Positions 1 to 64,000 of a DNA stretch of 64,000 nt are shown here, piece after piece. Below the pieces are notes generated by a model, which worked only from the letters and a program-made list of their open reading frames with translations, did no database searches and was not told the origin of the DNA. The stretch comes from Sulfurivermis fontis (GTDB taxonomy: Bacteria; Pseudomonadota; Gammaproteobacteria; Thiohalomonadales; Thiohalomonadaceae), in the NCBI RefSeq assembly GCF_004001245.1, contig NZ_AP018724.1, forward strand, positions 2,100,501 to 2,164,500. Reading direction: 5' to 3'. Every line of letters begins with the position of its first letter. Positions within the stretch are counted from its first letter, which is position 1. The translations under genes and the position numbers were made by a program.

Positions 1-1
1 T

Positions 2-721
2 AATGCCCTCCTCGCCGCACCGCGCCAGTTCCTGCTCATCGGCGAGGAGGAACAGCGCAGCGGCTACACCGCGGCCCTGGCCGCACGCTGGGCCGATGCC
101 GCAGCGGTACAAGACACCACTCGTTTCGCCCTGCCGGCGAGCAACGAAGCGCGCAACCAGGGCTGGACCACCTCCACCCAGGTGAATTTCTGCGCCAAGG
201 CCTACGCGGCGGTGCCGATGGAACACGACGACGGCGCCGCGCTGATGGTGCTGGGCGGCTTCCTGCGCAACAACTACCTGCACCGCGCCATCCGCGAACA
301 GGGCGGCGCCTACGGCGGCGGCGCCGGCTACGACCCGGACAGCGCCGCCTTCCGCTTCTACTCCTACCGCGATCCGCGCCTGGCCGAAACCCTGGCCGAC
401 TTCGATGCCTCGATCAGGTGGCTGCTGGACAACGACCATGCATGGCGTCTGGTGGAAGAGGCGATCCTCGGCGTCATCGCCTCCATCGACAAACCGGGTT
501 CACCGGCCGGTGAGGTGAAAAAGACCTTCCACGCCGCCCTGCACGGCCGCACGCCGGAACAGCGCCGCCGTTTCCGCGCCCGTGTGCTGGGCGTGACCCA
601 GGACGACCTCAAGCGCGTCGCCGCCACCTATCTGAAACCGGAGACCGCCAGCACCGCCGTGATCAGCAACCCGGCCACCCTGAAACAGGCCGGCCTGGGA
701 CTGGAAGTGATCGCGCTTTGA
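2..721 (+). CDS. M16 family (insulinase/presequence protease-like) peptidase, 3' part
   Basis: Only the C-terminal ~239 residues are present; the reading frame is open from base 2 and the start lies outside the window. The stretch LGGFLRNNYLHRAIREQGGA followed by YGGGAGYDPDSA resembles the C-terminal non-catalytic half of M16C peptidases (PreP/Cym1-like), which degrade peptides in a closed chamber. The zinc motif would be in the missing N-terminal half, so activity cannot be judged. The next gene starts 190 bp downstream, after an inverted-repeat element. The family call is from sequence resemblance; the subfamily is an inference. Confidence 0.8.
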   Translation, partial: NALLAAPRQFLLIGEEEQRSGYTAALAARWADAAAVQDTTRFALPASNEARNQGWTTSTQVNFCAKAYAAVPMEHDDGAALMVLGGFLRNNYLHRAIREQGGAYGGGAGYDPDSAAFRFYSYRDPRLAETLADFDASIRWLLDNDHAWRLVEEAILGVIASIDKPGSPAGEVKKTFHAALHGRTPEQRRRFRARVLGVTQDDLKRVAATYLKPETASTAVISNPATLKQAGLGLEVIAL

Positions 722-741
722 ACTACGGAATGAAAACGGCG

Positions 742-896
742 TTAAACGCAAAGACGCAAAGGGGATTGACGCGCATGCTGTTTTCTCTGTGGTGGCGGAC
801 GCCGGCGTCTTGTCAGGCGCCGCAATCGCCCAATCAATCGGGCTCCCACAAAGGAATACTTTGCGGCCGTGGCATCCTTTGTGTCTTTGTATTTAA
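742..896. repeat. Inverted-repeat element, family A copy 1 (CGCAAAGACGCAAAGG arms)
   Basis: The left arm (742-762) and the reverse complement of the right arm (876-896) share 18 of 21 bases; the core is AAACGCAAAGACGCAAAGG. The element fills the gap between the M16 peptidase and the ABC exporter. Related arms occur at 6737-6910 and 41538-41718. No ORF of its own is convincing, so it is treated as a non-coding dispersed repeat. Confidence 0.7.
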
Positions 897-911
897 GCCT
901 GTGACTTTTGC

Positions 912-1838
912 ATGACCCACGCACTGGACATCAGCGGCCTGCGCAAGACCTACCGCGGCGGCCACGAGGCCTTGCAAGGCATCGACCTGCACGTGGCGCA
1001 GGGCGATTTCTTCGCCCTGCTCGGCCCCAACGGCGCCGGCAAATCTACCACCATCGGCATCGTCACCGCACTGGTGAAAAAGTCCGCAGGCTCGGTGCAG
1101 GTCTTCGGCCACGACATCGACCGTGAGCCGATGATGGCGCGGCGCTGCATCGGCCTGGTGCCGCAGGAATTCAACTTCAACCAGTTCGAGCCGGTGATCG
1201 AGATCGTGGTCAACCAGGCGGGCTATTACGGCGTGCCCAAGGCGCAGGCGCTGCAACGGGCGGAAACCTATCTGAAACAGCTCGGCCTGTGGAACAAGCG
1301 GCGTGAACTGGCGCGCAATCTGTCCGGCGGCATGAAGCGGCGCCTGATGATCGCCCGCGCCCTGGCCCATGAACCGAAGCTGCTGATCCTCGACGAACCC
1401 ACCGCCGGTGTCGACATCGAACTGCGCCGCTCGATGTGGAAGTTCCTGCGCGAGGTGAATGCGCGCGGCACCACCATCATCCTCACCACCCACTATCTGG
1501 AGGAGGCGGAGAATCTCTGCCGCAATGTAGCCATCATCGATGCCGGTCGCATTGTCGCCAACACCAGTATCAGAACCCTGCTCCACCAACTCAACAGCGA
1601 AACCGTGGTGCTGGATCTCAAAGAACCGTTGGCCCACACGCCGCATCTGGACGGCTATGGCAGTTGCCTCGCCGACGCCTGCACCCTGGAAGTGGATATC
1701 CCGCGCGCCGAGGGCATCAACCGCCTGTTCCAATTGCTCTCGGCCCAGGGCATCGAGGTGGTGAGCCTGCGCAACAAGACCAACCGCCTGGAAGAACTGT
1801 TCCTGCGGCTGGTGGAAAACGGCGGGAGTCAACCATGA
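912..1838 (+). CDS. ABC-2 type transporter, ATP-binding protein (YadG-like)
   Basis: This 308-residue cytoplasmic ATPase has Walker A GPNGAGKST near residue 40, the signature LSGGMKRRL near 140, Walker B LLILDEPTAGVD near 160 and a switch histidine in TTHYLEEAE. The LVPQEFNFN segment and the C-terminal extension match the YadG/NodI-type exporter subfamily. Its stop overlaps the permease start (ATGA), so the two genes are translationally coupled and form one exporter. The substrate is unknown. The ATG start follows repeat element A copy 1 by 15 bp and no strong Shine-Dalgarno sequence is visible. Confidence 0.93.
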   Translation: MTHALDISGLRKTYRGGHEALQGIDLHVAQGDFFALLGPNGAGKSTTIGIVTALVKKSAGSVQVFGHDIDREPMMARRCIGLVPQEFNFNQFEPVIEIVVNQAGYYGVPKAQALQRAETYLKQLGLWNKRRELARNLSGGMKRRLMIARALAHEPKLLILDEPTAGVDIELRRSMWKFLREVNARGTTIILTTHYLEEAENLCRNVAIIDAGRIVANTSIRTLLHQLNSETVVLDLKEPLAHTPHLDGYGSCLADACTLEVDIPRAEGINRLFQLLSAQGIEVVSLRNKTNRLEELFLRLVENGGSQP

Positions 1839-2599
1839 CCGGTAGCATCGCCTTCCGCACTATTCTGATGAAGGAGATCCGCCGCTTCCTGCGCATCTGG
1901 ATCCAGACCATCCTGCCGCCGATGATCACCACGGCGCTGTACTTCATCATCTTCGGCCAGCTCATCGGCAGCCAGATCGGTGCCATCGCCGGCCACAGCT
2001 ACATGGACTACATCGTACCCGGACTGATCCTGATGGCGGTGATCACCAACGCCTACGGCAACGTGGTGTCATCGTTCTACGGCGCCAAGTTCTCCCACTA
2101 TGTAGAGGAACTGCTCATCGCCCCCGTTCCCAACAGCCTGATCCTGGCCGGTTATGTCGCCGGCGGACTGGCGCGTGGCCTGACGGTGGGCGCGGTGGTG
2201 ACGCTGGTGGCGCTGCTCTTCACCGACCTGCAGGTGCACAATCTGGCGGTTGCGCTGAGCGTGGTGGTGCTGACTGCAGTGCTGTTCTCTCTCGGCGGTT
2301 TCATCAACGCCATCTATGCCAAGAGCTTCGACGACATCTCGCTCATTCCCACCTTCGTGCTCACCCCGCTCACCTATCTGGGCGGTATCTTCTATTCCAT
2401 CGACATGTTGCCGCCCTTCTGGCGCGAGGTATCGCTGCTCAACCCCATCCTGTACATGATCAACGCCTTCCGCTACGGCCTCCTCGGCGTCACGGACATC
2501 CCCCTCGGCACCGCCTTCGGCGTCACACTGCTGTTCATCCTGGCGCTGGCCGCCTATGCCCTGTTCCTGCTGCACCGCGGTGTCGGGCTGAAAAACTAA
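1835..2599 (+). CDS. ABC-2 type transporter, permease (YadH-like)
   Basis: The 254-residue inner-membrane protein starts at the ATG that overlaps the stop of the ATPase gene. It begins MTGSIAFRTILMKEIRRFLR and has about six hydrophobic segments. The conserved ABC-2 region LTPLTYLGGIFYSIDMLPPF occurs near residue 190, followed by NPILYMINAFRYGLLG. These features are typical of the YadH/ABC-2 exporter family. It works with the preceding ATPase; the exported molecule cannot be inferred. A longer upstream extension in the same frame overlaps the ATPase gene and is rejected because the ATGA start fits the family length. Confidence 0.92.
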   Translation: MTGSIAFRTILMKEIRRFLRIWIQTILPPMITTALYFIIFGQLIGSQIGAIAGHSYMDYIVPGLILMAVITNAYGNVVSSFYGAKFSHYVEELLIAPVPNSLILAGYVAGGLARGLTVGAVVTLVALLFTDLQVHNLAVALSVVVLTAVLFSLGGFINAIYAKSFDDISLIPTFVLTPLTYLGGIFYSIDMLPPFWREVSLLNPILYMINAFRYGLLGVTDIPLGTAFGVTLLFILALAAYALFLLHRGVGLKN

Positions 2600-2647
2600 C
2601 GTCATACGCGCTATCCTTATCCTTGTATCCTTTTTCAGGCTGCCGCC

Positions 2648-3067
2648 ATGCCCCCCGAACCCGTGCAATGGAATCCCAGCTTTGAAACCGGCCTGCAGTT
2701 CATCGACCAGGAACATGCCGCCCTGCTGGAACAATTGAATGTCCTCATCGATCTCCTGGTGCGCGAGGAGCCGACCAGCCAATGGCTGCCAGAACTGGAC
2801 CGGCTCATTGCGGCGGTCGGCGAACATTTCGCCCACGAAGAGCGCATCATGGACAACATCGGCTATCCCGGCTATCACACCCACCACCAGCAACACCTGC
2901 ATCTGTTGCAGGAGATAGCCGAGTTCCGTGCCAGCCTTGCCGATGCCGCCCCGGAAGAAACTCTCGCCACGGTGCGCTTTGTCAAGTTCTGGGTGCTCAA
3001 GCACATGGTGCAGGAAGACAGCAAGATCGGGCAGCACATCCACCGCGGCCTGAAGGAATTCCCCTAA
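2648..3067 (+). CDS. Bacteriohemerythrin
   Basis: The 139-residue soluble protein is a single hemerythrin domain. The di-iron ligand pattern is visible in order: FIDQEH, HFAHEERIM, HTHHQQHLH and HMVQEDSKI. Hemerythrins bind O2 reversibly at a di-iron site; in bacteria they supply, buffer or sense oxygen. The gene stands 48 bp after the exporter permease and 22 bp before a secreted DUF4412 protein. A second hemerythrin-like gene at 42906-43421 has far fewer candidate ligands. Family assignment is firm; the physiological role is inference. Confidence 0.93.
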   Translation: MPPEPVQWNPSFETGLQFIDQEHAALLEQLNVLIDLLVREEPTSQWLPELDRLIAAVGEHFAHEERIMDNIGYPGYHTHHQQHLHLLQEIAEFRASLADAAPEETLATVRFVKFWVLKHMVQEDSKIGQHIHRGLKEFP

Positions 3068-3089
3068 ACCCGACACACGGAGGTCAGCA

Positions 3090-3794
3090 ATGAAAAACCG
3101 TCCCCTATCCTGGTTTGCCCTGCTCAGCGTCCTGCTTCTCGCCGGCACGGCGTTCGCCGCAGGCACACAGTTCTCCGCCGACATGGTGCAAAAGGCGGGC
3201 GGCCAGACCCAGACCATGCGCTACTACCAGGGCGATCGAAAAGTGCGTACCGAGATGAAAACCCCGGATGGCCAGCAGGCGATCAGCATCCTGGACCTGC
3301 AAGCACGCAAGATGTTCACCCTGATGCCGGCGGAAAAGATGTACATGGAGATTCCGCTCGGCGCCGATACCGCCGCCTGGGCCGCCGATGACAAGACGCG
3401 CGAGGAGTATTACGAGGTAAAGAAGGTGGGCACGGAAAAGGTAAACGGCTACCTCTGCGACAGGTACGAACTGATCCCGAAGAAACAGGGACTGGAAAAG
3501 AGCACCACCTGGATCGCGCAGAAGCTCGGCTATCCGATCAGGACGGTGGGTAGAAACTTCGCCATGGAACTGACCAACATCGAGGAAGGCACCCAACCGG
3601 CCTCCCTGTTTGCCGTGCCCAAGGGGTACCAGAAGATGCCCGGCATGGACGCGTATTACCGCGGCATGATGCAGCAGAACGGCGACGCGACTCCACGTTC
3701 CGACCAGCGTGCGGCGGAGGAAGAGGATGCCGGCAGCGATGCCATGCCGGAAGCGCTGCGCAAGGGACTGCGTGGCCTGTTCGGCAAGGATTGA
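3090..3794 (+). CDS. DUF4412 domain-containing exported protein
   Basis: The 234-residue protein has a clear signal peptide (KNRPLSWFALLSVLLLAGT, cut after AFA near residue 23). The mature part (FSADMVQKAGGQTQTMRYYQ, then a lipoprotein-carrier-like beta-rich stretch) matches DUF4412, a periplasmic domain of unknown function related in outline to the LolA/LolB fold. A charged tail rich in E and D (RAAEEEDAGSD) precedes the C-terminus. It starts 22 bp after the hemerythrin gene with an upstream GGAGG (ACGGAGGTCAGCA), so co-transcription is likely. No enzymatic motif is visible. Confidence 0.82.
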   Translation: MKNRPLSWFALLSVLLLAGTAFAAGTQFSADMVQKAGGQTQTMRYYQGDRKVRTEMKTPDGQQAISILDLQARKMFTLMPAEKMYMEIPLGADTAAWAADDKTREEYYEVKKVGTEKVNGYLCDRYELIPKKQGLEKSTTWIAQKLGYPIRTVGRNFAMELTNIEEGTQPASLFAVPKGYQKMPGMDAYYRGMMQQNGDATPRSDQRAAEEEDAGSDAMPEALRKGLRGLFGKD

Positions 3795-3826
3795 GTCAAG
3801 ACCCCTGCCAGTTGCAGGATTGCCAT

Positions 3827-3852
3827 CGCACCATGCGCCCTTGCATGGTGCG
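3827..3852. terminator. Hairpin downstream of the DUF4412 gene
   Basis: CGCACCATGC and GCATGGTGCG form a perfect 10-bp stem with a 6-base loop 33 bp after the DUF4412 stop. There is no U-tract, so it may act only as an mRNA 3' end or be a repeat. The rest of the 210-bp gap (3795-4004) shows no gene. Confidence 0.4.
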
Positions 3853-4004
3853 GTGTTGGCAAACGGTTTCCCCGCTGCAACGCCTCTGATGCGCCGTAAT
3901 GGTGCATGCGGTGCGCATCACCTCCGGGCTCTCCCACCGCCCTGACAGCAAGGACGTAACCCTGTATGCTGATATGCCATGTAAAAAATCAGTTATAACG
4001 ACTC

Positions 4005-5885
4005 GTGAAGCTGCTCGACATCATCCATAACATCGCGCTTCTGGTTGCCCTCGCCGCACTGTATCAGGTGGTCATTTCGCGTCTGCTGTTCCGCAGTGTC
4101 GGCGGCCAGATCGTCTTTGGTCTGCTGTTCGGTACGGTGGCGATCCTCGGCATGCTGGCGCCGGTCAGCTTCACGCCGGGCATCATCTTCGATGGCCGCT
4201 CCATCATCCTCGCCGTCGCCGGCCTCATCGGCGGTCCGTTGGTCGCCCTGGTCAGCGCAGTGGTTGCTGGAAGCTTCCGCCTGTGGCTGGGAGGCGGTGG
4301 CGCCGCCGTCGGTGCGAGCGTCATCGCCATGGCCGCCGGCATCGGAACGGCGTTCCACTACTACCGCCGCCGCCTCGGTGGTCATCTTTCTCCCCTGCAG
4401 CTGCTCGGCTTCGGTCTGCTGGTGCACGTCATCATGCTGGCGCTGTTCCTGTTGTTGCCGCATGGTCATGGCCTGCGCATCATCGAGGAACTGGGAGCGG
4501 TGATTCTGGTTGTTTATCCCTTGGCCACCATGCTGATCAGTATGTTGTTCCAGGACTATGAGGAGCAGGAGACCACCAGGGCCCACCTGCACCAGCTCGC
4601 CTATTACGACAGCCTCACCGGCCTGCCCAACCGCGCCCTGCTTATCCAGCGTCTGGAGCGGCTGCTCGCCGACAGGCCGGAGAAGCCGGGCGACGGTGTG
4701 CTGATGTTTTTCAACCTCGACCGCTTCAAGACGCTCAACGATGCCCGCGGCCATGCCACCGGCGACAGCCTGCTGCGTGAAGTCGCTGCCCGCACCAAGC
4801 CGTTGCTGCACTCCGGCGATACCCTGGCGCGGGTCGGCGCAGACGAATTTGCCCTGCTGCTACACCGTCCCGGCGAACACGCCACCACCTTCCGCCTGAC
4901 CATTACCGAGCTGGCCGGGCGGCTGCACGAAACGCTGCGCCAACCGTTGCACATAGGCTCCGATGAAATCTCCATCACCTTCAGCCTGGGTATCGTCATC
5001 TTCACCCCCGGCAGCGGTGAAAGCGCCAGCGATACCATGCGCTGTGCCGACACCGCCTTGCATCAGGCAAAACAGCGCGGCGGCAACCAGACCGTGTTCT
5101 TCGAGCAGACCATGTCCAAGACGGTGGAACACCGTTTCCGCATCGAACGCGAACTGCGTCGCGCCATCCAGAATGGCGAACTGCGGCTGTTCTTGCAGTC
5201 ACAGGTCGACGCGGCGGGCGAGATCGTCGGCGCCGAATCCCTGATTCGCTGGCAACATCCGGAACGCGGCCTGATCACCCCGGCCGCCTTCATCCCCATC
5301 GCCGAGGAAACCGATCTCATCATCGATGTCGATACCTGGGTGTTCACCGAGGCCTGCACCCTGCTGACCCGCGTCGAGCTGGCCGATCGGCCGCTGCGTC
5401 TGTCGGTCAACATCAGTCCGCGCCATTTCCGCCAGCCCAGTTTCGTCGCCTGGGTCAAGGAAACCCTGCGTGCGACCGGTGCCAACCCGCGCCAGCTCAC
5501 CCTGGAGATCACCGAAGGCCTGCTCATCGACAATCTCAACGACATCATCGCCAAGATGAATGAGCTGACCGCCCTTGGCATCCGCTTCTCGGTGGATGAC
5601 TTTGGTACCGGCTATTCCTCGCTCACCTACCTCAAGCGCCTGCCGATCCACGAGATCAAGATCGACAAGTCCTTCGTGCAGGATGCCCCCAGTGATCCCA
5701 ACGATGCCACCCTGGTGGATACCATCCTCGCCGTCGCCGAACGCATGGAACTCGATGTCGTTGCCGAGGGTGTGGAAACCAGCGAGCAGGCCGCCTTCCT
5801 CAACGCCCGCGGCAGGATCCTGCATCAGGGCTATCTGTACAGCCGGCCGGAACCGGCGGAAATCTGGCTGGAACGCCTGCGCTGA
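4005..5885 (+). CDS. Membrane-anchored GGDEF-EAL protein, probably a c-di-GMP phosphodiesterase
   Basis: The 626-residue protein begins at GTG. Residues 1-170 hold five or six membrane segments of the LytS-like 5TM type (GGQIVFGLLFGTVAILGM, GRSIILAVAGLIGGP). The GGDEF domain (~195-350) looks inactive: the metal-binding Asp of the DLDxFK motif is Asn (NLDRFK) and the signature reads GADEF. The EAL domain (~370-620) keeps the usual catalytic residues: ESLIRW, SVNISPRHF, EITEG, VDDFGTGYSSL, KIDKSF, VAEGVET and HQGYLY. It probably hydrolyses c-di-GMP, with the GGDEF part serving a regulatory role. It is a single gene converging with murI. Confidence 0.92.
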   Translation: MKLLDIIHNIALLVALAALYQVVISRLLFRSVGGQIVFGLLFGTVAILGMLAPVSFTPGIIFDGRSIILAVAGLIGGPLVALVSAVVAGSFRLWLGGGGAAVGASVIAMAAGIGTAFHYYRRRLGGHLSPLQLLGFGLLVHVIMLALFLLLPHGHGLRIIEELGAVILVVYPLATMLISMLFQDYEEQETTRAHLHQLAYYDSLTGLPNRALLIQRLERLLADRPEKPGDGVLMFFNLDRFKTLNDARGHATGDSLLREVAARTKPLLHSGDTLARVGADEFALLLHRPGEHATTFRLTITELAGRLHETLRQPLHIGSDEISITFSLGIVIFTPGSGESASDTMRCADTALHQAKQRGGNQTVFFEQTMSKTVEHRFRIERELRRAIQNGELRLFLQSQVDAAGEIVGAESLIRWQHPERGLITPAAFIPIAEETDLIIDVDTWVFTEACTLLTRVELADRPLRLSVNISPRHFRQPSFVAWVKETLRATGANPRQLTLEITEGLLIDNLNDIIAKMNELTALGIRFSVDDFGTGYSSLTYLKRLPIHEIKIDKSFVQDAPSDPNDATLVDTILAVAERMELDVVAEGVETSEQAAFLNARGRILHQGYLYSRPEPAEIWLERLR

Positions 5886-5917
5886 GGTTCCAGGACACGT
5901 CAGCCATTAGCGCGGCC

Positions 5918-6718
5918 TCATTCCTGCCAAGCCTCCAAGGCGACCTCCTCCGGCCACAACCGCAGCAATACCGCTGCCATCCGTTGCGGATCACCACTGG
6001 TAAGAAAACGCACCTCGCCCCGTCCGCACTCCTGCAACGTTCCGGCAGCAAGCAGACGACGGCGCAGTTCGGCCGCCACGGCGGGGCCGGTTTCCAGCAC
6101 CTCCACCGCCGCACCGGCGATCTCTTCGATAAGGCCGCGCAGAAAGGGGTAGTGGGTACAGCCGAGCACAATCTGATCGGCCCCGGCCGCTAGCAGCGGC
6201 GCGAGATATCCCTGCAACAGGCGGCGGGTCTCGGCCCCCTCCCAGTCCCCCTGCTCGACCCGCTCCACCAGGCCCGGGCAGGCCTGCGCCACTACCCGGG
6301 CGCGATCACCGTAGCGGGCCAACAGCGCGGCATAACGCGGGCTGGCGAGGGTGGCACTGGTGGCGAGTACGCCGACGGTACCGCTGCTGGTGCGATGCAC
6401 GGCCGGCTTCACCGCCGGTTCGATGGCGACGATGGGCAGGGAATAGAGCGTGCGCAAGTGCTCCACCGCAACGGCGGTGGCGGTGTTGCAGGCCACCACC
6501 ACCGCCTTGGCGCCGTGCTCCACCAGATACCGGGTGATGCGCTCGGAACGTTCGCGGATACGCTCGGGGGTCAGGTCGCCGTAGGGGGCGTGGGCCGAGT
6601 CGGCGATATACAGCAGGTTTTCCGCCGGCAGCAATTCGCGGATGGCGCGCAACACGGATAGGCCGCCCACACCGGAATCGAACACGCCGATGAATCCCGC
6701 CTGCACAGTTCCCTCCAT
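5918..6718 (-). CDS. murI: Glutamate racemase
   Basis: The 266-residue cytosolic enzyme interconverts L- and D-glutamate for peptidoglycan synthesis. The family motifs are intact: DSGVGGLSV (general base Asp and Ser), the first catalytic Cys in VVACNTATA, and the second in LGCTHYPFL. Length is normal. The ATG start has an upstream GAGGGAAC within the element-bearing gap to prfC. The gene lies downstream of prfC on the same strand but 198 bp away, separated by repeat A copy 2, so co-transcription is uncertain. It converges with the GGDEF-EAL gene. Confidence 0.96.
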   Translation of the reverse strand: MEGTVQAGFIGVFDSGVGGLSVLRAIRELLPAENLLYIADSAHAPYGDLTPERIRERSERITRYLVEHGAKAVVVACNTATAVAVEHLRTLYSLPIVAIEPAVKPAVHRTSSGTVGVLATSATLASPRYAALLARYGDRARVVAQACPGLVERVEQGDWEGAETRRLLQGYLAPLLAAGADQIVLGCTHYPFLRGLIEEIAGAAVEVLETGPAVAAELRRRLLAAGTLQECGRGEVRFLTSGDPQRMAAVLLRLWPEEVALEAWQE

Positions 6719-6736
6719 TCAGCGAAAACAAACCCG

Positions 6737-6910
6737 TTAAACGCAAAGACGCCAAGGCCGCCACGCACGCAAGGAGTGGTGATGTCCATTGTGGAAGCCC
6801 GATTTATCAGGCACCCGCCCAGCAGAGCTGGGCACCCACAAAAACCGGGCAAGTACCTTAGGCGCTGGAAAACTTTGCGCTCTTGGCGGCCTTGGCGTCT
6901 TTGCGTTGAA
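6737..6910. repeat. Inverted-repeat element, family A copy 2
   Basis: Arms at 6737-6762 and 6885-6910 are inverted copies with one mismatch in 26 bases; the core is AACGCAAAGACGCCAAGG. The 174-bp element fills nearly all of the gap between prfC and murI. Its inner part contains a further imperfect palindrome (CCCGCCCAGCAGAGCTGGGC). No transposase gene is present, so it resembles a non-autonomous MITE or a REP-type element. Confidence 0.8.
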
Positions 6911-6916
6911 AGCCTC

Positions 6917-8497
<1,581 letters not shown>

Positions 8498-8555
8498 GGG
8501 TATCGTGATAGCCGCAAAAGGTCGTCATTTTACCTGATCCCGGGCCCGCCGTGGG

Positions 8556-8722
8556 CTAGCAGCCTGTCGGACTTGGGACTGCTCTACTGCACTGGCGGGA
8601 GAACGGTCCAAATTTCCCCGCTTTTTCCCTACATGGAACCACCATGCGCGTCAGAATCGTGAAAATTAACCTCGTTCTCCCACCATGCGCGCTACGATCG
8701 CCCAACTCCGACAGGCTGCTAG
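8556..8722. mobile_element. MITE-like element with 22-bp terminal inverted repeats
   Basis: CTAGCAGCCTGTCGGACTTG at 8556 and its inverted copy ending at 8722 match at 21 of 22 positions over 22 bases. A second inner inverted pair (GGCGGGAGAACG near 8595 and CGTTCTCCCACC near 8673) and a repeated CACCATGCGCG lie between them. The element is 167 bp and encodes nothing. The stop codon of the M48 protease gene (8719-8721) lies inside the right terminal repeat. No second copy is in the window. Confidence 0.75.
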
Positions 8723-10071
8723 CGCAGATAACCCCAGCTCTTCAGGCGCTGGGCGGAATACTTGGCGGCATCCCCCTGTTGCGTGATCCCCAGGTAGGCG
8801 CGGTAGTGCTGTGCCGCCCCCTTCTTGTCGCCCGCACCCTCCAGCGCCACGCCCATAAGGAAGGTGACGCCCGGATCCCCGGGCAACAACTGATCGAAAC
8901 GCTGCAGGGATTCGTAGGCGGCATCGGGCTGGCGCATGCTCAGCGACAATACGCCGAGCAGTTTGTGCGCCTGCGCCTCCTGCGGGTACACATCCTTGGC
9001 CTTACTGGCGTATTCGCGCGCCTCCTTGTTCTTCTTCTGCGCCTGCAGGCATTGCGCCATACGCAGGTTGGCGGCGTAATCGTCCGGTGTCAGCTTGAGT
9101 GCGGCCTGGAAATGTTCCTCCGCCTTTTTATATTCCTTGGCGGCCAGTGCGGTCTCGCCGCGTTTGCATTCGTCGATGGTGGACTTGAGCTTGCGCAGGC
9201 TGGCGGTGCTGTCCATGAAGCGTTCGCGCTGCGGATCGGCCTTCTTGCTCGCCGCATAGCGCGTATCGGCCAGTTCGCGTGCCGTATTGCGCCGCTCGGT
9301 GCTCATCGGGTGGGACGAAAACATGGTTTCCAACAGGCTGGGCTCGTGCTTTTCCTGGTCTACCAGGAGCTGATGCAGACGCACCATGCCGGTAGCGGGA
9401 TAGCCGCCACGCACCATGTACTCCTGCCCCAGCGCATCGGCCTCGCGCTCGTTGTCACGCGAGTAGCTGGCCAGCAGCGCACTGGCGCCGATGGTGCTGC
9501 CGATGCCCGCCACCGTACCCCATTCCGAATCAGCAGTCGCCACGGCGACACTGGCTATCGCCACCTGGGCCAGCAGCGCCTTGCCCTGGCGTTGTGCCGC
9601 ATGGCGTGCATTGACATGGCCGATCTCGTGCCCCAGCAGTGCCGCCAGTTCCGCCTCGTCATCCAATTCGGTGAGGATGCCGCGCGTCACGCCCATGGCG
9701 CCGCCGGGGAAGGTATAGGCGTTGATATAGTTGGCGTTCAGCACGCGAAAGGAATACGGCATCTGCGGACGGTGGCTGCGCTGGGCCAGGCTGCGGCCGA
9801 CACCGCTGACGTAGTCGTTCACCGCGCCATCCTGAATGGCGCCCAGATCGGCGGAAAACTGGTGCGGCGACACTTGTGCATCGACCGCACGTTCCTGTGC
9901 CTCGCTCATGCCGACCAGGATGCTCTTGCCGGTCACCGGCGAGGTGGCGCATCCCTGTAGCGAGATACCGGCCGCACCCAGCGTACCGGCCCCGAGCAGC
10001 CATAGCGCCTGGCGCCGGGTAATGCGGTTGAGTTGCAGACTCCTGGCCAGTTCATCACCGAAACTCATCAT
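8719..10071 (-). CDS. M48 family metalloprotease with TPR region (BepA-like), exported
   Basis: The 450-residue protein starts with a signal carrying twin arginines (ITRRQALWLLGAGTLG) and ends the signal at LQGC, suggesting a lipoprotein. The zinc motif is LLGHEIGHVNARHAAQ with the third ligand in NEREADALG. Tetratricopeptide-like helices follow from about residue 300 (EEHFQAALKLTPDDYAANLR, EAQAHKLLGVLSLS). BepA/YfgC proteins assemble or degrade outer-membrane proteins such as LptD. The stop codon lies inside the right terminal repeat of a MITE-like element, so the C-terminus may have been altered by its insertion. Start: ATG with upstream GGAGGAAGC. Confidence 0.92.
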   Translation of the reverse strand: MMSFGDELARSLQLNRITRRQALWLLGAGTLGAAGISLQGCATSPVTGKSILVGMSEAQERAVDAQVSPHQFSADLGAIQDGAVNDYVSGVGRSLAQRSHRPQMPYSFRVLNANYINAYTFPGGAMGVTRGILTELDDEAELAALLGHEIGHVNARHAAQRQGKALLAQVAIASVAVATADSEWGTVAGIGSTIGASALLASYSRDNEREADALGQEYMVRGGYPATGMVRLHQLLVDQEKHEPSLLETMFSSHPMSTERRNTARELADTRYAASKKADPQRERFMDSTASLRKLKSTIDECKRGETALAAKEYKKAEEHFQAALKLTPDDYAANLRMAQCLQAQKKNKEAREYASKAKDVYPQEAQAHKLLGVLSLSMRQPDAAYESLQRFDQLLPGDPGVTFLMGVALEGAGDKKGAAQHYRAYLGITQQGDAAKYSAQRLKSWGYLR

Positions 10072-10087
10072 GCTTCCTCCCTGCAGT

Positions 10088-10552
10088 TCAAAGTGCCAGC
10101 GCCATGATCAGCGCGTCCTCACGGCCACGTGCCGCCGGATAATAATCGCGCCGCAGGCCGGCCTGGTTAAAACCGATGGATTCATAAAGATGCACCGCTA
10201 CCCGATTGGACGGGCGGACCTCGAGAAACGCGGTGTCGGCACCGTGACCGCGCGCCAGATCGAGCAGATGGTTCAGCAACTTGCGTCCCAGGCCGCGGCC
10301 CTGATGATCGGGATGTACCGAGATGTTGAGGATATGCGCCTCGCCGGCGCCGACCGACAGGATGCCATAGCCGATGATACTGTCAGCCGCCTCGTATACC
10401 CAGCAACTGTAATTGGCGCGCAGGCAATCGCGCATGATGCCTTCGGTCCAGGGATAAGGGTAATTGAGCAGTTCGATCACCATTACACCGGGCACATCCT
10501 CCTCATGCATCGGACGCAGACGCGGCGCTGCATTGTGCAGTGACGCACTCAT
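10088..10552 (-). CDS. rimI: Ribosomal protein S18-alanine N-acetyltransferase
   Basis: The 154-residue GNAT enzyme acetylates the N-terminal alanine of S18. The acetyl-CoA loop is ISVHPDHQGRGLGRKLL (V-x-x-x-x-Q-x-x-G-x-G), followed by LEVRPSNRVAVHLYESIGF and RRDYYPAARGREDALIM, which are characteristic of RimI. It overlaps the stop of the uracil-DNA glycosylase gene by 4 bp (ATGA), so it is translated from the same mRNA. In many proteobacteria rimI lies near tsaB or a glycosylase gene. Length and motifs leave little doubt. Confidence 0.95.
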   Translation of the reverse strand: MSASLHNAAPRLRPMHEEDVPGVMVIELLNYPYPWTEGIMRDCLRANYSCWVYEAADSIIGYGILSVGAGEAHILNISVHPDHQGRGLGRKLLNHLLDLARGHGADTAFLEVRPSNRVAVHLYESIGFNQAGLRRDYYPAARGREDALIMALAL

Positions 10553-11286
10553 GACGCACGCTGCTGTTGCATGACAGTCAGCGCCAGACGCAGGTCAGCC
10601 CAGGCCTTGCGCTTCTCCCCCGGCGAACGCAGCAGATAGGCCGGATGATAGGTGACCACCAGGGGGATGTCGCCATAGCGGTGAACCTGGCCGCGCAACT
10701 TACCGATGGGCGTATCGGTCTTGAGCAGGTGCTGCGCCGCGATGCGCCCGACCACCAGGATCAGGCGCGGTTCGATTAGCGCGATCTGCCGTTGCAGATA
10801 AGGTTCACAGTTGGCCGCCTCGTCGGGACGGGGATCACGATTGCCGGGCGGACGGCACTTGAGCACGTTGGCAATGTACACCTGCCCGCGCTGAAGGCCG
10901 ATGGCATGCAGCATGGCGTTGAGCAGCTGGCCGGCACGGCCGACGAAGGGTTCACCCTGGGCATCTTCCTCGGCCCCCGGTGCCTCGCCGATCACCAGCC
11001 ACTGGGCCTGGCGATCGCCGACGCCGAACACGGTCTGGGTGCGCGACGCGGTAAGCTCGGCGCACAGGGTGCAGTTCTTCACCCGCTGTTGCAGTGCCTC
11101 CCAGTCCAGCGACGCGATGTCATCCTTAGCATCGCCCTGGGACGAGGAACGAGGTACGAGGGGCGAGGGAATGTTTTCCTCGGGACTCGTATCGCTTACC
11201 TCATCCCTCCCGGGTGCGCTGCTGTCGCGTCGTACCCAGGTCTGGATGTCCATGGCATCGAGATACTGCAGGCGCCGCGTGTCCAT
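10549..11286 (-). CDS. Type 4 (Fe-S) uracil-DNA glycosylase
   Basis: The 245-residue protein removes uracil from DNA. The four iron-sulfur Cys are C72 and C75 (NCTLC), C144 (VLKCRPPGNRDP) and C160 (AANCEPYL). The active-site motifs are GEAPGAEED (100-108) and HPAYLLR (214-220). ATG at 11286 is 6 bp after leuA; an upstream in-frame extension overlaps leuA and is rejected. Residues ~26-52 form a low-complexity linker encoded by DNA of the same type as the intergenic repeat family E (GACGAGGAACGAGGTACGAG on the plus strand), probably an in-frame insertion. Operon: leuA, this gene, rimI, possibly the M48 protease. Confidence 0.95.
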   Translation of the reverse strand: MDTRRLQYLDAMDIQTWVRRDSSAPGRDEVSDTSPEENIPSPLVPRSSSQGDAKDDIASLDWEALQQRVKNCTLCAELTASRTQTVFGVGDRQAQWLVIGEAPGAEEDAQGEPFVGRAGQLLNAMLHAIGLQRGQVYIANVLKCRPPGNRDPRPDEAANCEPYLQRQIALIEPRLILVVGRIAAQHLLKTDTPIGKLRGQVHRYGDIPLVVTYHPAYLLRSPGEKRKAWADLRLALTVMQQQRAS

Positions 11287-11291
11287 CGCAC

Positions 11292-12842
11292 TCAGACGGT
11301 CGGTACCTGCGGATGGGCCCGCTCCGACGGCGCCATGATCTTGTTGAGCGCGTTGAGGTAGGCCTTGGCCGAGGCGATGACGATGTCGGTATCGGCGCCC
11401 TGGCCGTTGACGATGCGACCGCCCTTCTCCAGGCGCACGGTGACCTCGCCCTGGGCGTCGGTGCCGCTGGTGATGTTGTTGACCGAATACAGTTGCAGGG
11501 TGGTGCCGCTGTCGATCACGCTCTCGATGGCCTTGAAGGTGGCATCCACCGGACCGCCGCCCTGGGCACACAGCTTCTGCTCCTCACCATCCACCGCCAG
11601 CGTGACGCAGGCCTCCGGCGTCTCGCCGGTTTCGCAGCAGACATGCAGATACACCAGCTTGATGCGCTCGTTGACGTCGCTCTCGATAGCGGTCTCGGTC
11701 ACCAGGGCCTGCAGATCCTCGTCGAAGATTTCATGCTTCTTGTCGGCCAGGTCCTTGAAGCGGGCAAAGGCGGCATTGAGGGCCTCGTCCGATTCGAACT
11801 CGATACCCAACTCGCTGAGGCGGCTCTTGAAGGCATTGCGGCCGGAGTGCTTGCCCAGCACCATGCGATTGGCGCTCCAGCCCACGTCTTCGGCGCGCAT
11901 GATTTCGTAGGTCTCACGGTGTTTGAGCACGCCGTCCTGGTGGATGCCCGACTCGTGGGCGAAGGCATTGGCGCCGACGATGGCCTTGTTGGGCTGCACG
12001 GCGAAGCCGGTGATGCTGGCGACGAGGCGCGAGGTGGGCACGATCTGGGTGGTGTCGATGTGTTCCACCTGACAGGGGAACACGTCCTGACGCGTGCGCA
12101 CCGCCATCACGATCTCCTCCAGCGCGGCGTTGCCGGCGCGCTCGCCCAAGCCGTTGATGGTGCACTCCACCTGGCGCGCGCCGCTCATCACCGCGGCCAG
12201 CGAATTGGCCACGGCGAGACCGAGGTCGTTGTGACAGTGTACCGAGAACACCGCCTGGTCGGCGTTGGGCGTGCCCTCGATGGCCTTGCGCACCAGTTCG
12301 CCGAACTGGTGCGGCACGTTGTAGCCGACGGTGTCCGGGATGTTGATGGTGCGCGCGCCGGCCTTGATCACTGCCTCGAAGATACGGTTCAGAAAGGCGA
12401 TGTCGGAACGGCCGGCATCTTCGGCGGAAAACTCCACGTCATCGGTGTAGTGGCGCGCACGCTTCACCGCCTGCACCGCCTGCTCCACCACCTGGTCCGG
12501 CGTCATGCGCAGCTTGCGCTCCATGTGGATCGGTGAGGTGGCGATGAAGGTGTGGATGCGGCCGGAGGCCGCCTCCTTCAGCGCCTCGCCGGCGCGGTCG
12601 ATGTCCTTGTCCAGGGCACGCGCCAGGGAACACACCGTGCTGTCCTTCACCGCACGCGCCACCGCCTGCACCGACTCGAAATCGCCCTGGCTGGCGATGG
12701 CGAAACCGGCCTCGATGACGTTGACGCCCATGCGCTCCAGCGCCTTGGCGATGCGCACCTTCTCATCGCGCGTCATGGAGGCGCCGGGACTCTGTTCGCC
12801 GTCACGCAGGGTGGTGTCGAAAATAATCAGGGAGTCTTTCAT
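11292..12842 (-). CDS. leuA: 2-isopropylmalate synthase
   Basis: The 516-residue enzyme condenses acetyl-CoA with 2-oxoisovalerate, the first committed step of leucine synthesis. The TIM-barrel motif [18 protein letters not shown] is at the N-terminus, and the metal-binding [16 protein letters not shown] lies near residue 200. The C-terminal ~130 residues form the LeuA regulatory domain (leucine feedback), ending in the conserved NALNKIMAP. Length is that of the bacterial leuA1 type. It leads an operon with the glycosylase and rimI. The ilv genes lie upstream on the same strand, separated by pssA. Confidence 0.97.
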
Positions 12843-12856
12843 CTAAAACCTCAATC

Positions 12857-12964
12857 GGTCCGCGAATGAACGCCAATGTACGCAAATAAACACCCGCCGG
12901 AAACTACCGCCTCATATCCGGTTCACTGGCGCTGTTTGCGTCCATTCGCGTTCATTTGCGGACC
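12857..12964. repeat. Inverted-repeat element, family B copy 1 (TCCGCAAATGAACGCGAATG arms)
   Basis: The arms at 12857-12887 and 12934-12964 are inverted copies with about 4 mismatches in 31. It fills the 136-bp gap between pssA and leuA. A second copy is at 35542-35682 between isp2 and hynL. No ORF is present. Confidence 0.75.
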
Positions 12965-12978
12965 CCATTGTTGAAGGG

Positions 12979-13755
12979 TTAAATGTCGGCGGGCGGCGTA
13001 CCAGTATCGTCGGAGTCGTGATGACGCTCGCGGCGCTTGCGCTGGCGCAGGTACACGGTCATCACCGGACCGGACAGGGCATAGAGCAGAAACACACCGA
13101 ACAGCACCTTGGGCGGATCGATGGTGATGGTGACATAGACCAGCACCACGATGAGGATGGCGACGAAAGGCACCTTGCCGCGCAGGTCCAGCCCCTTGAA
13201 GCTGTGGTAGCGGATGTTGCTCACCATCAACAGCCCGGCGGCCAGGGTCAGTACGAAGGCCACCCAGCGCATGGTCTCGCCTTCCAGACCAAGGTCATGG
13301 CTGACCCATACCAGACCGGCGACGATGGCGGCGGCGGACGGACTGGCCAGCCCCTGGAAGAAACGCTTGTCGGCGACATGCACCTGGGTATTGAAACGGG
13401 CCAGGCGCAGGGCAGCGGCGGCGGCATAGATGAAGGCGGCGAGCCAGCCCACCTTGCCCAGGCTCTCCAGTGCCCAGGAATAGACCACCAGGGCCGGCGC
13501 CAGGCCGAAGGAGACCATGTCGGACAGGCTGTCGTATTCGGCGCCGAAGGCGCTCTGGGTATTGGTCAGGCGGGCGACGCGGCCATCGATGCCGTCCAGC
13601 ACCATGGCGATGTAGATGGCCACCGGTGCCGCGACATATTGCCCGTTCATCGCCGCCACGATGGCGTAGAAACCGGCAAACAGGGCAGCGGTGGTAAACA
13701 GGTTGGGCAGCAGGTAGATGCCGCGCGGGCGCTTGGGGGTAATGTCGTCGGTCAT
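12979..13755 (-). CDS. pssA: CDP-diacylglycerol--serine O-phosphatidyltransferase
   Basis: The 258-residue inner-membrane enzyme makes phosphatidylserine, the precursor of phosphatidylethanolamine. It begins with YLLPNLFTTAALFAGFYAIV, and the CDP-alcohol phosphotransferase motif is DGIDGRVARLTNTQSAFGAE then YDSLSD near residue 80. About eight hydrophobic segments follow. This is the membrane type II PssA found beside ilvC and leuA in many beta- and gammaproteobacteria. A terminator and 150 bp separate it from ilvC, so it may have its own promoter. Confidence 0.95.
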   Translation of the reverse strand: MTDDITPKRPRGIYLLPNLFTTAALFAGFYAIVAAMNGQYVAAPVAIYIAMVLDGIDGRVARLTNTQSAFGAEYDSLSDMVSFGLAPALVVYSWALESLGKVGWLAAFIYAAAAALRLARFNTQVHVADKRFFQGLASPSAAAIVAGLVWVSHDLGLEGETMRWVAFVLTLAAGLLMVSNIRYHSFKGLDLRGKVPFVAILIVVLVYVTITIDPPKVLFGVFLLYALSGPVMTVYLRQRKRRERHHDSDDTGTPPADI

Positions 13756-13854
13756 GATGGTCCTCGCAGGACTGACAGTTTAACCCGAACACCCGGCAAA
13801 TGCGCGCCGGGTCCCGTCACGAAATCGTCACGCCGGCCATGCCCAGAAATCAAA

Positions 13855-13884
13855 ACGGCCGGCCCCCCTGGGGGAGCCGGCCGT
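13855..13884 (-). terminator. Rho-independent terminator after ilvC
   Basis: On the minus strand ACGGCCGGCTCCCC pairs with GGGGGGCCGGCCGT, then TTTTGATTT follows. It lies 25 bp past the ilvC stop and should end the ilvBNC transcript before pssA. Confidence 0.8.
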
Positions 13885-13908
13885 CCGTGCAACGGAAGGT
13901 CCGGAACC

Positions 13909-15018
<1,110 letters not shown>

Positions 15019-15024
15019 TGGTTG

Positions 15025-15519
15025 TCAAATCCTCAGCGCCTTTTCGCCACGCGAAATACCCATCACGCCGGAGCGCACGGTTTCCAGGATCAGGCCCTTG
15101 TCCAGCGCCTGGATGAAGCCGTCCAGCTTGGCACTGTCGCCGGTCACCTCGATGGTGTAGGTGCTGTCGGTGACGTCGATGATGCGGCCGCGGAAGATGT
15201 CGGCCATGCGCTTCACCTCGTCGCGCTGGTCACCGCCCACGGCGCGCACCTTGATCAGCATCATCTCGCGCTCGATGTGCGGCCCCTCGGTGAGGTCCAT
15301 CAGCTTGACCACGTCGATGAGCTTGTTCAGCTGCTTGGTGATCTGCTCGATGATGTCGTCGGAACCGCGCGTCACCAGGGTCATGCGCGACAGCGAAGGA
15401 TCCTCGGTGGGTGCCACGGTGAGCGATTCGATATTGTAGCCGCGCGCGGAGAACAGCCCGGCCACGCGCGACAGCGCGCCGGCCTCGTTTTCAATCAGGA
15501 TGGAGATGATGTGCCGCAT
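15025..15519 (-). CDS. ilvN: Acetolactate synthase, small regulatory subunit
   Basis: The 164-residue subunit activates the large subunit and gives valine feedback sensitivity. The ACT domain is ISILIENEAGALSRVAGLFS near the N-terminus with the GYNIESLTVAPTEDPSLSRM segment; the C-terminal domain contains the usual VRSGVMGISRGEKALRI end. It starts 3 bp after the ilvB stop, so the two subunits are translationally linked. The length matches the IlvH/IlvN family of proteobacteria. Confidence 0.96.
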   Translation of the reverse strand: MRHIISILIENEAGALSRVAGLFSARGYNIESLTVAPTEDPSLSRMTLVTRGSDDIIEQITKQLNKLIDVVKLMDLTEGPHIEREMMLIKVRAVGGDQRDEVKRMADIFRGRIIDVTDSTYTIEVTGDSAKLDGFIQALDKGLILETVRSGVMGISRGEKALRI

Positions 15520-15522
15520 CGC

Positions 15523-17220
15523 TTACACCAGAATCATTTCGTCCAGGCCGGCACCGGCCGGAACCATGGGATAGACATTCTCCGTCTGGTCGGTGAGGAA
15601 GTTCATGAACACCAGACGGTTCTTGTACTTGGTGAAGGCCTCCTTCAGCGCCGCCTCCACGTCCGCCGGCTTGTCGATCTGCATGCCGACATGGCCGTAG
15701 GCCTCGGCCAGCTTCACGAAGTCGGGCAGCGACTCCATATAGGAATGCGAATAGCGCCGGTCGTAGAAGAACTCCTGCCACTGCCGCACCATGCCGAGGA
15801 AGCGATTGTTGAGGCAGATGATCTTGATGGGCAGACCGTACTGCAGGCAGGTGGACAGCTCCTGGATGTTCATCTGAATGGAGCCTTCGCCGGTGACGCA
15901 CACCACAGTGGCCTTGGGGTGGGCGAACTGCACGCCCATCGCCGCCGGCAGGCCGAAGCCCATGGTGCCGAGGCCGCCGGAGTTGATCCAGCGGCGCGGC
16001 TTGTCGAAGCGGTAGAACTGCGCGGTCCACATCTGGTGCTGCCCCACGTCGGAGCAGACGAAGGCATCGCCCTTGGTGATCTTGTGCAGGGTCTCCAGCA
16101 CGTACTGCGGCTTGATCAGCTCGGAACTCTTGTCGTACTTGAGACAATCCTTGGCGCGCCACTCGTCGATCTGCTTCCACCACTTGGCCAGCGCGTCGCC
16201 GTCGGGCGTCTCGCCGGACTCCTTGATCAGCTTGAGCATGTCCTTCAGCACCTGCTCGACGCTGCCGACGATGGGGACGTCCACCTTCACGTTCTTGGAG
16301 ATGGAAGACGGATCGATGTCGATGTGGATGATCTTGGCGTGCGGGCAGAACTTCTGCACGTTGCCGGTGACGCGGTCGTCGAAACGGGCGCCGATGGCCA
16401 CCAGCACATCGCAGTGCGACATCGCCATGTTGGCCTCGTAGGTGCCGTGCATGCCCAGCATGCCGACGAACTGCTTGTCGCTGGCCGGATAGCCGCCCAG
16501 GCCCATGGAGGTGTTGGTCACCGGATAGCCGAGCAGGCGCGCGAATTCGATCAGCTGTTTGGAGGCATCATTCAGCACCACGCCACCGCCGGTGTACAGC
16601 ATCGGCCGCTTGGCACCGAGGATCATGCCCACCGCACGCTTGATCTGGCCGGTGTGGCCCTTCACCACCGGATTGTAGGAACGCATGCTCACCGTCTTGG
16701 GGAACACGTACTTGGTGCGGTTGGCGGTGACGTCCTTGGGGATGTCCACCACCACCGGACCGGGGCGGCCGGTCTGGGCGATGTAGAAGGCCTTCTTGAG
16801 GGTGATGGCCAGATCCTTGACGTCCTTCACCAGGAAGTTGTGCTTGACGCAGGGGCGGGTAATGCCCACGGAGTCCACCTCCTGGAAGGCGTCGTTACCG
16901 ATCAGGCTGGTAGGCACCTGGCCGGTCAGCACCACCATGGGGATGGAATCCATATAGGCGGTGGCGATGCCGGTGACGGCATTGGTGGCGCCGGGGCCGG
17001 AGGTTACCAGGACGACACCGGACTTGCCGGTGGAGCGGGCATAACCGTCGGCGGCGTGGGTCGCGGCCTGCTCGTGCCGCACCAGGATGTGCTTGACGGC
17101 ATCCTGCTTGTACAGGGCGTCGTAGATATGCAGCACGGCACCACCCGGGTAACCGAACAGATATTCGACGCCCTCGTCTTGCAGAAAACGGACGACGATT
17201 TCGGCACCGGTCAGCTCCAC
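15523..17220 (-). CDS. ilvB: Acetolactate synthase, large catalytic subunit
   Basis: The 565-residue thiamine-diphosphate enzyme condenses two pyruvates, or pyruvate and 2-oxobutyrate. It begins at GTG ([20 protein letters not shown]) with GGGGGA upstream. The catalytic Glu region is [15 protein letters not shown]; the FAD-region GALGFGL-type segment reads [15 protein letters not shown]; the thiamine motif is [12 protein letters not shown] through NNRFLGMV, with Glu where the common motif has Asp. Order ilvB-ilvN-ilvC. A hairpin with a T-run lies 16 bp upstream of the start, so expression may be attenuated. Confidence 0.97.
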
Positions 17221-17236
17221 CTCAGGAATCCCCCAG

Positions 17237-17259
17237 AAAAAAAGCCCGCAGAAACGGGC
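17237..17259 (-). terminator. Candidate attenuator terminator in the ilvB leader
   Basis: On the minus strand GCCCG-TTTCTG-CGGGC is followed by seven Ts, ending 17 bp before the ilvB start. An upstream segment (17326-17336, AAAAGCCCGCA in RNA sense) is perfectly complementary over 11 bases to the terminator 3' side (17240-17250), offering a mutually exclusive antiterminator pairing. Its place between promoter region and gene, rather than after a gene, suggests attenuation. Confidence 0.6.
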
Positions 17260-17294
17260 AGGTTACGAAAAGATTGCGGTCAGAAGGTGGGAAG

Positions 17295-17387
17295 CTACTG
17301 AGATTCGCCGCCGAGGTCAAGTGCGTGCGGGCTTTTGCGACGCTTTCCCCTTGTCCGTCGCCGGGAAAAAACCATAATAAGTGCCAT
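17295..17387 (-). CDS. Candidate leader peptide of the ilvBNC operon
   Basis: A 30-codon ORF begins MALIMVFSRRRTRGKRR and ends 35 bp before the terminator stem. Leu, Ile, Met and Val are grouped at residues 3-6, and more Leu occur near the end (HALDLGGES). It overlaps the antiterminator strand (17326-17336), so ribosome position could control folding. The Shine-Dalgarno sequence is weak and the branched-chain codons are fewer than in classical IlvL or IvbL leaders, so this is a tentative call. Confidence 0.4.
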   Translation of the reverse strand: MALIMVFSRRRTRGKRRKSPHALDLGGESQ

Positions 17388-17425
17388 GGTGCCGATCCAG
17401 GCACCCCCAACAGGACAAGATAGCC

Positions 17426-17866
17426 ATGAACAAGGGAAACTCATTCCGGGGACTCATGCTCGCTGCCGCTCTGCTGGCCGCCTCAGCGGGCAGCCTCGCC
17501 ACCACCATGTACAAGTGGACCGACAGTGAGGGCAATGTTCAGTACACGCAAACCCCGCCGCCCAAGGGCAGTTTCCAGAAGATGACCCCGCCGCCGGCCC
17601 CCGCCTCGGAACCCACGCCGACACAAGCAACAGAACCCGCCGCGGAACAACCCGCCGCAGAGACCGGGCAGGAAGAGGCGGAACGTAAGCGGCTGGAGGC
17701 TGCCGTGGCCAAGCACAACTGCGAAACCGCGCGCAAGAACCTGGATATCTACACCGCCTTCCGCCGCGTCATGAACGACAAGGGCGAGATCGTCACCCTG
17801 GACGACGATGAACGGGCAGCCAAGATCAAGGAAGCCAACGAGATGATTCAGAAGTACTGCCGCTGA
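17426..17866 (+). CDS. DUF4124 domain-containing exported protein
   Basis: The 146-residue protein starts at ATG 17426 (AGGA 10 bp upstream); a longer upstream frame lacks a signal peptide and is rejected. A signal peptide (FRGLMLAAALLAASAGSLAT) is followed by the DUF4124 signature MYKWTDSEGNVQYTQTPPPK, then a low-complexity P/A/T/E-rich linker (~60-100) and a charged helical end with two Cys. The function of the domain is unknown. The stop overlaps the start of the MIF-like gene by one base, so both are co-translated. Confidence 0.85.
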   Translation: MNKGNSFRGLMLAAALLAASAGSLATTMYKWTDSEGNVQYTQTPPPKGSFQKMTPPPAPASEPTPTQATEPAAEQPAAETGQEEAERKRLEAAVAKHNCETARKNLDIYTAFRRVMNDKGEIVTLDDDERAAKIKEANEMIQKYCR

Positions 17867-18210
17867 TGCCTTACCTGCTTATCAAGACCAATCTGACACC
17901 TGCGGCCGACGCCGTCCCGGCGCTGCTGCGCAACGTATCGCAGCAGATGGCCCAGGCCCTCGGAAAACCCGAGGACTATGTCATGGTGGCGCTGGAACAC
18001 TCCTGCCCCATGCTGTTCGCGGGCAGTGACGCCCCCCTCGCCTACCTGGAATTGAAGAGCATCGGCCTGCCCCAGGCGCGCACGGCCGAACTTTCCGCCC
18101 TGCTCGCCGACCTGCTCCACCGGGAACTGGGCATCAGTCCCGCCCGCATCTACATCGAGTTCGCCGATGCCGCCGCCCCGCTGTGGGGCTGGAACGGCGC
18201 GACGTTTTAA
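17866..18210 (+). CDS. MIF/phenylpyruvate tautomerase-like protein
   Basis: The 114-residue protein begins MPYLLIKTNL, with the catalytic Pro-1 of the tautomerase superfamily exposed after removal of Met. YVMVALEHSCPMLFAGSDAP and AYLELKSIGLP correspond to the conserved MIF core, and IYIEFADAAAPLWGWNGATF to the trimer-forming end. It probably has tautomerase activity, but its natural substrate in bacteria is unknown. Its start overlaps the DUF4124 stop (TGATG). Confidence 0.85.
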   Translation: MPYLLIKTNLTPAADAVPALLRNVSQQMAQALGKPEDYVMVALEHSCPMLFAGSDAPLAYLELKSIGLPQARTAELSALLADLLHRELGISPARIYIEFADAAAPLWGWNGATF

Positions 18211-18297
18211 TCTTTTACCCCCGCTCGATTATCATAGGCACCCGGCGCCGCGTTCGCGGCGCATACCGCATTGTCATCCACGGAGAAACAGCTTCCC

Positions 18298-20006
<1,709 letters not shown>

Positions 20007-20007
<1 letters not shown>

Positions 20008-20570
20008 TGGGAAACCGGCGCACCCTCGCTCTGGGCCTGCTGCTGGCAGCGGCGACAGTCCACGGTGCGCCGCAGCAGCTGGATGAGGATCTGCGTCAGC
20101 GGCTGGCGCTGGCCCTGGCGGAAGATGGCAGCGCGCAGGATCGCTTCGAGGCCGAGGTCTGGCTCACCGACATGGCAACCCGGCTTACGCCGCGCCTGCC
20201 TGACCCGCAGGAGCGGCTGAACCTGTTGCGCCAGGTCTATCGGGAGGCAAAACGTGCCGACCTGCCGCCGGAACTGGTGCTTGCCGTGATCCAGGTGGAA
20301 AGTAATTTCGATCGCTTCGCCATCTCGGTGGCCGGCGCGCAGGGACTGATGCAAATCATGCCGTTCTGGCTCGATGAAATCGGCCACCCCGACGACAACC
20401 TGTTCCACATCCACACCAATCTGCGCATGGGCTGCACCATTCTGCGCTACTACCTGGACAAGGAAGGCGGCGATCTCACCCGCGCCCTGGCCCGCTACAA
20501 CGGCAGTCCCGGCAGCGCCAGATACCCGCAGCGCATCTACACCGCGCTGCGCACACACTGGTACAAATAG
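20007..20570 (+). CDS. Lytic transglycosylase (SLT domain), exported
   Basis: The 187-residue protein has a signal peptide (NRRTLALGLLLAAATVHGA) and an SLT domain: LPPELVLAVIQVESNFDRFA contains the catalytic Glu, followed by SVAGAQGLMQIMPFW and ALARYNGSPG. It cleaves the glycan strands of peptidoglycan in the periplasm. It overlaps the proS stop by one base (TGATG). The C-terminus HWYK is followed by a small hairpin shared with the convergent acyP gene. Confidence 0.92.
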
Positions 20571-20590
20571 AGGGATTGAACTCTGAGGAA

Positions 20591-20610
20591 GCTCTGCATA
20601 AGTTCAGAGC
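20591..20610. repeat. Hairpin related to repeat family C
   Basis: GCTCTGCATAAGTTCAGAGC is a stem of 7 bp and part of a wider GGAAGCTCTG...CAGAGCT copy related to the elements at 26405-26440 and 46769-46926. It lies between convergent genes and touches the acyP stop codon (20610-20612). Confidence 0.5.
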
Positions 20611-20876
20611 TAGAAAGTAGCAAAACCGTCGGCGGCGGCCTCCGCCGCCGACTCGCACTGCACATCGCTTACCACGGCGGCGGGCGGTCCCTGCCAGAGC
20701 CAGTCCTGCAGTTGCCGCAATGCCGCCTCATCGCCACAGGCCAATACCTCGACGCGGCCATCGGGCAGGTTGCGGGCATAACCGGTGAGCCCCAGTGCCA
20801 GCGCCTGGCGCTGGGTGGCGGCCCGATACCAGACCCCCTGCACCTTGCCGGCGACCAGGCAACGGCAACAGCTCAT
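20610..20876 (-). CDS. acyP: Acylphosphatase
   Basis: The 88-residue enzyme hydrolyses acyl phosphates such as carbamoyl phosphate. The active loop is [18 protein letters not shown] (the catalytic Arg and the nearby Asn in [16 protein letters not shown]). Length is typical of small bacterial acylphosphatases. Its ATG overlaps the stop of the membrane-fusion gene upstream, suggesting co-expression with no obvious functional link. The stop lies at the edge of a hairpin. Confidence 0.93.
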
Positions 20877-21646
20877 CAGGGCAACACGACAACTGCGCTC
20901 TGCCCGGCGCGCAGACGCTCGGTGCGGGGATATTCAAACAGGACATCGACTTCGTAGCGGGCCACGCCGCCGGCGGCAATCACCGGCTCCATACCCACCC
21001 GCTGCACCTTGCCCTGAAAGACCTTGTTGCCGGCACGCACCTGCACATCCAAGCCTGTGCGCAACGCCGCCAGTTCCTGCTCGCTCACCTCGACCCGTGC
21101 CAGCATGCGGCCAGTCTCGGCTAACACCAGCAACGGCACACTCTGCATACGTGTCACCACCGTCTGACCCACCTCGGCACGGCGCTCCAGGATCACACCG
21201 TCGAAGGGTGCCGTTACCCGGCTGTACTCCAGTTCCAGTCGCGCCAACGTGCGTTCAGCCTCGGCTGCTTGCAACTCCGCCTCGGCATTGCTCAGCGCTA
21301 TCTTGGCCAACTGCAATTCGTGATCCGACAGCAAAGTGCGGTCATACATCTCGCTCGTCCGCTCCAGTTCACGCTTGGCTTCGTCCCGCGCCTCCCGCGC
21401 ACTCAGCACCCGGGACTCCGCCTTCCTCACCAGGGCATTGAAACCGCGCGGATCAAGATTGAGCAGCAGCTGTCCCTGCTGCACCTCGTCGCCATTATTG
21501 ACCGCTACCTGGCTGATCACCCCGGAGGCTGGCGTGCTCAGCTCCACGCGACGCAGCCATTGCAGGCTCCCGGTCACCTCTCCCGCCGGCAGCGCTGTGG
21601 AGGCCAGCAGACCGCACAACACCAATATCCCACGCGTCATCTTCAT
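20876..21646 (-). CDS. Efflux periplasmic adaptor (HlyD/RND membrane-fusion family)
   Basis: ATG at 21646 is chosen because AAGGTAG lies 8 bp upstream; the earlier in-frame start overlaps the TolC gene without a ribosome site. The 256-residue protein has a signal peptide ([19 protein letters not shown]), a lipoyl-type hairpin ([20 protein letters not shown]), a coiled-coil pair (~80-145) and a beta-barrel part ([20 protein letters not shown]). It bridges an inner-membrane pump to TolC. Unusually, no pump gene is adjacent: the operon is thioredoxin-like, TolC, adaptor, acyP. Confidence 0.9.
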
Positions 21647-21659
21647 CGTAGCTTCTACC

Positions 21660-22973
21660 TTATTGTCGTACTGCGGCTGCCTCCGGCGGCAAGGCACCGC
21701 CAGTCAGGGCATCCATACGCTCCCAGGCCAGTGCCATGGCAAAACGCACATTAAGCTCATCCAGCTGGGCCTCGGTGAGGCGTACCATGGCATCCCCCAG
21801 ATCAGCCTGTACCTCCATTTCGTAGAGTGCACGGCTGCGGTCCAGATACAGATCGCGGAAATTGCGCTGCGCAATGACACGCTCATGCTCAACACGCAGA
21901 TTTTTCAATTCAGTCCACAGTTCCAGGACAGCTTGGCGCAAGGAACGCTCGCCTTCTGTCAGCTCGGCCTGGACCCGGTACAACTCCGCCTGCTGACGCG
22001 CTACCGCTGACTGGGTGGAACCGCCATCATACAGTGGTACTTCCACATAGATGCTGGCGCGCATCTTGTCGTTGGAGCCCATGGAGCGGGAATACTCGGA
22101 GGCTTCCAGTTCACCGCTGATACGCGGGCGGCGGCCGGCGTAAGCCCCCTCCAGCCGCTGCCGTGCCGCCTCCACACGTTTGCGCAATGCCTGCAGGCGC
22201 GGGTTTTCCGCCATAGCCTTGCCCAGCAACTGTTCATATTCCGGCAAGCTGCGCTGCAGCTGCGGCAGCTCCGGACGTACCAGAGTGGAAGGCAACATGC
22301 CGGGGCGATTGAGCACAATGGCCAACTGCGCACGCGCCACACGCATGCGATTCTCGCTGGCGGTACGATTGCGCCGCGTCTGTTCGTACTCGTTTTCCAT
22401 AGTGAGTATTTCGAGATCGGAAACCTCCCCCAACTCATGGCGGTTGCGCAAGCGATCCAGCGTGACGTAAGCCACCGCCATGGCCTCATCGTCACGGGCA
22501 AATTCCATATCGGCGCGCAGCACATCGAAAAACCGGCGCATGACCTCCAGTTTGCGTTGCCGTGCGCTGTCGAGGTAGATCAGCTCACTGCCGTCCAGTT
22601 CCGCCACAGCGGCGGCCTGCTGCGCACTGCTGCGCCCGAAGTCGTACAGATTCTTGCGCGCCAGCAGGCTCGCCTTGTGATCATCACGGGAATCGTCTGC
22701 CGTGTTGTCTGCCGGCTCTATCCAGCGGGCGCGTCCCTCCAGCCAGACATTGACGCCGTCACGGGCCTCGGCTTCCAGCACGCCGGCACGAGCCAGATCT
22801 ACCGCCGCCTGAGCCTGTTGCATGGCCGGATCCAGTTCTTCCGCAAGGGTCAAAGCCTGCTCCAGCGTCAGCGGATCCGGCAACGGCTCGCCTGCGTCCT
22901 GCGCAACGACGGATTTGCACAGCAACGACAGGCAGAGTGCCGCATACAAAGCGGTACGTTCGAACATCGACAT
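21660..22973 (-). CDS. TolC family outer-membrane channel protein
   Basis: The 437-residue protein begins with a signal peptide (ALYAALCLSLLCKSVVAQ) and contains two outer-membrane-efflux repeats: LTLEQALTLAEELDPAMQQA at the start of the first, and repeated long helices (NRTASENRMRVARAQLAIVL, ELTEGERSLRQAVLELWTEL). TolC trimers form the channel-tunnel across the outer membrane and periplasm. It is followed 13 bp later by the adaptor gene, so the two should assemble together. No inner-membrane transporter is encoded nearby. An alternative ATG start lies two codons downstream. Confidence 0.92.
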   Translation of the reverse strand: MSMFERTALYAALCLSLLCKSVVAQDAGEPLPDPLTLEQALTLAEELDPAMQQAQAAVDLARAGVLEAEARDGVNVWLEGRARWIEPADNTADDSRDDHKASLLARKNLYDFGRSSAQQAAAVAELDGSELIYLDSARQRKLEVMRRFFDVLRADMEFARDDEAMAVAYVTLDRLRNRHELGEVSDLEILTMENEYEQTRRNRTASENRMRVARAQLAIVLNRPGMLPSTLVRPELPQLQRSLPEYEQLLGKAMAENPRLQALRKRVEAARQRLEGAYAGRRPRISGELEASEYSRSMGSNDKMRASIYVEVPLYDGGSTQSAVARQQAELYRVQAELTEGERSLRQAVLELWTELKNLRVEHERVIAQRNFRDLYLDRSRALYEMEVQADLGDAMVRLTEAQLDELNVRFAMALAWERMDALTGGALPPEAAAVRQ

Positions 22974-22987
22974 GGAGAGGCGTCTGC

Positions 22988-23515
22988 TTATTTTTTCATG
23001 TATTCGCGCTTGTACACGGTGAACTTCTGGTTCTTGTACATGCCGTCCGCGACAAACCTGCCCATCAGCAGAAATTCATCTACCCCGGAAGTCCGGCCGG
23101 TATGCCGAAAGATTTCCTTGCCATCCAGGTCATAAAAGGCGATGACCGGCGTGGCACGTACCCGGGCAACCTTGGCGAAATCTTTCTGCGTGGTGGTTTT
23201 ACCGGCAAAATCCACAATCTCGATATCGCCTTCGATATCGACGATGAAATTGAGGAAGTGCTCGCGATAATACTCCTGCACATTGGGCTGGTTGAGCACG
23301 TTCTGCTTCATGAAGTGGCAGAAGGGGCATTCATCCATTTCGTAGAAGACCAATACACCTTTCTTGCCCTGATCGCGCGCCTGCTCCAACTCTTCGGCGA
23401 AATTGCCGAAGGTTTCGTTGAAGAAATGCACCAGCGGGTCACGCCCGGCCGCTGCCGTCGCTGCGCTGAAGGGCAACAAAGACAACAAACAGGCAACCAT
23501 CAACATACGCCGCAT
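22988..23515 (-). CDS. Exported thioredoxin-fold protein (SoxW-like)
   Basis: The 175-residue protein has a signal peptide (RRMLMVACLLSLLPFSAATA) and a thioredoxin fold with the redox motif DECPFCHFMKQNVL. The cis-Pro region is RVRATPVIAFYDLDGKEIFR. This pattern matches SoxW-like periplasmic thioredoxins, which in sulfur oxidisers keep carrier proteins reduced. A strong AGGAGGAG ribosome site precedes the ATG. It lies 14 bp upstream of TolC and 41 bp downstream of another thioredoxin-like gene. A role in disulfide reduction is inferred from the CxxC motif. Confidence 0.87.
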   Translation of the reverse strand: MRRMLMVACLLSLLPFSAATAAAGRDPLVHFFNETFGNFAEELEQARDQGKKGVLVFYEMDECPFCHFMKQNVLNQPNVQEYYREHFLNFIVDIEGDIEIVDFAGKTTTQKDFAKVARVRATPVIAFYDLDGKEIFRHTGRTSGVDEFLLMGRFVADGMYKNQKFTVYKREYMKK

Positions 23516-23556
23516 AGCCTTCTCCTCCTCAGCCTCGATGAAACTGTTATTTGCTG

Positions 23557-24009
23557 TTATTGATTATTGATGAAGCTCTCGATACCTGCAGCAGTAACCC
23601 CGCCTACCTGTCGCGCCACCAGGCGGCCGTCAGGTGCTATCAGATAAGTGGTGGGCAAACCTCGCACCGGACCTACGGTAGCCATGTCAGAAGAGCCAGG
23701 CAAGATCGGATAGGAAACAAAATTCTCTTCCACAAACTGACGCAGCTTGTCTATCGTCACCTGCTCCATGTTTACCCCGAGTACCACCGCATCATGATCC
23801 TTGTGCCGCTCGTGGAACTCCACTAACTCAGGAATTTCCTCCCGGCAGGGCGGGCACCAGGTTGCCCAGTAGTTGACCACCACCCATTTGCCGCGATAAT
23901 CGGACAGGCGGTGTTGCTTGCCGTCGATATCCTGCAGCGTGAAATCGGGATTGGCCACAGCAACTGCCGCGACCGACAACAAGGCAAACAGCAAACCTGT
24001 ACGCAACAC
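23557..24009 (-). CDS. TlpA/ResA-type periplasmic thiol:disulfide protein
   Basis: The 150-residue protein starts at GTG with GGAGAG 5 bp upstream, has a signal peptide (LRTGLLFALLSVAAVAVANP) and an AhpC/TSA-Redoxin domain with WVVVNYWATWCPPCREEIPE (active CxxC) and the cis-Pro loop VRGLPTTYLIAPDG. TlpA-like proteins reduce periplasmic disulfides, for example in cytochrome c maturation. It is first in a probable operon with the SoxW-like protein, TolC, the adaptor and acyP. Confidence 0.92.
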   Translation of the reverse strand: MLRTGLLFALLSVAAVAVANPDFTLQDIDGKQHRLSDYRGKWVVVNYWATWCPPCREEIPELVEFHERHKDHDAVVLGVNMEQVTIDKLRQFVEENFVSYPILPGSSDMATVGPVRGLPTTYLIAPDGRLVARQVGGVTAAGIESFINNQ

Positions 24010-24152
24010 TTAATCTCTCCTTACTGTATGTAGGTTGCAGCAGCGGGTACGGTTATTCCCGTACACAATACGTAACAGCACCCATGTAGACCACCGGAAC
24101 AGTGACACCGTTCCCGCTGCGCGGTATGTCAGTTTTCAGTCCACAAATGCAA

Positions 24153-24172
24153 AGAGCCCCTTGCGGGGCTCT
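24153..24172 (-). terminator. Rho-independent terminator after the LysM lipoprotein gene
   Basis: AGAGCCCC-GCAA-GGGGCTCT (minus strand) is followed by TTTGCATTT. It lies 24 bp past the lipoprotein stop. The rest of the 186-bp gap (24010-24195) contains no gene and probably holds the promoter of the TlpA operon. Confidence 0.8.
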
Positions 24173-24195
24173 CGGCAATCTGCAACAACACGGGA

Positions 24196-24831
24196 TTACT
24201 TGGCGAGATACGCCTTGTCAGACTCTTCGACCACACCCAGTGACCAGGCACCACGGGTCTTGGCATGGTTGACGGCAGCGGCCACATCGGCGCTGGAGGC
24301 GGCACGGTCGATGGCAAGCATCTGGCCCGGGTAAATCAGATCGGCGTCCTTGATCTTGTCGCGGTTGGCCTTGTAGATCAGCGGCCACTGGTAGGGGTTA
24401 CCGTAGATCTCGCTCTTGCCGGAGATGCGCCACAGGCTGTCACCGCGCACGACTTCGTAACTGGAGGAGGCACTGCCGGCAGCACCCATCTTGGCCATTT
24501 CAGCCTCATGCTGAGCCAGGGCGGCTTCAGCCTGACGGCGCGCCTCTTCGGCCAGTGCAATGGCCTTGGCATAGTCGCCGGCCTTCATCGCCTCTTCAGC
24601 CTGCTTGATCAGGCCATCGGTGTCGCGCCAGGCGGCACCCGCAGCCTGGGCCTTCTCGGCAGCCAGCTTGGCTTCGTTGATGGCATTTTGTGCTTCCATG
24701 CTGGAGGCTGCGGTTTCCTGGGTAGCGGTAGACTCAGCGGCCTCTTCCTTCGGGGCACTGGCACAGCCGACCGCGACCGTCAGCACCAGCGCGGCAAGAC
24801 CGGAATACTTCAGCATGTTCTTGATTTTCAT
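24196..24831 (-). CDS. LysM-domain lipoprotein with Ala-rich helical region
   Basis: ATG 24831 is preferred over the one six bases upstream because GGAG lies 8 bp before it; the protein is then 211 residues. A lipoprotein signal ends at VAVGC (KYSGLAALVLTVAVGCASA). Residues ~30-130 are Ala/Glu/Lys-rich and probably helical (AINEAKLAAEKAQAAGAAWR, EEARRQAEAALAQHEAEMAK). The C-terminal LysM module (YEVVRGDSLWRISGKSEIYG, ANRDKIKDADLIYPGQML) binds peptidoglycan. It is probably an envelope-tethering lipoprotein. It is a single gene with its own terminator. Confidence 0.87.
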   Translation of the reverse strand: MKIKNMLKYSGLAALVLTVAVGCASAPKEEAAESTATQETAASSMEAQNAINEAKLAAEKAQAAGAAWRDTDGLIKQAEEAMKAGDYAKAIALAEEARRQAEAALAQHEAEMAKMGAAGSASSSYEVVRGDSLWRISGKSEIYGNPYQWPLIYKANRDKIKDADLIYPGQMLAIDRAASSADVAAAVNHAKTRGAWSLGVVEESDKAYLAK

Positions 24832-25065
24832 GTTCATGGCTCCATGCGTCGTTGAATTTTGCTTCCCACGGAGGAAAGGCGGCATACTTCGTACAAACTA
24901 ACACCCTATGAAAAAGAGTGTCAAGTAAAGCGTTCCTGTATTATCAGTCACTTCCGGCGCGTAGATTGTTAGTGGAATCACAGAATCGGCCGCTGCACAC
25001 ACATGGTCGGCCGCGGCAACTGCCGCTAAAATGCCACCCTCCGACGTACAACAGGCTGCCGCGCC

Positions 25066-25413
25066 ATGACCATCACCATCTACCACAACCCCCGCTGCTC
25101 CAAATCGCGCCAGGCGCTGCAACTGATCGGCGAGCACGGCCAGCAGGCCCGGGTCATCAACTATCTCGACACGCCGCCCAGCCACGCCGAACTGGAGCAT
25201 ATCCTCCAACTGCTCGGCCTGGAACCGCGTGAACTGATGCGCAGGAAGGAGGCGGAGTACGCGGAACTGGGGCTGGACAATCCGGCACTGAGCCGCGCCG
25301 CCCTCATCGATGCGATGGTGCGGCACCCGCGCCTCATCGAGCGCCCCATCGTGATCAGCGGCCAGCGTGCCGTCATCGGCCGGCCGCCGGAAAAGGTATT
25401 GGAACTGCTCTAA
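25066..25413 (+). CDS. arsC: Arsenate reductase-like protein (glutaredoxin-dependent ArsC family)
   Basis: The 115-residue protein shows the ArsC motif IYHNPRCSKSRQALQLI with the catalytic Cys near residue 11, the LELLGLEPRELMRRKE-type segment (LQLLGLEPRELMRRKEAEYA) and HPRLIERPIVISGQRAVIGR. It reduces arsenate to arsenite using glutathione and glutaredoxin. No arsR or arsB is nearby, and it is followed by wrbA only 3 bp later, as in many gammaproteobacteria where this housekeeping version may not serve arsenic resistance. The 234-bp gap before it (24832-25065) contains no gene. Confidence 0.9.
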   Translation: MTITIYHNPRCSKSRQALQLIGEHGQQARVINYLDTPPSHAELEHILQLLGLEPRELMRRKEAEYAELGLDNPALSRAALIDAMVRHPRLIERPIVISGQRAVIGRPPEKVLELL

Positions 25414-26404
<991 letters not shown>

Positions 26405-26408
<4 letters not shown>

Positions 26409-26440
26409 GGAAGCTCTGAACTTATTCAGAACTTCCTTAA
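26405..26440. terminator. Bidirectional hairpin terminator (repeat family C) carrying both stop codons
   Basis: TTAAGGAAGCTCTGAA and its inverted copy (TTCAGAACTTCCTTAA) form a 16-bp stem with one mismatch and a 4-base loop. It is symmetrical between the convergent DUF2069 and hda genes and contains both of their TAA stop codons. The arms match the ends of the MITE-like element at 46769-46926. Confidence 0.75.
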
Positions 26441-27114
26441 CTGATCAGTTCGCGCACGAAGGGAATGGTGAGGCGGCGCTGCGCCGCCAGGGAGGCCTGA
26501 TCCAGCCGCTCCAGCAATTCGAACAGGGCCTGCATGTCGCGCGGGCAGCGCCGCAACAGGTAAGTGCCCACTTCCTCGCTCAAATCCATGCCACGGGCCC
26601 GGGCCCGCAACTGCAACGCCGCAAGCTTGCCGGCGTCATCCAGGGGCTGAAGTTGGAACACCGGTCCCCAGGCCAACCGTGAACGCAGATCCGCCAACTG
26701 AATGCCGAGGGTGACGGGACTGGCATCGGCCGCCGCCAGCAGACGCCCGCCGGCATCGCGCACCCGGTTGTAGAGATGGAACAGCGCCTCCTCCCAAGCC
26801 GCGTTGCCAGCCACCGCCTGCAGGTCATCCAGGCACACCAGGGACATTTGCTCCAGGCCATCGAGCATGGCCACCCCGGTATCGGCCAACCCGGCCAAGG
26901 GCAGGTAGGCGGGACTGCCTCCGCCGGCAGTCACGGCATGACAGGCGGCCTGGAGCAGATGGCTGCGACCGCTGCCCCCAGCGCCCCACAGATAGATGAA
27001 AGGTTCGCCGCCCTGCTGCAGCAGGTGCAGTGCCGCGGCGTTGTCGCCGGGGAGGAAATTGGCAAAGGTGGCGCTGTCGCGCAGCCCGATGCGCAGGGTC
27101 AGTTGCCGTTCCAC
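26437..27114 (-). CDS. hda: DnaA regulatory inactivator Hda
   Basis: The 225-residue AAA+ protein promotes ATP hydrolysis on DnaA after replication starts. GTG 27114 (GGGG 5 bp upstream) gives the family N-terminus ERQLTLRIGLRDSATFANFL; an upstream extension overlaps the transporter gene. The Walker A region is degenerate in the Hda manner (YLWGAGGSGRSHLLQAACHA), then MSLVCLDDLQAVAGNAAWEE and the Arg-finger/sensor II part RRCPRDMQALFELLERLDQA. The perM-like gene ends 1 bp upstream, so they are co-transcribed as in many gammaproteobacteria. Confidence 0.94.
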   Translation of the reverse strand: MERQLTLRIGLRDSATFANFLPGDNAAALHLLQQGGEPFIYLWGAGGSGRSHLLQAACHAVTAGGGSPAYLPLAGLADTGVAMLDGLEQMSLVCLDDLQAVAGNAAWEEALFHLYNRVRDAGGRLLAAADASPVTLGIQLADLRSRLAWGPVFQLQPLDDAGKLAALQLRARARGMDLSEEVGTYLLRRCPRDMQALFELLERLDQASLAAQRRLTIPFVRELIS

Positions 27115-27115
27115 G

Positions 27116-28177
27116 TCAGCCCCGGTTGGCGGCGGAATAGAGCCGGCTGTCGAGATAACGCCGGTGGGCATAGCGCAACAGCACCAGCACCATCGCCGCC
27201 ACCGGCAGGGCCAGCAGGATGCCAAGGAAGCCGAACAGCTGGCCGCCGGCCATCACCGCAAAAATCACGGCGACCGGGTGCAGACCGATGCGCTCGCCCA
27301 GCAGCCAGGGCGTCAGCACCATACCCTCCAGCAGTTGGGCCACACCGAATACCGCCAGCACGTAGAGCAGGGGCAACAGTTCATGGAACTGCAGCAGGGC
27401 GGCGATGCCGGCGGCGAACACGCCGACGATGAGACCGAGGTAGGGAACAAAGCTGACCAGGCCGGCCAGCATGCCGATGAGCAGGGCCAGGTCCAGACCG
27501 ATCAGCCACAGGCCAAAGGTGTAGATAAGCCCCAATGCCAGCATCACCAGCAGCTGACCACGGAAGAAGGCCCCCAGCACTTCATCCACCGCGCGCACCA
27601 GTTTCACCACCTCGGGTTCGACGCGCCGCGGCAACAGTTCCTGCAGCCAGTCCAGCAGCCTTTGCCAGTCGCGCAACAGATAGAAGGCCACTACCGGCAC
27701 CAGCAGCAGGTTGGCCAGCCAGCCGAGCAGGGCCAGGCCGGAGCGGGACATCGAGGCCAGCATCTTCGCGGCCAACCCGCCGGCCGACTGCCACTGCTCC
27801 ACCACATACCTTTTGAGGGCGCCGAGGTCAGGGGCTTCTGCCAGGCCAAGACGGGTCTGCAACCAGGGCAGGGCCTGTTGCTGCAGCCAGTCGAGCAACG
27901 CCGGCAACTTGCCGGCGAGCAACACCAACTGGCGCTCCAGCATGGGCACCAACACCAGCACCAGCAAAACTCCCAGCAGGGCCAGGGCGAGAAACACCAC
28001 CGCCACCGCCACGGTGCGCGACAGGCGCCAGCGTGCCAGCGACTCCACCAGGGGATTGCCGATATAGGCCAGGATTGCGGCGGTCGCGAAGGGGGCCAAT
28101 ACCGGGGCCAACAGGTACAGCAGCACTCCGGCCAGAATCAGCACCGCCAGCGCCAGCCATTTCTGTGATTCCGTCAT
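27116..28177 (-). CDS. AI-2E family transporter (PerM-like)
   Basis: The 353-residue membrane protein starts at ATG 28177, overlapping the stop of the CDP-alcohol transferase gene by 4 bp; the longer frame upstream is rejected. It has about eight hydrophobic segments (LALAVLILAGVLLYLLAPVL, TVAVAVVFLALALLGVLLVL, FLGILLALPVAAMVLVLL) and the family motif YLGLIVGVFAAGIAALLQF. PerM-like proteins are conserved next to hda; substrates are unclear and some family members export autoinducer-2 or act as Na+/H+ antiporters. Confidence 0.93.
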   Translation of the reverse strand: MTESQKWLALAVLILAGVLLYLLAPVLAPFATAAILAYIGNPLVESLARWRLSRTVAVAVVFLALALLGVLLVLVLVPMLERQLVLLAGKLPALLDWLQQQALPWLQTRLGLAEAPDLGALKRYVVEQWQSAGGLAAKMLASMSRSGLALLGWLANLLLVPVVAFYLLRDWQRLLDWLQELLPRRVEPEVVKLVRAVDEVLGAFFRGQLLVMLALGLIYTFGLWLIGLDLALLIGMLAGLVSFVPYLGLIVGVFAAGIAALLQFHELLPLLYVLAVFGVAQLLEGMVLTPWLLGERIGLHPVAVIFAVMAGGQLFGFLGILLALPVAAMVLVLLRYAHRRYLDSRLYSAANRG

Positions 28178-28725
28178 CCTTTGCCTTCCTCTCCCAGGGC
28201 GCGCCGGCTCCATATCCATACATAGGCCATGCCGCTGAACAGGGTAAATGCCCCCACCAGCCACACCAATCCATCCAACACTGCCGATGGTACATCCCCC
28301 TGCCACAGCGCCAGCAGGACGACGAACACCAGCGTGATCTGCAATACGGTATTGAGCTTGCTGACCCGCAGGGGCTCCATTTCATAGGCGCCGAACAGAC
28401 GGTAATAGGCCAGCGCCCCGGCAACGATGATGCCATCGCGCAGCAACACCATCCCCACCAGCCACCACGGCAGCGCCCCCAGCCAGCCCAACGCGAGGTA
28501 GGCGCACAACATCAACAGCTTGTCCGCCAGCGGGTCCAGCACTGCACCGAGGCGGCTGCGCCAGCCATAGTGTTTGGCCAGAAAACCGTCCAGGCCATCG
28601 GAGAGTCCGGCCAGCACGAAAAGTGCCAGGGCGCTGCCATGATTGCCCTGCAACAACTGCCACAGAAACGGAGGGATCAGCAGGATGCGCAGGCCGGTGA
28701 TGAGATTGGGCAGAAAAGACAACAT
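28174..28725 (-). CDS. CDP-alcohol phosphatidyltransferase family protein (PgsA-like)
   Basis: The 183-residue membrane enzyme begins LSFLPNLITGLRILLIPPFL and has the motif DGLDGFLAKHYGWRSRLGAV then LDPLADK (D-x2-DG-x2-A-R/K...G-x3-D-x3-D), with five or six membrane segments. The LDPLADKLLML continuation resembles phosphatidylglycerophosphate or cardiolipin synthases. The exact alcohol acceptor cannot be fixed from sequence. It sits 9 bp after the DUF2066 gene and overlaps perM by 4 bp. A second paralogue is at 53513-54049. Confidence 0.88.
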   Translation of the reverse strand: MLSFLPNLITGLRILLIPPFLWQLLQGNHGSALALFVLAGLSDGLDGFLAKHYGWRSRLGAVLDPLADKLLMLCAYLALGWLGALPWWLVGMVLLRDGIIVAGALAYYRLFGAYEMEPLRVSKLNTVLQITLVFVVLLALWQGDVPSAVLDGLVWLVGAFTLFSGMAYVWIWSRRALGEEGKG

Positions 28726-28734
28726 GTCCCGCCG

Positions 28735-29796
28735 TCAGGGGAGCAGGCGGTACTGCCGCTCCAGGCTCAGGGGCTCTGCCATTCCGGGCAGCGCTGCCAG
28801 GGTCGTCCCCAGCCCGATGGTACGCGCCACGGCATCCGGCCCCACCTCCAGGGTCAACCGACAACTCACCGTCCCGCCCTGCACAGCGGTGACCTGGACT
28901 GCGCTGACGCCGCTGAGTGAGCTCAGGTAACGGAGCAGGCGGGCATAGTCGGCCAGTGAATTGACGTCGCTGATGTGCAGGCTGAGCTGCGTGCCGCCAC
29001 CCACGGCACCCACCTGGGCGAAGCGCGCCGCCAGGGCATCGGCACTGCTCTCCACGCCGGCGGTCAGTACCTCATCCGGCACCGCCCCGGTATTGTCCCA
29101 GTGCAGCACTTCCTCGCCGATCCGCAGGGTCCAGCGCGCATGCCAGCCCCCCTGACGATCGTGGTACAGACGGCCAAGCAGGATCGCCTGTGGCTGGTAG
29201 CGGGCAGAGGCAGTCACGACCGTTTCCTGAAATCCGCCCCACACATCGGCCGCGGTCACCCGGGCCTGATCCTCCAGATCGAGCAGGGGCAGACGCAGGG
29301 GCAGACCACGCCGGCGCGCCGCCGTTTCCAGCGCTGGCCAGGCGACGCTTTCCGCCGCAGACACCAGACGCCGTTCGCTGCCGGTCTCCAGCGCCAACCA
29401 CACCAGCAGCAGGGGGCGTGCACTGCCCCACACCGGCTGGCCGCGCTCACGCAGGGACTGGTTGATGGCCTTGGCGTCGAAAGACATCCACAGCGCCAGC
29501 GTGGCCGGCGTGGTGTCCGTCGCCCGCACCGTGCGGTAACGGTACTGCTGCACATAGCGGGGGGCGTTGTCGAGCAGATCGGCCAGCCCTGGATCCTGTG
29601 CCGTGGCGCCATAGCCGGTGGCGCGCACCAGCACCTCGGCCAGCCCGTCACGCATGGCCTGCTGGCGCGCCTCCGCCTGCTGGTCGGCCACCACGACCTC
29701 GGCCTCGTAGAGATCGCGCACCTCCGCCGCCGTCGCCGCACCCGCGACCAGCCCGATGAGCAGCAGTATCCAGAGAAGAGAAGGGAGTCGCTTCAT
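28735..29796 (-). CDS. DUF2066 domain-containing exported protein
   Basis: The 353-residue protein has a signal peptide ([20 protein letters not shown]) and the DUF2066 start [20 protein letters not shown] then [19 protein letters not shown] and [15 protein letters not shown]2066 proteins lie upstream of the phosphatidyltransferase-perM-hda operon in many gammaproteobacteria and are periplasmic proteins of unknown function. It is divergent from purM across about 130 bp, which should hold both promoters. Confidence 0.88.
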
Positions 29797-29929
29797 GCCC
29801 GCGCACGCTATGTCACTGCCTGCCGCAAGTCAAGCCGCGGCAGACGGCGCCGGATGTTCAAGGTACAATAGCGCACTTTCCGTACCGTGGGCCCGGCCCA
29901 CGCATCACCAGCCTCGACGGGGACTACAC

Positions 29930-30985
29930 GTGAGCAACGACAAGCAGCACAGCGCCGGCCTCAGCTACCGCGACGCCGGGGTCGACATCGACGCAGGCGA
30001 CGCCCTGGTCGAACGCATCAAACCCTACGCCAAACGCACCCAGCGCCCCGAAGTGATCGGCGGCCTGGGTGGCTTCGGCGCCCTGTTCCAGGTGCCGCTG
30101 GATCGCTACAAGGAGCCGGTCCTGGTATCCGGCACCGACGGCGTCGGCACCAAGCTCAAGCTGGCGATGCAGCTGCACAAGCACGACACCATCGGCATCG
30201 ATCTGGTCGCCATGTGCGTCAACGACCTGGTGGTACAGGGCGCCGAGCCGCTGTTCTTCCTCGACTACTACGCCACCGGCCACCTCGATGTGGACACCGC
30301 CGCCGACGTGATCAAGGGCATCGCGGAAGGCTGTGAACAGGCCGGCTGCGCCCTCATCGGCGGCGAGACCGCCGAGATGCCGGGCATGTACCACGGCGGC
30401 GACTACGACCTGGCCGGCTTCGCCGTCGGCGTGGTGGAAAAGAGCAAGATCATCGACGGCAGCAAGGTGCGCCCGGGTGACGCCCTGATCGGCCTCGCCT
30501 CCTCCGGCCCGCACTCCAACGGCTATTCCCTGGTGCGCAAGGTCATCGAGGTGAGCAACGCCTACCTGGGCGAGGAGTTCCACGGCAAGACCCTGGGCGA
30601 GACCCTGCTCGCTCCCACCCGCATCTACATCAAGCCGCTGCTCAAGCTGTTCGCCGCGGTGGACGTGCATGCCCTCGCCCACATCACCGGCGGCGGCCTC
30701 ATCGAGAACATCCCGCGCGTGCTGCCGGAGAACTGCCGCGCCGTCATCGACGGCAAGAGTTGGCAGCGTCCGCCGGTCTTCGACTGGCTGCAGCAGAAGG
30801 GCAACATCGCCGAGCGCGAGATGCACCGCGTGTTCAACTGCGGCGTCGGCATGGTGATCGCGGTAGCCCAGGAAGACCTGGCCCGCAGTCTGGAGCTGCT
30901 GCGCGGCGCCGGCGAGAACGCCTGGCACCTGGGTGCCATCGATACGGTGGCCGCGGACGGTGCACAGGTCGTGATCAATAACTGA
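29930..30985 (+). CDS. purM: Phosphoribosylformylglycinamidine cyclo-ligase (AIR synthetase)
   Basis: The 351-residue enzyme closes the imidazole ring in purine synthesis. GTG at 29930 gives [20 protein letters not shown] as in the family; the longer frame is upstream non-coding DNA. Motifs include [20 protein letters not shown] then [11 protein letters not shown] (nucleotide loop), [20 protein letters not shown] and [19 protein letters not shown] stretch lies ~7 bp before the start. The stop overlaps the purN start (TGATG). Confidence 0.97.
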
Positions 30986-31623
30986 TGAGTGCGACCGGCC
31001 CGCGCAAACTGCCCATCGTCGTCCTCATCTCCGGCAGCGGCAGCAACCTGCAGGCCATCATCGACGCCGCGCAGGCCGGTCTGCCGGTGGAGATCCGCGC
31101 GGTGATCAGCAACAAGGCCGAGGCCTACGGTCTGGAGCGTGCGCGCCAGGCCGGCATCACCACCCGCGTGCTGAACCACAAGGACTATCCCGATCGGGAA
31201 AGCTACGACGCCGCGCTGGCCGCGGTCATCGACGACTGCGGTGCGGAACTGGTGGTGCTGGCCGGCTTCATGCGCATCCTCAGCGACGGTTTCGTGCGCC
31301 GCTACGAAGGTCGCATGCTCAACATCCACCCCTCGCTGCTGCCGCGCCACCGCGGTCTCGACACCCATGCCCGCGCCCTCGCCGCCGGTGACGCCGTACA
31401 CGGCGCCACCGTACACTTCGTCAGCCCGGAACTGGATGCCGGCCCGATCATCCTCCAGGCCCGTGTGCCGGTGCAGCCCAACGACAGCCCCGAGTCCCTC
31501 GCCGCCCGCGTGCTGCGCGAGGAGCACCGCATCTATCCCGAGGCCATACGCTGGTTCGCCGAAGGTCGCCTCAAGCTGGACCAGGGACGCGCCCTGCTCG
31601 ACGGCAAACCGATCAGCCCCTGA
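30985..31623 (+). CDS. purN: Phosphoribosylglycinamide formyltransferase
   Basis: The 212-residue enzyme transfers formyl from 10-formyl-THF to GAR in purine synthesis. Motifs: VVLISGSGSNLQAIIDAAQ (phosphate loop), MLNIHPSLLPRHRGLDTHAR with the catalytic Asn and His, and ATVHFVSPELDAGPII with the catalytic Asp. Length is normal. It is co-translated with purM. The 26-bp gap to the next gene contains AGGAG for the SEL1-like ORF, which could be on the same transcript. Confidence 0.97.
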   Translation: MSATGPRKLPIVVLISGSGSNLQAIIDAAQAGLPVEIRAVISNKAEAYGLERARQAGITTRVLNHKDYPDRESYDAALAAVIDDCGAELVVLAGFMRILSDGFVRRYEGRMLNIHPSLLPRHRGLDTHARALAAGDAVHGATVHFVSPELDAGPIILQARVPVQPNDSPESLAARVLREEHRIYPEAIRWFAEGRLKLDQGRALLDGKPISP

Positions 31624-31649
31624 AAAACATGCAGCCCAGGAGATACGCC

Positions 31650-32024
31650 ATGCGCCACCGTTTCACCGCCGCCCTGTTCTGTCTCTTCTGCTCCACCTTC
31701 GCCCGTGCCGGCTTCGAGGAGGGCATGGCGGCCTATGAACAAGGCAACTACACCGCCGCCTACGCCGAATTCCTGCAGGCGGCCCGGCAGGGCGATATGC
31801 GCGCCCAGGGCAAACTGGGCGGGCTGTATCTGTATGGCGTGGGCGTGGAGAAAAACTACATCGAGGCCTATGCCTGGCTCGACCTCGCTGCCGGCCAGGG
31901 TGACACCTCGGCAGAAAAATTCCGCGATGCCATCGCCGACCAACTCACCATCAAACAGATGCGCGAGGCGGCCGTGCTGGCAGAGGACTATTACGACAAA
32001 TACGTCGCGCCGTTCAGGAAATAA
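31650..32024 (+). CDS. SEL1-like repeat protein, exported
   Basis: The 124-residue protein starts at ATG 31650, 7 bp after AGGAG. It has a signal peptide (RHRFTAALFCLFCSTFARAG) and two Sel1/TPR-like helical repeats (YTAAYAEFLQAARQGDMRAQ, GGLYLYGVGVEKNYIEAYAW then LDLAAGQGD). Such repeats mediate protein contacts; the partner is unknown. It may be co-transcribed with purMN and is followed by a hairpin terminator. Confidence 0.83.
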   Translation: MRHRFTAALFCLFCSTFARAGFEEGMAAYEQGNYTAAYAEFLQAARQGDMRAQGKLGGLYLYGVGVEKNYIEAYAWLDLAAGQGDTSAEKFRDAIADQLTIKQMREAAVLAEDYYDKYVAPFRK

Positions 32025-32067
32025 AACACCTGTCCTGCACCGTACACTAGCGCATGCCTGAAAAAGG

Positions 32068-32089
32068 AAACCCGCCGTATGGCGGGTTT
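32068..32089. terminator. Bidirectional terminator between the SEL1-like gene and the cold-shock gene
   Basis: AAACCCGCC-GTAT-GGCGGGTTT is a perfect 9-bp stem flanked by A-rich DNA on the left (GAAAAAGG) and TTTCTC on the right. It lies 44 bp past the SEL1-like stop and 30 bp from the convergent csp stop. Confidence 0.8.
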
Positions 32090-32118
32090 CTCAATTCAGC
32101 GTTACCGCTGCAAGTTGC

Positions 32119-32322
32119 TTAGGCGGGAACCACGTTCCGGGCCTGCAGGCCTTTCTGTCCCTTTTCCGTTTCGAAAGTCACAGCCTGACCTTCACGCAGG
32201 GTGCGGAAGCCGCTGCCCTGAATGGCGGAGAAGTGCACAAACACATCTTCGCTGCCATCGGACGGTGCAATGAAACCAAAGCCCTTGGATTCGTTAAACC
32301 ACTTCACGGTACCTGTAGCCAT
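32119..32322 (-). CDS. Cold-shock protein (CspA family)
   Basis: The 67-residue OB-fold protein binds single-stranded RNA and DNA as an RNA chaperone. ATG 32322 has GAGGTGA 8 bp upstream. RNP1 is [10 protein letters not shown] and RNP2 is [23 protein letters not shown] opens the domain and [10 protein letters not shown] closes it. A -10-like TATACT lies near 32436-32441, giving a leader of ~100 bases, as is common for csp mRNAs. The 170-bp gap (32323-32492) has no gene. Whether it is cold- or growth-regulated cannot be told. Confidence 0.94.
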
Positions 32323-32492
32323 GCAAATCACCTCAAAATGAATTTCTGATGCATCCCAACCACAGCTGTTGAAGATGAGCTGCCTGTTCTCCGGCGGATA
32401 AGCAGAAAGACACGTTTCAACCTGCAGCGCGACCAAGTATAGCCCTGTTTTTTGACGCAAGCCATCATCCGCCAGACAGTGTGACGGCGTCG

Positions 32493-32906
32493 TCAAAACA
32501 GTGTTTCACGATAGCGCTCCACACCGTTTATTAGCAAAGCCTGAATTGCTCCATCACCCAAACGAGCCACGGCGACACCGGACATGTCCACTTCATCCGC
32601 TGCCGAACGTTCCAGCTTGCGCCCTTTCCCGGCGGGAACAAAATAATCCTCGCTACCGTAACGCACGCCGACGTGGTGCAGCGCCTCGGTCTTCCCGGTA
32701 TCCGGGTTCCACCACGGCTCACCCGCATACTGAAACCGGCCACCCACCTGCCCGGCGGCAACTCATGGAACACCGCATGCGGCCATCCATAGGGCGCACC
32801 GGGTTCCAGCATCACATCGATGGTGTCATGGCGTTGCAACAGCCACCGTCCAGCCCTGTTCCATCCAATGCAGCAGGCGGTGCTCCAGTTGTTTCTTGAA
32901 CGACAC
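32493..32906 (-). pseudogene. Unrecognised gene with two compensating frameshifts
   Basis: A strong ribosome site (AGGGAG, 5 bp before GTG 32906) opens a frame coding SFKKQLEHRLLHWMEQGW before a stop near 32827. The similarity-like reading then continues in the +1 frame (HDTIDVMLEPGAPYGWPHAV, FHELPPG) and returns near 32750 to the original frame (GGRFQYAGEPWWNPDTGKTE) to the stop at 32493. The total span is 138 codons, so one inserted and one deleted base cancel out. Either the gene is decayed or the assembly has two errors. I do not recognise the family. It follows hupE by 38 bp. Confidence 0.55.
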
Positions 32907-32944
32907 GTCCACTCCCTGACGACAACCGCGCGGTTGTGGTGATA

Positions 32945-33529
32945 TCACCCCGGCAGCAGCAGACCGGCCACCAGCCAGGCACCGGCCCCCGCCACCAGGG
33001 CGCCGCCGCCGCGCAGCAGCCGGGGACGCTGCCGGAGCGCATGGCCGATGCCGAAGCCGGTCAGGTGCAGCGCGCCGCTGGCCAGGACCATGCCGGCAAC
33101 ATACAGATAACCCACCGCGGCCACCGGCACCTCGGCGCCGTGGGCATGGCCGTGGAACAGAGCAAACAGTCCGACCAGGGCGATGCCCGCGCCGGCCGGC
33201 ACGCGCCAGGCCAGGGTCACCGCCAGTCCCAGCACCAGCACCGAGGCGGCGATGAAGGACTCCACCAGAGGCCAATGTGTTCCGCTCAAGCCCAGCACCG
33301 CGCCGGTGACCAGCATGACGATAAAGGCCATCGGCACCTTCCAGGCAGCGCTGCCGCCCAGGGTGGCGGCCCACAGGCCGACGGTAAGCATGGCCAGCAG
33401 ATGATCGACACCGCTGAAGGGATGGAGCAGGCCGGCTCCGAATCCGCCGGTGCCGAGACCGGTGTGGGCGGCGGCGATGCCGGGCAGGGCCATGAGGCCG
33501 ATGATGCTAACGATATGACGCAATTTCAT
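32945..33529 (-). CDS. hupE: HupE/UreJ family protein, probable nickel permease
   Basis: The 194-residue membrane protein starts at ATG 33529 with AGGAGG 7 bp upstream; the longer frame runs into the CAAGTGA repeat array and is rejected. It has a signal-like first segment, then the family motif LLHPFSGVDHLLAMLTVGLW and FHGHAHGAEVPVAAVGYLYV, with about six membrane segments. HupE proteins mediate nickel uptake for hydrogenase maturation. Its place directly downstream of the hydrogenase large-subunit gene supports this role. Confidence 0.92.
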   Translation of the reverse strand: MKLRHIVSIIGLMALPGIAAAHTGLGTGGFGAGLLHPFSGVDHLLAMLTVGLWAATLGGSAAWKVPMAFIVMLVTGAVLGLSGTHWPLVESFIAASVLVLGLAVTLAWRVPAGAGIALVGLFALFHGHAHGAEVPVAAVGYLYVAGMVLASGALHLTGFGIGHALRQRPRLLRGGGALVAGAGAWLVAGLLLPG

Positions 33530-33558
33530 TGGGCTGTCCTCCTTGATTAACGGCGATA

Positions 33559-33656
33559 CAAGTTTCAAGTGACAAGTGACAAGTGACAAGTGACAAGTGA
33601 CAAGTGACAAGTGACAAGTGACAAGTGACAAGTGACAAGTGACAAGTGACAAGTTG
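33559..33656. repeat. Tandem array of the heptamer CAAGTGA (family D copy 2)
   Basis: Twelve perfect CAAGTGA units occupy 33566-33649, preceded by the variant CAAGTTT and followed by a partial unit. An oppositely oriented group (ACTTGTAACTTGTCACTTGC, 33723-33742, then CTTGTAACTGG) lies just before the hynL stop, so the whole 33559-33757 block is an inverted repeat. It fills the hupE-hynL gap, and no gene is seen there. On the minus strand it also creates a spurious upstream extension of hupE. Confidence 0.92.
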
Positions 33657-33757
33657 CGCAGGTGTGCGCTGCGCGCACGGTTGTTTGAATTCAAATACAG
33701 TACGAGCGCAGCGAGTTCATTCACTTGTAACTTGTCACTTGCAGCTTGTAACTGGTT

Positions 33758-35524
<1,767 letters not shown>

Positions 35525-35541
35525 AAAGAAATCCTCAGTCA

Positions 35542-35682
35542 GTCCGCCAATGGACGCAAATAAACGCGAATAGCTATTGAGCTAGCCACCATGACATGGC
35601 TCATCCGGTGGGCGGCAGCACCGCTATCTCGGGCCCATGAACCTGCTCCTTGATTTGCGTACATTCGCGTTCATTTGCGGAC
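35542..35682. repeat. Inverted-repeat element, family B copy 2
   Basis: Arms at 35542-35571 and 35652-35682 are inverted copies with about 6 mismatches (ATTCGCGTTCATTTGCGGAC in the right arm). It fills the gap between isp2 and hynL and is related to 12857-12964. No ORF is present. Confidence 0.72.
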
Positions 35683-35701
35683 CCGACAAGATATCTGACG
35701 T

Positions 35702-36973
35702 TCATTTACCGGCCTCCTGTTCCACCAGATGCTCGGCCACCAGTTCGGTCAGGCCGACCACCTTGACGTTCATGTTGTAGTGCTCCAAGCCTTCCTCCAA
35801 GACGATGCGGCAGTTGGCGCAGGCGGTCACCATGGTGTCCACGCCCAGCGCATCGAGCTGGGCCTTCTTGCGCTTGAAGGCCTGCAGGCGCAACGCCTCG
35901 GCACGGTCATTGGCACTGACGCCGCCACCACCGCCGCAACACCAGTTCATCACGCCGTGGTCCGGCATCTCGCGGAAATCGCTCGCCACCTCGCCCAGCA
36001 GCACCCGCGGCGGCTGCACCACACCACCGCGGCGCACGATCTGGCAGGGGTCGTGGAAGGTCAGCGCCGCATCCTCCTTGCCGGAGGTCTTGAGACGCCC
36101 GCTGCGGCGCAACTCATCGAGCAGTTCGAGGATATGCACCACCTGGAACTGGTAGGGCCGGCCGATGAGATTGGGACCTTCCCAGCGCAACGCGGTGAAG
36201 GCATGGCCGCATTCCGGGCTGATCACGTTCTTCACCTGCAATTTTTCCGCCGCGGTGACGATGCGCGCGACAATCTCCCGGGCAATGTCAGAGGCGCCGA
36301 TTTGGATGCCGCTGTTGGTGGCCTCGAAGGCCTCCGATGAAAGCGTCCAGCTCACGCCGGCCTGATGGAAGATGCGCGCCAGGGCACCGAGGTATTCCGG
36401 GAAGTTGATGATCTCCATGGACGACAGCAGCGCCATGTAGTCGGCACCCTGCACGTCAATCGGAATGCTTAGCCCGGTCTCCGCCTCCTGGGCGCGGATC
36501 TGCGCCTGCAGGGCCTGCAATTTCACACCCATCGGGCTGCCCAGCTCGATGGTGCGCTTGGTGGCACCGATGACGCCCTCCGGTGCATGGCCGGCGACGG
36601 CCATGCCTTCGCGCATCTTGCGCACCATGTAGGTGATGTCGTTGCCCACCGGGCAGACCATGGAGCAGCGGCCGCACAGGGTGCAGCTGTCGTACACCAG
36701 CTCGCTCCAGCTTTTCAGTTCCTCGTCGCTCACCGGCTTGCTCAGGCCGAGCAGGCGTCCGACACGCCCGGTCAGGGTGTACTCCTGCTGCCACAGGCGG
36801 CGCAACGGCTCCAGCTTGTGGATGGGCGTGTATTTTGGGTCACCGGTCTCGGTATAGAACAGGCAGGCATCGGCGCACATGCCGCAATGCACGCAACTGG
36901 AGAAGAAGCTGGCGATGGGGGCATCCATCACCTCGCGGAAGGCATTCAAGCCTTTCTCAAGTGTCGCACTCAT
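35702..36973 (-). CDS. isp2: Isp2: heterodisulfide reductase subunit D-like iron-sulfur protein
   Basis: The 423-residue protein has two ferredoxin-type [4Fe-4S] motifs (SCVHCGMCADACLFY near residue 26 and SCTLCGRCSMVCPVG near 95) and a C-terminal cysteine-rich CCG region (HDPCQIVRRGG, MNWCCGGGGGVSA and VTACANCRIVLEEG). It resembles HdrD/DsrK and should carry electrons with Isp1 at the cytoplasmic face of the membrane. Its ATG overlaps the stop of the repeat-built spacer ORF (ATGA), with GGAGGTGG upstream. In related hydrogenases Isp1 and Isp2 are needed for electron flow but not for enzyme assembly. Confidence 0.94.
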   Translation of the reverse strand: MSATLEKGLNAFREVMDAPIASFFSSCVHCGMCADACLFYTETGDPKYTPIHKLEPLRRLWQQEYTLTGRVGRLLGLSKPVSDEELKSWSELVYDSCTLCGRCSMVCPVGNDITYMVRKMREGMAVAGHAPEGVIGATKRTIELGSPMGVKLQALQAQIRAQEAETGLSIPIDVQGADYMALLSSMEIINFPEYLGALARIFHQAGVSWTLSSEAFEATNSGIQIGASDIAREIVARIVTAAEKLQVKNVISPECGHAFTALRWEGPNLIGRPYQFQVVHILELLDELRRSGRLKTSGKEDAALTFHDPCQIVRRGGVVQPPRVLLGEVASDFREMPDHGVMNWCCGGGGGVSANDRAEALRLQAFKRKKAQLDALGVDTMVTACANCRIVLEEGLEHYNMNVKVVGLTELVAEHLVEQEAGK

Positions 36974-37347
36974 GACGCCACCTCCGTTTCAAACTGCGTT
37001 TTTAGGGTGTGCAAAGGAGCGTTAGCGATGTGCCCACCCTCGGCGCCCAGGGTGGGCACGCTGCGCTTTGCCCACCCTACACATTTGCGCATCCCCGCTA
37101 CGCGGGGCCCCTGCTTACTGCTCATGACGCCACCTCCGCGCCAACCTGCCGGCGACTTGCTCCGTGCCTGTCGGTGGCCGGCGTCATTCGCGGACGTGCG
37201 CATCCCCGCTACGCGGGGCCCCTGCTTACTGCTCATGACGCCACCTCCGCTCCAACCTGCCGGCGACTTGCTCCGCGCCTGTCGGTGGCCGGCGTCATTC
37301 GCGGACGTGCGCATCCCCGCTACGCGGGGCCCCTGCTTACTGCTCAT
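36970..37347 (-). CDS. Repeat-built spacer ORF between isp1 and isp2
   Basis: This 125-codon ORF starts at the ATG overlapping the isp1 stop (ATGA) and ends in a TGA overlapping the isp2 start (ATGA). It is two full 37-residue units beginning MSSKQGPRVAGMR, a third partial unit, then a segment (GWAKRSVPTLGAEGGHIANA) that is a translation of a dispersed hairpin repeat. The composition (Arg/Gly/Ser-rich, no hydrophobic core) does not look like a folded protein. It may have no protein function but could keep ribosomes moving from isp1 to isp2. Translation is unproven. Confidence 0.4.
   Translation of the reverse strand: MSSKQGPRVAGMRTSANDAGHRQARSKSPAGWSGGGVMSSKQGPRVAGMRTSANDAGHRQARSKSPAGWRGGGVMSSKQGPRVAGMRKCVGWAKRSVPTLGAEGGHIANAPLHTLKTQFETEVAS
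37030..37059. repeat. Dispersed hairpin repeat (GTGCCCACCCT palindrome)
   Basis: GTGCCCACCCT and AGGGTGGGCAC form a perfect 11-bp stem with an 8-base loop, followed by CTGCGCTTTGCCCACCCTAC. This type of sequence is widespread between genes in proteobacteria. A related palindrome (CGTAGGGTGC...GCACCCTACG) is at 41651-41677 inside repeat A copy 3. Confidence 0.65.
37090..37347. repeat. 111-bp tandem repeat between isp1 and isp2
   Basis: The unit beginning CATCCCCGCTACGCGGGGCC starts at 37090, 37201 and 37312, so the period is exactly 111 bp (37 codons). The two full units differ at only a few bases. The third is truncated where it meets the isp1 stop. Each unit carries, on the minus strand, GGAGG or GGTGG followed by GTCATGAGC, a copy of the isp1/isp2 junction with its start codon, plus the palindrome CCCCGC-TAC-GCGGGG. 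Confidence 0.9.
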
Positions 37348-38003
37348 GACGCCACCCCCTTGCGCGCGGCGATGTCGCCGTTGTACCAGCGGGCGATGAA
37401 CAGGGTGAAGGTGTGGGTGAGCTTGGTGAAGGGGAATACCACCAGCAGCAGTTCGACGGACAGGATGTGCAGCGCCAGCAGCAGGGTGTAGTCGAGCAGC
37501 AGGTGATGGTAGGCCATGTACCCGGTGAGCAGCGGCAGGAAGGTCACGGTCCAGGCCAGATAGTCGCCGAAGCCGGACAGAAACCGCTTCACCGGGTCCA
37601 TCAGCCGGTGCACCAGGGCGACGATGAGGGCGATCAGGGTGATCACCGTCACCAGGTCGACCAGCGGTGTCGGCAGCGCCGGCCAGCTCAGGCCGGTGAG
37701 CGAGCGGATCAGCTCGATGTGCGGCAGCAGGAACAGCAGCACGACGAACAGGCCGATGTGGAACACGAAGCCGGCGACGATGGTGAGCCCGGAGCGGCGC
37801 CAGGTATCGGCATGGGGCAATGAGCGGGTAACGATGGTACGCCAGCCCGATCCCGGCGTCGGGCTGCGCGGCACAGCCAGATCGCGCTTGCGCCCCAGGC
37901 TGTAGACCTCGATGAGGCGCAGCGTCATGCCGAACAGGAAGATGACGGCGGCAATGACCAGCCCCGGCCCGCGCGCCCATAGCAGCAACTCCATGGCACT
38001 CAT
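37344..38003 (-). CDS. isp1: Isp1: cytochrome b-type membrane protein of the hydrogenase
   Basis: The 219-residue protein starts at ATG 38003 (GGAG 7 bp upstream, 1 bp after hynS); the longer frame overlaps hynS. It has five hydrophobic segments (GLVIAAVIFLFGMTLRLIEV, GFVFHIGLFVVLLFLLPHIE, LVTVITLIALIVALVHRLMD, WTVTFLPLLTGYMAYHHLLL, HILSVELLLVVFPFTKLTHT) with His residues in several of them, resembling the NarI/DsrM family that binds two b haems. It should pass electrons between the hydrogenase and quinones or Isp2. Its stop overlaps the spacer ORF start. Confidence 0.92.
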   Translation of the reverse strand: MSAMELLLWARGPGLVIAAVIFLFGMTLRLIEVYSLGRKRDLAVPRSPTPGSGWRTIVTRSLPHADTWRRSGLTIVAGFVFHIGLFVVLLFLLPHIELIRSLTGLSWPALPTPLVDLVTVITLIALIVALVHRLMDPVKRFLSGFGDYLAWTVTFLPLLTGYMAYHHLLLDYTLLLALHILSVELLLVVFPFTKLTHTFTLFIARWYNGDIAARKGVAS

Positions 38004-38004
38004 C

Positions 38005-39090
38005 TCACTTCTCCAGGTCTGCGATGGTGACGGTCTGGTGTCCGGCCCGGGCGCGCGCCTTGCGCTGGCGGTTGGCCAGGCCGATGGCAATGCCGGCCGC
38101 CGCGCCTGCGGCCACCGCCGCCGTGGCGGCACCGCTGACGGAGTTCACCGGCGTGGAGAGTGCCTTGTAGAAACCACCGGCATCCCAGAAGTCCGGCTCG
38201 GAACAACCGATGCAGCCGTGGCCGGACTGCACCGGCCAGCTGGTGCCGCCGTTCCACTTGGTGGTGGCGCAGGCGTTGTGGGTGGTCGGTCCCTTGCAGC
38301 CCAGTTCGAACAGACACCAGCCGTCGCGCGCCCCCGCATCGTCGAAGGTCTTGGCGAACTTGCCCTGGTCGTAGAACGGCCGGCGATAGCAGCGATCGTG
38401 GATGGACTCGCCATAGAAGGCGCGCGGCCGCCCCAGATCATCGAGGTCGGGCAGCGTGCCGAAGGTAAGGTAGTGGGCCAGCACCCCCACCATCACCGCT
38501 GGCACCGGCGGGCAGCCGGGAACATTGATGATCGGCTTGTCCTTGACGATGTCGGACACCGCCACCGCGCCGGTGGGATTGGGCTGGGCGTGGGGCAGGC
38601 CGCCGTAGGCGGCACAGGTGCCGATGGCGACGATGGCGGCGGCGCCGGCCGCCGCCTCCTGCAGCATGGCAAGATTGCTGATGCCGGCGATGGTGGAATA
38701 CACGCCGCCGTCCTTGAGCGGGATGGAGCCGTCGACGATGAGCAGATAGTTGCCCCAGTCCGCCTTCATGGAGTGCTCGCGCGCCTCCTCCGCGGCATGG
38801 CCGGAGGCCGCCTGCAGGGTGTGGTGATAGTCGAGGGAGATGGCATCGAAGATCAGGCTCTCGATACTGGGGGAATGGGCGCGGGTCAGCGACTCGGTGC
38901 AACCGGTGCACTCCTGGAACGACAGCCAGATCACCGCCGGACGTCGCACCCTGCCTAGGGATTCGGCCACCGCCGCCGCCATGGACGGCGGCAGGGCGAG
39001 CAGCGAGGTGGTCGCCGCACAGAATTTCAGGAAACCGCGCCGGCTGACGCCGCGCCGCTTCAAAATATCGAGCATGGTTTCATCCGCCAT
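38005..39090 (-). CDS. hynS: [NiFe] hydrogenase small subunit (group 1e), Tat-exported
   Basis: ATG 39090 has AGGAGG 6 bp upstream, giving 361 residues. The Tat signal is SRRGFLKFCAATTSLLALPP. Iron-sulfur ligands are in FQECTGCTESLTRAH and VAIGTCAAYGG, VPGCPPVPAVMVGVLAHYL (proximal), HDRCYRRPFYDQG and GWCLFELGCKGPTTHNACAT, then GHGCIGCSEPDFWD (medial and distal). A C-terminal hydrophobic helix (AATAAVAAGAAAGIAIGLAN) anchors it in the membrane. It pairs with HynL after folding in the cytoplasm and co-export. Confidence 0.96.
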   Translation of the reverse strand: MADETMLDILKRRGVSRRGFLKFCAATTSLLALPPSMAAAVAESLGRVRRPAVIWLSFQECTGCTESLTRAHSPSIESLIFDAISLDYHHTLQAASGHAAEEAREHSMKADWGNYLLIVDGSIPLKDGGVYSTIAGISNLAMLQEAAAGAAAIVAIGTCAAYGGLPHAQPNPTGAVAVSDIVKDKPIINVPGCPPVPAVMVGVLAHYLTFGTLPDLDDLGRPRAFYGESIHDRCYRRPFYDQGKFAKTFDDAGARDGWCLFELGCKGPTTHNACATTKWNGGTSWPVQSGHGCIGCSEPDFWDAGGFYKALSTPVNSVSGAATAAVAAGAAAGIAIGLANRQRKARARAGHQTVTIADLEK

Positions 39091-39508
39091 GACCACCCTC
39101 CTGATTCAATTCGAACAGACGGGCACGCAAGGCCTCCAGCCCGTCCTTCACGTCATCCTCCGGCGCCAGCAGTATCTCGGGGCACCAGGCCACCTCGATG
39201 AACTCGGCCAGCACCTCGTCCTCGTCGTTGTAATGGGTCACCCACCACACACCGGGGATGCCGGTTTCGTGGATGCGCGTCGGCCCCAGACTGTGCACCT
39301 CGGCCACCACCTCGCCCTCGCCCAGGGTTTCCTCCAGCAGGTCATAATCCTCCGGCGTCAACGGCAGGCCGGACAGATCGATGCTGCTCTCCTCGCCCTC
39401 CTCCACCAGCTTCTGCAGCAGGTTTTCCACTTCGCGCAGCACCGCTCTGGCATTGCCGTTGCCGCCCACATGCACCACATGCACGCCGATATTTTTCAGA
39501 CTGTTCAT
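39080..39508 (-). CDS. HupH/HyaF C-terminal domain protein (hydrogenase expression/formation)
   Basis: The protein of ~142 residues contains the HupH C-terminal domain: EVVAEVHSLGPTRIHETGIP, GVWWVTHYNDEDEVLAEFIE and VAWCPEILLAPEDDVKDGL. HupH/HyaF proteins assist assembly of the iron-sulfur clusters of the small subunit. Here only one domain is present, shorter than typical HupH (~280 residues). ATG 39508 overlaps the protease stop (ATGA); an alternative ATG is at 39517. Its own stop overlaps the hynS start region by about 11 bp, so the products are made together. Confidence 0.85.
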   Translation of the reverse strand: MNSLKNIGVHVVHVGGNGNARAVLREVENLLQKLVEEGEESSIDLSGLPLTPEDYDLLEETLGEGEVVAEVHSLGPTRIHETGIPGVWWVTHYNDEDEVLAEFIEVAWCPEILLAPEDDVKDGLEALRARLFELNQEGGHGG

Positions 39509-39972
39509 TGTCGCCATTTCCGGATGAGATCGAGGGCCATGGTGCAGGCCCGGGGGATCGCCGCCGCGACCACCGGGCTGGGCGTATCCCCCCAGCCCAG
39601 CTCCTGTGGCTGGATACCGATGAGGGCACGGCGCGCCGGCAGGGAGTCGGTGAGATGGGCGATGGCCAGCAGGTCGAGCAGGCTGACCTCATGCACGCTG
39701 CGGCGCTTGCCGCGCCCCAGATAGTCGTCCATCGCAGCCTCCTCAAACAGGGTGACGGTGCCGGGAACCGCCTTCAGTTCGGCGGCATCGATGATGATGA
39801 GTTCGTCGGCCTCGGCCATGGGGCCGGCCAGGGTGAAACTGAGGGTGCCGCCATCGAGATATTCGACGGCATCGAGAGCGGGATGATCGCGGCGCAGACG
39901 CTCCACCACATGCACCCCTACCCCCTCGTCGGTAAGCAGGGTGTTGCCCACGCCCAGCACGACTGTGGTCAT
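39505..39972 (-). CDS. Hydrogenase maturation protease (HyaD/HupD family)
   Basis: The 155-residue endopeptidase removes the C-terminal tail of the large subunit after nickel insertion. The motif VLGVGNTLLTDEGVGVHVVE contains the conserved Asn and Glu that recognise nickel; DADELIIIDAAELKAVPGT-like EADELIIIDAAELKAVPGTV contains the second acidic ligand, and SVHEVSLLDLLAIAHL the His. The start has CGAGGAG 4-5 bp upstream. It heads the minus-strand hydrogenase operon. The matching substrate would be HynL. Confidence 0.94.
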   Translation of the reverse strand: MTTVVLGVGNTLLTDEGVGVHVVERLRRDHPALDAVEYLDGGTLSFTLAGPMAEADELIIIDAAELKAVPGTVTLFEEAAMDDYLGRGKRRSVHEVSLLDLLAIAHLTDSLPARRALIGIQPQELGWGDTPSPVVAAAIPRACTMALDLIRKWRQ

Positions 39973-40048
39973 GATCTCCTCGGAATTGTTTTAGTTATTG
40001 GTGTTGTCCGCTAACTATAGACACAGTTTGTGACATTTGGCGAGTGTG

Positions 40049-40077
40049 TTGGGTTGTCCCGGTGATATGGCTATACT
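40049..40077 (+). promoter_or_regulatory. Candidate promoter of hypCAB
   Basis: TTGGGT (40049-40054) and TATACT (40072-40077) are 17 bp apart, 30 bp before the hypC ATG. The 135-bp divergent gap to the protease gene holds no clear sigma-54 (-24/-12) or FNR site. Strength and regulation are unknown. Confidence 0.45.
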
Positions 40078-40107
40078 CGCGGGGACTTGGCCAGCGGATT
40101 TCCCACC

Positions 40108-40338
40108 ATGTGTCTCGGCATTCCCATGCAGATCATCGGCATAAGCGGCTACAACGCACGCGCCAGCGCCAAGGGCGTGGAGCGCGACATCAGCCTGTTC
40201 ATGCTGCAGGACGAGCTGCCCGCCGTGGGCGATTTCGTCATCGTGCACGTGGGCTACGCCATCCAGAAGATCAGTGAGGAAGACGCGCGCCAGTCCTGGG
40301 AACTGTTCGACCAGATCCTGGCGGAAAGCGATGCATGA
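40108..40338 (+). CDS. hypC: Hydrogenase maturation chaperone HypC
   Basis: The 76-residue chaperone begins with the required MCLGIPMQ (Cys-2 carries the iron complex); a longer upstream frame would destroy this N-terminus and is rejected. LPAVGDFVIVHVGYAIQKIS and EEDARQSWELFDQIL are typical of the family. It binds HypD and hands the Fe(CN)2CO unit to the large subunit. It overlaps hypA by 8 bp. Confidence 0.96.
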   Translation: MCLGIPMQIIGISGYNARASAKGVERDISLFMLQDELPAVGDFVIVHVGYAIQKISEEDARQSWELFDQILAESDA

Positions 40339-40678
40339 ATTGTCGGTGTGCCAGGCGCTGCTGGCCCAGGTGGAACAGGTGGCAAGGGAGAACGCCGCGC
40401 ACAGCGTAGAGAAAGTCGTGTTGCGCATCGGTCCGCTATCCGGCGTCGAGCCGCGTCTGTTGCAGGATGCCTTCCCCATCGCCCGCGCCGGCACCGTGGC
40501 CGCCAGCGCCGAACTGGTGATCGAGGAACTGCCGCTCACCGTGCGCTGCCAAAATTGCGGTGCCGAGACCGCCGCAGCGCCCAACCGCCTCATCTGCGGT
40601 GCCTGCGGCGACTGGCACACACAGCTCATCAGCGGCGATGAACTGTTATTGGCAAGTATTGAGCTGACGAAGTCTTGA
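40331..40678 (+). CDS. hypA: Hydrogenase nickel-insertion protein HypA
   Basis: The 115-residue protein begins MHELSVCQALLAQVEQVARE; His-2 binds nickel. The zinc ribbon is CQNCGAETAAAPNRLICGAC. HypA and HypB deliver nickel to the large subunit. The ATG lies inside the end of hypC (8-bp overlap), so it is co-translated. A heptad-repeat element separates it from hypB. Confidence 0.96.
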   Translation: MHELSVCQALLAQVEQVARENAAHSVEKVVLRIGPLSGVEPRLLQDAFPIARAGTVAASAELVIEELPLTVRCQNCGAETAAAPNRLICGACGDWHTQLISGDELLLASIELTKS

Positions 40679-40687
40679 AGTTCTTAT

Positions 40688-40715
40688 ACTTGTAACTTTC
40701 CACTTGTAACTTGTA
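40688..40715. repeat. Heptad-repeat element, family D copy 3
   Basis: ACTTGTAACTTTCCACTTGT then AACTTGTA are degenerate tandem copies of ACTTGTA, the complement of the CAAGT repeats at 14946 and 33559. It occupies most of the 46-bp hypA-hypB gap, 10 bp after the hypA stop. Confidence 0.6.
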
Positions 40716-40724
40716 TCTGCCCCT

Positions 40725-41525
40725 ATGTGCGACACCTGCGGCTGCAACATCACTCCCGGCAACAAGCACCTCATCGAGGCCGGCGGCAAACTGTCACACA
40801 GCGCTGACGGCAAGGCGGCGGTGGAGGTGCTGCACGGCCTGCTGGGCGAAAACGACCAGCAGGCGGCGCACAACCGCGAGCATCTGGAGAAACACGGCGT
40901 GCTCGCCATCAACCTGATGTCGTCCCCCGGCGCGGGCAAGACCGCATTGCTGGAGGCGACCATCGCGGCAATGAAGGATGAACTCCGCATCGCCGTCATC
41001 GAGGGCGATCTGGAGACCGAGAACGACGCCGAACGCATTCGCGCCCAGGGCGTGCCGGCGATCCAGATCACCACCGGCAGCGCCTGCCATCTGGACGCCC
41101 ACATGGTGCACGATGCCCTGCACCACCTCGACCTCGCAAAAATCGACCTGCTGTTCATCGAGAACGTCGGCAACCTGGTCTGCCCCGCCAGCTTCGACCT
41201 CGGCCAGCACCGCAACGTGGTGTTGCTCTCCACCACCGAGGGCGACGACAAGCCGGCGAAATACCCGGTGATGTTCCGCGCCGCCGATCTGCTGCTGCTC
41301 ACCAAGTCCGACCTGCTGGCCGTGCTGGACGACTTCGACCCGGCGCGGGCCGAACAGCATCTGCGCCAGCTGGCCAACGCCGCCCCGGTGCTGCAACTGT
41401 CCGCCCGCAAGGGCGCCGGCATGGACGCCTGGTTTGGCTGGCTGCGCGCAGAGACTGCGGCACGCCGCGCGGCCGCGCGCAAGCTGCGGCCAGCGGAAAG
41501 ATTCAACGGTGTATTCCGTGTATGA
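40725..41525 (+). CDS. hypB: Hydrogenase nickel-incorporation GTPase HypB
   Basis: The 266-residue GTPase starts MCDTCGCN, the N-terminal CxxCGC nickel site. The G domain has NLMSSPGAGKTALLEATIAA (Walker A), IAVIEGDLETENDAERIRAQ, IENVGNLVCPASFDLGQH and LLLTKSDLLAVLDDF. There is no His-rich nickel-storage tract between the two parts. Nickel storage may therefore rest on uptake by HupE. It lies between two repeat elements. Confidence 0.96.
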   Translation: MCDTCGCNITPGNKHLIEAGGKLSHSADGKAAVEVLHGLLGENDQQAAHNREHLEKHGVLAINLMSSPGAGKTALLEATIAAMKDELRIAVIEGDLETENDAERIRAQGVPAIQITTGSACHLDAHMVHDALHHLDLAKIDLLFIENVGNLVCPASFDLGQHRNVVLLSTTEGDDKPAKYPVMFRAADLLLLTKSDLLAVLDDFDPARAEQHLRQLANAAPVLQLSARKGAGMDAWFGWLRAETAARRAAARKLRPAERFNGVFRV

Positions 41526-41537
41526 ACGTCAAAAGAC

Positions 41538-41718
41538 TTCAACGCAAAGACGCAAAGGACGCGAAGAGCGCAAGGGTAATGGGGGCAAAAAGCCCCTGGA
41601 TGAACATCGCTGGTGCAGTGTGGTCTTGTGCGGACTCAGGTGCAGCGACGCGTAGGGTGCGCGGTGTGCACCCTACGGAAAAATTATTCTTTGCGCCCCT
41701 TTGCGTCTTTGCGTTGGA
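41538..41718. repeat. Inverted-repeat element, family A copy 3
   Basis: Arms at 41538-41558 and 41698-41718 are inverted copies with one mismatch in 21 (CAACGCAAAGACGCAAAGG). The 181-bp element fills the gap between hypB and hypD, and an inner palindrome at 41651-41677 (CGTAGGGTGC/GCACCCTACG) is a different repeat type. It splits the hyp operon and leaves hypD with no good ribosome site. Confidence 0.8.
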
Positions 41719-41736
41719 TTTTCGCGGTTTCCCGAT

Positions 41737-42831
41737 ATGACGCGTAGCGCCCGCGACTGGCTCGACCTGATCCGCGCCCTGCCGCTGACGGAGCCGGTGC
41801 GCATCATGAACGTCTGCGGCGGTCATGAACGCTCCATCACCACGGCCGGCCTGCGTGGTGTCCTGCCCCGCAACATCGAACTGATTCCCGGGCCCGGCTG
41901 CCCCGTATGCGTATGCCCGGAAGAGGCCATCTACGCGGCCATCCAGCACGGCCTGCGCGAGGAGGCCATCGTAGTGGCTTACGGCGACATGCTGCGCGTG
42001 CCGGTGAATGTGCCGAAGGACGAGGCGCGCTCGCTGGAACAGGCGCGCGCCCTCGGCGCCGATATCCGCCCCATCGCCTCGCCGCTCGAGGCGGCACGGA
42101 TCGCCCACGACAATCCCGCTCGCCAGGTGGTATTTCTTGCCGCCGGCTTCGAAACCACCACCGCACCGCTCGCCGCCCTGCTGCAGGAGGGCGCGCCGGA
42201 GAATCTCCTGCTGGTGATGGCCGGCCGCCTCACCTGGCCGGCGGTGGCGATGCTGCTGGATTCCGAACAACCCGGCTTCGATGCCCTCATCGCCCCCGGC
42301 CATGTATCGGCGGTGATGGGTTCCGACGAATGGCTGTTCGTGCCGGAAAAACATGGCCTGCCGGCGGCGGTGGCCGGTTTCAGCCCGGAGAGCCTGCTCG
42401 CCGCCTTTTACGCCGTAATCCGGCAGAAACTGGACGGCAAGGCCGGCCTGGCCAATTGCTATCCGGAGGTGGTCAGACCACAAGGCAATGTCGCCGCACG
42501 GCGCCTGCTGGCGGCCAGCTTCGACATCGGCGCCGCCCCCTGGCGCGGCATCGGCAACATCCCCGCCTCCGGCTACCACCTCAAGGGCGCGCTGCGCCGC
42601 CACGACGCCCGCGAACACCTGCCCGATCACGGCGCCGCACTGCGCCGCCGCGCCGGCGAGATGCCGCCCGGCTGCGACTGTGCCCGCGTGGTGCTGGGCA
42701 GGATCCCCCCCACCGCCTGCAAGCTGTACGGCCAGCCCTGCACCCCGCGCAGTCCCATCGGCCCCTGCATGGTGTCCGACGAGGGTGCCTGCCGCATCTG
42801 GTGGTCCGCGGGAACGGGCTCTGCATCTTGA
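41737..42831 (+). CDS. hypD: Hydrogenase maturation protein HypD
   Basis: The 364-residue iron-sulfur protein is the scaffold on which the Fe(CN)2CO unit is built with HypC and HypE. ATG 41737 is chosen over the upstream frame, which lies within repeat DNA. Motifs: IMNVCGGHERSITTAGLRGV, IPGPGCPVCVCPEEAIYAAI, and the C-terminal cluster region MPPGCDCARVVLGRIPPTAC then YGQPCTPRSPIGPCMVSDEG. Length is typical. The gap to the next gene holds an AGGAGGAG ribosome site. Confidence 0.96.
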   Translation: MTRSARDWLDLIRALPLTEPVRIMNVCGGHERSITTAGLRGVLPRNIELIPGPGCPVCVCPEEAIYAAIQHGLREEAIVVAYGDMLRVPVNVPKDEARSLEQARALGADIRPIASPLEAARIAHDNPARQVVFLAAGFETTTAPLAALLQEGAPENLLLVMAGRLTWPAVAMLLDSEQPGFDALIAPGHVSAVMGSDEWLFVPEKHGLPAAVAGFSPESLLAAFYAVIRQKLDGKAGLANCYPEVVRPQGNVAARRLLAASFDIGAAPWRGIGNIPASGYHLKGALRRHDAREHLPDHGAALRRRAGEMPPGCDCARVVLGRIPPTACKLYGQPCTPRSPIGPCMVSDEGACRIWWSAGTGSAS

Positions 42832-42905
42832 TCCAAATCAAATACACGCACACATCGAACGGCTATTGATCTCCCTCCACACGACACAACTCAGGAGGAG
42901 AGACC

Positions 42906-43421
42906 ATGTTCGACTTTTTCAAAAAGAAGGGGGAGAGCAAACAGGACGCGCCTGCGGCGGCGACGCCGCAATACAACACCGCCCCCGGCACCGAGATCCG
43001 CTATCACCCCGAGCTGATAGACCAGCTGAAGTCCGACCATCAGGCCCTGCTCGGCCTCTATGGCGAAATCAAGGCCGCCTTCGATGAAGGCGACTACGCC
43101 GCGGTGTCGCAGAAACTCGACGCCTTCCGCAGCGGATTGCAGAGCCACCTGCTCACCGAGAACGTGCGCCTGTACATCTATCTGGACCGCTGTCTGGCCA
43201 ACGACGAAACCAATTCCGAACTGATCCGCGGTTTCCGCCGCGAGATGGACGGCATCGCCAAGGTAGCGATGAACTTCCTGAAGAAATACGAGGCCATCGG
43301 TGTGGACAAGGAACTGGCCGGGGCCTTCGCCAAGGACTTCGCCACCATCGGCCAGGTGCTGGGACAACGCATCCAGAAGGAAGAGCAGGTGCTGTATCCG
43401 CTGTACATGCCGCAGTACTGA
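42906..43421 (+). CDS. Hemerythrin-like four-helix protein
   Basis: The 171-residue protein (FFKKKGESKQDAPAAATPQY then IDQLKSDHQALLGLYGEI, LQSHLLTENVRLYIYLDRCL, KEEQVLYPLYMPQY) is predicted to be a helical HHE-type bundle. Only three His are visible (residues 34, 45 and 81), fewer than the five-His di-iron set, so metal and O2 binding are doubtful. The layout also recalls the Rsd/AlgQ regulators. The ATG has a strong AGGAGGAGAG site and follows hypD. A role in hydrogenase protection or regulation is possible but unproven. Confidence 0.75.
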   Translation: MFDFFKKKGESKQDAPAAATPQYNTAPGTEIRYHPELIDQLKSDHQALLGLYGEIKAAFDEGDYAAVSQKLDAFRSGLQSHLLTENVRLYIYLDRCLANDETNSELIRGFRREMDGIAKVAMNFLKKYEAIGVDKELAGAFAKDFATIGQVLGQRIQKEEQVLYPLYMPQY

Positions 43422-43425
43422 GCAG

Positions 43426-43538
43426 GTACGGGAGGCGGGATACGCGGGACGAAATACCAAACGGTCTGGTGTCTGAGCGCGAAACAGGGCGCACGAACCA
43501 AAACCGTTGTGCCTATCTCGTACCTCGTATCCCGTCCC
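43426..43538. repeat. Inverted-repeat element, family E copy 1 (CGTACCTCGTATCCCGTCCC arm)
   Basis: GGTACGGGAGGCGGGATACG (43426) and TCGTACCTCGTATCCCGTCC (43518) are imperfect inverted copies. It fills the gap between the hemerythrin-like gene and the convergent K+ channel gene; the channel stop codon (43538-43540) touches the right arm. Related copies are at 63399-63510 and inside the uracil-DNA glycosylase gene. Confidence 0.6.
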
Positions 43539-45226
43539 TAACCCCTCGCCCGCAGGGCCTTCCACACCCAGCCGGCGGGGCGCTCCTCACCGCTGAGGAC
43601 GTAGCGCAGCACGTTGTCGTTGAGTGTGGTGCGGGCCATGCGCTCCGCCACACCGCTGCGGCCGCAGAACAGCAGGCGATCGCCGCTGCGCAACACGACA
43701 TCCCCCGTCGGCATCAAGCGTGTCTCCCGCCCGCGCTGCAATAACAGCGCGATGGCGGGCAGCGCTTCGTCGCGCGCACGCGGATCGCGCATGATCTCGC
43801 CCAGGCGCACATCGCCGGCCGCCAGTGCCCGCAGCAGGGCAGGCGCCTCATTGCCGTCCAGCGTCAGCGTCCACACCGCGGGAACCACCTCGCCGGTCAC
43901 CGCGCTGATGCGGCTCACCACCTCGTTGGCCCAGTCGTTGCTCTGCGCGCGCGCCTGCTGCAGGAATACCGGCAACAAGGGGGTGGTGAGCTGGGCCAGG
44001 ATGTCCTCGGCGATGATCTCGCTGCGGTGCATCACCAGATCGAGCCTGGCGGCCTTGAAGATGGCGTCGTTGTCATGCCGGTTCTGCCGCGCCACCATGA
44101 ACAACTTGGGATTGAGTTCCGCTGCCGTCATCACGATGGACAGATTGTTGGCATCGTTGTCGGTGCCGGCGACGATGCCCACCGCCTCGTCGATTCCGGC
44201 GGCCTGCAGCGTTATCGCCTCCGTGCCGCGGCCGATGATGCAGCGATCGGCGCAGCCGGTGCGCTGCGGGTCGGCCTCGACGATCACGACCTCGACTCCT
44301 TCACCCACCAGACTTTCGTGCACCGCCTTGCCGAAGCGGCCGTAACCACACAACACCCACTTGCCGTGCGGCGGATACAGCGGCTCCGACAGCGGCATAT
44401 TGGGTACCGAGGTCAACCATTCATAGAGCAGATGGGTCCCCGGCGAGTGCAGCGCCAGCCCCAGCCGATCGCCGAAGGTATCGAAGGGGTTGATAATGTA
44501 ATCGGTGCCGAAGGACGCCATGTTGTTCTGCACATCGCGCGTCTCGGCGCGGCAGATCACCGGCAGCGGCCGGTTGAGCAGTTTGCTGGTGATGGCGATC
44601 TTCAGGTTGGCCTCGTCGTCGTCGGTGAGCGCCACCACGCCGCGGCAGTGATGGTGGAGCAGGCCCGCCATGGTGAGGTAGGACGACAGGCTGGCGTCGG
44701 CACACAGGCCAGGCACATACATGCCCATATCCTCCAGCTCCAGGTCATCGATGCGGTCAGGATTGCGGTCGATGACCACGGCGCGGATGTTGCGCTGCGC
44801 CAGGGCACGCACCAGCAGGCTGCCGGTGTCACCATAACCACAGATGATATAGAACGGCTCGCGCAGGCGGCGGATGCTGCGTGCAAACGCCTGCTCGATC
44901 ACCGCGCGCTTGAAGGCCGGCTCCTGCAACAGGGTGAGGATCTTGCCGATGGCATACAGCCAGGCGATTACAGACAGATAGATGGAGACGATGGTCCACA
45001 TGCGCTGCGCATCGGTGAAGGCATGGGGCACTTCACCGAAACCGATGGTCGTCGCCGTATAGCTGATGACATAGAAGGCATGGAAAAAGCCCATATGCCA
45101 GGGCCGGCCCTGATCGTCCACACCGGGGATCAGCACCAGGCCCAGCACGGCGATGGTGTAGGCGGCGATCAGCACCAGCAGCGGCGCACGCATGCGCCGC
45201 AGGAACAGGAAGATGACCTTGTCCAT
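43538..45226 (-). CDS. K+ channel-like protein with two RCK/TrkA-N domains
   Basis: The 562-residue protein has a two-helix channel part (LLVLIAAYTIAVLGLVLIP; pore GFFHAFYVISYTATTIGFGE; MWTIVSIYLSVIAWLYAIGK) whose TTIGFGE filter resembles K+ channels. Two NAD-binding RCK domains follow: IICGYGDTGSLLVRALAQRN (~130) and WVLCGYGRFGKAVHESLVGE (~290), then a TrkA-C domain (DVVLRSGDRLLFCGRSGVAE). It is probably a ligand-gated potassium channel at the inner membrane. It is last in an overlapping operon with endonuclease V and a small membrane protein. Confidence 0.9.
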   Translation of the reverse strand: MDKVIFLFLRRMRAPLLVLIAAYTIAVLGLVLIPGVDDQGRPWHMGFFHAFYVISYTATTIGFGEVPHAFTDAQRMWTIVSIYLSVIAWLYAIGKILTLLQEPAFKRAVIEQAFARSIRRLREPFYIICGYGDTGSLLVRALAQRNIRAVVIDRNPDRIDDLELEDMGMYVPGLCADASLSSYLTMAGLLHHHCRGVVALTDDDEANLKIAITSKLLNRPLPVICRAETRDVQNNMASFGTDYIINPFDTFGDRLGLALHSPGTHLLYEWLTSVPNMPLSEPLYPPHGKWVLCGYGRFGKAVHESLVGEGVEVVIVEADPQRTGCADRCIIGRGTEAITLQAAGIDEAVGIVAGTDNDANNLSIVMTAAELNPKLFMVARQNRHDNDAIFKAARLDLVMHRSEIIAEDILAQLTTPLLPVFLQQARAQSNDWANEVVSRISAVTGEVVPAVWTLTLDGNEAPALLRALAAGDVRLGEIMRDPRARDEALPAIALLLQRGRETRLMPTGDVVLRSGDRLLFCGRSGVAERMARTTLNDNVLRYVLSGEERPAGWVWKALRARG

Positions 45227-45609
45227 CAGCGCCGCAGGTTGGTGGTTTCGATGATCAGCAGCACCACCGAAACGATGTTGGCCAGCATGGCGCCGCCGGC
45301 GAGGGAAACGATGCTGCCCATCACCATCGAATCCAGGCCGGTGCCGCTGACATGCTGGGCATAGCCCCAGACGACTGCCGCCGCCAACAACTGCAGGTCG
45401 GCCACCAGCGACGAGGCCAGCAGCAGCGCGCCCATCTGCGTGCGATCGCCGAACTTGAGCACCGTGGCGATCAGGTTGACCACGATCACCGCAAACAGCT
45501 CATAGACGTTATGGTGATCGGGGTTGTCGAATTCGCCGATGAAGAAGCCGAAGTTCAGGGTCAGCGCCAGAATGATGAAGAAACCGAAGACGACCTTTTC
45601 CAGGTTCAT
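45226..45609 (-). CDS. Small conserved membrane protein (DUF6394-like)
   Basis: The 127-residue protein has three or four membrane segments ([79 protein letters not shown]). It overlaps nfi by 4 bp (ATGA) and the K+ channel by 1 bp. The tight coupling to the channel suggests an accessory subunit, which is inference. I recall this type as DUF6394 next to channel genes, but the assignment is moderate. Confidence 0.7.
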
Positions 45610-46340
45610 GAATTATTCTCTCCCGTTGGCAATGGCACTGATTGTAGGCACGAATCCGCGCCGTCGACAAACTGTGCCACCGAGGCCAGATGATGGGCCT
45701 GGCGCGTGGTCTCCGGCAAACGATAGCGCCCGGTGCAGGCCAGGGTGTAGTACACGGCGGTGGGCAGGCTGATGCGGTGTCCGGGCGAGACGAACAGCGG
45801 CTTCACGCCGCGCCGCGTGCGCAGCACGGCACCGATGATTTCCCCACCGTCACGTAGCGGCACCCAGGCACCGCGCTGATCGGGCAACTGGCCGAAGGTA
45901 CCCAGCAGCCGGCTCTTCGCCACGCCGATGGCCGGCACGTCGCACAACACGCCGAGATGGGCGGCGATGCCGAAGCGGCGCGGGTGGGCGATACCCTGGC
46001 CGTCGCACAGCAGCAGATCTGGCCGCCCGCGCAGTCGCGCCAGCGCCTCCAGCACGGCCGGAATCTCGCGGAAGGACAGCAGGCCCGGTACGTAGGGGAA
46101 ACCGGTGGGACGGCGCGCGATGGCGTATTCCATGAGTTCCAGCTCGGGATAGGACAACAGCGCCACCGCGGCGCGCGTGATGGTGTTGTCCTGCTCGAAA
46201 CCGACGTCGACACCGGCCACACAGCGCACCTCGCCCAACCGGTCGCGCAGCACCACCCTGCCGCGCAGCGACTCCTGCAAAGCCCGCGCCGCCGCTGGCG
46301 TCACGTCCCAGGCATGATTGAGCAGCGGCGTCAGGCCCAT
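45606..46340 (-). CDS. nfi: Endonuclease V
   Basis: The 244-residue enzyme cleaves DNA at deaminated bases such as hypoxanthine. Motifs: [20 protein letters not shown] (first Asp), [40 protein letters not shown] (second Asp), GVAKSRL and [23 protein letters not shown] 46340 is chosen; a TTG six codons upstream is possible. It leads the operon with a small membrane protein and the K+ channel (4-bp overlap). It lies divergent from the thioredoxin gene across ~80 bp. Confidence 0.94.
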
Positions 46341-46420
46341 GGCCGGCGCCGGTTGCAAAGCAGGCAGGGGATGCGCAGAATGGCGCGCTGCACGTTTTCA
46401 CCCCGAACTGGCGAATAATC

Positions 46421-46771
46421 ATGACTGGACATAATCCGTACATCTTCGATGTGATGCAGGAGGACTTCAAGGACAAGGTGCTGGAGGCTTCGCACCGGCA
46501 GCCGATCCTGCTCGACATCTGGGCCGAGTGGTGCTCCCCCTGCCTGGCCCTGGCGCCGGTGCTGGACAAGGTGTTGCGTGAATACGCGGGCAAGGTGCTG
46601 CTCGCCAAACTGGATGCCGACGAAGGCGAGAACATGAAGATCGCCGGCCACTACAAGGCGCGCGGCTTCCCCACCGTGATCCTGTTCAAGAACGGCGCCG
46701 AGGTGGATCGCTTCACCTCCGCGCGGCCGGCACCCTTCGTGCGCGAGTTTCTCGATCGCCACATCGCCTAG
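46421..46771 (+). CDS. Thioredoxin family protein
   Basis: The 116-residue cytoplasmic protein (no signal peptide) has the thioredoxin fold with LLDIWAEWCSPCLALAPVLD (CSPC active site) and ARGFPTVILFKNGAEVDRFT (cis-Pro). Such N-terminal CSPC-type proteins resemble the first domain of YbbN/CnoX. It may act as a thiol reductase or chaperone co-factor. Its TAG stop (46769-46771) is part of the left end of a MITE-like element. Confidence 0.9.
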   Translation: MTGHNPYIFDVMQEDFKDKVLEASHRQPILLDIWAEWCSPCLALAPVLDKVLREYAGKVLLAKLDADEGENMKIAGHYKARGFPTVILFKNGAEVDRFTSARPAPFVREFLDRHIA

Positions 46772-46926
46772 GGAAGCTCTGAATAAGTTCAGAGCTTCCG
46801 CGGCACAGGGATGTGCCGCCATTTTTCAACGACGATAAGCCGTTGAAAAATGAAGCCGAGCGAAAATCACACTTTTCGCTGGCGTGGTCTGAGAAGTCCA
46901 GGATGGACTTATTCAGACCTTCCCTA
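46769..46926. mobile_element. MITE-like element, family C (TAGGGAAG...CTTCCCTA ends)
   Basis: TAGGGAAGCTCTGAATAAGT (46769-46788) and its inverted copy at 46907-46926 match at 19 of 20 positions; the 158-bp element contains inner hairpins (CATTTTTCAACGACG with GTTGAAAAATG, and GCGAAAATC with TTTTCGC). TA at each end fits a TA target duplication typical of IS630/mariner-derived MITEs; that origin is inference. The stop codon of the thioredoxin gene is its first three bases. Short versions are at 26405-26440 and 20591-20610. Confidence 0.75.
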
Positions 46927-46992
46927 GTTCCGGGTTTCGCCCGGGACGACGGGAGGCTTGCAACCCGCGGCCCGAAACTCGAAACTCGGCAC

Positions 46993-49248
46993 ATGCCTTC
47001 CCTGCGCCTGATCATCGGCGGCCACGTCCAGGGCGTCGGCTTCCGCCCCTTCGTCTACCGCCTCGCCCGCAGCCACGGCATCGGCGGCTGGGTGCGCAAT
47101 CGCAGCGGTGTGGTGGAAATCCTGGCACAGGGCGAACCGGCCGTACTCGATGCCTTCATCGCAGCGCTCATCGATCAGGCGCCGCCGCTGGCACAGCCCG
47201 CACTCCTCCACCGTATGGAGGCCGCCGACGCATCGCCACACAGCGGCTTTGCCATCCTGCCCAGCGATGCCGGTGACCCGCCGCAGATCCATGTGCCGCC
47301 CGATTACTTCGCCTGCGCCGACTGCCTGGGCGAGATGCGCGACCCGCAGGACCGCCGTTACCGCTACCCCTTCATCAACTGCACCCAGTGCGGCCCGCGT
47401 TACACCCTCATCGCGCGCCTGCCCTACGACCGCCCCAACACCTCGATGGCGGGATTCCCGCTCTGCCCGGCCTGTCGCGCCGAATACGAAAACCCCGCCG
47501 ACCGCCGCTTCCATGCCGAACCGATCGCCTGCCCGCAGTGCGGGCCACAGCTGGAGTTCGTGCACGAGGCGGACACCATTACCGACAACGAAGCCGCCCT
47601 GCGCGCCACGGTGAGCGCGCTGCGCGCCGGCGCCATCGTCGCGGTAAAGGGCGTCGGCGGCTATCACCTGCTGTGCGACGCGAGCAGTGATGCGGCGGTG
47701 CAGCGCCTGCGTTCGCGCAAGCAGCGGCCGCACAAGCCGCTGGCGGTGATGTTTCCGCAGCAGGGCAGGGACGGCCTCGACCTGCTGCGCACGCAACTGG
47801 AGCCAACCGCAGACGAGGCCGCCCTGCTGGGCTCGCCGCAGCGCCCCATCGTGCTGTGCCGCCGCCGCGCCGACAGCACCCTGGCCCCCGCCCTCGCCCC
47901 TGGCCTCGACGAAATCGGCGCCCTGCTGCCCTACGCGCCGCTGCATCACCTGCTGCTGGACGATTTCGGCGGCCCGCTGGTGGCCACCTCGGGCAACATC
48001 AGCGGCGAGCCGGTGCTGACCGACAATGGCGAGGCCGCCCGCCGTCTGGCCGGGATCGCCGACGCCTTCCTGCACCACGACCGCCCGATCCTGCGTCCCG
48101 CCGATGACCCGGTCTGGCGCAGCAGCCGCGGGACACCTCGCCCGCTGCGCCTCGGCCGCGGCAATGCCCCTCTGGAATTGCCGCTGCCATTGCGCCTCGA
48201 CGCGCCGCTGCTCGCCGTGGGCGGCCACATGAAAAACAGCCTCGCCCTGGCCTGGGAGGATCGCATCGTGATCTCGCCACACATCGGCGACCTGGACGCC
48301 CCCCGCGCCCTCGCCGTATTCGCCCAGGTGGCCGCCGATCTGCAACAGCTGTACGGCGTGCAGGCACAGCGCCTCGTCTGCGATACCCATCCGGGCTACG
48401 CCAGCAGCCGGTGGGCCCGGCAAAGTGGCCTGCCCGTGCAGGCGGTGCAGCACCACCACGCCCATGCCGGCGCCCTCTACGGCGAACATGCAGGCCGCGG
48501 CGACTGGCTGGTGTTCACCTGGGACGGCACCGGCCTGGGCAGCGACGGTACGCTGTGGGGCGGCGAGGCCCTGTGCGGCCGCCCCGGCCACTGGCAGCGC
48601 GTCGGCAGCCTGCGCCCCTTTCATCTGCCCGGCGGCGACCGGGCCGGCCGCGAGCCCTGGCGCGCCGCCCTGGCCCTGCTGTGGGAGTGCGGCAAGGAGG
48701 CGCCGGACTTTCATCCCGACCAGGCCCTGCTGCAACACGCCTGGCAGCAGCGCCTCAACACACCGCAAAGCTCCGCCGCCGGCCGTCTGTTCGACGCCGC
48801 CGCGGCCCTCACCGGCCTGTGCCGCCAGGCCAGCTTCGAGGGCCAGGGACCGATGCTGCTGGAGGCCATCGCGCCGGGGGATGCCACACCCGTCACCCTG
48901 CCGCTGTACGACGACAGCGGGGTACTGCGCATCGACTGGACGCCGCTGCTGCCCATGCTGCGCGACGATGCGTTGCCCACCGCTGTGCGTGCCGGCATCT
49001 TCCACGCCAGCCTGGCCGCCGCCATCGCCGCCCAGGCGCAGGCCCTGCGCCGGAGCCATGACTTCACCACCGTCGCCCTCGGCGGCGGCGTGTTCCAGAA
49101 CCGTCTGCTCACCGAGCTGGCCGCCGCCGCCCTGGAGGCCGTCGGCTTCACCGTGCGCCTCGCCACCCGACTCCCCTGCAACGACGGCGGACTGTGCTAC
49201 GGCCAGGTCATCGAGGCCGCCGCCCACGACCAAGGACTCACAGCATGA
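46993..49248 (+). CDS. hypF: Carbamoyltransferase HypF (cyanide ligand synthesis)
   Basis: The 751-residue enzyme activates carbamoyl phosphate and passes the carbamoyl group to HypE. ATG 46993 is used; the upstream frame runs through the MITE. Acylphosphatase domain: GGHVQGVGFRPFVYRLARSH. Zinc fingers: CADCLGEM, CTQCGPRYTL, CPACRAEY, CPQCGPQLEF. The YrdC-like domain spans ~195-370 (VAVKGVGGYHLLCDASSDAA, FGGPLVATSGNISGEPVLTD). The Kae1-like domain has HHHAHAGALYGEH and GGGVFQNRLLTELAA. It is separated from the hypCABD group by ~3.5 kb. Confidence 0.96.
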   Translation: MPSLRLIIGGHVQGVGFRPFVYRLARSHGIGGWVRNRSGVVEILAQGEPAVLDAFIAALIDQAPPLAQPALLHRMEAADASPHSGFAILPSDAGDPPQIHVPPDYFACADCLGEMRDPQDRRYRYPFINCTQCGPRYTLIARLPYDRPNTSMAGFPLCPACRAEYENPADRRFHAEPIACPQCGPQLEFVHEADTITDNEAALRATVSALRAGAIVAVKGVGGYHLLCDASSDAAVQRLRSRKQRPHKPLAVMFPQQGRDGLDLLRTQLEPTADEAALLGSPQRPIVLCRRRADSTLAPALAPGLDEIGALLPYAPLHHLLLDDFGGPLVATSGNISGEPVLTDNGEAARRLAGIADAFLHHDRPILRPADDPVWRSSRGTPRPLRLGRGNAPLELPLPLRLDAPLLAVGGHMKNSLALAWEDRIVISPHIGDLDAPRALAVFAQVAADLQQLYGVQAQRLVCDTHPGYASSRWARQSGLPVQAVQHHHAHAGALYGEHAGRGDWLVFTWDGTGLGSDGTLWGGEALCGRPGHWQRVGSLRPFHLPGGDRAGREPWRAALALLWECGKEAPDFHPDQALLQHAWQQRLNTPQSSAAGRLFDAAAALTGLCRQASFEGQGPMLLEAIAPGDATPVTLPLYDDSGVLRIDWTPLLPMLRDDALPTAVRAGIFHASLAAAIAAQAQALRRSHDFTTVALGGGVFQNRLLTELAAAALEAVGFTVRLATRLPCNDGGLCYGQVIEAAAHDQGLTA

Positions 49249-49715
49249 CCGACACCCTCGACTACGCCGCCCTGCTCGCCCCCGCCCTGGAAGAGGCCCG
49301 CCTCGGCTTTGCCGAGGGCGGCGTGCCGGTGGGCGCCGCCCTGTTCGACGCACAGGGCACCCTGCTCGGCCGCGGCCGCAACCGCCGCGTGCAGGACAAC
49401 GACCCCTCGGTGCATGGCGAGACCGACGCCTTCCGCAAGGCCGGGAGACAAACCAATTACCGCGACAAGATCCTGGTCACCACCCTGGCCCCCTGCTGGT
49501 ACTGCTCGGGCCTCATCCGCCAGTTCCACATCGGCACCGTGGTGGTGGGCGAGGCGGAGAATTTCAGCGGTCATCTGGACTGGCTGCGCGCGGCCGGGGT
49601 GAAGGTGGTGGTACTGCACAACGCCGAATGCATCGACCTGATGCGCCGTTTCATCCGCCAGTCGCCGGAGATCTGGAACGAGGACATCGGCGAGTGCGAC
49701 TGCGACGGCCACTGA
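49245..49715 (+). CDS. Cytosine deaminase-like nucleobase deaminase (yeast FCY1 type)
   Basis: The 156-residue protein has the zinc deaminase motifs HGETDAF (His-57, Glu-59) and LAPCWYCSGLI (Cys-84, Cys-87). VVVGEAENFSGHLDWLRAAG and the ending SPEIWNEDIGECDCDG resemble the yeast cytosine deaminase Fcy1 more than TadA or bacterial CodA. ATG 49245 overlaps the hypF stop by 4 bp. It probably converts cytosine to uracil for salvage; no uptake gene is nearby. The coupling to hypF has no obvious metabolic link. Confidence 0.88.
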   Translation: MTDTLDYAALLAPALEEARLGFAEGGVPVGAALFDAQGTLLGRGRNRRVQDNDPSVHGETDAFRKAGRQTNYRDKILVTTLAPCWYCSGLIRQFHIGTVVVGEAENFSGHLDWLRAAGVKVVVLHNAECIDLMRRFIRQSPEIWNEDIGECDCDGH

Positions 49716-49752
49716 CACTCGCCACGACACCCAAATAACCGACCTGACTGCC

Positions 49753-49795
49753 TTGACATGGCCGCGCCCCTGAAAGATAGTAATCGAATACTATC
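49753..49795 (+). promoter_or_regulatory. Promoter with overlapping palindromic operator upstream of the TetR gene
   Basis: TTGACA (49753-49758) and GATAGT (49776-49781) are 17 bp apart. The palindrome GATAGTAATCGAATACTATC (49776-49795) overlaps the -10 region and lies 15 bp before the TetR ATG, fitting autorepression. Confidence 0.7.
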
Positions 49796-49810
49796 TTCCC
49801 CAGGCGCGCC

Positions 49811-50413
49811 ATGGAAGCCCATCCCAAACACCTGCCGGCGGACGAGCGCCGCGCCGCCACCGTCGAGGCGGTCGTCGAGCTGGCGGCCCGGCAGAACCCC
49901 AGCGAGATCACCACCGCCGCCATCGCCAAACACATGCAGCTCACCCAGGGTGCCCTGTTCCGCCACTTCCCCAGCAAGGAGGCCATCTGGCAGGCGGTGA
50001 TGGAGTGGGTGACCGAGCGCCTGCTGGCGCGGCTGGAGCGGGCGGCACAGTCCGCCGCAACCCCGCTGGCACGCCTGGAGGCCATGTTCATGGCCCACAT
50101 CGACTTCGTCGCCGAACATCCCGGCGTGCCGCGCATGCTGTTCGGCGAGCTACAGCGCGCCGGCACCTCCCCGGCCAAGCAGATGGCGCAAACGCTGGTG
50201 CGCCGCTACGGCGAGCGCCTCGCCGCCGTCCTCGCGGAAGGCAAGGCACAGGGTGAACTGGACCCGGACCTGGACACCGCCGCCGCCGCCACCCTGTTCA
50301 TCGGCACCATCCAGGGCCTGGTGATGCAGTCGCTGCTCGCCGGCGACGTGGAGCGCATCCACGCCGACGCCCTGGGCGCCTTCGCCATCTACCGCCGCGG
50401 CATCGGGAGATAA
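49811..50413 (+). CDS. TetR/AcrR family transcriptional regulator
   Basis: The 200-residue repressor has an N-terminal TetR helix-turn-helix (ITTAAIAKHMQLTQGALFRH then FPSKEAIW, residues ~32-60) and a C-terminal ligand/dimer domain. A 20-bp palindrome overlapping the -10 box upstream is a likely binding site. It is followed 3 bp later by the HlyD adaptor and an ABC pump, which it probably controls. The inducing ligand is unknown. Confidence 0.93.
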   Translation: MEAHPKHLPADERRAATVEAVVELAARQNPSEITTAAIAKHMQLTQGALFRHFPSKEAIWQAVMEWVTERLLARLERAAQSAATPLARLEAMFMAHIDFVAEHPGVPRMLFGELQRAGTSPAKQMAQTLVRRYGERLAAVLAEGKAQGELDPDLDTAAAATLFIGTIQGLVMQSLLAGDVERIHADALGAFAIYRRGIGR

Positions 50414-50416
50414 GCC

Positions 50417-51613
50417 ATGAAAAGACGCCTGTCCATGAATGGCCGCCGCCTGGCGCTGCTGGCGGTGTTGTTGCCCCTGGCGGGACTGTTCGTCTGGGTG
50501 GTGACCCGTGCCGGTCCCCTGGCACCGGTGCCGGTAGTGGCAGCCACCGTCGAGGAGCGTGCGCTCACCCCGGCCCTGTTCGGCATCGGCACGGTGGCCG
50601 CACGCTACACCTACCGCATCGGTCCCACCGCCGCCGGCCGCGTGCGGCAGGTCAATGTGGAGGTGGGCCAGCATGTGCGTGCCGGCCAGGTGCTGGGCGA
50701 AATGGACCCGGTGGACCTGGATGAGCGCATCGCCGCGCAGCGCGCGGCGCAGCTGCGCGCCAAAGCCAACGTCGCCGCCGCCGAGGCGCAGGTGGCGGAT
50801 GTCAGCGCGCGGCGCGCCTACGCCGCGGCCCAGGCCGAGCGCTATGAGCAACTGCTGCGCGCCAATACCGTCAGCGCCGACGCGGCGGAGGCGAAGCGGC
50901 AGGAATTGCAGGTGGCCGAGGCCGGCCTCGCCGCCGCCCGCGCCAACCTGGAGGCAACACGGCAGGAGCTGGGCCGGGTGCAGGCGGAACATGATGCCCT
51001 GGTACAGCAGCGCGCCAATCTGCGCCTGCTGGCGCCGGTGGACGGGCTGGTCACCGCCCGTGCCGCCGACCCCGGCACCACGCTCATTGCCGGCCAGCCG
51101 GTGGTCGAGCTGGTGGACCCGGCCAGCCTGTGGGTCAACGTGCGCTTCGATCAGCTGCGTGCCGCCGGCCTGCGCGCCGGGCTGCCGGCGCAGGTAGTGC
51201 TGCGCTCGCAGGCCATGCAACCGCTGGCCGGCAGGGTACTGCGCATCGAGCCGCTGGCCGATGCGGTCACCGAGGAGTTTCTCGCCAAGGTGGTGTTCGA
51301 CATCCTGCCGGACTCCCTGCCGCCCATCGGCGAACTGGCCGAAGTGACGGTGGCACAGACGGCCCTGCCGCCGCTGCCGGTGGTGCCGGCGGCCGCCGTG
51401 CAGCGCGTCGACGGCCGCCTCGGCGTGTGGCGCATCAGTGACGCGACACTGGTATTCACACCGGTCGAACTGGGCGCCGGCGATCTCGACGGCTGGGTGC
51501 AGGTGCGCAGCGGACTGCGTGCCGGCGAGCGCGTGGTGGTCTACAGCCAGCGCGCCCTCGCCGCCCATCACCGCATCGAGCTGGTGGATCGCCTGCCCGG
51601 GGTGCGTACGTGA
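50417..51613 (+). CDS. HlyD/MacA-type efflux adaptor
   Basis: The 398-residue protein has an N-terminal membrane anchor (LALLAVLLPLAGLFVWVVTR), a lipoyl hairpin (GRVRQVNVEVGQHVRAGQVL), a long coiled coil (~95-180, QAERYEQLLRANTVSADAAE) and beta-barrel segments. It connects the ABC pump to an outer-membrane channel. Gene order TetR, adaptor, permease, ATPase is that of MacAB/DevBCA-like exporters. The permease start overlaps its stop (GTGA). Confidence 0.92.
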   Translation: MKRRLSMNGRRLALLAVLLPLAGLFVWVVTRAGPLAPVPVVAATVEERALTPALFGIGTVAARYTYRIGPTAAGRVRQVNVEVGQHVRAGQVLGEMDPVDLDERIAAQRAAQLRAKANVAAAEAQVADVSARRAYAAAQAERYEQLLRANTVSADAAEAKRQELQVAEAGLAAARANLEATRQELGRVQAEHDALVQQRANLRLLAPVDGLVTARAADPGTTLIAGQPVVELVDPASLWVNVRFDQLRAAGLRAGLPAQVVLRSQAMQPLAGRVLRIEPLADAVTEEFLAKVVFDILPDSLPPIGELAEVTVAQTALPPLPVVPAAAVQRVDGRLGVWRISDATLVFTPVELGAGDLDGWVQVRSGLRAGERVVVYSQRALAAHHRIELVDRLPGVRT

Positions 51614-52800
51614 TCAGCCTGGCCGGCCGCGACATCCTGCATGCCTGGGGCAAGTTCGTCTTCACCGGCATCGGTCTCGGCCTGCTCATCGGCGTCACCC
51701 TCACCATGGCCGGCGTCTACCGCGGCATGGTGGACGACGCCCGGGTGCTGCTCGACAACAGCGGCGCCGATCTGTGGGTGGTGCAGCAGGGCACCCTCGG
51801 CCCCTACGCCGAATCCTCCAGCCTGTACGATGACACCTGGCGCGGCATCCTCGGCATGGATGGCGTGGTGCGCGCCGCCAACGTCACCTACCTCACCATG
51901 CAGGTGCGCCACGGTGAGCGCGACGTGCGCGCCATGGTGGTGGGCGTGGTGGCCGGCACCGGCCAGCCCGGGCAGCCCGGCTTTCTCGTCGCCGGCCGCC
52001 ACCTGACCCGCGGCCACTACGAGGCGGTGGCCGACGTGGCCACAGGCCTGCAGCTCGGCGAGCGCATCCAGATCCGCCGCAACCACTACACCGTGGTCGG
52101 CCTGACCCGGCGCATGGTGTCGTCCAGCGGCGACCCGATGATCTTCATCCCGCTGAAGGACGCCCAGGCGGCGCAATTCCTCAAGGATAACGACGCCATC
52201 GTGCGCAACCGCGCGCGCACCGCCGCCAACCCGGCCTTCGCCGCATCCGGCGTGCTCGATGCCGTACTCGCCGCACAGGGCAGCAACCCCTACGTCAACG
52301 CCGTGCTGGTGCAGATCGCGCCGGGCCGCGACCCCGAAGAAGTGGCCGAGCCGATCCGCCGCTGGAAACGCCTCACCGTCTACACCCGCGCGCAGATGGA
52401 ACAGATCCTCATCGGCAAGCTGATCGCCACCTCGGCAAAACAGATCGGCATGTTCCTGGTGATCCTCGCCATCGTCAGTGCGGCCATCGTCGCCTTCATC
52501 ATCTACACCCTCACCCTGGGCAAGATCCGCGAGATCGCCGTACTGAAACTCATCGGCACGCGCAACCGCACCATCGCCGGCATGATCATGCAGCAGGCCG
52601 TCGGCCTCGGCCTGATCGGCTTCGTGGTGGGCAAGGTAGCCGCCACCTTCTGGGCACCGTTCTTCCCCAAATACGTGCTGCTGGAAAGCGGCGACGCCCT
52701 GCGCGGTTTCATCGCCGTGGTGGTGATCTGCATCCTCGCCAGCGTGCTCGCCATCCGTGCCGCACTGAAAGTCGATCCCGCGGAGGCCATCGGTGGCTGA
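51610..52800 (+). CDS. ABC transporter permease, FtsX/MacB_PCD type
   Basis: The 396-residue protein starts at GTG overlapping the adaptor stop. It has an N-terminal membrane segment (FVFTGIGLGLLIGVTLTMAG), a large periplasmic domain (~50-260), and three C-terminal segments (IGMFLVILAIVSAAIVAFII, IMQQAVGLGLIGFVVGKVAA, IAVVVICILASVLAIRAALK) of the FtsX type. LGKIREIAVLKLIGTRNRTI is the conserved cytoplasmic loop. It probably drives export of a lipophilic or drug-like substrate with the adaptor and ATPase. Confidence 0.92.
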   Translation: MISLAGRDILHAWGKFVFTGIGLGLLIGVTLTMAGVYRGMVDDARVLLDNSGADLWVVQQGTLGPYAESSSLYDDTWRGILGMDGVVRAANVTYLTMQVRHGERDVRAMVVGVVAGTGQPGQPGFLVAGRHLTRGHYEAVADVATGLQLGERIQIRRNHYTVVGLTRRMVSSSGDPMIFIPLKDAQAAQFLKDNDAIVRNRARTAANPAFAASGVLDAVLAAQGSNPYVNAVLVQIAPGRDPEEVAEPIRRWKRLTVYTRAQMEQILIGKLIATSAKQIGMFLVILAIVSAAIVAFIIYTLTLGKIREIAVLKLIGTRNRTIAGMIMQQAVGLGLIGFVVGKVAATFWAPFFPKYVLLESGDALRGFIAVVVICILASVLAIRAALKVDPAEAIGG

Positions 52801-53512
52801 GATGGAAAAAACCGGTATCCGCATCACTGGCCTGCGCAAGCGTTACGGCGAAGGCGACACCGCGGTGGACGCGCTGAAGGGCGTGGACATGCAGGTGGCG
52901 CCAGGCGAGGTGGTCGGCCTCATCGGCCCCTCCGGTTCCGGCAAGAGCACCCTGCTCAAATGCCTCGGTGCGGTGATCGAGCCGACCGCCGGGCGCATGA
53001 CCCTCGGCAGCGAAGTGATCTACGACGACCGCTGGAACATCCCCGACCTGCGCGCCCTGCGCCGCGACAAGATCGGCTTCGTGTTCCAGGCGCCCTATCT
53101 GATCCCGTTTCTCGACGTCACCGACAACGTGGCCCTGCTGCCCATGCTGGCCGGTGTGCCCAACGGCGAGGCGCGCAAGCGCGCGCTGGAACTGCTGGCG
53201 GCGCTGGACGTGGCGCACCGCGCCCGCGCCATGCCGGCACAACTGTCCGGCGGCGAGCAGCAGCGCGTCGCCATCGCCCGCGCCCTGGTCAACCGCCCGC
53301 CGGTGATCCTCGCCGACGAACCCACCGCCCCGCTGGACAGCGAACGCGCCCTCGCCGTGATCCGCATCCTCAACCAGATGGCACGGCAGTTCGACACCGC
53401 CATCATCGTCGTCACCCACGACGAGAAGATCATTCCCACCTTCCGGCGCATCTACCACATCCGTGACGGCCGCACCCACGAGGAGGCCGGTGCAGCAGCG
53501 CCACTGGAGTGA
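52793..53512 (+). CDS. ABC transporter ATP-binding protein (LolD/MacB-type)
   Basis: The 239-residue ATPase shows Walker [16 protein letters not shown] (~42), [15 protein letters not shown] (signature, ~150), [16 protein letters not shown] (Walker B) and [10 protein letters not shown]. The usual GNLD of this family reads APLD. It starts at GTG 52793, overlapping the permease stop by 8 bp; an ATG three codons on is an alternative. It completes the pump. The downstream gene converges with a 0-bp gap. Confidence 0.94.
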
Positions 53513-54049
53513 TCAAACCTGCCAATAGCTGCGGATGTTCGAGCGCAGCGTGCGCAACCTGAGGGTGATGGCAATCTCCTCCAGCGCGGCATAGGCACAC
53601 ACCGCTGTCGCCAGGCGCAGTGGCCAACCGAGATCGAACAACAGCAGGCCGATGACGCCCGCCGCAGTCACCACCGCCGCCACCTTCACCGCCCGGGTGT
53701 GGTAGCTGGGCAACTGGCGGAATTTGATGAATCCGATCAGCGCAGGGAGCAGATAACTGGTGATGATGGCCACGATGGCGACGCCTTCCCCGCGCAGGCG
53801 CTCCGGCCACAACCACCAGGCGCCGAGGCTGAGTGCGGTATAGAAAGCGAGATCGCCCCAGCTGTCCAGGCGCGCGCCCAACGCGGTGCACTGGTTCAGG
53901 CGCCGCGCCAGCCAGCCGTCCAGGGCATCGGTGGCCCAGGCGCCGAGCATCAGCAGCAGAAAGGCATCGTGCAGTCCATGCCAGGCGAACCACAACATCA
54001 GCGGCGTTGCCAGCAGGCGCAGCAGACTCAACAGGTTGGGAAGATTCAT
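53513..54049 (-). CDS. CDP-alcohol phosphatidyltransferase family protein (second copy)
   Basis: The 178-residue membrane protein begins NLPNLLSLLRLLATPLMLWF and has DALDGWLARRLNQCTALGAR then LDSWGDL, the CDP-alcohol transferase motif. ATG 54049 is favoured because it overlaps the stop of the small membrane-protein gene (ATGA). It belongs to an ancestral operon DUF2784, small membrane protein, this gene, which an IS1111 element has interrupted. Its function is not identified beyond the family. It converges with the ABC operon, ending one base from it. Confidence 0.85.
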   Translation of the reverse strand: MNLPNLLSLLRLLATPLMLWFAWHGLHDAFLLLMLGAWATDALDGWLARRLNQCTALGARLDSWGDLAFYTALSLGAWWLWPERLRGEGVAIVAIITSYLLPALIGFIKFRQLPSYHTRAVKVAAVVTAAGVIGLLLFDLGWPLRLATAVCAYAALEEIAITLRLRTLRSNIRSYWQV

Positions 54050-54117
54050 CGCCGTCGCATCCATAACACGCCGTACATCAGCACCGTGATCACTATCACC
54101 CCGCCGCCCATGGCGAT
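54046..54117 (-). pseudogene. 3' fragment of a small membrane-protein gene split by the IS
   Basis: In the frame ending at the ATGA overlap with the transferase, the sequence reads IAMGGGVIVITVLMYGVLWM then RRR and stop: one membrane helix with a positive end. The in-frame codon just upstream is TAG, contributed by the IS end. The matching 5' fragment is at 55567-55624. The exact IS/target border is uncertain by 1-3 bases. Confidence 0.65.
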
Positions 54118-54394
54118 CTATATGGACGCCTCCCGTTTGCCAAGGGCGATTTTGGTGTGTTGGGACAGATAGGCTGCAGTTCTATATCCGGCCTGTTGTG
54201 CAGGAATAGACCTGCTGGCCCTGATGGAATCCGCTGACCCGCGCCTCATTCTCCTGAAGGACTCGAAGTCCTTACCGCCATACAGGTTTGGCGGGTCACG
54301 GTCTGACCTGTTTGCCATCACACTTTATCGACCTTGCGCAACCTTTACGGCGGCCACTCCTTTCTTCAAAGTGGTTGATACACTCGTCAGGCAC
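54118..54394 (-). ncRNA. Candidate bridge/seekRNA region of the IS
   Basis: The 277 bp between transposase stop and IS end have no ORF. A hairpin AAGGACT-CGA-AGTCCTT (54257-54273) is enclosed by an 8-bp stem (TGACCCGC 54235-54242 with GCGGGTCA 54291-54298), consistent with the stem-loops of the programmable RNA described for IS110/IS1111 elements. The position downstream of the transposase is that known for the IS1111 group. Exact ends and target-binding loops cannot be assigned by eye. Confidence 0.5.
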
Positions 54395-55420
54395 CTATGC
54401 CGGCTGACTGACGAATCCCTTTTGGTACGTCCGTTCATGGGCGAGCATCGCCCAGATCGTTCGCGCCATCTTGTTGGCCAGGGCCACGACCGCGACATTC
54501 AGCGGCCGGCGCTGGCGTAATTTCGTGACCCACGGGCCGGGGTCTTTGGCGTGGGTCAGCACGGATCGCGCACCGTGAATCAGCAAGGTGCGCAGGTAGG
54601 TGTCACCGCGCTTGCTGATGCCGAGCAGTTTGATGCGCCCACCAGTGCCCACCTGTCGCGGCACCAGGCCGGCGAAGGCGGCGAACTCTCGCCCCGACTT
54701 GAAGGCTTTGGCGTCGCCCATGATGGCGACCGCCGCCGTGGCGGTCAGCGGCCCGACACCAGGAATTTCAGCGATTCGCTTGCAAGCTTCGTCTTGCTTG
54801 AGCCACAGCTGGATGCGCTGCTCGATGGCGGCGATTTCCCCATCCAGCTTCTCGATGCGCGCCCATTGCTCGCGCAACGTATCGATCACCATTGCCGGCA
54901 GCCGGTCTTCCAGTCTGGCCAAAGCCGCAGCAATTCCCTTCCTGACCCCCGCTTTGCCCTGCGGCATCACTTCACCGTATTCGGCGAGCAACCCCCGCAG
55001 GCCGTTAATCTGCGCGGTGCGGAACTTGACCAACTGGCTCCTCATGCGGTGCAGCGCCAGGATGGCCTGCTGTTCTTCCGTCTTGATCGCCACCGCCTTG
55101 ACGTGCGGCTGCTGCACCGCTGTCCAGATCGCCCGCGCGTCCTGCCGGTCGTTCTTGTTGCCGGTGACGAACGGCTTCACCGCCTTGCCTGGCAGGAGCT
55201 TGACCTGGTGGCCCAGCGCCGTGAGTTTCCTCGCCCAGTGCTGCGCACCGCCGCAGGCTTCCATCCCAATGAGGCATGGTTGCCGGTTAGCGAAGTGTTC
55301 GAGGAACTTCTCGCGCTTGAGCTGCAGGCTCACGATCTCTCCGGTCTCCATGTCGATCCAGTGCAACTGAAATACCCGCTTGGCGATATCCACGCCAACG
55401 ACCGTTTTGCTACCATTCAT
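54395..55420 (-). CDS. IS110-family transposase (IS1111 group, DEDD recombinase)
   Basis: The 341-residue protein has the N-terminal RuvC-like domain (VVGVDIAKRVFQLHWIDMET with the first Asp; CLIGMEACGGAQHWARKLTA with Glu; VTGNKNDRQDARAIWTAVQQ with the two Asp) and the C-terminal Tnp_20 domain with the serine region (IAEIPGVGPLTATAAVAIMG, GREFAAFAGLVPRQVGTGGR, LGISKRGDTYLRTLLIHGAR). It appears intact and full length. It acts with the element-encoded RNA to insert at sequence-specific targets. Confidence 0.95.
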   Translation of the reverse strand: MNGSKTVVGVDIAKRVFQLHWIDMETGEIVSLQLKREKFLEHFANRQPCLIGMEACGGAQHWARKLTALGHQVKLLPGKAVKPFVTGNKNDRQDARAIWTAVQQPHVKAVAIKTEEQQAILALHRMRSQLVKFRTAQINGLRGLLAEYGEVMPQGKAGVRKGIAAALARLEDRLPAMVIDTLREQWARIEKLDGEIAAIEQRIQLWLKQDEACKRIAEIPGVGPLTATAAVAIMGDAKAFKSGREFAAFAGLVPRQVGTGGRIKLLGISKRGDTYLRTLLIHGARSVLTHAKDPGPWVTKLRQRRPLNVAVVALANKMARTIWAMLAHERTYQKGFVSQPA

Positions 55421-55566
55421 TTCGGACCCCCGGTTTGCCTGTGAAGACCTTCAGTATCTTCCACCTTGGGCACTTCGATGCCGTCGGCCCGTGAGGGTCC
55501 ACCTTCATCCCACCCACACCGCAAAGCTATCCACGGCGCCGGGCGCCGCAGGTCCCTCCATACCGA

Positions 55567-55624
55567 AGACGGCCAGCGCGCCGGATAACTCGTGTTCAGC
55601 GCTCACGGGGTGGGAGGCGTCCAT
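55567..55624 (-). pseudogene. 5' fragment of the small membrane-protein gene split by the IS
   Basis: The ATG at 55624 directly follows the DUF2784 stop (TGAATG). It codes MDASHPVSAEHELSGALAVF then Gly before entering the IS, where the frame runs on ~19 codons to a stop. Joined to the 3' fragment it would give a ~44-residue single-helix membrane protein in frame. The gene was probably the middle cistron of DUF2784, this gene and the CDP-alcohol transferase. Confidence 0.6.
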
Positions 55625-55918
55625 TCAATTCTGCATGGTCCGGGTCAGTCCCTCCGGGTAGATGAACGACAACAGATAGTGCTGGATGAAGCCGGTGTCA
55701 TAGCCCTGCTGACCGGCCAACCGGCGCCAGTGATTTTCCAGCGGCGTCAGCGGGCAGTACCAGCCGAACAGCGCGATCATCGTGCCCCAGGCCGCCGCCG
55801 GCAGTTGCACCCACGCCAGCCGTGGCCAGCGCCATACCAGCAGGCCGCCCAGCACCACGAACAGGATGAAGGCGGCGTGCACTAGCAGAACAAGATCGGC
55901 CAACAACTCATAGACCAT
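55625..55918 (-). CDS. DUF2784 membrane protein
   Basis: The 97-residue protein has two or three membrane segments (LLADLVLLVHAAFILFVVLG, GLLVWRWPRLAWVQLPAAAW) and the DUF2784 features WGTMIALFGWYCPLTPLENH (Cys-Pro-Leu-Thr near residue 55) and GYDTGFIQHYLLSFIYPEGL. The function of DUF2784 is unknown. It was the first gene of the operon disrupted by the IS and is divergent from hypE across ~67 bp. Confidence 0.87.
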   Translation of the reverse strand: MVYELLADLVLLVHAAFILFVVLGGLLVWRWPRLAWVQLPAAAWGTMIALFGWYCPLTPLENHWRRLAGQQGYDTGFIQHYLLSFIYPEGLTRTMQN

Positions 55919-55985
55919 GCGTGGTACTTTCCCGCAACAGGCTTCCGGGTTAGCCTACACCAAACTCCTGCGACGCATAGCCATC

Positions 55986-56987
55986 ATGAGCGAACACATC
56001 ACCCTGGCCCACGGCAACGGCGGGCGCCACATGCGCGAACTGATCGAGGGCGTGTTCGCCCGCCACCTCGCCGACCCGGCGCTGGATGTCCAGGTCGATG
56101 CGGCACACATCGCCGTGCCGCCCGGCGACCTGTTCATCACCACCGACGGCTTCACCGTCAAGCCGCTGGAGTTTCCCGGCGGCGACATCGGCGCCCTGGC
56201 GGTGCACGGCACGGTCAATGACCTGGCAGTGGCCGGCGCCATCCCGCTGTATCTCACCGTCAATGCCTTCATCGAGGAAGGCCTGCCTTTCACCACCCTG
56301 GAACGGCTGGTGGCCTCGCTGGCCCGGGCCGCGCGCGAGGCCAGGGTGCGCGTGGTGGCGGGCGACACCAAGGTGGTGCCGCGCGGCGAAGGCAGCGGCC
56401 TGTATCTCGCCACCAGCGGTGTCGGCGTGCGCCGCCCCGAACTGCAATTGGGCCTGGCACACATCCGCGCCGGTGACGTGCTGCTGGTCAGCGGCCCGGT
56501 GGGGGATCACGGCACGGCGGTGATGCTGGCGCGCGAGCAGTTCGGCCTGCGCGGCGACCTGCAATCGGATGCCGCCTGTGTCTACCCGCTCACCGCGGCG
56601 CTGCACGATCTGCCCGGCCTGCGCTTCATGCGTGACCCCACCCGCGGCGGCCTCGCCACCGTGGCGCACGAAATCGCCCGCGCCTGCCAGCTCGGTGTGC
56701 GTCTGTACGAAGAGGCGATCCCGGTACGCGATCCGGTGCGCGCGGTATGCGACATGCTGGGCTACGACCCCTATTACCTGGCCTGCGAGGGCCGCGTCGT
56801 GGCGGTGGTCGAGGCCGCGGCGGCGGAAGTGGCGCTGCAGCGCTGGCGCATGTTGCCGCAGGGCAATGCAGCAGCGATCATCGGTACGCTGGAAACAGGG
56901 CACCGTCACGTGGTTCTGCAAACGCTGCTGGGCGGCGAACGCCTGCTGGAAGAGCTGGAGGATGATCCGCTGCCGCGTATCTGCTGA
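55986..56987 (+). CDS. hypE: Hydrogenase maturation protein HypE (carbamoyl dehydratase)
   Basis: The 333-residue enzyme dehydrates the carbamoyl group on its C-terminal Cys to thiocyanate, the source of the CN ligands. ATG 55986 gives SEHITLAHGNGGRHMRELIE. The ATP-binding segment is VVAGDTKVVPRGEGSGLYLA, and the protein ends in DPLPRIC with the catalytic terminal Cys. It completes the hypABCDEF set but lies ~6.7 kb from hypF, beyond the efflux operon and IS. Confidence 0.97.
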   Translation: MSEHITLAHGNGGRHMRELIEGVFARHLADPALDVQVDAAHIAVPPGDLFITTDGFTVKPLEFPGGDIGALAVHGTVNDLAVAGAIPLYLTVNAFIEEGLPFTTLERLVASLARAAREARVRVVAGDTKVVPRGEGSGLYLATSGVGVRRPELQLGLAHIRAGDVLLVSGPVGDHGTAVMLAREQFGLRGDLQSDAACVYPLTAALHDLPGLRFMRDPTRGGLATVAHEIARACQLGVRLYEEAIPVRDPVRAVCDMLGYDPYYLACEGRVVAVVEAAAAEVALQRWRMLPQGNAAAIIGTLETGHRHVVLQTLLGGERLLEELEDDPLPRIC

Positions 56988-57010
56988 ACGCAGCCCATAC
57001 AGCCGAGACC

Positions 57011-58249
57011 ATGACCGACGCCATCCCCACTATCCGTCGCTATCTGCAAACCCTGCACCCGCTCGATCAATTCGGTGCTGCCGAACTGGACGAGTTGGCC
57101 AAGAAAACACAGATCGAGGAATTGCATCCGGGCCGCCGCCTGTTCCTGCGCGGCCACAGCGATCCATGGACCTTCTATCTGCTGGACGGCACCGTGCAAC
57201 TGGACTGGCCCGACAGCCGTCGTGAACTGCTGCGCGGCGACAGCATTGCCGCGCGACAGCCGCTCAACAACGTGCAGCCGCACACCGCCACCGCCACTGC
57301 GGTCGATCACGTACACTACATCCGTTTCAACACCACGCTGCTGGAAGTATTGTCGCGTGCCGCCACGCCCGACAGTTATCGGCTGGAGGAGATCAGCGCC
57401 GACTCGGAAGAACCGCGCCAACGCCTGTTTCATACCATTTTCCTTGATTACCTCGCCGACGCCCTGCAGATGCCCCATCTGCCCGATGTCGCGGTGCGCG
57501 TGCGCGAGGCGGTGCAGGACCCCGACTGCGATGCCAATGAGGTCGCGCATCTGATTCAGGCCGATCCGGTCCTGGCCGCGCGCCTGGTACAGGCCGCCAA
57601 CAGTCCGCTGTACGGCGTGCAGACCCCCATCAATACCTGCAAGGGCGCGGTGATGTTCCTCGGCCTCGGCACCACCCGCGATCTGGTGCTGGCCTACACC
57701 CTGCGCGAACTGTTCCACACCACCTCATCCCTGCTGCAACAACGCATGCGCTCACTGTGGCAGCACAGCGTACTGGTCGGCGCCATCAGCTATGTGCTGG
57801 CCGGCATGACACCGGGGCTGGACAAGGACCGCGCCCTGCTCGCCGGCCTGCTGCACGACATCGGCGCCCTGCCGGTGATCAATTACGCCGCTCATGAGCC
57901 GGCCCTGGCACGGGATGCCGGCATGCTGGATGACGCCATTGCCGCCCTGCGCGGCCAGGTCGGCGCGATGGTGCTGCGGCAGTGGAAGTTCGGCAACGAG
58001 ACCGTTGCCATCGCCCTGGAGGCGGAGGACTGGCAACGCGACCCGGTGCCGCAGGCCGAGTACACCGATGTCATCGTCATCGCCCAGCAACTGCTGCTGG
58101 GCGAGGAACACCCGGAGCGGCTGGAGCACACCATGCAGCTGCCGGCCTGGCACAAGCTGGCCCGCGGCAGGCTGGATGGAGAGATCGCAGCGCAGGTGCT
58201 GCACGAAGCGCGCAACGACGTTGCCGACGTGTTGCAGCTGCTGGGTTGA
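57011..58249 (+). CDS. Cyclic-nucleotide-binding domain + HDOD domain protein
   Basis: The 412-residue protein has an N-terminal CRP-like cNMP-binding fold (HPLDQFGAAELDELAKKTQI, FLRGHSDPWTFYLLDGTVQL, residues ~15-115) and an HDOD domain (~150-350; LPDVAVRVREAVQDPDCDAN, ADPVLAARLVQAANSPLYGV, LWQHSVLVGAISYVLAG, AGLLHDIGALPVINYA). No DNA-binding or catalytic domain is attached. HDOD proteins often act in signalling cascades. It begins 23 bp after hypE, so it may be on the same transcript. Its role here is unknown. Confidence 0.88.
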   Translation: MTDAIPTIRRYLQTLHPLDQFGAAELDELAKKTQIEELHPGRRLFLRGHSDPWTFYLLDGTVQLDWPDSRRELLRGDSIAARQPLNNVQPHTATATAVDHVHYIRFNTTLLEVLSRAATPDSYRLEEISADSEEPRQRLFHTIFLDYLADALQMPHLPDVAVRVREAVQDPDCDANEVAHLIQADPVLAARLVQAANSPLYGVQTPINTCKGAVMFLGLGTTRDLVLAYTLRELFHTTSSLLQQRMRSLWQHSVLVGAISYVLAGMTPGLDKDRALLAGLLHDIGALPVINYAAHEPALARDAGMLDDAIAALRGQVGAMVLRQWKFGNETVAIALEAEDWQRDPVPQAEYTDVIVIAQQLLLGEEHPERLEHTMQLPAWHKLARGRLDGEIAAQVLHEARNDVADVLQLLG

Positions 58250-58357
58250 ACCCGGAAAGGGATTTGTCCGCAGGAGCGCCATACCGAGCCGTATTGCCGA
58301 CTGAGGAACATTCCTTGTGGATTCGAGGACCGAGCGAGGGCGCGGCGCGCCAGCATC

Positions 58358-59161
58358 CTACGGCAGCTGTCGCACCGTCACCGGCTCAGCCAGATGCAGC
58401 ACGCGCTGCGGATAGGGAATGTCGATGCCGTTGGCATCGAAGGCCTGCTTGATCTCCTGCTGAATGGTGTTGCGTAATTCGAGAAAATTTTCCCGCACCG
58501 CCCACACCGAGAATTGCAGATTCATCGCCGAGTCACCGAAGCCGGTGAAGATGAACAGCGGCGCCGGTTCCGTCAGGCAAAGCGGGTTGCGTTCCGCCAC
58601 CTCCTGTAGCACGCGCTGCACCTTGCCCATGTCCTCCTTGTAGTTGACACCGAGCAGCAGGTCGAGACGGCGCACGGGGAACCGTGTGAGATTGGTGATC
58701 TCCGCCTTGATCATCGTCTCGTTGGGTACGCGCACAAACAGGTTATCCGGCGTGCGCAGCTTCACCGACAGCAGGTCGATGGACAGCACCTCGCCGGTGG
58801 TATTGCCCACCTTGATGGTGTCGCCCACTACGAAGGCGCGCTCGCCGATGAGAAACAATCCACTGATCAGGTTGGAGGCGGAGGTCTGCGAGGCGAAGCC
58901 CACGGCCACGGTGAGTATGCCGGCGGCGCCGAGCAGCACACCGAGATTGAAGCCCATCTGCTGCAGTGCGGTAACCACGCTGAGCGCCAGCACGCCATAA
59001 AACACGATGCGCTGCACCAGCATGGTCTCCTGGGCTGCGGTATAGCGTCGCGCCGCGCGCCCCGCCGCCAGACTGGCGACCTTGGCCAGCCCCCAGCCCA
59101 CCAGCAGGATGATGCCGGCGCGCAGCGCCGCCAGCCAGTCGAAGCCTTCAATCCATTCCAT
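58358..59161 (-). CDS. Small-conductance mechanosensitive channel (MscS family)
   Basis: The 267-residue protein has three membrane helices, with the pore helix GVLLGAAGILTVAVGFASQT then SASNLISGLFLIGERAFVVG and GDTIKVGNTTGEVLSIDLLS, typical of MscS. ATG 59161 is preferred because GGAGG lies ~8 bp upstream; GTG 59167 would be too close. It opens under membrane tension to release solutes. It overlaps the end of the DUF432 gene by 14 bp. The 108-bp gap to the HDOD gene (58250-58357) shows no gene. Confidence 0.93.
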   Translation of the reverse strand: MEWIEGFDWLAALRAGIILLVGWGLAKVASLAAGRAARRYTAAQETMLVQRIVFYGVLALSVVTALQQMGFNLGVLLGAAGILTVAVGFASQTSASNLISGLFLIGERAFVVGDTIKVGNTTGEVLSIDLLSVKLRTPDNLFVRVPNETMIKAEITNLTRFPVRRLDLLLGVNYKEDMGKVQRVLQEVAERNPLCLTEPAPLFIFTGFGDSAMNLQFSVWAVRENFLELRNTIQQEIKQAFDANGIDIPYPQRVLHLAEPVTVRQLP

Positions 59162-59957
59162 CGTCACTCCCTCCGCGACCGAACAGGGTGCCGAAGGCCT
59201 TGCTCAGCAGGCCGCGATCGGCACGACGGCGCGGTTCACTCAGCAACACACTGCCCCCGGCCTCCACCGGAGCCTCACTGCCCATGCGCTCCAGTTCCAG
59301 CACCTCATCGCCGCTGCGCGTCAGCTCCACCGCCTGGGTCCACAGGGTGCCGTCGACCGCCTGATACAGCGACAGGAACGGCACGGGCAGATAGAGGCGC
59401 TCCACCGCCGCCATGTCGGTACCCCGGTTGGTGATGCGCAGTGGTGTCACCGCCCGCCATGCACTGTAGGGAAAGTCGTCCAGGCTGGTGCGCGCCATGG
59501 TGGAGGCGGCATAGGCCAGCCCCCCCGGCCGCGTCGTGGGACCGGACCAGGTATCGGAGGGACGCACCACCGCCTGCTCCTGCAACAACTCACCCTGTGC
59601 GCGCACCTGCACCCACAGCGGTGTACTGACGTAAAGCTGGATGGACTGCGCCGGCGGGATGAACAGGTTCACATCGGGGCGTGAGATCACCGGTCGATCG
59701 GCCAGCAACGGCCGCAACGACAACTGCGCCGCCGGTACCTGGAAACTGTAACGGCTGAGCCGCGCCTGGGCGGGCATTTGCCCCAGGGGAAGTCCCAACT
59801 GCACGGCACTGGCCTCTGCCGTCTCATCCAGCAGATAGCCGATACGCCATTCGTGTGGCCGATGTTCGACATACAGCCGGGCCGGTCCGATGGTCCAGCA
59901 TCCCGCCGTCCCTTCCGCCAGCTCGAAGTCGCCCCACCAGGGTTTTATGTGTTGCAT
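59148..59957 (-). CDS. DUF432 domain-containing protein
   Basis: The 269-residue soluble protein (no signal peptide) begins WWGDFELAEGTAGCWTIGPA; SLRPLLADRPVISRPDVNLF and WSGPTTRPGGLAYAAST are features of DUF432, commonly found upstream of MscS genes in proteobacteria. Its function is unknown; overlap with the channel gene suggests a linked role in osmotic response. The gap to clpB (59958-60044) is short and non-coding. Confidence 0.85.
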   Translation of the reverse strand: MQHIKPWWGDFELAEGTAGCWTIGPARLYVEHRPHEWRIGYLLDETAEASAVQLGLPLGQMPAQARLSRYSFQVPAAQLSLRPLLADRPVISRPDVNLFIPPAQSIQLYVSTPLWVQVRAQGELLQEQAVVRPSDTWSGPTTRPGGLAYAASTMARTSLDDFPYSAWRAVTPLRITNRGTDMAAVERLYLPVPFLSLYQAVDGTLWTQAVELTRSGDEVLELERMGSEAPVEAGGSVLLSEPRRRADRGLLSKAFGTLFGRGGSDDGMD

Positions 59958-60044
59958 GGTCTATTTCATTCGCAGGAACCCGCTCCGCGGGCGAAGATGT
60001 ACCAGCGCATTGTGGCACAGCTCCCGCGGAATCGGGCTCCGCCA

Positions 60045-62621
<2,577 letters not shown>

Positions 62622-62664
62622 GGGAAGGAACCTCTATTCGGTTGCAAGTGGCGATTGGCTCCAG

Positions 62665-62693
62665 AGATGGGGCCGGTACACCTACCCTTCAAG
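62665..62693 (-). promoter_or_regulatory. Sigma-32 (heat-shock) promoter of clpB
   Basis: On the minus strand CTTGAAG (62687-62693) and CCCCATCT (62665-62672) are separated by 14 bp, close to the sigma-32 consensus (CTTGAAA, 11-16 bp, CCCCATNT). It lies 44 bp before the clpB start and overlaps the stop codon of the acyltransferase gene. Confidence 0.85.
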
Positions 62694-63393
62694 AGGGAAT
62701 CGGGTGACGATGCGGCTCGATGTAGGCGGAAATGTAACGCAGGCAGTCGTCGTCGCCGAGCTGGTGGCAGTCGATCGGGGCGTGGCTGGTCAGGCGCGGC
62801 CGGCCGCGGCGGAAGACGGCCAGCACCACCTGCCCCTCGCCCCGGATGCCCTCCAGCCGCACCGGATAGACCGGGCAATCGGCCAGTTGCGCCAGCCGCG
62901 CCACGCCGCGCTTGAGTGGCTTGGGAGGTTCGCTGTCGAGATGGATGGCGCCATGGGGAAACAAGGCCACCACCTCGCCGGCGGCCAGTGCCTTGAGCGC
63001 CTCGCGGAAGGCACGCTCGGGCCGGCCGCTGCGATCCACCGGGATGCAGCCGGCGGCGCGGAACAGCCAGTGCAGGCCGAAACGGTGATATTGCTCGGTG
63101 GCGATGATGAAACGCAGCGGACGGCGGCTGGCGGCGCACAACAGCAGGGGGTCCAGGCCGGAGACGTGATTGGCCACCACCAGTGCCGGACCGGTGTCGG
63201 GCAAGGGAAGGCAGTCGGCGGACAGACGATGGAAGCGGTGACAGAACAGGCGGTTGAAACCGTCGATGCGGTTCACCCAGCGCCCGCCCCAGTCGGCGAT
63301 GTGCGCGCGATCCAGGGCGCGGAGGGTGCGGTGCCCAAGCCAGGCCAGCAGGAGCGCGGAGAGTGCGAGTACGGCCAGGCCCCAGGGGTTCAT
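62689..63393 (-). CDS. 1-acyl-sn-glycerol-3-phosphate acyltransferase-like protein (PlsC family)
   Basis: The 234-residue protein has an N-terminal membrane helix (GLAVLALSALLLAWLGHRTL) and PlsC motifs: VVANHVSGLDPLLL (HxxxxD), GCIPVDRSGRPERAFREAL and FPHGAIHLDSEPPKPLKRG. The usual FPEG reads FPHG, which may alter substrate binding. It would acylate lysophosphatidate or a related acceptor. Its stop lies within the clpB promoter. It begins 6 bp from repeat element E copy 2. Confidence 0.85.
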   Translation of the reverse strand: MNPWGLAVLALSALLLAWLGHRTLRALDRAHIADWGGRWVNRIDGFNRLFCHRFHRLSADCLPLPDTGPALVVANHVSGLDPLLLCAASRRPLRFIIATEQYHRFGLHWLFRAAGCIPVDRSGRPERAFREALKALAAGEVVALFPHGAIHLDSEPPKPLKRGVARLAQLADCPVYPVRLEGIRGEGQVVLAVFRRGRPRLTSHAPIDCHQLGDDDCLRYISAYIEPHRHPIPS

Positions 63394-63398
63394 GCGCA

Positions 63399-63510
63399 GG
63401 GACGAGATACGGGGGACAAGGGACGAGGGCAGACGGTCGTTTCACAAAGCAACGGTGAGCGCAGCGCACTCATTCCTCGTCCCTCGCCCCTCGCCTCTCG
63501 TACCTGTCTC
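63399..63510. repeat. Inverted-repeat element, family E copy 2
   Basis: GGGACGAGATACGGGGGACA and AGGGACGAGGGC (63399-63430) face TCCTCGTCCCTCGCCCCTCG then CCTCTCGTACCTGTCTC (63474-63510), an imperfect inverted repeat. It fills the gap between the acyltransferase start and def; the def stop codon (63509-63511) lies at the edge of the right arm. Related copies: 43426-43538 and the glycosylase gene near 11139-11200. Confidence 0.65.
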
Positions 63511-64000
63511 ATTGGTAGACCTTGCGCCGGAAAAGATCGTTGCGCCGGCTCACCAGGCGGTCGAGGAACAGCAGGCCGTCGAGGTGATCGATTTCGTGCT
63601 GGATGGCGCGCGCCTCGTAACCCTCGGCATCGAGCTGCTGCGGCGTGCCCTGAGGGTCGTAGTAATGCAGCGAGATCTTCTCGGCGCGGATCACGTTGCC
63701 GGTGTAGTCCGGCACCGACATGCAGCCCTCACGGCCGCTGGCCATGCCCTCCCAGGCGGTGATCTCCGGATTGATGATGAACAGCCGGCCGTGGTTGGGC
63801 ACCGGCTTGCGCGTGCGCGAACAGTCGACGATGACGATGCGCTGGAAGCGGCCCACCTGCGGCGCGGCGATGCCGACGCCGCCGGGCCCGGCCAGCATGG
63901 TCTGCTCCAGATCGGCGAGGAATGCACGCAGTTCGTCGTCGAAGTTCTCGACCGGCTGCGACTCCTGCTTCAGGCGCGCGTCGGGATAGGTGAGGATTTC
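63509..64000 (-). CDS. def: Peptide deformylase, 5' end outside the window
   Basis: About 163 residues are present, open to the window edge (EILTYPDARLKQESQPVENF), so only the first few residues are missing. Motifs: GGVGIAAPQVG, EGCMSVPDYTGNVIRAEKI (Cys ligand) and IQHEIDHLDGLLFLDRL (HExxH). The metalloenzyme removes the formyl group from new proteins. The usual partner fmt is not in the window. The C-terminus ends at repeat element E copy 2. Confidence 0.96.
   Translation of the reverse strand, partial: EILTYPDARLKQESQPVENFDDELRAFLADLEQTMLAGPGGVGIAAPQVGRFQRIVIVDCSRTRKPVPNHGRLFIINPEITAWEGMASGREGCMSVPDYTGNVIRAEKISLHYYDPQGTPQQLDAEGYEARAIQHEIDHLDGLLFLDRLVSRRNDLFRRKVYQ

Follow-up and report, generated by a model that had tools for sequence, protein, structure and literature searches.

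ATGA overlaps are thought to tie together the translation of two genes. At the locus studied here, such an overlap is found at both ends of a spacer that holds a tandem repeat. In the window, i.e., the whole stretch of 64,000 nucleotides of Sulfurivermis fontis DNA that was analysed, the hydrogenase genes isp1 and isp2 are separated by a 125-codon open reading frame (ORF) that overlaps both genes by ATGA. The genes follow the order small subunit, isp1, isp2, large subunit, which is that of hynS-isp1-isp2-hynL of Thiocapsa (PMC3325256). Based on the comparisons below, the array probably consists of copies of a non-autonomous mobile element of approximately 110 bp that acts as a relay cistron at operon start codons.

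Layout of the array

Tandem Repeats Finder detected a period of 111 bp (2.4 copies, 98% matches, score 528) at 37086-37356, and reading of the minus strand bore out the 111-bp repeat, the 125-codon spacer ORF and both ATGA overlaps described in the original prediction. The period given there was correct, but the register, with unit starts at 37090, 37201, and 37312, followed the plus strand; the natural start of each unit is its ATG on the minus strand. Read in this way, two intact units of 111 bp (37347-37237 and 37236-37126) with two mismatches between them are followed by a partial third copy beginning at 37125, and all three are read as a single frame. The features are:

37344-38003, minus strand: isp1, membrane subunit gene, 219 aa (translation; tblastn relatives), its stop TGA lying within the ATGA at 37347-37344
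36970-37347, minus strand: spacer ORF, 125 codons, in ATGA overlap with isp1 and with isp2
37237-37347, minus strand: element unit 1, 111 bp, with ATG at the left and the Shine-Dalgarno sequence GGAGG at the right end
37126-37236, minus strand: element unit 2, 111 bp, two differences from unit 1
36974-37125, minus strand: element unit 3, approximately the first 40 nt of the core, a dispersed hairpin and the usual right end GGAGGTGGCGTC
37003-37079, minus strand: GTAGGGTGGGC...GCCCACCCT, dispersed hairpin repeat within unit 3, recognised by its other copies in the genome
36974-36985, minus strand: right end of the array, GGAGGTGGCGTC, which is the Shine-Dalgarno region of isp2
35702-36973, minus strand: isp2, DsrK/HmcF-like iron-sulphur subunit gene, 423 aa (NCBIfam DsrK, TmcB, and HmcF below cut-off; orthologues)

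The 111-bp unit was confined to this single locus within the closed, one-contig genome of 3.25 Mb. Further copies of the hairpin within unit 3 were present elsewhere in the same genome, in agreement with the earlier proposal that a dispersed hairpin had been joined to the spacer. As had also been proposed, each copy carried its own ATG and Shine-Dalgarno sequence. The end of isp1 together with ATGAG was repeated at the right end of every unit, and no NCBIfam or Pfam match was obtained for the spacer ORF. The array itself likely arose by tandem amplification of a unit once it was present. An assembly artefact was ruled out by the closed genome and by the tandem copies that unrelated genomes carry at this junction.

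Two other repeats were noted in the operon. The stretch immediately downstream of hynL (33558-33654) contained approximately 14 copies of the 7-bp sequence ACAAGTG (96% matches, Tandem Repeats Finder), for which phase variation could be conceivable if it lies in an open frame. Between isp2 and hynL (35520-35700) lay a GTCCGCCAATGGACGCAAATAAACGCGAAT / ATTCGCGTTCATTTGCGGAC-type inverted repeat that looks, by eye, like a dispersed one.

The isp1/isp2 junction in relatives

A plain isp1/isp2 ATGA overlap was found at approximately 50 of the 93 junctions compared, including that of a member of the same genus (G001) with an empty site and an isp2 91% identical to that of the window. Because relatives as close as this have the plain overlap, the spacer is an insertion, and the earlier view that isp1 and isp2 once overlapped directly is upheld, together with the retention of ATGA overlaps and frame through the insertion. 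Another member of the genus (G003) had a 224-bp insert, the first 77 bp or so of which matched the window unit at 86%. The two further close relatives had a 188-bp insert carrying another repeat (G002) and isp1 and isp2 without overlap (G004).

The same junction was occupied in unrelated beta- and gammaproteobacteria by one to three units of 110 or 111 bp, starting with ATGAGCAGNRAGCAGGGGCCCCGC or a near variant, so the variation in unit number that the original prediction proposed to look for does occur between species; the tuning of Isp1:Isp2 ratios suggested there would be a hypothetical consequence. All isp1/isp2 inserts longer than 20 nt that kept the ATGA of isp1 formed unbroken ATGA chains. 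This included core-less inserts at six loci (L064, L081, L083, L114, L126, and L135), which were open and had ATGA overlaps at both ends; some of these may be eroded units.

Immediately upstream of isp2, four of these loci (L064, L083, L114, and L126) carried unrelated dispersed palindromes, e.g., CGCAGAGACGCGGAGACGCAGAG or GGTAGGATGGGTGAAGCG, likewise open and with ATGA at both ends. It seems that the isp1/isp2 junction is an insertion hotspot or that such palindromes are themselves eroded units. At L184, the element was followed by a short in-frame (GVMNS)n repeat, another expandable stretch in the spacer.

A dispersed family at operon junctions

With a covariance model built on the 68-nt core, the element was also recovered from different loci in further genomes, most of which had one to a few loci. 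With a wider model, 9 of 274 genomes drawn from across the class proved to carry the element, as did 45 of 150 genomes in the family to which the Gallionella-labelled genome G057 belongs. In total, 117 matches in 92 loci were read, their neighbours being named via Pfam or, for metX/metW and nuoB, from translations; copies that related genomes share at a junction do not count as independent events. The junctions occupied were isp1/isp2, nuoA/nuoB, metX/metW, dusB/fis, murG/murC, rmlB/rmlA, thyA/folA, rnfB/rnfC, hsdM/rhuM-like, gntR/PEP-mutase family gene, RNB-domain gene/tonB, and ABC ATPase/next gene, together with the start of sdhA; at least eleven of the operon junctions are thus other than isp1/isp2. 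The gene-junction copies read were in sense orientation. In addition, in-frame copies lay within the coding sequences of prlC (two sites) and dapC.

At metX/metW, as at isp1/isp2, the same locus was found both filled and empty, some twenty genomes having the plain ATGA overlap and others the element, as expected of a MITE or other non-autonomous element. In-frame copies in unrelated genes (prlC, dapC) and the frame kept at junctions resemble the behaviour of Rickettsia palindromic elements (RPE). The family and its filled and empty sites are read directly from the genomes, and from these we infer a dispersed element that is presumably mobile.

This distribution bears on the origin of the unit. 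According to the original prediction, the isp1/isp2 junction itself had been duplicated and amplified in frame, and the repetition of the isp1 end and ATGAG at the right end of each unit fits that account. A right end resembling the target is, however, seen everywhere in the family, and the 68-nt core occurs at many unrelated junctions elsewhere as well as at isp1/isp2 of the same-genus genome G003. We therefore regard duplication of the junction as highly improbable.

Two groups of copies stood out in their surroundings. In L174 and L175, the element followed an extra truncated copy of the sdhA start, and in L174 the element and the sdhA start were tandemly repeated, as if the beginning of the gene had been duplicated by the insertion. 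Four loci (L178, L241, L242, and L243) carried an in-frame element at one site in prlC, immediately preceding the part of the oligopeptidase PrlC that holds the HEFGH active site.

Retention of frame and of ATGA overlaps

Except for some degenerate copies, each copy had an ATG at its start and a Shine-Dalgarno sequence at its end. Single units measured 110 or 113 bp, i.e., 2 mod 3, and an ORF that opens in the first ATGA therefore stops in the next ATGA. Inner units followed the same arithmetic: those of 111 bp continued the frame and those of 110 bp gave a second coupled ORF. Across all junctions, 49 loci had a long upstream ORF ending in the ATGA of the element; at 43 of them, the first copy gave an unbroken chain of coupled ORFs to the next gene, and the starts at some of the six exceptions may be misplaced. 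For comparison, 40% of random 37-codon stretches with this composition are open, before the 1-in-3 requirement for frame.

At nuoA/nuoB, the nuoA stop lay 7 nt earlier, and 11 of 12 copies that kept the ATG ran on in frame into nuoB, with an overlap of 11 nt; among the copies without ATG, none of nine did so. A second, nested palindromic repeat of 57 bp (19 codons, peptide ARAEGSLRSNGAPTGLLLAG), present in L229, L231, L233, L235, L236, L237, L121, and L259, was also frame-keeping. With overlap and frame retained at both ends, the downstream gene may stay coupled to the upstream gene via the element, the ORF of which would then be translated. A group I or II intron or another spliced element is judged improbable as an explanation, the unit being too short and the strict keeping of frame arguing for translation.

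Conservation of the DNA rather than of the peptide

One explanation for a persistently open spacer is a conserved microprotein or a linker subunit of the hydrogenase. An open frame was always present at isp1/isp2 and the N-terminal sequence MSxxQGPRxAGM was recurrent, as this would predict. However, mean entropy over core positions 1-50 was equal at codon positions 1, 2, and 3 (0.36, 0.33, and 0.33, respectively), and no family match was obtained. Furthermore, seven loci (L157, L168, L215, L217, L227, L230, and L234) had a loop one base shorter, which placed the DNA following the hairpin in another frame: LRGCERPR replaced AAGMRAS, the length was still 110 or 113 bp and the chain was unbroken. 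As these copies switch frame and nevertheless keep their length, it is length and openness that are kept and not the peptide. Judged from these alignments, the conserved entity is the DNA. A full-length ORF conserved as a protein, which would have spoken against the original prediction, was thus not seen, and we give a conserved microprotein or hydrogenase subunit scarcely any credence.

Three helices and site-matched segments

The alignments strongly support a three-helix fold consisting of the left flank paired with a segment X, an internal hairpin, and a segment Y paired with the unit's right end. In the window, the parts are:

37280-37347, minus strand: conserved 68-nt core of unit 1 (covariance models R1/R2)
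37169-37236, minus strand: conserved 68-nt core of unit 2 (covariance models)
37347-37353, minus strand: left flank (end of isp1 and the A of ATG), partner of X
37315-37329, minus strand: internal hairpin P2 of unit 1, CCCCGC-GTA-GCGGGG (covariation)
37291-37297, minus strand: segment X in unit 1, TGACGCC, the left flank in reverse complement
37284-37289, minus strand: segment Y of unit 1, GCCACC, partner of the right end of the unit
37240-37245, minus strand: right-end segment R of unit 1, GGTGGC, overlapping the Shine-Dalgarno sequence and pairing with Y

The internal hairpin, CCCCGC-NNN-GCGGGG in general form, covaried. In an alignment of 28 sequences, covariation of the three helices was 0.378, compared to 0.176 ± 0.013 when shuffled and at most 0.123 when the pairing was slid by 1-3 columns, and both sides had changed in 12 of 19 helix pairs; these counts are inflated by related rows and by the choice of intact copies, and the slid controls share that relatedness. 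Wobble pairs in the hairpin were of the G.T type in 13 cells and of the A.C type in 1, which points to constraint on the sense strand. In P1, the two types were nearly equal (G.T 11, A.C 8).

X is a 7-nt segment (core positions 51-57). Its reverse complement consists of the 6 nt that precede the element plus the first base of the element, and X changes with the site: TGACGCC for GGCGTC/A, TAATCTC for GAGATT/A, TGCTGCC for GGCAGC/A, and TGCCGTT for AACGGC/A (the slash marks the insertion point). Over 14 junction types, the number of pairs formed by X, out of 7, was 6.19 with its own flank vs. 5.26 with the flanks of others, and none of 2000 permutations gave a value as high; at positions -2 to -6, the values were 4.35 and 3.41, respectively.

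Y (6 nt) paired with the unit's right end at the position of the Shine-Dalgarno sequence, e.g., GCCACC/GGTGGC in the window, GTTGCC/GGCAAC in L096, and GATGCC/GGCATC in L177. Over 10 junction types this gave p ~0.002, a value that comes from a second attempt anchored at the Shine-Dalgarno GG and is less clean than that for X, an earlier fixed-register test having been weakened by the varying X-Y spacing and anchor. The alignment-based covariation count backs this result. Pairing of Y with the left flank was not significant (p = 0.46).

X also matched its flank within prlC, where there is no start codon to mask, and at the prlC site shared between species the flank/X pairs changed together (A-T,A-T / G-C,G-C / C-G,G-C). 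These matches and compensatory changes within a coding sequence argue that the pairing of X has a role or origin beyond translation. Some X pairing was also retained by nuo and fis copies that are degenerate and lack the ATG.

X and Y could be guides for the insertion of single-stranded DNA in the style of IS200/IS605, the ORF being a tolerated passenger that selection on the operon keeps open. The geometry resembles that of IS608 (PMC5934647), with the left cleavage site in the flank, the right one inside the right end, and each paired with a guide. The match of X to the left flank at 14 junction types and inside prlC, and that of Y to the right end and not to the left flank, are as such guides would require. 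IS608 guides are, however, located 5' of each hairpin, 4 nt long and constant, whereas here both segments are 3' of one hairpin, 6-7 nt long and variable per copy. No transposase accompanied the element, Y1_Tnp being missing from the three carriers G064, G057, and G421, and the compensatory changes at the shared prlC site suggest upkeep after insertion. Insertion guides of this kind are a serious possibility that we nevertheless hold to be somewhat doubtful.

The complementarity of X and flank could instead be mutational, with template switching (quasi-palindrome correction) copying the flank into X or the reverse. This would account for matches at every site, including coding sequence, for the compensatory changes in prlC and for the nearly equal G.T and A.C cells in P1. 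On its own, it leaves the Y/right-end pairing, the near-constant X-Y spacing and the restriction to start codons unexplained, and we consider it quite unlikely as the whole explanation.

Proposed working of the element

In the relay reading, which we favour, the element enters in sense direction at or just before operon start codons, most often at ATGA overlaps. A ribosome finishing isp1 at the first ATGA would restart on the ATG of the element, for which the old start region in the upstream gene serves, and would translate the 37-codon unit, or several units as one ORF, stopping at the second ATGA. There, isp2 would be restarted behind the new Shine-Dalgarno sequence that the element supplies for the downstream gene. 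By pairing with this sequence, Y would hide the isp2 start in the mRNA until a ribosome passes through the element, so that the incoming strong Shine-Dalgarno sequence would leave isp2 coupled, with coupling enforced rather than lost. The weak point of this reading is X, which may have acted as an insertion guide or may be kept matched by template switching.

The repeat family thus enters ATGA overlaps in operons of essential functions and core metabolism and is apparently kept for the coupling parts that it brings: a start codon, an open frame of the right length, a Shine-Dalgarno sequence and a second ATGA. The filled and empty sites at many junctions amount to a natural, replicated experiment on translational coupling, and the site-matching segments pose the question of whether base pairing guides insertion or forms a switch of translation. 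A more speculative proposal, to which we would give rather low odds, is a class of elements that find operon start codons via changeable per-copy guides (X for the target, Y for their own right end) and survive by rebuilding a coupled cistron. If true, guide-based targeting of start codons would constitute a new, compact and programmable insertion system.

Comparison with known systems

Searches of Rfam 15 returned no match near the gathering score (the best was a chance microRNA hit, E = 1.5), blastn of phage and plasmid collections gave no match to the element, and no such element was found in the open-licence literature. As far as these sources go, the element of approximately 110 bp is previously undescribed. 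No relatives of isp2 were found in viral contigs, and neither a mobilising enzyme nor an autonomous partner was found. The Y1 transposase was rejected as mobiliser, having no clear association with carriers of the element; a mobilising enzyme may have existed in the past.

Repetitive extragenic palindromes (REPs) are defined as palindromes of 20-40 bp, tagged at one end by an unpaired GTAG or CGTC and present in many copies per genome (PMC3733652). The element differs in having a core of 68 nt that starts with ATGAGCAG, one 6-bp hairpin, and one to few loci per genome. RPE and intragenic REPs are likewise small palindromic repeats, found in frame within genes and in intergenic regions; a match between repeat and flank is not described for them in PMC3733652, in contrast to the flank-matching segments here. 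Further differences are the core of 68 nt containing a single short hairpin, start codons as insertion sites, the carried Shine-Dalgarno sequence and the few loci per genome. The enterobacterial units RU-1, RU-2, and RU-3 are also MITE-like mobile units, of 103-168 bp, ORF-bearing and sometimes fused to genes, and the abstract and outline of that work mention neither targeting of stop/start overlaps nor a coupling relay (PMC2759123).

With IS200/IS605 elements such as IS608 (PMC5934647), the element shares segments that pair with the left flank and the right end. It lacks guides 5' of the hairpin and an HUH Y1 transposase, and has instead longer segments variable per copy, on the other side of the hairpin, and a built-in start codon and Shine-Dalgarno sequence. 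Finally, in termination-reinitiation coupling at ATGA, the same overlap is used for the passage of ribosomes from gene to gene (PMC6728339); it is known there for gene pairs, whereas here an inserted repeat appears to uphold it on either side.
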